34,069 nucleotides of DNA from Sideroxydans sp. (GTDB taxonomy: Bacteria > Pseudomonadota > Gammaproteobacteria > Burkholderiales > Gallionellaceae), in the NCBI GenBank assembly GCA_011620315.1, contig WOZO01000024.1, positions 1-34,069 on the forward strand. Direction: 5' to 3'. The notes under the pieces were generated by a model. That model had not been told where the DNA came from. It made no database searches and saw nothing but the letters and a program-made list of their open reading frames with translations. Positions 1 to 34,069 of the stretch are shown here, one piece after another. Every line of letters starts with the position of its first letter. Position 1 is the first letter of the stretch. Made by a program: the position numbers and the translations under genes.

Positions 1-21
1 CATCGGTTAAGGGGAAAAAAC

Positions 22-957
22 ATGGAATTCTTTCGCATCAAAAAAGACATCCCATTCATGAGCTACGGCAAGCTCACCACGACTATCTCGCTGGTGACTT
101 TCCTGCTGGCAGTGTTCTTCCTCGCCACCAAGGGACTGAACTTCGGCGTTGACTTCACCGGCGGTACGGTGATCGAAGTCCATTACGCGCAGCCCAGCGA
201 TACCAACAAGGTGCGCGAAGAGTTGGCGAGCATCGGACTGGCGGATGCACTGGTGCAGCATTTCGGCACTACGCATGACGTGCTGATCCAGGTGCCGCTC
301 AAGCACAACAAGATGGGCGCAAACCTGTCCGAACAAGTGCTGGCCGCGCTGCGTGCCGATGCCGAGGTCGAGGTCGAGTTGCGCCGCGTCGAGTTCGTCG
401 GCCCGCAGGTCGGCAAGGATCTGGTCGAGGATGGCGCAATGGCATTGCTGCTGGTGTCGCTGGGGATCGTCGGTTACCTGTGGCTGCGTTTCGAATGGAA
501 GTTCGGTCTGGCTGCCATCATCGCCAACTTGCATGACGTGGTGATCATCCTCGGCTGCTTCGCTTTCTTCCAGTGGGAGTTTTCGCTGTCGGTGCTGGCA
601 GCGGTGCTGGCGGTGCTGGGTTACTCGGTGAACGAATCGGTGGTGGTGTTCGACCGTATCCGCGAGAACTTCCGCAAGATGCGCAAGGCCGACGTCGCCG
701 AAATCATCGACAACGCCATCACACGCACCATGTCGCGCACCATCATCACGCACGGTTCCACGCAGTTGATGGTGCTGGCCATGCTGTTACTGGGTGGGGA
801 GACGCTGTATTTCTTTGCGCTGGCGCTGACCATCGGCATCATGTTCAGCATCTATTCTTCGGTGCTGGTCGCCAGCCCCTTGCTGATGATGTTCGGCGTT
901 TCGCGCGAAGATTTCATCAAGCCGGAAAAGTCCGAAGCCGAAGAAGTGTTGCCGTAA
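22..957 (+). CDS. secF: Protein translocase subunit SecF
   Basis: SecF forms, with SecD and YajC, the inner-membrane complex that uses the proton gradient to help SecYEG move proteins into the periplasm. The 311-residue protein has the family layout: a first membrane helix near residues 18-36, the conserved FGVDFTGGT segment at 41-49, a periplasmic domain to about 135, and a helical bundle that includes the conserved VNESVVVFDRIREN stretch near 202-215. The length is normal for SecF. The start is the ATG at 22, preceded by a purine-rich AGGGG ribosome site at about 10-14. secD would be expected just upstream, outside the window. The stop codon directly abuts the start of the dedA-family gene, suggesting cotranscription. 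Nothing looks broken. Confidence 0.97.
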   Translation: MEFFRIKKDIPFMSYGKLTTTISLVTFLLAVFFLATKGLNFGVDFTGGTVIEVHYAQPSDTNKVREELASIGLADALVQHFGTTHDVLIQVPLKHNKMGANLSEQVLAALRADAEVEVELRRVEFVGPQVGKDLVEDGAMALLLVSLGIVGYLWLRFEWKFGLAAIIANLHDVVIILGCFAFFQWEFSLSVLAAVLAVLGYSVNESVVVFDRIRENFRKMRKADVAEIIDNAITRTMSRTIITHGSTQLMVLAMLLLGGETLYFFALALTIGIMFSIYSSVLVASPLLMMFGVSREDFIKPEKSEAEEVLP

Positions 958-1611
958 ATGATGGAATTCCTCGCCGTATTTCTCGATATCGTCCTACACC
1001 TCGATACGCATCTGCTCAGCCTGGTGCAGGAATACGGCGTGTGGGTCTACGCTATTCTGTTTCTGATCATCTTTGCCGAGACAGGTCTGGTCGTCGCCCC
1101 TTTCCTGCCGGGCGATTCATTGCTGTTTGTGATCGGAGCACTGTGCGGTATGGGATCGCTGCAACTGGAAGTGGCGATTCCGTTATTGACTCTCGCCGCT
1201 TTCATGGGCGACAACGCCAACTACTGGATAGGCCGTCTGCTGGGCCTGAGACTGCTGGACCGTGCTGGTTCACGACTCATCAAGCACGAGCATCTGGAAA
1301 AGACCCATGCGTTCTATGAGAAGCATGGCGGCAAGACGGTGATCTTTGCGCGCTTTCTGCCCATCATCCGCACCTTTGCGCCGTTCGTGGCCGGTATTGG
1401 CACCATGGACTACCGTCAGTATGTGATGTTCAGTATCATCGGCGGGGTGTCATGGATAGGCAGTCTGACGCTGGCGGGATACTTTTTCGGCAACATCCCG
1501 GTCATCAAGGACAATCTCACCCTGATGATACTTGTGATCGTTTTCCTCTCATTCGTTCCCGCGATGATCCAGTTCATCCGTCATCGCCGACAGGGCGCGA
1601 CAGCCGACTAG
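958..1611 (+). CDS. DedA family inner-membrane protein
   Basis: A 217-residue polytopic membrane protein of the DedA (SNARE-associated/VTT) family, whose members act in membrane homeostasis and undecaprenyl-phosphate or phospholipid flipping. Visible family signatures are the acidic/proline segment ETGLVVAPFLPGDSLLF (about residues 41-57), the GDNANYWIGR loop and the arginine-containing FARFLPIIRTFAPFVAG segment (about 137-153). It starts at the ATG directly after the secF stop codon (two ATG codons in tandem), so translation is probably coupled to secF. Its last 63 bases overlap the 3' end of gluQ on the opposite strand. The exact substrate cannot be read from sequence. Confidence 0.93.
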   Translation: MMEFLAVFLDIVLHLDTHLLSLVQEYGVWVYAILFLIIFAETGLVVAPFLPGDSLLFVIGALCGMGSLQLEVAIPLLTLAAFMGDNANYWIGRLLGLRLLDRAGSRLIKHEHLEKTHAFYEKHGGKTVIFARFLPIIRTFAPFVAGIGTMDYRQYVMFSIIGGVSWIGSLTLAGYFFGNIPVIKDNLTLMILVIVFLSFVPAMIQFIRHRRQGATAD

Positions 1612-2476
1612 CCGTTCGGCGCGCCAGTTGCTGCGCGCCCACTCCCACACCGTATCCAGACGCTCATCCTGCAAGGCCTGCGGCGGATGCTGCTGCAGGA
1701 AGGCGAGCGCGTGCCACAACGCGTTGACCGGCCGGGCGCTATCCACCGCTTGGGCCAGCGTCTGCTTGCTCAGCTTCTCGCCTGCCGCGTTCACCGCAAC
1801 CGGTAGATGCATGTAGTGCGGGGTGGGCAGGTCAAGCAGGTTCTGCAGATGGATCTGGCGCGGCGAGGAATTCAGCAAGTCGGCACCGCGCACGACGTTG
1901 CTAATCTTCTGGAACGCGTCATCCACCACCACGGCGAGCTGATAAGCGAACAAGCCGTCCGCGCGCTTCACCACGAAGTCGCCGATCTCGCTTGCGAGGT
2001 TCTGGCGGATGCGTCCTTGTAATGCATCGTCGAATGCAATCGGGGACGAGGGGCGGTCGGTGCGCACCCGCCAAGCGGGTGTTGCGCGCAGATGTACCAT
2101 GCCCTCGCGGCAGGTGCCGGGATAGACGAAACCTTCGATGCCGTGCAGCGCCGAGTCGGCTATCTCCTTGCGCGTGCAGCAGCAGGGGTAGGCCGCACCG
2201 CTATCGCGCAAATGCTGCAGCACCTCGTCATATGCCGCCGTGCGCCGACTCTGATAGATGACAGGCTCGTCGGAATGCAGCCCGAAGGCATCCAGCGTAC
2301 GCAGGATGTCGTCTGCCATGCCCGGCACGCAGCGCGGCGTGTCGAGGTCTTCCATGCGTACCAGCCAGATGCCGTGATGGGATTTTGCGTCGAGATAGCT
2401 GCCGACTGCGGCGACGAGTGAGCCGAAGTGCAGCGGGCCGCTGGGGGAGGGGGCGAAGCGCCCCCGGTAGTGCGAT

Positions 2477-2490
<14 letters not shown>
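1549..2490 (-). CDS. gluQ: Glutamyl-Q tRNA(Asp) synthetase, probable CTG start
   Basis: GluQRS attaches glutamate to the queuosine base at the wobble position of tRNA(Asp). It is a paralogue of the GluRS catalytic core without an anticodon-binding domain. The frame reads through RFAPSPSGPLHFGS (the HIGH-type ATP motif is HFGS at about 21-24), a zinc-type cysteine cluster YPCCC (101-105) with YPGTC (123-127), and KLSKQ (239-243, the KMSKS motif). The first ATG lies at 2355, after HFGS, so that start would remove the active site. Upstream, between an in-frame TGA and the HFGS codons, there is no ATG, GTG or TTG. A CTG at 2490-2488 gives a typical N-terminus (MSRHKSHYRGRFAP) and a 313-residue product, with a GAGGAAGAAG purine tract just upstream. 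The start overlaps the clpA 3' end by 14 bases. The family is certain; the start codon is inferred. Confidence 0.88.
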
Positions 2491-4738
<2,248 letters not shown>

Positions 4739-5041
4739 TTAGTTTTCCTCCATACGGCATTTCAGGGGATGCCCGCGCTGTATTGCGTATCCGACTACTT
4801 GTTGAACCTTGGTTTCCGCGATGTCCCTGGTATACAGGCCGCACACCGCAGAACCTTCGTTGTGCACTTTGAGCATGGTTTGGGTTGCCTGTTCCATGTT
4901 CATCGAAAAAAATGTTTGCAACACCTCGATGACGAACTCCATGGTGGTGAAGTCATCGTTCAGCAAAATCACCTTGTACATCTTTGGTGGTTTGGTTTTG
5001 CTGCGCTCCAGTAGTTGGACGTTCTCTTGCTTGGTTGCCAT
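4739..5041 (-). CDS. clpS: ATP-dependent Clp protease adaptor ClpS
   Basis: ClpS binds the N-domain of ClpA and delivers proteins carrying destabilising N-terminal residues. The core carries the family signature [20 protein letters not shown], with the ND pair of the N-degron pocket, and later [13 protein letters not shown]. The longest open frame begins at a TTG at 5113, which would add 24 atypical residues. ATG codons at 5050 and 5041 are better, and 5041 gives [14 protein letters not shown] and a 100-residue protein, close to family length. No clear ribosome site distinguishes them. A weak possible promoter on the minus strand (TTGAAA at 5100-5095, AAATAT at 5077-5072, 17 bp apart) would favour the internal starts. 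It is cotranscribed with clpA. Confidence 0.93.
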
Positions 5042-5130
5042 CGAAATCATTGTCGCATTGTGTTCGCTTGCATATTTGACGATTAGCGAGGCTTTTTCAA
5101 GCCCGTTGCGCAAATAAATACAATAACCGC

Positions 5131-5159
5131 TTGACGGTGCGCTAAAAGCTGGGTTAAAA
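5131..5159 (+). promoter_or_regulatory. Probable sigma-70 promoter of the cold-shock gene
   Basis: TTGACG at 5131-5136 and TTAAAA at 5154-5159 are separated by exactly 17 bp, a good match to sigma-70 -35/-10 boxes. Initiation near 5166 would leave a leader of about 105 nt before the cold-shock ATG, in keeping with the long leaders of cspA-type mRNAs. Not experimentally supported. Confidence 0.5.
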
Positions 5160-5270
5160 AGCGCGCAGGTGTTTGAATCAAAGTATCTGCAGTACTGGTC
5201 TTGCCATGTGCGGTCTTGGATTTAAACAGTTGGCGGGAATCCACCCGCGTTTTTTGTAAGGAAGCAAAGC

Positions 5271-5474
5271 ATGGCAAACGGTACTGTTAAATGGTTCAAC
5301 GACGCAAAGGGTTTCGGTTTCATTACTCCCGATGACGGCAGCGAAGACCTGTTCGCGCACTTCTCCGCGATCAACATGAGCGGCTTCAAGTCTCTCAAAG
5401 AAGGTCAGAAAGTGTCTTTCGAAGTCGTGCAAGGCCCCAAGGGTAAGCAAGCCTCCAACATTCAAGCCGCCTAA
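5271..5474 (+). CDS. Cold-shock protein, CspA family
   Basis: A 67-residue single cold-shock (OB-fold) domain protein that binds single-stranded RNA or DNA and acts as an RNA chaperone. It has both RNP motifs, KGFGFI (RNP1) and the aromatic/basic DLFAHFSAI (RNP2-type), as well as the typical NGTVKWFND opening and the C-terminal [10 protein letters not shown]. The length is exactly that of the family. The ATG at 5271 has a good AAGGA ribosome site at about 5259-5263. It is transcribed divergently from clpS, has its own candidate promoter and is closed by a strong hairpin terminator, so it is probably monocistronic. Whether it is cold-induced or constitutive cannot be decided from sequence; csp paralogues differ in this. 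Confidence 0.96.
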
Positions 5475-5497
5475 TTCGCGGTTTTTTTGTTGCCGTA

Positions 5498-5529
5498 AAA
5501 AAGCCCGCTGTGAGAACAGCGGGCTTTTT
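5498..5529. terminator. Intrinsic terminator after the cold-shock gene
   Basis: A perfect 14-bp inverted repeat: the left arm AAAAAGCCCGCTGT (5498-5511) pairs with ACAGCGGGCTTTTT (5516-5529) around a GAGA loop. The A-tract on one side and T-tract on the other make it potentially bidirectional. It closes the cold-shock transcript. Confidence 0.92.
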
Positions 5530-5612
5530 GTTTTTGTTTGCCTGTTCGGACCGACTGTGGGAGGATGGCTCCCAGCTGTCATTTCAAACGCGTTAAGAGA
5601 AGGTGATATCAA

Positions 5613-6086
5613 ATGAATAAATCAACCCTAACCGTTGCAATACTGTTTGTGCTTGCGCTGACTGCTTGTGCGACAGCGCCGAAGGAAGAAGTTGCGCCGG
5701 TCGCCGAACCTGCACCGGTCGCCGAGCTTGCACCGGTCGCCGAGCAAACGGCAGCGCTAGAACCCGCTGCCGAGCCCGAAGTTGTGGCTGAGACGGCCCC
5801 GGCATCGCAAGTGGCGGCTCCCAAGCCGGTTGTGAAGAAGAAACATAAGAAAGTTGCCAAGGCGGCACCCAAGCCGGTTGAGCCTGCACCCGAACCAGTG
5901 ATGGAGCCGGAGACGGTACCTGTGCCTGTTGCTGCGCCAGTGCAAGAACCGGCCGCGCCTGTAGTGGTGCCGCCAGCGGCAGCCAAAGTCCAGGAAGCGG
6001 GCTTTCTGGAGCGATACTGGATATGGTTGCTCGGCCTCGTCATTGCCGTCGGCGCGGTCATGCTATTGGTCAGAAAGAAAGATTGA
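5613..6086 (+). CDS. Putative lipoprotein with A/P/E-rich stretch and C-terminal membrane helix
   Basis: I do not recognise a named family. The 157-residue protein opens with a lipoprotein-type signal (MNKSTLTVAILFVLALTAC), with lipobox LTAC and Cys19 as the predicted lipidated residue. The middle (about 22-128) is low-complexity and rich in Ala, Pro, Glu and Val, with a short basic patch VKKKHKKVAK in its centre. The C-terminus has a single hydrophobic helix (about 134-153, YWIWLLGLVIAVGAVMLLV) followed by RKKD. The ATG at 5613 is preceded by AGAAGGTGA at about 5597-5605. A gene alone between two terminators suggests an independent transcript. The combination of a lipid anchor and a C-terminal membrane segment joined by a Pro-rich linker is odd and could tether or span the envelope; this is inference. 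Alternatively it is a simple signal-anchored envelope protein. Confidence 0.8.
   Translation: MNKSTLTVAILFVLALTACATAPKEEVAPVAEPAPVAELAPVAEQTAALEPAAEPEVVAETAPASQVAAPKPVVKKKHKKVAKAAPKPVEPAPEPVMEPETVPVPVAAPVQEPAAPVVVPPAAAKVQEAGFLERYWIWLLGLVIAVGAVMLLVRKKD
5694..5747 (+). repeat. Three tandem 18-bp coding repeats
   Basis: Three near-identical 18-bp units (5694-5711, 5712-5729, 5730-5747) sharing the core CCGGTCGCCGA encode a repeated APVAEx hexapeptide in the low-complexity part of the lipobox protein. Units two and three differ only at their last bases. In-frame copy-number change would alter linker length without a frameshift. Confidence 0.85.
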
Positions 6087-6133
6087 TGATTTGAACGGCT
6101 GCTCAGGCCGCGATTCGCGGTGTGCAGCCAAAC

Positions 6134-6165
6134 AAAAAGCCCGACGTGACAGCGTCGGGCTTTTT
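6134..6165. terminator. Bidirectional intrinsic terminator between lipobox gene and icd
   Basis: AAAAAGCCCGACG (6134-6146) pairs perfectly with CGTCGGGCTTTTT (6153-6165) around a 6-nt loop. It lies between two convergent genes and has A- and T-tracts on opposite sides, so it can serve both the lipobox gene (plus) and icd (minus). Confidence 0.92.
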
Positions 6166-6184
6166 GTTGAACTGCGTCGGCGGG

Positions 6185-8981
<2,797 letters not shown>

Positions 8982-9017
8982 CGGGCATATTCCTAGCATG
9001 TGTCGAGTAATGGTCGG

Positions 9018-9049
9018 TTGCTGATCAAATTTGGTCAGCAAGAGCTGAC
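9018..9049. promoter_or_regulatory. Palindrome cluster upstream of pelX, candidate activator site
   Basis: The 24-bp segment 9018-9041 is a palindrome in which all positions pair except one T/G: arms TTGCTGA and TCAGCAA flank TCAAATTTGG. It overlaps a second inverted repeat, GTCAGC (9034-9039) and GCTGAC (9044-9049). The half-site GCTGA therefore occurs three times (9020, 9035 inverted, 9044). No T-tract follows, so it is unlikely to be the rluE terminator. Its centre lies about 107 bp upstream of the start site predicted from the sigma-54 element, a usual distance for an enhancer-binding protein site. Which protein binds is unknown. Confidence 0.5.
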
Positions 9050-9060
9050 GGAATCGCAGG

Positions 9061-9136
9061 GTATTAATTAACCTACTGTTTGGAATGGGCTTTGCCTGTG
9101 CGTATTGCGCTGGCATGGTCGTTGCTCAATTAATAC
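9061..9136. repeat. Spaced inverted repeat bracketing the pel promoter
   Basis: GTATTAATT (9061-9069) and AATTAATAC (9128-9136) are exact reverse complements separated by 58 bp. The right arm lies between the -12 box and the predicted start of transcription. It could be a pair of operator half-sites or a chance AT-rich match. Confidence 0.35.
9111..9126 (+). promoter_or_regulatory. Probable sigma-54 (RpoN) -24/-12 promoter of the pel operon
   Basis: TGGCATG (9111-9117), four bases, then TTGCT (9122-9126) matches the sigma-54 consensus TGGCACG-N4-TTGCW at all but one defined position. The invariant GG and GC dinucleotides have the correct spacing. Initiation would be near 9137, giving a leader of about 107 nt before pelX. 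No comparably good sigma-70 promoter was seen in this intergenic region. Confidence 0.68.
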
Positions 9137-9243
9137 AGAATCACGGGTCGTAAAAAGGCAAAGCGTCGTTCGGTGTTTCTGGCGCGGCTGAATATGCAAT
9201 CCGTAAGAATGAATACACGCGCAGTTGATTTGGAGATTTAAAA

Positions 9244-10158
9244 ATGAATTTTTTGGTAACGGGTGGAGCGGGCTTTATCGGTTCGCATAGTGTGGAGGCA
9301 TTGCTGGCCGACGGGGCGCAAGTCCGGGTGCTGGATAATTTCACTTCGGGGAAGCGTGCCAATCTTGCGGCACATGCCAATCTGCAGATCGTGGACGGCG
9401 ACATCCGCGATGCGGAAGCGGTCGATCATGCGATGGTCGGCATCACGCATGTGCTGCATCTTGCGGCGCAAGTGTCGGTGCCCGCTTCGGTGGCGGATCC
9501 GGTCGGTTCCAGCCAGCACAACCTGCGCGGTTTTCTGAACGTGCTCGATGCTGCGCGCCGCGCCGGTGTGAAACGCTTCGTTTACGCCTCCAGCGCCGCA
9601 GTCTACGGCGCGCCGGAAAGATTGCCGCTGGATGAAAGCTCGCCGGTCGCGCCGCTGTCGCCGTACGGTCTGGAAAAATCCATCAACGATCAATATGCGG
9701 CGCTGTACCGTCAGCTGTACCAACTCTCCTCACTGGGGCTGCGCTATTTCAATGTCTATGGCCCGCGCCAGGATCCGGCCTCGCCCTATGCGGGCGTGAT
9801 CAGCCGTTTTTCCTCCGCGATGACGCGTGGCGATACCTTGCGTGTGTTCGGCGACGGCGAACAGACGCGCGATTTCATCTTCGTGAAGGATGTGGCGCAA
9901 CTCAACAAGCGTGCGTTGATGAGCGATGCGGACGGGGTGTGCAATATCGCGACCGGCCATAGCGTGACGCTGCTGGAGCTGATCGATACGCTGGCGCAAT
10001 GCGCGGGCTGCACGCCGCAGATCCGCCACGAACCGCCCGCCCCGGGCGATATCCGCCATTCCGGCGCGACGCCGCGCAAGATGTTCGAGCAACTCAACCC
10101 GCCCCCCATGACGAAACTGGCCGACGGTCTGAAACAACTCCTAGAAGCATCGGCGTGA
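9244..10158 (+). CDS. pelX: NAD-dependent sugar epimerase, PelX-like
   Basis: An extended short-chain dehydrogenase/reductase of 304 residues. It has the Rossmann motif TGGAGFIGSH (6-15), the YASSAAVYG serine strand (114-122) and the catalytic YxxxK as Y141GLEK145. This fits UDP-hexose 4-epimerases. PelX, known from Pel operons of some pseudomonads, interconverts UDP-GlcNAc and UDP-GalNAc and supplies the GalNAc donor for Pel. The position as first gene of the pel operon supports that role; the substrate itself is inferred. The ATG at 9244 has a GGAG ribosome site at about 9232-9235. The TGA overlaps the GTG start of pelA by 3 bases, so translation is coupled. Confidence 0.85.
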   Translation: MNFLVTGGAGFIGSHSVEALLADGAQVRVLDNFTSGKRANLAAHANLQIVDGDIRDAEAVDHAMVGITHVLHLAAQVSVPASVADPVGSSQHNLRGFLNVLDAARRAGVKRFVYASSAAVYGAPERLPLDESSPVAPLSPYGLEKSINDQYAALYRQLYQLSSLGLRYFNVYGPRQDPASPYAGVISRFSSAMTRGDTLRVFGDGEQTRDFIFVKDVAQLNKRALMSDADGVCNIATGHSVTLLELIDTLAQCAGCTPQIRHEPPAPGDIRHSGATPRKMFEQLNPPPMTKLADGLKQLLEASA

Positions 10159-12968
10159 GCGATTCGATTTCAAAATTCTCGTGCTGTAGATGGATCGTTT
10201 TTCATGTGCTGATGCTGATGTCCGCATTGGCGTTCGCTTCTCAGCCGAGCATCGCCATGTTCTACGGGGCCAACCCGCCCTGGGATGAACTGCATGCTTT
10301 CGATGCGGTCGTGGTGGAGCCGCTGCACGTTCCCGATCCGAAGTTGCACGGCACTGAAAAGTCCGCGCTCTTCGCCTATGTGGCCGTGGGCGAGGTCTCG
10401 CCCGAACGCGGCTATCTGAAAGCGATCCCGGCCGCCTGGAAGCTGGGGCAGAACAGCGACTGGGGCAGCATCGTGCTGGACCAGTCGCAAGCTGGGTGGC
10501 CGGCATTCTTCGCGGAGCGCGTCATCAAGCCGTTGTGGGAGGCGGGCTATCGCGGTTTTTTCCTGGATACGCTCGATTCCTACCTGCTCTACACCAGGAC
10601 AGCTGCGGAAAAAGCCCGGCAGGAAGCGGGGCTGGTCGCGGTGATCTGCGAGTTGAAGAAGCGCTATCCGCAAGCCAAACTGATCTTCAATCGCGGTTTC
10701 GAGATCCTGCCGCAGGTGCATCGGGAGGTCTATGCCGTGGCGGCCGAATCGCTGTTCCAGCGCTGGGATGCCGCGCGGCAGAAGTATGTCGTGGTGCCGC
10801 CGAACGAGCGCGAATGGCTGTTGGGGCAATTGAACCGTATCCATCTGGAATACCGTCTGCCGGTGTTGTCCATCGACTACGTGCCGCCCGGCCAGCGCGA
10901 CCTGGCCCGCGCCACGGCGGCCAAGATTCGCGATCTGGGCTTCATTCCCTGGGTGACCAATCCCGGGCTGGACATGCTCGGCGTGGGCGAGATTGAAGTG
11001 ATGCCGCGAAAGGTGCTGATGATCCACAACACCGCCAATACCGAATACGACCTGATCAATACCAATGGGCAGCATTACGCCACCATGCCGCTGAACTATC
11101 TGGGCTATACCGTCGAGTATCTGGACGCGCGCAGCACCCTGCCTGCAGAGCCGCTGACCGGTCGCTATGCGGGGATCGTCGTCTGGCTGGAGCAGGCGGC
11201 GGGCAGGGAAGGCGCGGCATTGCGAGCCTGGCTGATGCGGCAAAAGAAAGCCGGGGTGCCGTTCGTTATTCTGGGAGATGGTGCGTTCTTGTTCGACAGC
11301 GGTGATGCGGAACAACTGGGCCTGAAATATTCAAAGTCGGCCAATGAGCGCATGCGATTGCATGTCGAGCAACGCGACGCGCTGGTCGGCTTCGAAGTGC
11401 AACCGGCATTCGACCGCGCTGCCTTTTTTTCTTTGCAGGCGCGGGACGCAAACGTACTGTTGAGGCTGGCCAACGAACTCAACGAGACGCAGGACGCAAT
11501 CGCGCTAACCGCATGGGGCGGCTATGCGCTCAATCCGCATGTGCTGGTAGAATTGCCCGCTGTGCCGGGCAACGGCAAGGCGGGGGATACGTCCAGAAAC
11601 ATGCGCTGGGTGGTCAACCCGATAGAGTTTTTGCGGCGCGCGCTGCAATTGCCGGACATGCCGGTGCCGGATGTGACCACGGAAAGCGGACGGCGCAAGT
11701 TGATGGTGCACATGGATGGCGACGGATTCGCCAACAAGGGAGAATTTCCCGGCGCGCCCTACGGTGCGGAAGTGTTGCTTAAGCAGATACTGAAGAAATA
11801 TTCCCTGCCGATGACGATGTCCGTCATTCAGGGCGAGATCGCGCCCGACGGTCTGTATCCGGCGCAGTCCGCCGCACTGGAAGGCATCGCGCGCGAGATA
11901 TTTGCCCTGCCTCAGGTAGAGATTGCCAGTCATTCTTTTTCGCACCCGTTCCAGTGGAGAAAAGCGGTGGCGAATCCGGAGGAAGAGGGGTATCACCTCA
12001 AATTAAAGAATTACGAATTCGATCTGCAGCAGGAGATCAGCGGATCGATCTCCTATATCGAAACGAGACTGGCGCCGCCCGGAAAAAAAGTAAAAGTGTT
12101 CTTGTGGACCGGCGACTGCAATGTCGGCAGCGATGCGCTGGAGATCGCGGCGCAGGCCGGTGTCGCGAGCATGAACGGCGGCGAAACCACCATCACGCGC
12201 AGTTTCCCCACGTTGACGCTGGTCGCCCCGCTGGGCGTGACCAAGGGCGGGGAATTCCAGGTCTATGCGCCCAACCAGAACGAGAACGTCTACACCAATG
12301 ACTGGCGCGGCCCTTTCTACGGTTACGAACGCGTCATTGAGACCTTCGAGATGACCGGTGCCCCTTATCGTTTGAAGCCGGTCGATATATATTTCCATAC
12401 CTATTCCGCCAGCAAACCGGCCTCCCTCAAAGCACTGGACCGCGTGTTCAGGTGGGCGCTGGCGCAGCTGCTCACGCCGGTGCATATCGCCGATTACGTG
12501 CATCAAGTGCGGGACTTCAACCGTATGGTGGTGGCGCGCACGCGCGACGGCTGGCGGGTGCGCGGTGCCGAGCATTTGCGCGAACTGCGCGCGCCGCTGT
12601 CGCTCGGCCGGCCGGTGATCGAGGCCGCCGTGGCAGGCTTCAACCACTACGAAAACCAGCAATATCTGCACCTCGGCGACAGCGAAGCCAACATCCGTTT
12701 CCGGTCCGCTGCGACTGCCGCACCCTATCTGGTTTCCGCCAATGCGCGGATCGTGCATGCCGCCTCCGGGCAGACGGCGGCCGGCTATACATTCGATCTG
12801 TCCTTGAGCGGACAAGTGCCGCTGCAATTCGATCTGTCCCTTGGCAACCGTTGCAGCGTACTCGCCGAAGGGCGGACGATGCGGCCCGCCTCGACACATA
12901 ACGGCATCAGTCATTTCACCACGCCTAAGCATGTCATCGACGAGCTACGAATTCACTGCCCGCGCTAA
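10155..12968 (+). CDS. pelA: Pel polysaccharide hydrolase/deacetylase PelA
   Basis: PelA is the periplasmic two-function enzyme of Pel export: an N-terminal endo-alpha-1,4-N-acetylgalactosaminidase-type domain and a C-terminal CE4-like deacetylase. The product is 937 residues (P. aeruginosa PelA is about 948). A Sec signal (about 12-29, ending ALAFAS) is followed by the hydrolase domain (about 32-280) with FFLDTLDS (D138) and AVAAESLF (E198) as likely catalytic acids. A Rossmann-like middle region follows (about 285-470), then the deacetylase with MDGDG (D521, D523) and SHSFSH (H593, H597) forming the metal site. The start is the GTG at 10155, overlapping the pelX stop; longer frames run into pelX. 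The 3' end overlaps pelB by 38 bases. Confidence 0.95.
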   Translation: MSDSISKFSCCRWIVFHVLMLMSALAFASQPSIAMFYGANPPWDELHAFDAVVVEPLHVPDPKLHGTEKSALFAYVAVGEVSPERGYLKAIPAAWKLGQNSDWGSIVLDQSQAGWPAFFAERVIKPLWEAGYRGFFLDTLDSYLLYTRTAAEKARQEAGLVAVICELKKRYPQAKLIFNRGFEILPQVHREVYAVAAESLFQRWDAARQKYVVVPPNEREWLLGQLNRIHLEYRLPVLSIDYVPPGQRDLARATAAKIRDLGFIPWVTNPGLDMLGVGEIEVMPRKVLMIHNTANTEYDLINTNGQHYATMPLNYLGYTVEYLDARSTLPAEPLTGRYAGIVVWLEQAAGREGAALRAWLMRQKKAGVPFVILGDGAFLFDSGDAEQLGLKYSKSANERMRLHVEQRDALVGFEVQPAFDRAAFFSLQARDANVLLRLANELNETQDAIALTAWGGYALNPHVLVELPAVPGNGKAGDTSRNMRWVVNPIEFLRRALQLPDMPVPDVTTESGRRKLMVHMDGDGFANKGEFPGAPYGAEVLLKQILKKYSLPMTMSVIQGEIAPDGLYPAQSAALEGIAREIFALPQVEIASHSFSHPFQWRKAVANPEEEGYHLKLKNYEFDLQQEISGSISYIETRLAPPGKKVKVFLWTGDCNVGSDALEIAAQAGVASMNGGETTITRSFPTLTLVAPLGVTKGGEFQVYAPNQNENVYTNDWRGPFYGYERVIETFEMTGAPYRLKPVDIYFHTYSASKPASLKALDRVFRWALAQLLTPVHIADYVHQVRDFNRMVVARTRDGWRVRGAEHLRELRAPLSLGRPVIEAAVAGFNHYENQQYLHLGDSEANIRFRSAATAAPYLVSANARIVHAASGQTAAGYTFDLSLSGQVPLQFDLSLGNRCSVLAEGRTMRPASTHNGISHFTTPKHVIDELRIHCPR

Positions 12969-15900
12969 GCAGACGCGCCCGCGGCCGAAGCTGATGTCCG
13001 CGTGGACACTGGCCGGGTTCGCCGTGATGGTGATGATCCCGCTGGTGATGATCTTTCCCAAGCAGGATCTGCTGCAGCAGGCGTCGCAGCAAAGGCTGGG
13101 CGACACGCTGACCGTCAACTATCTGAGCAACCTGCTGAAGGCCGATCCCGGCAGTCTGGAGTTGCGTTTGCTGCTGGCCGAGCACCGTATATTCCTGCGC
13201 GAGTCCGACGGCATACAAGAATTGCTCGACCCGGTGATTCACAGCAAATCCGCCGCCTGGCGGGCAAAGGGGATGCTGGCCGAATATAAATTTCTGACCG
13301 GCCGCTATTTGTCGAGCGCACCCGCTTCCCCGCAACGCGCAGAACTGCGCCGTCGCCGCATCGATGTGCTGCTGCAGTTGCACCGCTTGCAGTGGCCGTT
13401 GCCGACTTTGGTCTATCTGGCCGGGCAGGCGGACCAATTGGGGGAGCGCGGCGTCAGCACCCTGCTGTATCAGCGCATAGCCGATTCTTCCGCGCGCATG
13501 TCCGCGGACAATTTTTCCGACATTGCCTATCAGGTGCTGGGTGAAGGCGATTACGAACTGTCGGCGCATCTGTATTTCATTGCGCGTCACAAGGCCGGCA
13601 CACTCGCCAAACAGCGCGAATATTTTCTGGCTGGTGTGAATGCGCTGATCTCGGGTAACTTGCTGAGCAAGGCGATGCAGGGTATCGACCGCCATGTGGG
13701 CGCGCTGGAAAACGATTCCGAAACGCTGTATGCCTTGATCAAGGCCGCGCGCGCGGCCAACGACCAGCCGCGTGCCGTGCGCTATGCAAAACATCTGTTG
13801 AATATCGCGTGGCTGAGCTTGCCGGTCGTGGCCTGGTTGCAGCAGATGGATCTGGGCTGGCTCGGCATCGCCAACGCGGATGCGGCTGACGACATGCCGC
13901 AGGCCAAGCCGTCCAAAATGCGTCGCTACGTCAAGAAAGAGTATGAGCTGGCCTACCAGGTGTTCATCGAAAACCGCAATCTGGAAGAGGCCTACCGGGT
14001 TGCCGCCGCCGCTGTGCGCCAGTCGCCGTCCGAGGCGGTTTGGCATCTGCGTCTGGCGCGGGTCGCCGAATGGACCGGACGCCCGAAAGAATCCTTGCGC
14101 GAATGGCGCTGGACGCTGCGCGATCACGAAACAATGGAAGCGCTCGGCGGCGTGCTGCGACTGGCACCGTCCCTGAATGAATACGATGTGCTGCTCGACG
14201 CCTGGAAGCGGGTCGCGACCAAGCAGGAGATGAATGCCGCGCAATGGGAGAACATGGCCGCCTTGTTTGAGTTGAGCGGACGCCAGCGCGAAGGGATACG
14301 TTTCTTCGAACAGCGCTACACCATGGACCATGTGCCACTGCAATTGGAGATCGCGGCGCGTCTGGCCGAACGCAGCGGGGACGATGATCGGGCTGCCGCC
14401 TTGTACGAGCGCTTGTTGGCGCTGCATGGTGCCAACACCGCGTGGCACATGAAACTCGCCAATCTGTATTTGCGCAAAGGGCAATACCGCAAAGCGTATG
14501 ACCTGTTGCAAGCCAACCGCCAGCACGTGAAGGAAAACGAGATCGGCTACTGGAAATTGCTGGCCATCCTGGCCTGGCAGTTGCAGCAGGATGCCGACGC
14601 CAAAGAGAGTTTTCAGCGTCTGGCCAAAGCGGGCAGTCTGGCGCGCGAAGATTTCAGCCGCCTGATCTATTTGCTGGGCGATTCGCGGCCCGCTGAAAGA
14701 GCGGCGCTCGCCGAGTTGGCTTATCGCCGTTACGGCGAGCGCGACATGCTGCTGCTGGCGCTGGACTTGGATGCGGCGCGGGGCGATATGCCGGCGCAAA
14801 AACGCCTGTTCGAACTGGCCGCCATGGACCGCCGTCTGGACGTGTCGGACAACGCGCGTTTCTATCAATTGCGCGCGCAATACCGGCTGGCGCAAGGCGA
14901 ATTTACGGCGGCGCGCAAGGATTTTCATCAGGCAGTCGGCATCGCGCCTTACGCATCCGCCGATATGGAAAGCCGCCTCTGGTTTTTGATCAACAGCCAT
15001 GACCTGGCCGGTTTGCGCGCCATGCTGGCGCAGCTCATCGCGCGCGGCGATCAAAACAATCCGGCCTACTGGGGCGTGCTGGCCGCTGTCTATCAGGCGC
15101 TGGACCAACCGGCGCGCGCGGTCGCTTATTACACCCGACAATTCAGGCAGGGCGGACAGGATTTTCTGTGGCTGATGGGCTATGCCGATGCGCTGGAGCA
15201 GGTGCGGCAGGCGGGTATGGCGGCCCGCGTGCGGCGCCATGCATGGTTGCAGGTACGCGAACGCGTTTCCGGCAAGGCACCGGGGCCGCTGTATTCGCGG
15301 GAGATGCTGGCTGCTGCGCAGTTGGCCATGCAAAACGATCCCGGCGATGCCGCTTTCACGCTGGTGCGCGCGGTGCTGCGTCAGGACAGATTGCTCAAAC
15401 AGGACGAAGTGAAGCGGCGCAAGATCGACGGCATGTCTTTGGCGATGAGCCTCTCGCTCAACGCCTACGACGAGGAGACCGAGCGCAGAGTGAGCGAGCT
15501 GGTATTGGGCTGGACGGTTTCCCAAGAGCAATCCGCCAATGCCAAGGCTTGGCTGTGGCGTCGCTATGCGCGATCACTCAACCGTCCGTTGTGGGCGGAA
15601 GCCTCTATCGCCGCGGCGGAGCAAGATACGGAACGACTCGCCGCATCGCTGGATGAGCAGGGGGAGGGCCTGGCCCTGCCGACGCGCCACGATGCGGCGA
15701 ATGCGGTAGGCCGGTACGGCGAGGCGCAATCCATCATCTACCGCGGGCTGGCGGACAATCCGCATAGCGACGAGATCCATCAGCGTTTTTCCGAAGACAT
15801 GTTGGTCGCCGCGAGCGAACTCAATGTCGGGTGGCGCGACGAAAAGGTCGGCGGTTTGCATCGCATGGTCCGTCAAGTCAGCGTCGAGATGCCGCTTGCA

Positions 15901-16689
15901 CGCGCGCTGCGCATGGGGGCCGAATACCGCAAGGCACAACAAAGCAACGACGAGCCGTCGGCCTTCGGCGCTGCGCCGCCGGCGGGGCGCGTGACGGGGC
16001 TGTGGCTCAAATATCGCGGTGCGACGGGGGACACCGGGTTTGCGCTGCGGCGCAGGAACGAATATGCCGCCGCGACGGAATCGCATCTGCTCCACGCGAT
16101 GAAGATCGCGCCGCGAATGAACCTGCAACTGGGGGCGGAATTCAATGCCGCCGCCACCGAGTCCAACGTGCTGCAACTGTTCGGCATGCGCAATCAGCTT
16201 GCCGCCGGAGTGCGCTACACGTTCAGCAAGCGCGAATATCTGCAAGTGGAATCGGCATGGGCAAATTACCGCACGCAGGACGGGGCGGACATGGGCAGCG
16301 GCAAGCGCTTGGCCTGGGAGCTTGGCTACCGGGCGCGCAGCGCCTATCCGGATCTGACTGTGCGCGTGAACGGTACCCACACCCGCTTTGCGCAAAGTGC
16401 GATCCCGTCACTGGCACTGCCCGGTGATGCGAACGTGTATGGCGTGTGCGGCGGATTTGGCGAAGGCGTGCGCTACGCCTACACGCGGGCGTGGCGGCCT
16501 TATGCGGATACCTGCGTAACCCGCAATGCCGTCACCGGGCAGGGCTATAATGCGACGCTTGGTTTGGCGGGCGCAGTCATCGGTCTCGATCGGCTTTCTT
16601 TCACATTGCGGCAGGAGCGCGGCGGGGCGAATCTCATCAACGGCTCGAGCCACGAATTCGCGTTGAACTATCGCCGGTATTTCGATTGA
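12931..16689 (+). CDS. pelB: Pel outer-membrane export porin PelB with TPR repeats
   Basis: PelB carries Pel across the periplasm and outer membrane: long TPR arrays bind PelA, and a C-terminal beta-barrel forms the pore with PelC. The 1252-residue product (about 1190 in P. aeruginosa) has a basic N-terminus, one membrane helix (about 24-42), helical TPR-type sequence through most of the chain, and alternating polar/hydrophobic strands from about 960 to the aromatic-rich end (NYRRYFD). Two cysteines near 1175 and 1197 in the barrel could pair. The ATG at 12931 (MSSTSYEF) was chosen; an in-frame ATG at 12841 would add 30 residues inside pelA. It overlaps pelA by 38 bases, which suggests coupled translation. 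Confidence 0.93.
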   Translation: MSSTSYEFTARAKQTRPRPKLMSAWTLAGFAVMVMIPLVMIFPKQDLLQQASQQRLGDTLTVNYLSNLLKADPGSLELRLLLAEHRIFLRESDGIQELLDPVIHSKSAAWRAKGMLAEYKFLTGRYLSSAPASPQRAELRRRRIDVLLQLHRLQWPLPTLVYLAGQADQLGERGVSTLLYQRIADSSARMSADNFSDIAYQVLGEGDYELSAHLYFIARHKAGTLAKQREYFLAGVNALISGNLLSKAMQGIDRHVGALENDSETLYALIKAARAANDQPRAVRYAKHLLNIAWLSLPVVAWLQQMDLGWLGIANADAADDMPQAKPSKMRRYVKKEYELAYQVFIENRNLEEAYRVAAAAVRQSPSEAVWHLRLARVAEWTGRPKESLREWRWTLRDHETMEALGGVLRLAPSLNEYDVLLDAWKRVATKQEMNAAQWENMAALFELSGRQREGIRFFEQRYTMDHVPLQLEIAARLAERSGDDDRAAALYERLLALHGANTAWHMKLANLYLRKGQYRKAYDLLQANRQHVKENEIGYWKLLAILAWQLQQDADAKESFQRLAKAGSLAREDFSRLIYLLGDSRPAERAALAELAYRRYGERDMLLLALDLDAARGDMPAQKRLFELAAMDRRLDVSDNARFYQLRAQYRLAQGEFTAARKDFHQAVGIAPYASADMESRLWFLINSHDLAGLRAMLAQLIARGDQNNPAYWGVLAAVYQALDQPARAVAYYTRQFRQGGQDFLWLMGYADALEQVRQAGMAARVRRHAWLQVRERVSGKAPGPLYSREMLAAAQLAMQNDPGDAAFTLVRAVLRQDRLLKQDEVKRRKIDGMSLAMSLSLNAYDEETERRVSELVLGWTVSQEQSANAKAWLWRRYARSLNRPLWAEASIAAAEQDTERLAASLDEQGEGLALPTRHDAANAVGRYGEAQSIIYRGLADNPHSDEIHQRFSEDMLVAASELNVGWRDEKVGGLHRMVRQVSVEMPLARALRMGAEYRKAQQSNDEPSAFGAAPPAGRVTGLWLKYRGATGDTGFALRRRNEYAAATESHLLHAMKIAPRMNLQLGAEFNAAATESNVLQLFGMRNQLAAGVRYTFSKREYLQVESAWANYRTQDGADMGSGKRLAWELGYRARSAYPDLTVRVNGTHTRFAQSAIPSLALPGDANVYGVCGGFGEGVRYAYTRAWRPYADTCVTRNAVTGQGYNATLGLAGAVIGLDRLSFTLRQERGGANLINGSSHEFALNYRRYFD

Positions 16690-16728
16690 ACGATGATTTC
16701 TATTCGCAACTTTGATCAGGGGGAAAAA

Positions 16729-17256
16729 ATGAAAATATGCAAATCAGGCATCCTGCTCGCACTGTCCATGCTTACCTCTTGCGCGGTGCTGGACCAATCG
16801 ACCGCCACGGCACCGCTGGCGCGCAATGCAAAATGGGCATTGCTGCCCATCGTCAATCACACCGAGGTGCCGCAGGCTGGATTGCGCGCGGAAGCGATCA
16901 CCGAAGTGTTGTTGCGCACGGGCGGCGTCAACAACCTGCAGCGTTATCCGGCGCAGATCAACCAGGACAGCCTGTTTGAACCGGCGGAACGCAAAGTGGT
17001 GGAAGACGCGCTGGTGTGGGCGCGCGATCAGGGCGTGCGCTATGCGGTGACCGGTGCCGTGGAAGAGTGGCATTACAAAGTCGGTATCGACGGCGAGCCC
17101 GCAGTCGGCATGACCATGCAGATTATCGACCTCAAGGATGGCGCTCGCGTGGTGTGGAGTTCGGCGGCCAGCAAGAGCGGCTGGAGTCGCGAAGCGTTGA
17201 GCGCGGTCGCGCAGAACCTGATCAAGGGGATGTTGTCCGAGGCACCGCTAGAGTAA
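16729..17256 (+). CDS. pelC: Pel outer-membrane lipoprotein PelC
   Basis: PelC is a lipoprotein that forms a ring at the inner face of the outer membrane and funnels the cationic Pel polymer to PelB. The product is 175 residues (172 in P. aeruginosa). It has a lipoprotein signal ending in the lipobox LTSC (Cys18), then a compact alpha/beta domain with KWALLPIVNHTEVPQAG near the start and an aspartate-containing MQIIDLKDGARVVWS strand. The ATG at 16729 is preceded by an excellent GGGGGAAAA site (16719-16727). The alternative ATG at 16693 would put 12 residues before the signal. It lies 39 bases after pelB and 6 bases before pelD. Confidence 0.94.
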   Translation: MKICKSGILLALSMLTSCAVLDQSTATAPLARNAKWALLPIVNHTEVPQAGLRAEAITEVLLRTGGVNNLQRYPAQINQDSLFEPAERKVVEDALVWARDQGVRYAVTGAVEEWHYKVGIDGEPAVGMTMQIIDLKDGARVVWSSAASKSGWSREALSAVAQNLIKGMLSEAPLE

Positions 17257-17262
17257 TCATCC

Positions 17263-18600
17263 GTGAGCAACAGCCGCGATAACTTAATCGAACGCTTCCG
17301 TCGGGTGGTGGCACCGTTGCGCCAGCATCGTCTGGTGTGGCTGGAAACCGTGTTCATCACGCTGTGCGCGGTCGCGCTCGGCATCTTCTTCCAGCACGAC
17401 AACCCGTTCCAGGTCGGCGGCGAGTTTCCGTGGATATGGCTGGCACCGGTATTGCTTGCATTGCGCTACGGTGTGGCGCCGGGCTTTGTGTCGTCGCTGC
17501 TGCTGATCGCCGTATGGCAATTGATGGATTACCTGTCGGAGACGCATGAGGTTTTTCCCGAGCAGTTCTTTTTGGGCGGCCTGATCCTAGTGCTGGTGTG
17601 CGGCGAGTTCAGCGCGGCGTGGAGCACGCGTTTGCGCCGCGCGGAAGAGACCAACCAGTATTTGGACGAGCGCCTGGGCCGCATCACTTTGCGCCATCTG
17701 CTGCTGCGCCTTTCGCACGACCGCATGGAGCAGGAGATACTCACCAAGCCGATCACCCTGCGCGACGCGCTGGGCGGCCTGCGTCAACTGACCGTGGCGC
17801 AAAGCGACGACCGCCTGCCCGCGGCGGGGCCGTTGGTGCAGTTGTTGACGCAATACTGCCAGTTGGAATCGGCGGCGATCTTTGTGCCAAAGGAAGGCGG
17901 CGGCTATGCGCGCGTCAGCGCGGTGGGCGAACCCCCTGATTTGTCGGCTGACGATCCCCTGCTGTGCTATGCGCTGGAGCAAAAAACCTTGTCCCACCTG
18001 CAGATCGCAAGCGTGGCGGAAGGCGCATTGGCATCCCCTTATCTGGTGGTGGCACCTATCCTGACCAGCGAAAAGACCATGCTGGGTGTGCTCGCCATCG
18101 AACATATGCCGTTCCTGGCGCTGAACGCGGAGAATCTGCAGATGCTGTCGGTGATGCTGGGTTACTACGCGGATTGCGTGAATGATGCCGGGAGCACGCG
18201 CCAGTTCAAGGCGGTGCTGCCCACCGCACCCGCCGATTTCGCGGCGGAGTTCTCGCGCCTGCTGCACTTGCAACGCGCCTTCGGCATCAACAGCTATATC
18301 GTCGCCCTGCCTTTCGACAATGATGAACACGGCCGGCAGGCGGTCGCCAATTTGACCCGTATCCGGCGCGGGCTGGATGTCGCCTGGCAAGTCAATGTCG
18401 GAGACCGTATCTGGACGGTGAACCTGATGCCGCTGGCGAACGGGGCGGCGGTGGAGGGCTATTTGCTGCGCATCGAGAGCATGCTGCAGGACTACATCCA
18501 GATCGGACTGGAGGAATGGCGGCTGACGCCGATCCGCATCGGGCTGGATGAAGAAGATCCGCTGGCGTCCTTGAAAAACGTCCTGATGGCGAAGGCATGA
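17263..18600 (+). CDS. pelD: c-di-GMP receptor PelD
   Basis: PelD is the inner-membrane c-di-GMP sensor that activates Pel synthesis. The 445-residue protein (about 455 in P. aeruginosa) has membrane helices in roughly 25-120, a coiled linker, a GAF domain (about 155-310) and a degenerate GGDEF domain (about 315-430) lacking the GGDEF catalytic motif. The ligand site RxxD is present as R369-G-L-D372, and R403 sits where a second binding arginine is expected, so c-di-GMP control should be retained. The start is the GTG at 17263, six bases after the pelC stop. The stop overlaps the pelE start (ATGA). Confidence 0.95.
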   Translation: MSNSRDNLIERFRRVVAPLRQHRLVWLETVFITLCAVALGIFFQHDNPFQVGGEFPWIWLAPVLLALRYGVAPGFVSSLLLIAVWQLMDYLSETHEVFPEQFFLGGLILVLVCGEFSAAWSTRLRRAEETNQYLDERLGRITLRHLLLRLSHDRMEQEILTKPITLRDALGGLRQLTVAQSDDRLPAAGPLVQLLTQYCQLESAAIFVPKEGGGYARVSAVGEPPDLSADDPLLCYALEQKTLSHLQIASVAEGALASPYLVVAPILTSEKTMLGVLAIEHMPFLALNAENLQMLSVMLGYYADCVNDAGSTRQFKAVLPTAPADFAAEFSRLLHLQRAFGINSYIVALPFDNDEHGRQAVANLTRIRRGLDVAWQVNVGDRIWTVNLMPLANGAAVEGYLLRIESMLQDYIQIGLEEWRLTPIRIGLDEEDPLASLKNVLMAKA

Positions 18601-19646
18601 ACAAAGTTCTGTTAGTGGCACTGGCGCTGGTATTGGCGCTGGTACTGGAAATATCCGCACTGGCACTGCTGTGGCCGGGCGGCACCCAAGATCAAGTGCT
18701 GCTCGGCTTCCTGATGCAGCACGCGGCGGCCAGTGTGCTGTGGGTCGGCGGCGGCTGGTATTTCATGCCGAAGAAATTTCGCCATCCCCGTTGGCCGATG
18801 TTGCTGCTGTTGTTCAACGTCGCCTTCTTCATGCCGGTGCTGGGCATGATCGGCATTTTTGTGGCGGTGTGGATCGCCGCCTATCGCCGCCGCGAGAAGA
18901 TATTGCATCCGTTCGGCAAGCTGGTCCTGCCGGAGTTCGTCCTGTCGTTGCGCGAGCCGGAGATGAAATTCAGCCAGGGCGAGATCAAATCCCGTCTGGC
19001 GCACGCGTCCATTCCGACCGCGCGGCGCTTGCAATCGCTGCTTGCCCTGCAGGGTATTCCGGCGCGCGTTTCCAGCCCGTTGCTGCAGGGCATGCTGGGC
19101 GATTCGGCGGACGATATCCGGCTGGTCGCGTACGGCCTGCTCGACAGCCGCGAAAAAAAGATCACCGCGCAGATCCACCGCGAACTGATCAATCTGAAGG
19201 GCGCGGCGGGCAAGGAGATGCGGCTGATCGCATACAAGCAGCTGGCCGAACTGTATTGGGAACTGGTCTATGCCGGATTGGCGCAGGGCGATTTGCGTAT
19301 CCACTCGCTGAACCAGGCCATGACTTACGCGGATGAGGCTTTAAAGATCGCGGAACGGGACACGGGCATGCTGTTTCTCAAGGGACGCATTCTGCACGAA
19401 TTGAAAAAACAGGAAGAGGCGCAGCAGATGCTGCGGCTGGCGATGGCATATGGACTGCCGGAATTTCGCGCCTTGCCCTACGTCGTCGAGATCGCATTCG
19501 ACCGGGGCGATTACGCCACCGTGCAGCGCGAACTGGCGCGCATCTCCGCCTCGCAGATCACGCCGATGATGAAAAATTCGATCAACTTCTGGGTGCCCAA
19601 GCCGGAAGAATCCTTGCCGGTCCTATCGAAAGAATACGCAATATGA
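18597..19646 (+). CDS. pelE: Pel inner-membrane protein PelE
   Basis: PelE is an inner-membrane protein with a cytoplasmic TPR region. In the Pel synthase complex it links PelD and PelG and helps recruit PelF. The 349-residue product (about 330 in P. aeruginosa) has hydrophobic segments at about 4-26, 34-56 and 67-95, then a soluble helical region in which EALKIAERDTGMLFLKGRIL and the neighbouring text look TPR-like. Both ends use ATGA overlaps, with pelD upstream and pelF downstream, which is typical of a tightly coupled operon. Identity rests mainly on position, size and architecture, because PelE is poorly conserved. Confidence 0.92.
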   Translation: MNKVLLVALALVLALVLEISALALLWPGGTQDQVLLGFLMQHAAASVLWVGGGWYFMPKKFRHPRWPMLLLLFNVAFFMPVLGMIGIFVAVWIAAYRRREKILHPFGKLVLPEFVLSLREPEMKFSQGEIKSRLAHASIPTARRLQSLLALQGIPARVSSPLLQGMLGDSADDIRLVAYGLLDSREKKITAQIHRELINLKGAAGKEMRLIAYKQLAELYWELVYAGLAQGDLRIHSLNQAMTYADEALKIAERDTGMLFLKGRILHELKKQEEAQQMLRLAMAYGLPEFRALPYVVEIAFDRGDYATVQRELARISASQITPMMKNSINFWVPKPEESLPVLSKEYAI

Positions 19647-21163
19647 ATTTCCCCCGCGCCGAAAGCGCCGACATCGGCCTGCTGCTGGAAGGCACCTTCC
19701 CCTATGTTTCGGGCGGGGTGTCGAGCTGGGTCAACCAGATCATTCGCGGCTTCCCGCATTACAAGTTCGCGCTGGTATTCATCGGCAGCCAGCCCGAGGA
19801 TTACGGCGACATCAAATATGCGCTGCCGGACAACGTGGTGCATCTGGAAGTCCATTACCTGAACAGCAAGCAGGAAATGCCAGCGGTGCTGCCGATCAAG
19901 GGCGATGCCAAGGTTTTCGCCAACGTGCGCCGCATGCATGAATGCTTCCGTTTCCCCGCCACGCACAAGGACGGTCTGGAGACCTTCCGCAAACTCATTC
20001 CCGAGATGCGCGCAGGCGGCGGGGCGGGGCTGGATACTTTTTTGTACAGCGAGGAATCCTGGGCGTTCGTCAAAGAAAAATACCAGCAGCATTGCAGCGA
20101 CCCTTCCTTCGTCGATTACTTCTGGACCGTGCGTTCCATGCATACTCCGGTGTGGATGCTGGCCGAAATCGCGCGCAACTTCATCCCGGTGCGCGCGTTC
20201 CACACCGTTTCCACGGGTTACGCCGGTCTGCTCGGTGCCTTGCTCAAGGAACGCACCGGTTGTCCGCTGATCCTGTCCGAGCACGGTATCTACACCAAGG
20301 AACGCAAGATCGATCTGTTCCAGGCGCAGTGGGTGCGCGACAACCGCAACGTGTTCCAGCGCGACCCGACCGAGATCAGCTATTTCCGCCAGCTGTGGAT
20401 ACGCTTCTTCCAGACGCTGGGCACGCGCTGCTACGACAGTGCGGACCGCATCGTGGCGCTGTTCGAGGCCAACCGTTTGCGCCAGGTGGAAGACGGTGCC
20501 GTGGCCGAGCGCACCTGCAACATCCCCAACGGCGTCAACGTGCCGCGCTTCGCCGCCTTGCGCGCGCTGCGTCCCGCTTCGCCGCCGCCCGTGCTGTGCC
20601 TGATCGGGCGCGTGGTGCCGATCAAGGACATCAAGACCTACATCCGCGCCATGCGCACCATCGTCAACCGCATGCCGCAAGCGGAAGGCTGGATCGCCGG
20701 GCCGGAAGACGAGGATCCGGATTACGTCGCCGAATGCCGCGATCTGGTCGACGGTCTGGGGCTGAACGACAACGTGAAATTCCTCGGCTTCCAGCAGATG
20801 ACGGAGTTGCTGCCCAAGGTCGGGCTGGGCGTGCTCAGCTCGATCAGCGAAGGTTTGCCGCTGGTGCTGCTGGAAGGATTCGCCGCCGGCGTGCCCGCTG
20901 TCAGTACCGACGTCGGCTCCTGCCACCAGTTGATCTACGGACTGGACGAGGCGGATCGGGCGCTGGGCGCGGCCGGGCGCATCGTCGGCATCGCCGATCC
21001 GCAGGCGCTGGCGGAAGCCGCGCTGGAACTGCTGGGCGACGAAGCCGCCTGGCGTGCCGCCAGCGAAGCGGGTATCAAGCGCGTCGAGACTTATTACACG
21101 CAGGAACGCATGTTCGACAGCTATCGCGCAATCTATGACGAGGCCTTGTCATGGCGGGCATAG
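19643..21163 (+). CDS. pelF: Pel glycosyltransferase PelF (GT4 family)
   Basis: PelF is the cytosolic GT-B fold, GT4-family transferase that polymerises Pel from UDP-activated N-acetylhexosamine. The product is 506 residues (507 in P. aeruginosa). Visible features are the N-terminal GGVSSWV loop (24-30), HGIY (214-217), the nucleotide-sugar domain beginning GRVVPIKDIKTYI (322-334) and the EX7E pair E403/E411 in SEGLPLVLLEGFAAGVP. There is no signal peptide or membrane helix, as expected. It starts at an ATGA overlap with pelE, and its last 13 bases overlap pelG. The adjacent epimerase gene could provide its UDP-GalNAc. Confidence 0.96.
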   Translation: MNFPRAESADIGLLLEGTFPYVSGGVSSWVNQIIRGFPHYKFALVFIGSQPEDYGDIKYALPDNVVHLEVHYLNSKQEMPAVLPIKGDAKVFANVRRMHECFRFPATHKDGLETFRKLIPEMRAGGGAGLDTFLYSEESWAFVKEKYQQHCSDPSFVDYFWTVRSMHTPVWMLAEIARNFIPVRAFHTVSTGYAGLLGALLKERTGCPLILSEHGIYTKERKIDLFQAQWVRDNRNVFQRDPTEISYFRQLWIRFFQTLGTRCYDSADRIVALFEANRLRQVEDGAVAERTCNIPNGVNVPRFAALRALRPASPPPVLCLIGRVVPIKDIKTYIRAMRTIVNRMPQAEGWIAGPEDEDPDYVAECRDLVDGLGLNDNVKFLGFQQMTELLPKVGLGVLSSISEGLPLVLLEGFAAGVPAVSTDVGSCHQLIYGLDEADRALGAAGRIVGIADPQALAEAALELLGDEAAWRAASEAGIKRVETYYTQERMFDSYRAIYDEALSWRA

Positions 21164-22524
21164 GTTTCGAGCTGCGCAAATTACTGGAGAAAGACAGCTA
21201 CTTCGGCCTGTTCCAGGCGTATGCCTACGCGGGCATCATCAGCTCGGGGCCGTGGGTGCTGTCCATCATCGGCATCCTGTTCGTCGGTTTTCTCAGTCTG
21301 GGCGTGGTGTATCCGCAGGCGGCCATTGTGCAGTTCCAGGTGTCGGTGACCTATCTCATCATGAGTTCGCTGATCCTCACCGGCTTCATTCAGCTCGGCT
21401 TCACCCGCTTCATCGCCGACAGTCTGTTCAATAAACAAGACAAGCTGGTGTTGCCGAATTTCGCCAGCGTGCTGCTGGTGGTGACCGGCATCAGCGGACT
21501 GGCCGGCATGCTGGCGATCTATCTGTTCTTCCACGGCATGAGCGTGACCTACCGCATGCTGATGCTGTCCGGCTTCGTCATTCTGAGCGCGATCTGGGTG
21601 GCGACGATCTTTCTGTCCGGCATGAAGCAATACAAACAGATCGTGCTCATGTTCGCCGTCGGCTATACGGTCACCGTGCTCGGCGCATTGCTGCTGCGCA
21701 CGGAAGGTATGGAAGGCTTGCTGCTCGGTTTCGTGGTCGGGCATCTGGTGCTGCTGATGGGGATGGTGGCGCTGATCCTGCGCGTTTTTCCGCTGATCGA
21801 CCAGACCTTTTCTTTCGACTTTATGCGCCCCGGCGCGATGTACAGCAGCCTGATCTGGTCGGGATTCCTGTACAACTTCGCCGTGTGGGCCGACAAACTG
21901 ATCTTCTGGTTCTATCCGGATACCAGTCAGGCCATCGTCGGACCGCTGCGCGCCTCGCTGATCTACGACTTTCCGATCTTTCTCGCCTATCTGGCGATCA
22001 TTCCCGGTATGGCGGTGTTTCTGGTGCGTATCGAGACCGACTTCGTCGAGTATTACGACAAATTCTACGAGGCCGTGCGCGAAGGCGGTTCGCTCGACCA
22101 CATCATGAACATGCGCGACAACATGCTGTTCACCGTGCGCCAGGGGCTGTTCGAGATCGTCAAGATCCAGGCCATCGCAGTGCTGCTCGTGTTTGTGTTG
22201 GGCGAAAAGCTGCTCACATGGCTGGGCATTTCCACCCTGTATTTGCCGCTGCTGTATGTGGACGTGGTGGCGGCGGGTTTGCAGGTGGTGTTGCTCGGCG
22301 TGCTGAATATCTTCTTTTATCTCGACAAGCGCCGCATCGTGGTATTCCTGTGCACGATATTCCTTATTTCGAATATCGCCCTGACCTCGCTCAGTCTCTA
22401 TCTGGGGGCGAGCTTTTATGGCTACGGCTTTGCCTTGTCGCTGTTGATCACCGTGCTGGCAGGCATGCATCTGCTCTCGCGCAAGCTCGAATTGCTGGAG
22501 TACGAAACCTTTATGTTGCAGTAA
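21151..22524 (+). CDS. pelG: Pel inner-membrane transporter PelG (Wzx-like)
   Basis: PelG is a polytopic inner-membrane protein of the MOP/Wzx-like group that moves the growing Pel chain across the membrane in complex with PelD and PelE. The 457-residue product (456 in P. aeruginosa) is almost entirely hydrophobic, with about twelve predicted helices. It opens with the conserved GIGFELRKLLEKDSYFGLFQ and contains FWFYPDTSQ and YYDKFYEAVREGGSL. The ATG at 21151 overlaps the pelF 3' end by 13 bases. It is the last pel gene. No convincing hairpin-plus-T-tract terminator follows; only weak inverted repeats (GAAAAC/GTTTTC at 22562-22577) were seen. Confidence 0.96.
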   Translation: MAGIGFELRKLLEKDSYFGLFQAYAYAGIISSGPWVLSIIGILFVGFLSLGVVYPQAAIVQFQVSVTYLIMSSLILTGFIQLGFTRFIADSLFNKQDKLVLPNFASVLLVVTGISGLAGMLAIYLFFHGMSVTYRMLMLSGFVILSAIWVATIFLSGMKQYKQIVLMFAVGYTVTVLGALLLRTEGMEGLLLGFVVGHLVLLMGMVALILRVFPLIDQTFSFDFMRPGAMYSSLIWSGFLYNFAVWADKLIFWFYPDTSQAIVGPLRASLIYDFPIFLAYLAIIPGMAVFLVRIETDFVEYYDKFYEAVREGGSLDHIMNMRDNMLFTVRQGLFEIVKIQAIAVLLVFVLGEKLLTWLGISTLYLPLLYVDVVAAGLQVVLLGVLNIFFYLDKRRIVVFLCTIFLISNIALTSLSLYLGASFYGYGFALSLLITVLAGMHLLSRKLELLEYETFMLQ

Positions 22525-22572
22525 GGGTATTCGCCAGCTTGCTCATCCCGCCAAATCGGGCGAAAACTCGCG

Positions 22573-22601
22573 TTTTCCGGCATCGGGGCACAGGGTATAA
22601 T
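22573..22601 (+). promoter_or_regulatory. Candidate sigma-70 promoter of fmdB-DUF502-aspS
   Basis: A perfect -10 box TATAAT at 22596-22601 lies 31 bp before the fmdB ATG. The -35 region 17 bp upstream (TTTTCC, 22573-22578) is poor. Transcription would start near 22608. Confidence 0.5.
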
Positions 22602-22631
22602 GCGCGCCTTTCGAAATTGCAGGAGAAAACC

Positions 22632-22874
22632 ATGCCTATCTACGACTATCGTTGCAGCAGTTGCGGAGTGCAGAAGGATGTGATGCAAAAGTTCAGCGAT
22701 CCGGTGCTGATCACTTGCCCCGCGTGCGGCCGGGAGACTTTTGCCAAACAGCTGACCGCCGCGGGCTTTCAGCTCAAAGGCAACGGCTATTACGTGACCG
22801 ATTTCAAGAACAAGCAACCGGCGGCGTGCGAACCGGCGGCTTGTTCATCCTGTCCGGCCGCGGGTGCCCACTAA
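22632..22874 (+). CDS. FmdB-type small zinc-ribbon protein
   Basis: An 80-residue protein with the FmdB/CxxC putative regulatory zinc-ribbon domain. It begins MPIYDYRCSSCG and has a second CPAC pair (about residues 35-38), giving two CxxC knuckles that would bind one zinc. The C-terminal tail is Ala/Cys-rich (ACEPAACSSCP) as in many relatives. The family was first described near formamidase genes, but its molecular role is not known. The start is supported by AGGAG at 22621-22625. The gene runs directly into the DUF502 gene and aspS, an arrangement I recall as common in betaproteobacteria. Confidence 0.9.
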   Translation: MPIYDYRCSSCGVQKDVMQKFSDPVLITCPACGRETFAKQLTAAGFQLKGNGYYVTDFKNKQPAACEPAACSSCPAAGAH

Positions 22875-23492
22875 GTGAAAAAATACCTGCTGACCGGTCT
22901 GCTGGTTCTGGTGCCGCTGGTGATCACCCTGTGGGTGCTCAGCTTCGTCATCGGCATTCTGGATCAGTCGCTGCTGCTGCTGCCGACGGCTTGGCATCCG
23001 GACCACTGGCTCGGCATCCATATTCCCGGGCTGGGAGTGATTCTGACTTTTGGCACCGTGCTGCTGACCGGTTTGCTGGTGCGCAATGTGTTCGGCCAGC
23101 AACTGCTGGAATACTGGGACGGATTGCTGCGCCGCATCCCGTTCGTGAACGCGATCTACAACAGCGTCAAGCAGGTCAGTGACACCTTGCTCTCCGGCAG
23201 CGGGAATTCCTTCCGCAAAGTGTTGCTGGTGCGTTACCCGCATGCACAGGCTTGGTCGCTGGCGTTTCAGACCAACATGCCGGGCGAGGTGAAACGGAAG
23301 TTGCATGGTGATGAATACGTGGGCGTATTCGTGCCGACCACGCCCAGCCCGGTCAACGGTTTTTATTTCTATGTAAAGAAGTCCGAGACTATCGAGCTCG
23401 ACATCAGCGTGGATGCGGCTTTCAAGGCCATCGTTTCCATGGGCGTGGTCACCACACCTGAGAACGCTGCCCAGCTTGCCGCTTCCAATTAA
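22875..23492 (+). CDS. DUF502 family membrane protein
   Basis: A 205-residue protein of the DUF502 family, whose function is unknown. It has two N-terminal membrane helices (about 4-30 and 53-72), a conserved [20 protein letters not shown] segment following the second helix, and a soluble C-terminal domain with [17 protein letters not shown]. The start is a GTG immediately after the fmdB stop codon, so translation is probably coupled. It lies 35 bases upstream of aspS. I can assign only a membrane location with a cytosolic or periplasmic tail, not a role. Confidence 0.9.
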
Positions 23493-23527
23493 GTCCTTTC
23501 AGCACCTTTCCTATCTGTATTCCTATC

Positions 23528-25327
23528 ATGCGAACTCATTACTGCGGACAACTCAACGTCAATCAACTCGGCCAGACCGTCACCCTGTGCGGCTGGGCCC
23601 ATCGCCGCCGCGACCACGGCGGCGTGATCTTCATCGACCTGCGCGACCGCGAAGGCATCGCGCAGGTGGTGTGCGACCCGGACCGTGCCGACATGTTCGC
23701 CATCGCCGAATCCGTGCGCAACGAATTCGTGCTCAAGATCACCGGCCGCGTGCGCCGCCGTCCCGAAGGCACCGAGAACAAGAACATGCACAGCGGCGAG
23801 ATCGAGATCCTCTGCCATGAGATCGAAGTGCTGAACGCTTCCATCACGCCGCCGTTCCAGCTCGACGACGAGAATCTGTCCGAGAACGTGCGCCTGACCC
23901 ATCGCGTGGTCGACCTGCGCCGTCCGCAGATGCAGAAGAACATGATGCTGCGCTACAAGACCGCGCGCGCGTTCCGCCGCTTCCTCGACGACCACGGCTT
24001 CATCGACATCGAAACGCCGATGCTCACCAAGTCCACACCGGAAGGTGCGCGCGACTATCTGGTGCCGTCGCGCGTGCATGCCGGCGATTTCTTCGCGTTG
24101 CCGCAGTCGCCGCAACTGTTCAAGCAGATGCTGATGGTGGCCGGCTTTGACCGCTACTATCAGATCACCAAGTGCTTCCGCGACGAAGACCTGCGCGCCG
24201 ACCGCCAGCCCGAATTCACCCAGGTCGATATTGAGACTTCGTTCATGAGCGAAGAGCAGATCATGAACCTGACCGAAGAGATGATCCGCGTCGTGTTCAA
24301 GGAAGCGCTCAACGTCAATCTGCCCAACCCGTTCCCGCGCATCGGCTACGCCGAAGCGATGGCGCGTTTCGGTTCCGACAAGCCGGACATGCGCGTGACG
24401 CTGGAGATCACCGAAGTCACCGACGCGGTGAAGGATGTCGCGTTCAAGGTATTCAGCGGCGTGGCGAATTCCGGCGGCCGCGTGGGCGCGCTGCGCGTAC
24501 CGAACGGTGGCGCATTCACGCGCGGCGAGATCGACGACTACACCAAGTTCGTGGGCATCTACGGTGCCAAGGGGCTGGCTTACATCAAGGTTAACGACGT
24601 CACCCAGCTGAACGAGACCGGCCTGCAGTCCCCCATCGTCAAGAACCTGCACCAAGCGGCGCTGAAGACCATCATCGAACGCACCGGCGCGCAGAACGGC
24701 GACATCATCTTCTTCGGCGCGGACAAGACCAAGATCGTCAACGATGCGCTGGGCGCATTGCGCGGCAAGATCGGTCACGAGAAGGGCTACACCAACGGCA
24801 AGGCGTGGGAGCCGATCTGGGTGGTGGACTTCCCCATGTTCGAATACGACGAAGAAGCCGGTCGCTGGAACGCCTGCCACCATCCGTTCACTTCGCCCAA
24901 GGATGAGCATCTGCAATTCCTCGAAACCGATCCCGGCAAGTGCTTGGCCAAGGCCTACGACCTGGCATTGAACGGCTGGGAGATCGGCGGCGGCTCGGTG
25001 CGTATCCACAAGGAAGAAGTGCAAAGCAAAGTATTCCGCGCGCTCAACATCGGCGCGGAAGAAGCGCAGCTCAAGTTCGGCTTCCTGCTCGACGCGCTGC
25101 AATACGGCGCGCCGCCGCATGGCGGTCTGGCCTTCGGCCTGGACCGCATCGTCACCATGATGACCGGTGCAGAATCCATCCGCGACGTGATCGCCTTCCC
25201 CAAGACGCAGCGCGCCCAGTGTCTGCTGACAAAAGCACCGTCTGCCGTGGACGAAAAGCAGTTGCGCGAACTGCACATCCGTCTGCGCCAGCAAGTGCAG
25301 ACTACTGTGGAAGTCAGCAAGGAATAA
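23528..25327 (+). CDS. aspS: Aspartyl-tRNA synthetase, probably non-discriminating (Asp/Asn)
   Basis: Charges tRNA(Asp) with aspartate. The 599-residue class II enzyme has the N-terminal OB-fold anticodon domain, motif 2 [16 protein letters not shown], the bacterial GAD insertion and motif 3 [10 protein letters not shown]. In the anticodon domain His30 (RRRDHGG) and Gly81 (RPEGTEN) match the residues I recall as marking the non-discriminating AspRS of Pseudomonas; E. coli has Leu at the first position. The enzyme may therefore also make Asp-tRNA(Asn) for GatCAB amidation, which predicts gatCAB elsewhere and perhaps no asnS. The start is the ATG at 23528. Confidence 0.97.
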
Positions 25328-25330
25328 GTG

Positions 25331-25693
25331 ATGCGCCGCACCGTACAGTGGCTGTTACTGTCCGGTCTGCTGCTGTGCCTGCCATTCGCGCAGGCACGCG
25401 ACCAGCAAGTTCATCCGCTCGCAACCGTCTCCGTCGTGCAACTGCCGCCGGAGGCGCGCGACACGCTGCAACTCATTCAGCGCGGCGGCCCGTTCCCCTA
25501 TGCGCGTGACGGCATCACTTTCAAGAATCGCGAACGCATCCTGCCGCCGCAACAGATCGGTTATTACCGCGAATACACTGTGAGGACGCCGGGCGTCAGC
25601 CATCGCGGTGCGCGCCGCATCGTGTGCGGTGTGGTGCCAGAGTGCTATTACAGTGCCGACCATTACCGCAGTTTCCAACGCATCAAGGAGTGA
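25331..25693 (+). CDS. Secreted guanyl-specific ribonuclease, RNase N1/T1/Sa family
   Basis: A 120-residue protein with a Sec signal peptide (about 1-22, ending FAQA) and a microbial N1/T1-type ribonuclease domain resembling Streptomyces RNase Sa. The triad is readable: E81 in YYREYTVRTPG, R96 in RGARRIV and H111 in SADHYRSF, with nearly the same spacing as in RNase Sa. Cys99 and Cys105 could form a disulfide. The ATG at 25331 was chosen; the overlapping GTG at 25328 would add one residue. It lies three bases after aspS and two bases before a barstar-like inhibitor gene, so it is very probably an export-targeted RNase with its cytosolic antidote. Whether it attacks rivals or scavenges RNA is unknown. 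Confidence 0.9.
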   Translation: MRRTVQWLLLSGLLLCLPFAQARDQQVHPLATVSVVQLPPEARDTLQLIQRGGPFPYARDGITFKNRERILPPQQIGYYREYTVRTPGVSHRGARRIVCGVVPECYYSADHYRSFQRIKE

Positions 25694-25695
25694 GC

Positions 25696-26097
25696 ATGAG
25701 CGACTTGTGTGAACGTCTGCAGGATCTGTGTGAGGCCGGTGTGTACCGCCTGAGTTGCCCGCTCGAAGTGTTGCGCGGCAACGTGGCGCTGTCCGAATTG
25801 CGCAGCTTCGAGATCGATCTGGGCAATGTGCACAGCAAGGGCGAATTCCTCGCCAGCGTCGCGCATGCCATACAAGCGCCGGACTGGTTCGGCCACAACT
25901 TCGACGCGCTGGCCGATGCCCTGTGCGATCTGTCCTGGCTGGGAGATGGCGACAAAGGCTATGTGCTGTTGCTGTTGAACAGCGACGACACGCTGGGCCT
26001 GACGACGGCGGATCACACCATCGTCACCGACATCTTCAACGATGCGGTGAGCTGCTGGAAATCTGCAGGCAAACCATTCTGGGTATTCCTTGCGTGA
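25696..26097 (+). CDS. Barstar-family ribonuclease inhibitor
   Basis: A 133-residue acidic protein with a barstar-like fold signature: FEIDLGNVHSKGEFLASVA, then DWFGHNFDALADALCDL (about 63-79), in which D70 aligns with the barnase-contacting Asp39 of barstar. It has no signal peptide, so it should stay in the cytosol and block RNase that has not been exported. The ATG at 25696 has an AAGGAG site at 25685-25690 inside the RNase 3' end. It starts two bases after the RNase stop, and its stop overlaps the GTG of nudB. It carries about 28 residues before the barstar-like core, longer than barstar itself. Confidence 0.9.
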   Translation: MSDLCERLQDLCEAGVYRLSCPLEVLRGNVALSELRSFEIDLGNVHSKGEFLASVAHAIQAPDWFGHNFDALADALCDLSWLGDGDKGYVLLLLNSDDTLGLTTADHTIVTDIFNDAVSCWKSAGKPFWVFLA

Positions 26098-26546
26098 CGC
26101 AGCGAACCAAGCAACCCGTCTCCGTCCTCGTTGTCATCTACACCGCGGCACTCCACGTCCTGCTGCTGGAACGCGCCGACCATCCCGGCTATTGGCAATC
26201 GGTCACCGGCAGTCGCGACGGCGAGGAATCATTGCCTGAGACCGCGCTGCGCGAAGTGAGAGAAGAGACGGGCATCGACGCCGCCTGCTTCCAATTGACC
26301 GACTGGCAACAACAGAACGAATACGAGATCTACCCGCACTGGCGTCATCGCTATCCGCCAGGCGTCACGCGCAACACCGAACATGTGTTCGGCCTGCAAC
26401 TTCCGCACCCCGTACCGGTCACACTCTCGCCGCGCGAACACTTGGACTTGCAGTGGTTGTCCTGGCGGAAAGCGGCGGATAAAGTGTTCTCGCCGAGCAA
26501 CCGCGCGGCGATATTGCAATTACCAGAGAAAGTGCAGCATGGCTGA
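26094..26546 (+). CDS. nudB: Dihydroneopterin triphosphate diphosphatase NudB (Nudix)
   Basis: A 150-residue Nudix hydrolase matching NudB, which removes pyrophosphate from dihydroneopterin triphosphate in folate synthesis and also acts on dATP. The Nudix box is complete: G39-x5-E45-x7-R53-E-V-x-E57-E58-x-G60-I. The text [20 protein letters not shown] and the [11 protein letters not shown] segment are typical of NudB. The start is a GTG at 26094 overlapping the inhibitor stop (GTGA); it gives exactly the length of E. coli NudB. It overlaps nadA by 8 bases. Confidence 0.92.
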
Positions 26547-27636
26547 ACAGCAGATATCCATCGCCTACGAACACCCCGACCAAACGCAGAGCGGTTGCAG
26601 CACCGCGCACGCCTGGGCGAAGAAGCCGCGCGAACCCAATCCGGAAGAAAAAGCCGAACTGATCACCCGCATCAAGCACCTGTTGAAAGAACAGGATGCG
26701 GTGCTGGTCGCGCACTACTACGTGCATCCCGACCTGCAAGACCTGGCCGAGGCAACCGGCGGCATCGTATCCGACTCACTCGACATGGCCAACTTCGGCC
26801 ACCAGCATCCGGCCAAGACCATCGTGGTGGCGGGCGTGCGCTTCATGGGCGAAACGGCGAAGATCCTCAATCCCGAAAAACGCGTGCTGATGCCGGACCT
26901 CGACGCGGAATGTTCGCTCGACCTCGGCTGCCCGGCGGACGAATTCGCCGCCTTCTGCGACGCGCATCCCGACCGCGTGGTGGTGGTGTATGCCAATACC
27001 AGCGCCGCCGTGAAAGCGCGTGCCGACTGGATGGTGACCAGCTCCATCGCGCTGCCGGTGGTGAAGCATCTGCATGAGCAGGGCAAGAAGATCCTGTGGG
27101 CACCGGACCGCCACCTCGGCGGCTATGTGCAGGAACAGACCGGTGCCGACATGCTGCTGTGGCAAGGCTCGTGCATCGTGCACGACGAATACAAGGCCCG
27201 CGAGTTGCAGGAACTGAAAGCGCAGCATCCCGGCGCGCTGGTGCTGGTGCATCCCGAATCGCCGCGCGCCGTGGTGCAGCAGGCAGACGTGGTCGGCTCC
27301 ACCACCCAGCTCATCAAGGCCGCGCAGAATTCAACGGCGCAAGAATTCATCGTCGCCACCGACAACGGCATCCTGCACAAGATGCGTACCCTGTGCCCCG
27401 ACAAGACCTTCCTCGAAGCCCCCACTGTCGGCCACGGCGCCACCTGCACCAGTTGCAGCCACTGCCCGTGGATGGCGATGAACGGCCTGATCAATCTGGC
27501 CGAAGTGCTGGAAAAAGGCCACAACGAGATCCACGTCGACCCTGCCATCATCCCGCGCGCGGTGCAGCCCATCAAACGCATGCTGGATTTTGCGAAGCAG
27601 ATCGATCTGCCGACGAAGGGGATTGGGAACGCCTGA
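26539..27636 (+). CDS. nadA: Quinolinate synthase NadA
   Basis: NadA condenses iminoaspartate with dihydroxyacetone phosphate to quinolinate, an early step of NAD synthesis, using an oxygen-sensitive [4Fe-4S] cluster. The 365-residue protein carries [18 protein letters not shown], cluster cysteines C125 and C212 (87 residues apart, as in E. coli) and the C-terminal C303xxC306xxC309 motif in [13 protein letters not shown]. The ATG at 26539 ([10 protein letters not shown]) lies within the nudB 3' end, so translation is likely coupled. nadB and nadC are not nearby. Confidence 0.97.
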
Positions 27637-27742
27637 TGGTGGGCTTCCGTCATCGGCCAGAAGAAGTCTCCAAACCCCAATAGTCATATAACCTGAACAA
27701 CCTCCGCGCAACCCGTCTGTCTGATTGGGTAGAATGCCCGCC

Positions 27743-28477
27743 ATGCCCCATCTCAAGGTCGCCACCTACAACATCCACAAAGGTTTCTCGCTGTTCAACC
27801 GGCGGGTGGTGCTGCATGACTTGCGCGAACAGTTGCGCGCGCTGAATGCGGATATCGTGTTTTTGCAGGAGGTGCAGGGCGAGCATACGCACCATGCGCT
27901 GCGGCACGGGACTTATCCGGCGGGGCCGCAGCATGAATTTCTGGCGGATGAGTTCTGGGCGCATCAGGCTTACGGCATGAACGCGGTGTATGAGCGGGGG
28001 CATCATGGCAATGCCATCCTGAGCCGTTTCCCTATCGTGCAGACGAGCAATCGCGATGTCTCGGCGCACCGCTTCGAGCAGCGCGGTCTGCTGCATTGCG
28101 AGATCGATGTGAAAGGGCAGCATGTGCATTGTTTCTGCGCCCACTTCGGTTTGTTCGCGCGCGGCAGGCGGCAACAGATGCAGGCGCTGATCGAGCATGC
28201 GCAGCGGGATGTGCCGACAGATGCCGCGCTGCTCATCGCGGGGGATTTCAACGACTGGCGCAATGAGCTCACGCGGGGGTTGAGCGAAAGCCTGGGAGTA
28301 CAGGATGTGTTCCACCTCAGTCGCGGATTCCCTGCGCGCAGCTTCCCGGCGGCATTCCCGCTGTTCTGGCTGGATCGTATCTATGCGCGCGGTTTCGATG
28401 TGGTGGGGTGCGATGTCCACGGCGGTCGGCGCAAGTCCGACCACGCGGCACTGACTGCCGATCTGAAAAGAAGATGA
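27743..28477 (+). CDS. Endonuclease/exonuclease/phosphatase family protein, YbhP-like
   Basis: A 244-residue EEP-fold (DNase I-like) metal-dependent hydrolase. The fold motifs are visible: TYNIHKG (N10), LQEVQ (E43), HHGNAILSRF, AGDFNDWRNE and the terminal SDHAALTADL. It lies directly before clsB with an ATGA overlap, the same arrangement as ybhP-clsB in E. coli, which suggests a role linked to phospholipid metabolism; this is inferred from context. ATG codons at 27734 and 27743 are both possible; 27743 gives MPHLKVATYN, the usual opening. The 106 bp after nadA hold no clear terminator. Confidence 0.88.
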   Translation: MPHLKVATYNIHKGFSLFNRRVVLHDLREQLRALNADIVFLQEVQGEHTHHALRHGTYPAGPQHEFLADEFWAHQAYGMNAVYERGHHGNAILSRFPIVQTSNRDVSAHRFEQRGLLHCEIDVKGQHVHCFCAHFGLFARGRRQQMQALIEHAQRDVPTDAALLIAGDFNDWRNELTRGLSESLGVQDVFHLSRGFPARSFPAAFPLFWLDRIYARGFDVVGCDVHGGRRKSDHAALTADLKRR

Positions 28478-29631
28478 GTCGCTGCTTTCAGGTCGGTCCG
28501 GATAGCCTCTCGCTGTTGCAGAACGGCACGGAGTTCTTTCCTTCACTTTGCGCCGACATCGATGCGGCGCAACATTCCGTTCACCTTGAGACGTATATCT
28601 TCGCGCCCGACGAGACCGGCCGACTGGTGTCGCAGGCCTTGCAACATGCGGCGCGGCGGCAGGTCGCGGTACGTTTGCTGATCGACGGGTTTGGATCTTA
28701 CGATCTGCCGGATTCATGGGTGGAGGAGATGCGCGGCGCGGGTGTGGAGGTGTTGTGGTTTCGTCGCGAGCGCGGCTTCCTTCCCATGCGCCGCTATCGT
28801 TGGCGACGCATGCATCGCAAACTGGCCGTGGTCGACGGTGAGATCGCCTACGTGGGTGGCATCAATATCGTCAACGATATTCCGGATGACGAGGGTTTCG
28901 ATGCGCCGCGCATGGATTACGCGGTGCGCATGCAGGGGCCGCTGGTGCATGAAGTGCAGGAGGAGATGTGCCATCTTTGGTTCGGTGTTCGCTGGGCCAG
29001 TATGCGCAAGCGTATCGGGCGTTTGCGTGTGCAACTTCGCCGTCGCAAGGCTGCCGATCCCGGGCGGGGCGCAACGCTGTTGTTGCGCGACAATGTGCGC
29101 CACCGGCACGAGATCGAAGCCGCCTATTTGCATGCCGTCATCCAGGCCCGGCATGAAATCGTGCTGGCGCATGCATATTTTCTGCCGGGACGCCCGATGC
29201 GCCGCGCGTTGAAGCGGGCTGCCAAGCGCGGGGTGCGTGTGGTGTTGCTGGTGCAGGGCAGGGTGGAATACCGCTTTCAGTATTATGCGACGCAGTACTT
29301 GTATGGGCAGATGCTGGCGGCGGGGATCGAGATCTATGAGTATCGCGACAGTTTCATGCATGCCAAAGCATGTGTGGTGGATAGTGCATGGGCGACGCTG
29401 GGTTCTTCCAATCTGGACCCGTTCAGTCTGTGGATGGCGCGCGAGGCGAATCTGGTGGTGCGCGATACGGAGTTCGCGACTTGTTTGCGCGACAGCGTGA
29501 TGCAGGCCGTGCAACACCGTGCGGATCATATCCTTCATCCGCCGCGTCATCCGTTCGTGGTGTTTCTGTCGCGCCTCAGTTACGGTGGGGCCCGTTTGCT
29601 GGTGGGGCTTCTGGTAAGACAGCGTCACTGA
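28474..29631 (+). CDS. clsB: Cardiolipin synthase, ClsB type
   Basis: A 385-residue phospholipase D superfamily enzyme that makes cardiolipin at the inner membrane. Both HKD motifs are intact: H114-K116-D121 (HRKLAVVDG) and H296-K298-D303 (HAKACVVDS), each followed by the glycine/serine text usual in the superfamily (YVGGIN, LGSSNLD). It lacks the two N-terminal membrane helices of ClsA, which points to the ClsB type. The ATG at 28474 overlaps the stop of the YbhP-like gene (ATGA). The C-terminal part has a mildly hydrophobic segment that could contact the membrane. Confidence 0.92.
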   Translation: MSRCFQVGPDSLSLLQNGTEFFPSLCADIDAAQHSVHLETYIFAPDETGRLVSQALQHAARRQVAVRLLIDGFGSYDLPDSWVEEMRGAGVEVLWFRRERGFLPMRRYRWRRMHRKLAVVDGEIAYVGGINIVNDIPDDEGFDAPRMDYAVRMQGPLVHEVQEEMCHLWFGVRWASMRKRIGRLRVQLRRRKAADPGRGATLLLRDNVRHRHEIEAAYLHAVIQARHEIVLAHAYFLPGRPMRRALKRAAKRGVRVVLLVQGRVEYRFQYYATQYLYGQMLAAGIEIYEYRDSFMHAKACVVDSAWATLGSSNLDPFSLWMAREANLVVRDTEFATCLRDSVMQAVQHRADHILHPPRHPFVVFLSRLSYGGARLLVGLLVRQRH

Positions 29632-29678
29632 GCTGGCCATCACGGGTGCGCGAAAGATTTAATTCCGGATGCAGCAGC

Positions 29679-29684
29679 TATAAT
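29679..29684 (+). promoter_or_regulatory. Candidate -10 box of the ABC exporter gene
   Basis: A perfect TATAAT lies 29 bp before the ABC exporter ATG, after the clsB stop. The region at the -35 distance (GATTTA) is weak. The box and its flank (TATAATGCG then CCTTT) resemble those of the fmdB promoter. Confidence 0.45.
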
Positions 29685-29713
29685 GCGACCTTTGTTTTAA
29701 GACCATAACGCCG

Positions 29714-31510
29714 ATGCGCCACGCCAGTTCGCACCATTCCCCTTCCTCCGGCATGCCCACCCGCACCGACTGGACGGTGATCAAGAGTCTTGTTCCCTAC
29801 CTGCTCGAATTCAAGTGGCGGGTCGGTTTCGTCATCCTGCTGCTGGTCGCCTCCAAGCTGGCCAACGTGGTCGTGCCGCTGGCGCTGAAAGAGATCGTGG
29901 ACGAGATGGGCAAACCGCAGGCCATGCTGGCCGTGCCGGTGATGCTGATCGTCGGCTACGGGCTGCTGCGCCTGCTGTCCACGCTGTTCGGCGAACTGCG
30001 CGATGCGTTGTTCGCCAAGGTCACGCAGCGCGCCATCCGCCGGGTGGCCCTGCAGGTGTTCGAGCACCTGCACAGCCTGAGCCTGCGCTTCCATCTGGAA
30101 CGCCAGACCGGCGGCGTGTCGCGCGACATCGAGCGCGGCACGCGCGGCATCAGCTTCCTGCTCACCTTCCTGCTGTTCAATATTCTGCCCACGCTGCTGG
30201 AGATCGGTCTGGTGGCGGCCATCCTGTTCGTGAAATACGACCCCATGTTTGCCATCATCACCTTCGTCACGCTGGCCGCCTACATCGTGTTCACGCTGGT
30301 GGTGACCGAATGGCGCATGGTGTTCCGCCGCACCATGAACGACATGGATTCCAAGGCCAACACGCGCGCCATCGACAGCCTGATCAACTACGAGACGGTG
30401 AAATATTTCGGCAACGAGAAGTTCGAGGTCGCGCGCTACGACGAGCAGATGAAGAGCTGGGAAGTGTCGGCCGTGCGCAACCAGACTTCGCTGGCCACGC
30501 TGAACGCCGGCCAGAGCATTATTATCGCCATCGGCGTCACGCTGCTGATGCTGCTGGCCTCGCAGCAGGTGGTGGCGGGCAAGATGACCATCGGCGATCT
30601 GGTGCTGGTCAACGTGTACATGCTGCAACTGTACATGCCGCTGCACTTTCTGGGTTTCGTCTACCGCGAGATCAAGAACGCGCTGGCCGATATGGAGAAG
30701 ATGTTCCGCCTGCTGGATGTGCACCGGGAAGTGGAAGACGCACCGGATGCGACGCCCCTGAAGTTGGAACACGCAGCCGTGCGTTTCGAGCAGGTTGAGT
30801 TCTCCTACGATCCGACGCGGCAGATATTGCACGGTGTCAGCTTCGATGTTCCCGCCGGTCATACCGTGGCCGTGGTGGGTGCGAGCGGGGCGGGCAAGTC
30901 CACGCTGTCGCGACTGCTGTTCCGTTTCTATGATGTGGACAGCGGCGCGGTGGTGATCGACGGGCAGGACATCCGCAGCGTGACGCAGGCCAGCCTGCGT
31001 GCCGCCATCGGCATCGTGCCGCAGGACACTGTGCTGTTCAACGATACCATCTATTACAACATCGCCTATGGCCGTCCCGATGCGACGCGCGATGAAGTGC
31101 TGCGTGCCGCGCAGTCGGCGCATATCCATCACTTCATCGAATCGCTGCCTTTGGGCTACGACACCATGGTGGGCGAGCGCGGCCTGAAATTGTCCGGTGG
31201 CGAGAAACAGCGCGTCGCCATCGCGCGCGCCATGCTGAAGGACCCGGCCATTCTGATCTTCGACGAGGCGACTTCGGCGCTGGATTCCAAATCCGAGAAA
31301 GCCATTCAGGATCAGATGCGCCTGATCGCCCGCGAACGCACCACGCTGATCATCGCCCACCGTCTGTCCACCGTGGTGGATGCGGAGCAGATACTGGTGA
31401 TGGATAAAGGCGTTATCGTCGAGCGCGGTACGCACAGTGAATTGCTGGCAAAGCAGGGCGTATATGCCCAGATGTGGGCCTTGCAGCAGCAGGAAGCGCG
31501 GCCTGCATAG
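29714..31510 (+). CDS. ABC exporter, Atm1/heavy-metal type half-transporter
   Basis: A 598-residue half-transporter with an N-terminal membrane domain (about 35-310, six helices) and a C-terminal ATPase. The ATPase has Walker A GASGAGKST (389-397), the signature LSGGEKQR near 493-500, Walker B ILIFDEATSALD and the switch region IIAHRLSTV. Membrane-domain text such as RAIRRVALQVFEHLHSLSLR, RQTGGVSRDIERGTRGI and SLINYETVKYFGNE is typical of the Atm1/HMT1 group, which exports glutathione-linked or metal-thiol compounds in bacteria. The substrate cannot be assigned from sequence. The ATG at 29714 follows a candidate -10 box. Confidence 0.92.
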   Translation: MRHASSHHSPSSGMPTRTDWTVIKSLVPYLLEFKWRVGFVILLLVASKLANVVVPLALKEIVDEMGKPQAMLAVPVMLIVGYGLLRLLSTLFGELRDALFAKVTQRAIRRVALQVFEHLHSLSLRFHLERQTGGVSRDIERGTRGISFLLTFLLFNILPTLLEIGLVAAILFVKYDPMFAIITFVTLAAYIVFTLVVTEWRMVFRRTMNDMDSKANTRAIDSLINYETVKYFGNEKFEVARYDEQMKSWEVSAVRNQTSLATLNAGQSIIIAIGVTLLMLLASQQVVAGKMTIGDLVLVNVYMLQLYMPLHFLGFVYREIKNALADMEKMFRLLDVHREVEDAPDATPLKLEHAAVRFEQVEFSYDPTRQILHGVSFDVPAGHTVAVVGASGAGKSTLSRLLFRFYDVDSGAVVIDGQDIRSVTQASLRAAIGIVPQDTVLFNDTIYYNIAYGRPDATRDEVLRAAQSAHIHHFIESLPLGYDTMVGERGLKLSGGEKQRVAIARAMLKDPAILIFDEATSALDSKSEKAIQDQMRLIARERTTLIIAHRLSTVVDAEQILVMDKGVIVERGTHSELLAKQGVYAQMWALQQQEARPA

Positions 31511-31660
31511 GACCGGCGACCGGCGGCAGAGTCGGGCCGACAAATGGACAAGCGGGGGAAATACCGACCTTTAGCTATTAACTTTCTTCAACTCTCGGTA
31601 AATCGCCGAACAGGTGCGGGACAGCGAGATGCGGGATTGGCGCTTATGCAACATGCCGTC

Positions 31661-31688
31661 TTGCCTGTACGGACATTTGGGTTATCCT
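31661..31688 (+). promoter_or_regulatory. Possible sigma-70 promoter of the pbpG-like gene
   Basis: TTGCCT (31661-31666) and TATCCT (31683-31688) are 16 bp apart, 34 bp before the chosen start codon. This is a moderate match only. The rest of the gap between the ABC exporter and this gene holds nothing I can identify. Confidence 0.3.
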
Positions 31689-31722
31689 GCGTCCCGTCTC
31701 GTGAGGTATCAAGAGGATGAAT

Positions 31723-32580
31723 ATGCGTTATTTTCTGATCTCGGCGCTGTTTGCAACTGCCGCGCTCTCCGTGCAGGCGGCGGACTTCGAGCGTGCAAAT
31801 CACGGCAAATTGCCCAAGTTGGGTTCGGCCATCGCCATGATCTATGACGAGCAGACCGGCCAGCCGCTGTATAGCAAGAATATCGACAATGTGGTGCCCA
31901 TCGCTTCCATCACCAAGCTGATGACGGCCATGGTGATTCTGGATGCGAATCTGCCACTGGACGAGCCCATCACCATCACGCGTGAGGACAGGGATCGTCT
32001 GAAAGGCACCAAATCCAGACTGAAGGAAGGCATGACCCTGACACGGGGTGACTTGCTGACACTGGCCGTGATGGCGTCGGAGAATCACGCCGCCTCGGCT
32101 TTGGCGCGCACCTATCCCGGCGGTACGCAGGTGCTGGTGGCGATGATGAATGCCAAGGCGCGCGAGCTGGGTATGGAAGATACGCATTTTGAAGGGCCGG
32201 TTGGTCTGCAGAGCGAAAACGTCTCTACAGCCAAAGACTTGGTGAAGATGGTGCTGGCGGCACAGGGTTACGAGCACATTCGGCGCGCCTCGACCCAGAG
32301 TCGGCATGTGGTGCAGATCAATGCTCGCCAGTCTTTGCATTTTGGCAACACCAATCCTTTGGTGCGCAGCCGCAACTGGGAGATCGGCCTTTCCAAGACC
32401 GGCTATATCAGTGAAGCCGGGCGTTGTCTGGTGATGCAGGCCAGGCTGTCGGAGCGCCCCACGGTGATCGTGCTGCTCGATTCGTGGGGCAAGAACACCC
32501 GCGTCGGGGATGCCAACCGCATCAAGAACTGGATGGAACGTCCTGCTCCGCGCAGTACAAGGCAGAGCCGGATGCGCTAG
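31723..32580 (+). CDS. pbpG: D-alanyl-D-alanine endopeptidase, PBP7/PbpG family
   Basis: A 285-residue periplasmic serine peptidase of the S11 family (low-molecular-mass PBP7 type) that cuts D-Ala-containing cross-links in peptidoglycan. A signal peptide (about 1-19, ending SVQA) precedes the penicillin-binding motifs S62-I-T-K65, S119-E-N121 and K225-T-G227. All three are intact. It lacks the long C-terminal domain of DacA-type carboxypeptidases, which supports the PBP7 assignment. The ATG at 31723 was preferred because AGAGG (31712-31716) then has a 6-base spacing; it directly abuts the alternative ATG at 31717. A strong terminator follows. Confidence 0.9.
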   Translation: MRYFLISALFATAALSVQAADFERANHGKLPKLGSAIAMIYDEQTGQPLYSKNIDNVVPIASITKLMTAMVILDANLPLDEPITITREDRDRLKGTKSRLKEGMTLTRGDLLTLAVMASENHAASALARTYPGGTQVLVAMMNAKARELGMEDTHFEGPVGLQSENVSTAKDLVKMVLAAQGYEHIRRASTQSRHVVQINARQSLHFGNTNPLVRSRNWEIGLSKTGYISEAGRCLVMQARLSERPTVIVLLDSWGKNTRVGDANRIKNWMERPAPRSTRQSRMR

Positions 32581-32635
32581 CCGCGCAAATAAAAAGGGCC
32601 GCTGTTGCGCTAGCCGTTTAGTTAAAGTGAGTAGT

Positions 32636-32669
32636 AAATAAGGGGGCCTTTTGGGCTCCCTTATTTTTT
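32636..32669 (+). terminator. Intrinsic terminator after the pbpG-like gene
   Basis: AAATAAGGGGGCC (32636-32648) pairs with GGCTCCCTTATTT (32654-32666) through 13 positions with one G/T wobble, around a 5-base loop. The T-tract runs to 32669. It marks the boundary between the housekeeping segment and the AT-richer accessory segment. Confidence 0.92.
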
Positions 32670-32687
32670 GCGCGTCGACTTTATGTG

Positions 32688-32715
32688 TTGCATTTATAAC
32701 TATAAACGTTATACT
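32688..32715 (+). promoter_or_regulatory. Promoter with overlapping operator of the Xre/RES module
   Basis: TTGCAT (32688-32693) and TATACT (32710-32715) are 16 bp apart and end 17 bp before the antitoxin ATG. An exact inverted repeat TATAAC (32695-32700) / GTTATA (32708-32713) with a 7-bp spacer fills the spacer and enters the -10 box. A repressor bound there would block RNA polymerase, as expected for an autoregulated toxin-antitoxin operon. Confidence 0.6.
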
Positions 32716-32732
32716 TCACGCATGGAGGCGAT

Positions 32733-33128
32733 ATGACTAATGTACAAACAGCAGTAACACAAGGCCGCCCAGACCGAGGCGCAGTCTCAAAGATGCTGAT
32801 GCAGTTATTTGAGCATTGGGCGATCAATACGGAAGATCAGCTCGATATGCTTGGCTTGGCCAGAGACAACCGGGCGGCACTTGCGCGGTATCGCAAAGGT
32901 TCGCCTATATCTGCAAGCCGTGACGCAAATGAACGTGCTGGGCACTTATTGGCGATCCACAAAAACTTGCGCCTACTGTTTCCTCATAATCGCGATCTTG
33001 CGTACCGCTGGATGAGCACGAGAAATAGAGCGTTTGAGGGGCGCACACCAGTCGATGTAGTCAGGGATTATGGCTTCGCTGGGCTTTTGATGGTTCGCAG
33101 CTATCTGGATAGAATGCGCGGGCAATAA
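32733..33128 (+). CDS. Xre/MbcA/ParS-type antitoxin
   Basis: A 131-residue antitoxin of the Xre-RES group. The N-terminal two-thirds is a helical region with an Xre-like helix-turn-helix (about 25-65, [20 protein letters not shown]). The C-terminal part is the toxin-binding domain with [34 protein letters not shown], the strongest family signature (DUF2384). Such proteins neutralise the RES toxin and repress their own operon; the inverted repeat in the promoter is the likely operator. The ATG at 32733 has GGAGG at about 32723-32727. Its stop overlaps the toxin start by one base. Confidence 0.92.
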
Positions 33129-33829
33129 TGGACGCAATCTTTACCGAGCTTAGGCTTGCAGATACTCATAGTGATCTGTATCGCAATATCGTATCGCTAC
33201 GCAGTCAGGAAGACTTGTACGATGATCTAAGCAACGACCCGAGTGATTGGCGTCAAGCAATCGAGTTGGAGCTTCAAACTCAGCCCGCCACCTATCTCTC
33301 ACACACCCCCATTATCCATCGTCCATTTGAGGAGGCAGCTTGGGACGAGGCGATTGGCTTTCCATTTAGAGAATGGTCACGCAGTCGTTATTCAGACGGC
33401 TCATTTGGTGTGTGGTATGGCTCAGATTCAATCGATACAACCATTCATGAGACGGTATATCACTGGCGTAATAGCCTATTGGCTGATGCCGGATTTACCG
33501 CCGCTGGAATAAAAATAGAACGTCGCGTGCATCTTGTACGATGCGATGCTGCACTGATTGATCTACGCGGCTCTGTCACCCAGTATCCAATGCTGGTCAG
33601 CGCCAATGACTACACAATTACGCAACAGATTGGTGGAAGATTGCATCGAGAAGGTCATCCTGGGCTAGTAACGGTATCAGCACGCTGCTCAGGAGATGTG
33701 TACGCGGTCTTGAATCCTGCTGTGCTGTCTAACCCGCGATCTAATTGTTACCTCACATACACCACCACAGACAAAGGCGTGGATGTAGAACGAACCCCAG
33801 GTGAATTGCTGCTTTCAATTCCCGAATAA
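33128..33829 (+). CDS. RES-domain toxin (NAD+-degrading type)
   Basis: A 233-residue RES-domain protein. Characterised RES toxins degrade intracellular NAD+ and halt growth, and are held in check by the Xre partner. The family residues are likely R87 (RSRYSDGSFGVWYG), E108 (IDTTIHETVYHW) and S184 (VTVSARCSGD), in the expected order. The ATG at 33128 overlaps the antitoxin stop (TAATG), so the pair is translationally coupled. Base composition is lower in GC than the genes to the left, consistent with acquisition by transfer. The C-terminus is intact, so the toxin is probably functional. Confidence 0.9.
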   Translation: MDAIFTELRLADTHSDLYRNIVSLRSQEDLYDDLSNDPSDWRQAIELELQTQPATYLSHTPIIHRPFEEAAWDEAIGFPFREWSRSRYSDGSFGVWYGSDSIDTTIHETVYHWRNSLLADAGFTAAGIKIERRVHLVRCDAALIDLRGSVTQYPMLVSANDYTITQQIGGRLHREGHPGLVTVSARCSGDVYAVLNPAVLSNPRSNCYLTYTTTDKGVDVERTPGELLLSIPE

Positions 33830-33886
33830 TGTCTGCCCACGGCCGCCGTATGGCGCTCTCCTGTAAATTGGCGTTCCCGACAGCTC

Positions 33887-34069
33887 TTAGCCGCTTCGCT
33901 CTTGATTCAGGATAAGTAGACGCCGCAAAATTTCATCGTCGGTCATGCCTGCTGTGTAGTCTGTCCATCCATAAGCCGCAGCTACTGCGACATCAAGTTG
34001 TGCATGTAACTGCACTAGCAGCCTGTCGGACTTCCTCCACTCCAAGCAACCCGCCCCTGAATTGCAGAC
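33887..34069 (-). CDS. C-terminal tail of a probable DNA methyltransferase/restriction-modification protein (partial)
   Basis: An open minus-strand frame enters from the right edge and ends with TAA at 33887-33889, leaving 60 residues. It reads EWRKSDRLLVQLHAQLDVAV, then AAAYGWTDYTAGMTDDEILRRL and LILNQERSG. The pattern of LHxxLDxAVxxAYGW, then DDEILxxLLxLNxER, is one I recall at the C-termini of large class I SAM-dependent DNA methyltransferases and type II/IIG-like restriction-modification proteins. The catalytic part lies outside the window, so the enzyme class is uncertain. It converges on the RES toxin gene with 57 bp between their stops, and no clear terminator was seen there. Confidence 0.6.
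   Translation of the reverse strand, partial: VCNSGAGCLEWRKSDRLLVQLHAQLDVAVAAAYGWTDYTAGMTDDEILRRLLILNQERSG

Follow-up and report, generated by a model that had tools for sequence, protein, structure and literature searches.

How is the pel exopolysaccharide operon at this locus switched on? Pel is widespread, and the regulation that we found described is that of Pseudomonas aeruginosa, where FleQ controls pel independently of RpoN (excerpts of PMC5552954). A preliminary description of the DNA analysed here, a stretch of 34,069 nucleotides (the window), had set against this system a near-consensus sigma-54 promoter in front of pel, and the excerpts support the contrast: by Pfam (PelA, B, D, F, G) the biosynthetic operon is the same, but here a conserved -24/-12 promoter precedes it. 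If this reading is true, pel would be silent without an activator, and the decision to build a matrix would therefore rest on one enhancer-binding protein (EBP) and its signal. None of the papers found by searching the open-licence PMC literature reports an RpoN-dependent pel promoter in its title or abstract opening, and a sigma-54 pel promoter does not appear in excerpts of PMC8657755, PMC6211767 and PMC7112194.

We are rather confident that sigma-54, together with an EBP on a second, upstream element, drives pelX-pelABCDEFG. According to this proposal, sigma-54 RNA polymerase would transcribe the operon from 9111-9126 with a start near 9137, and the EBP would dock on helically phased GTC half-sites at 9002-9037 and remodel the closed complex by ATP hydrolysis. 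It is from the sequences that we infer a function of both elements, an EBP as the ligand of the upstream one and the position of the start.

Gene context and promoter site

The features on which the proposal is built are the following:

9002-9037, + strand: candidate upstream activating sequence of phased GTC half-sites, conserved in nine loci
9111-9126, + strand: predicted sigma-54 promoter (-24/-12), TGGCATG-N4-TTGCT, an exact match, found in 9 of 11 same-genus loci
9137-9243, + strand: predicted start of transcription at 9137, placed from the -12 position at 12 bases past the GC, with a 5' leader of 107 bases
9232-9235, + strand: likely ribosome binding site GGAG, from sequence
9244-10158, + strand: pelX, NAD-dependent epimerase (PF01370), first gene of the operon, with its ATG at 9244
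10170-12968, + strand: pelA (PF03537, GH114; tblastn to relatives)
12841-16689, + strand: pelB (PF24604 PelB barrel, TPR repeats), start uncertain
16693-17256, + strand: pelC, named by position; no Pfam match, same place conserved in G087, G046 and G100
17263-18600, + strand: pelD (PF16963, PelD_GGDEF)
18597-19646, + strand: pelE, named by position; no Pfam match, same place conserved in G046 and G100
19643-21163, + strand: pelF (PF11997, glycosyltransferase domains)
21151-22524, + strand: pelG (PF16933, PelG)

For pelA, the longest open reading frame begins at 9999, but matches in relatives begin near 10170. The promoter site lies, as described before, between an rluE-like gene (PseudoU_synth_2) upstream and pelX and the genes following it downstream.

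The site itself, TGGCATGGTCGTTGCT, also stands as first read: its GG (9112-9113) and GC (9124-9125) elements are correctly spaced, and in the form TGGCATG-N4-TTGCT (consensus TGGCAYGN4TTGCW) it is the sole match without mismatch to TGGCAYGNNNNTTGCW in the 34-kb window. With up to two mismatches the window holds 14 matches against 16.2 expected; since this count is not above expectation, the weaker matches carry no meaning. A second weak site, TGGAATGGGCTTTGCC at 9081-9096 (two mismatches), was set aside, as it falls outside every conserved alignment block. When the 262-bp intergenic region (8982-9243, both strands) was shuffled 5,000 times with dinucleotides preserved, ten shuffles equalled the score of the site, 11/12, and none reached 12. 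By itself this rarity is suggestive only, because a reader inspects many promoters, and we regard the conservation described below as the stronger evidence for the site.

A crude scan of 8900-9300 gave no sigma-70-like site, with 0.5 expected by chance. The preliminary statement that the sigma-54 site is the only strong promoter signal between rluE and pelX agrees with this result, but falls short of proof, the scan being crude and the chance expectation just 0.5.

In the whole genome to which the window belongs (2.95 Mb) there are five exact sigma-54 matches, compared with one for the pattern read backwards. The other four are G000:C171:6250-6265 (- strand), G000:C21:22684 (- strand) and 27306 (+ strand), and G000:C218:15220 (- strand). 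The site on C171 is near nifA, and the one on C218 is apparently located within an open reading frame. A scan for phased GTC half-sites flagged none of these four.

Conservation among pelX loci

PelX orthologues were sought in 100 genomes of the family and in GTDB contigs, and 20 distinct pelX-like loci with 450 bp upstream were compared, 11 of the same genus and 9 from outside it; they came from 23 stretches of sequence, of which duplicates were counted once and one contained no pelX. PelX of the ten further same-genus loci is 66-90% identical to that of the window. Nine of the 11 same-genus loci have TGGCAY[GA]N4TTGCT upstream: the present one, G087, G095, G069, G081, G093, G105, G106 and BP4.bin64 (the same as G103, one locus, already included in the model R1 described below). 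In these carriers the site is found 71-133 bp before the pelX start, as placed from the PelX alignment. The preliminary description would have taken a lack of conservation of the -24/-12 bases in close relatives to refute its proposal, but these bases are kept in all but two of the same-genus loci. Among the nine loci from outside the genus (45-67% identity) no near-consensus site was found within the 450 bp.

The two same-genus loci without the site are special cases: G075 has an orphan pelX without a pel operon, and G046 a divergent pel operon. The orphan gene (G075:C30, L050 2790-3692) is 82% identical to pelX of the window and stands alone, 15.5 kb of sequence containing no further pel gene; PelG is absent from this genome, and the sigma-54 site from the 450 bp upstream of the orphan. 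The pel operon of G046 occupies the same place as that of the window, with PelA, PelB and PelG at 54%, 37% and 64% identity. In this rluE-aspS locus (G046:C8, L155 2727-4508), an extra gene for a lipoprotein-like product of 593 aa is inserted between rluE and pelX. As to the operon as a whole, PelG was detected in 10 of the 34 genus genomes: eight with the promoter, G046 without it, and G100, which is unreadable because the contig is cut inside pelA. The ninth promoter carrier is G087, whose operon is broken by a contig end inside pelD. In G093 (C98:5999-7349) the PelG match is divided into two neighbouring parts (1-177 and 185-457), as would be expected of a split gene or an assembly error.

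The alignment comprised seven of the nine loci, all but G093 and G106. Within 9111-9126, 11 of the 16 columns are invariant, the highest value of all 16-column windows in the seven-sequence alignment, and the top window starts exactly at 9111. Outside both elements 11 of 232 columns are invariant (Fisher p 6e-10 versus 9111-9126, columns taken as independent), and the seven intergenic regions as wholes are barely above shuffled sequence (0.59-0.68 versus 0.60-0.62). Judged by these alignments, conservation of the promoter is more than mere relatedness. The gene neighbourhood is less constant: rluE precedes pelX in the present genome, G087 and G046, but the 5.8 kb (G106) and 6 kb (BP4) preceding pelX did not reveal it. 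As this adjacency is not universal, promoter and operon stay together across different neighbourhoods. The sigma-54 promoter proposed for pel is thus supported by its presence in nine of 11 loci, and it is very probably real and functional.

Just past the predicted start, some 27 bp downstream of the -24 G, a AGTCAATTAAA block is conserved in G069, G081, G105 and BP4 (L010, L011, L047 and L053) and degenerate in the window. This block could be the site of a second regulator.

The upstream GTC element

The element at 9002-9037 (GTCGAGTAATGGTCGGTTGCTGATCAAATTTGGTCA, 36 bp) had been missed by the preliminary description and is a new lead. Its GTC half-sites begin at 9002, 9013 and 9034, and a degenerate third one (GAT) at 9023. 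Across the nine loci the half-sites are positioned at 0, 11, 21-22 and 32-33, i.e. about one helical turn apart; the spacing pattern used for this measurement was taken beforehand from the alignment. All four GTC triplets are intact in G095, G069, G081, G105 and BP4, three are intact in the present genome and G087, and G093 and G106 have three plus GAC as the fourth. Between the first GTC and the GG of the -24 element we measured 110 bp in five loci, including that of the window, and 109, 101, 98 and 98 bp in the others, so that in the last three the element is about one helical turn nearer to the -24 element. With a hold-out matrix built from five loci (the present one, G087, G105 and G106 left out), the element of the window ranked first in the window with 19.1 bits, compared with 10.0 bits for the next match.

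EBP sites usually sit at such a distance upstream, with helical phasing. We therefore consider the GTC element a candidate EBP binding site; being a defined 36-bp sequence, it makes the EBP of pel directly findable.

Further copies of the element

The nine loci served to train R1, a model of the GTC element based on sequence alone, which was then run on the 34 genus and 158 family genomes. At E<=0.01 it matched 9 of the 158 family genomes, exactly the nine training carriers; recovery of these loci is no independent test, as R1 was trained on them. Two further copies were found at places outside the training set, in two of these carriers, G069 (E 1.1e-6) and G081 (E 1.7e-5). Each is followed, 110-111 bp on, by a sigma-54 site (TGGCATGGTCATTGCT or TGGCACGTTCATTGCT) and precedes a gene for a LuxR/CsgD-like response regulator. 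Beyond this regulator, the G069 locus encodes a PEP-CTERM protein, an undecaprenyl-phosphate glucose phosphotransferase and exosortase B with EpsI; by eye, the G081 locus has the same kinds of genes. A weak R1 match in G095 (E 0.05) lies 112 bp before TGGCACAGATACTGCT, which is followed by a gene with an Ig-like domain. At E<=1, nothing besides the pel copy was found in the present genome, G087, G093 and G105, and the pel-negative genomes gave weak matches only, with E values of 0.06 or worse.

That the GTC element also precedes an exosortase-B locus suggests a wiring of different matrix systems to one switch. Quite possibly, although we would put this forward as a tentative model, several exopolysaccharide systems of a group of environmental bacteria have come to share a single RpoN-dependent all-or-none switch through a mobile cassette of phased GTC enhancer and sigma-54 promoter. 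These systems would be Pel and an exosortase-B/PEP-CTERM locus with a CsgD/VpsT-like regulator at its head. A resident EBP would then operate the switch, from a site unlike the NtrC, NifA, PilR, FleQ and PrsR sites that we tried.

Candidate activators

RpoN is encoded in the genome, as are seven EBPs: two NifA, NtrC, PilR, an AtoC/NtrC-like protein (C141), one that we take to be AcoR-like, and a PrsR-like response regulator (C205) adjoining a secretin and an ATPase. None of the 30 open reading frames of the window that were compared with Pfam encodes an enhancer-binding regulator; ClpA (2477-4738) cross-matches PF00158 via its AAA+ domain. Four EBPs were counted in G087 (99% complete) and eight in G069 (a single contig), the present genome being 94% complete. 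The EBPs common to these three genomes are NifA, NtrC, PilR and the PrsR-like regulator of the C205 type. In the EBP census, 58 of 60 places were read (two of G105 left out); 57 of these were classed by script and one by eye, as AcoR-like.

Direct RpoN dependence had been taken to mean that a dedicated EBP switches on the Pel pathway. This part of the preliminary description was not supported: the present genome, G087 and G069 have no EBP family in common that is restricted to pel carriers. The C205 type occurs in 30 of the 34 genus genomes, and among nine loci checked, pel-negative genomes were also found to have PilR (G057, G102) and NtrC (G060), so that nothing points to a dedicated regulator. 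The EBP of pel is probably a resident regulator that has been recruited to the operon. One would expect the same element at further targets of such a regulator; that none was found in the present genome, G087, G093 and G105 is a puzzle.

By elimination, the C205 regulator weakly leads the candidates; as the activator of pel it is a tentative choice, less likely than not. PrsR (TIGR02915) is its top family, with 350.8 bits, below the cut-off of 502.6; the highest score of the seven EBPs for this family is 386.8 bits (C141), and none is above the cut-off. In PEP-CTERM genes, a sigma-54 motif plus an upstream motif have been tied to PrsR (Haft 2006, PMC1569441, in excerpts), and Aquincola PepA is a further case of a PEP-CTERM/PrsK/PrsR promoter (excerpts of PMC9850573). 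These promoters resemble the one in front of pel in combining a conserved upstream motif with a sigma-54 motif in connection with exopolysaccharide; further points of likeness are the best NCBIfam match of C205, PrsR, and the two further GTC copies at exosortase-B loci. The upstream motifs differ, however: motif 1 of Haft, derived from a TTTACA motif, is about 63 nt from motif 2 (PMC1569441, in excerpts), whereas the pel element consists of phased GTC without TTTACA, its last half-site ending about 75 nt from the -24 element. TTTACA is absent, in both orientations, from the nine pel upstream regions, and an element of the PrsR/PEP-CTERM type was rejected on these grounds.

An activator missed by the assemblies or by our search is possible, if on the doubtful side. 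For NtrC and NifA, taken together, the case is a poor one. The consensus sites of these regulators are GCAC-N5-8-GTGC and TGT-N10-ACA, and that of FleQ is GTCA-N6-TGAC. The NtrC-type site was found in none of the nine regions, and the NifA-type site in two of them (G093, G106) and not in that of the window. The C141 protein was rejected, as its sole close orthologue (93%) is encoded in G037, a genome without PelG. Likewise rejected, as a common regulator, was the LuxR-type gene that follows the further copies; it has no match in the present genome or in G087 (E<=1e-20).

Activation by PilR would link Pel to type IV pili via PilS-PilR. PilR is encoded together with a PilS partner (PF25323) and was found in seven of the nine carriers, the other two being 62% and 73% complete. 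P. aeruginosa PilR binds tandem TGTC half-sites, and in four species the pilA promoter combines a sigma-54 site with GTCA/TGAC half-sites 10-11 bp apart, at a distance similar to that of the half-sites in front of pel. In Azoarcus, pilAB is under PilR/sigma-54 control (excerpts of PMC3262810). The arrangement of the half-sites nevertheless speaks against this regulator, since the pilA type is an inverted TGAC-N7-GTCA and the pel type a direct GTC repeat. A pilA-type matrix derived from the four species missed the pel element, which reached a local score of 3.3 at best and ranked about 345th of 68,106, and TGAC-N7-GTCA, the pilA-type upstream site of the genus, occurs in none of the nine pel upstream regions. 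Control through a pilA-type site is thus not borne out, and PilR is an unlikely activator of pel.

Alternative modes of control

The sigma-54 promoter could also be real and the ligand of the GTC element be no EBP but a co-regulator of another kind, such as a c-di-GMP-responsive protein or one of the LuxR type, with the EBP acting from another site or from solution. That the element fits none of the EBP consensus sequences tried, and is confined to nine genomes when a PrsR-like EBP is present in 30 of 34, would be in line with such a division of labour, and the pair BerA and BerB in Burkholderia provides a precedent for two-tier control (excerpts of PMC5552954). In Burkholderia cenocepacia, according to the same excerpts, exopolysaccharide genes (Bep; BerB/RpoN/c-di-GMP) are under the control of RpoN and an EBP, with a near-consensus site upstream of the controlled gene, as proposed here for pel; there, however, the sigma-54 promoter belongs to the regulator gene berA, whereas in the present case it immediately precedes the biosynthetic operon. 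An orthologue of BerB was not identified in the present analysis. The position of the GTC element (about 75-110 bp before the -24 element) and its helical phasing are those typical of an EBP site, and the LuxR-type product, unmatched in the present genome and in G087, is therefore unlikely to be the common binder. We judge a co-regulator of this kind to be improbable and prefer an EBP on the GTC element.

More improbable still is a sigma-70 promoter that escaped detection and is under FleQ-like c-di-GMP control, the sigma-54 site being minor. FleQ-dependent, RpoN-independent control is the mode described for P. aeruginosa (excerpts of PMC5552954), and divergent relatives such as G046 do have pel without the sigma-54 site. 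Against this stand the lack of a sigma-70-like site in 8900-9300 and the -24/-12 bases kept within otherwise saturated intergenic DNA. In addition, the FleQ-type site is absent from all nine regions, and no FleQ family is among the best 25 NCBIfam matches for each of the seven EBPs of the genome. A mere chance match, in keeping with two-mismatch matches being no commoner than in shuffles, is very unlikely given the conservation, with the exact site kept in nine loci, a second element at near-fixed distance, and the pair of elements recurring at other loci.

Other features of the window

The gene directly after aspS, at 25328-25693, encodes a small ribonuclease (PF00545 family). The only transcription-factor-like domain detected among the 30 open reading frames compared with Pfam is that of an Xre-like antitoxin (32733-33128; PF09722). 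It is followed by a RES-domain gene (PF08808), and the two together (32733-33829) resemble a RES-Xre toxin-antitoxin pair.
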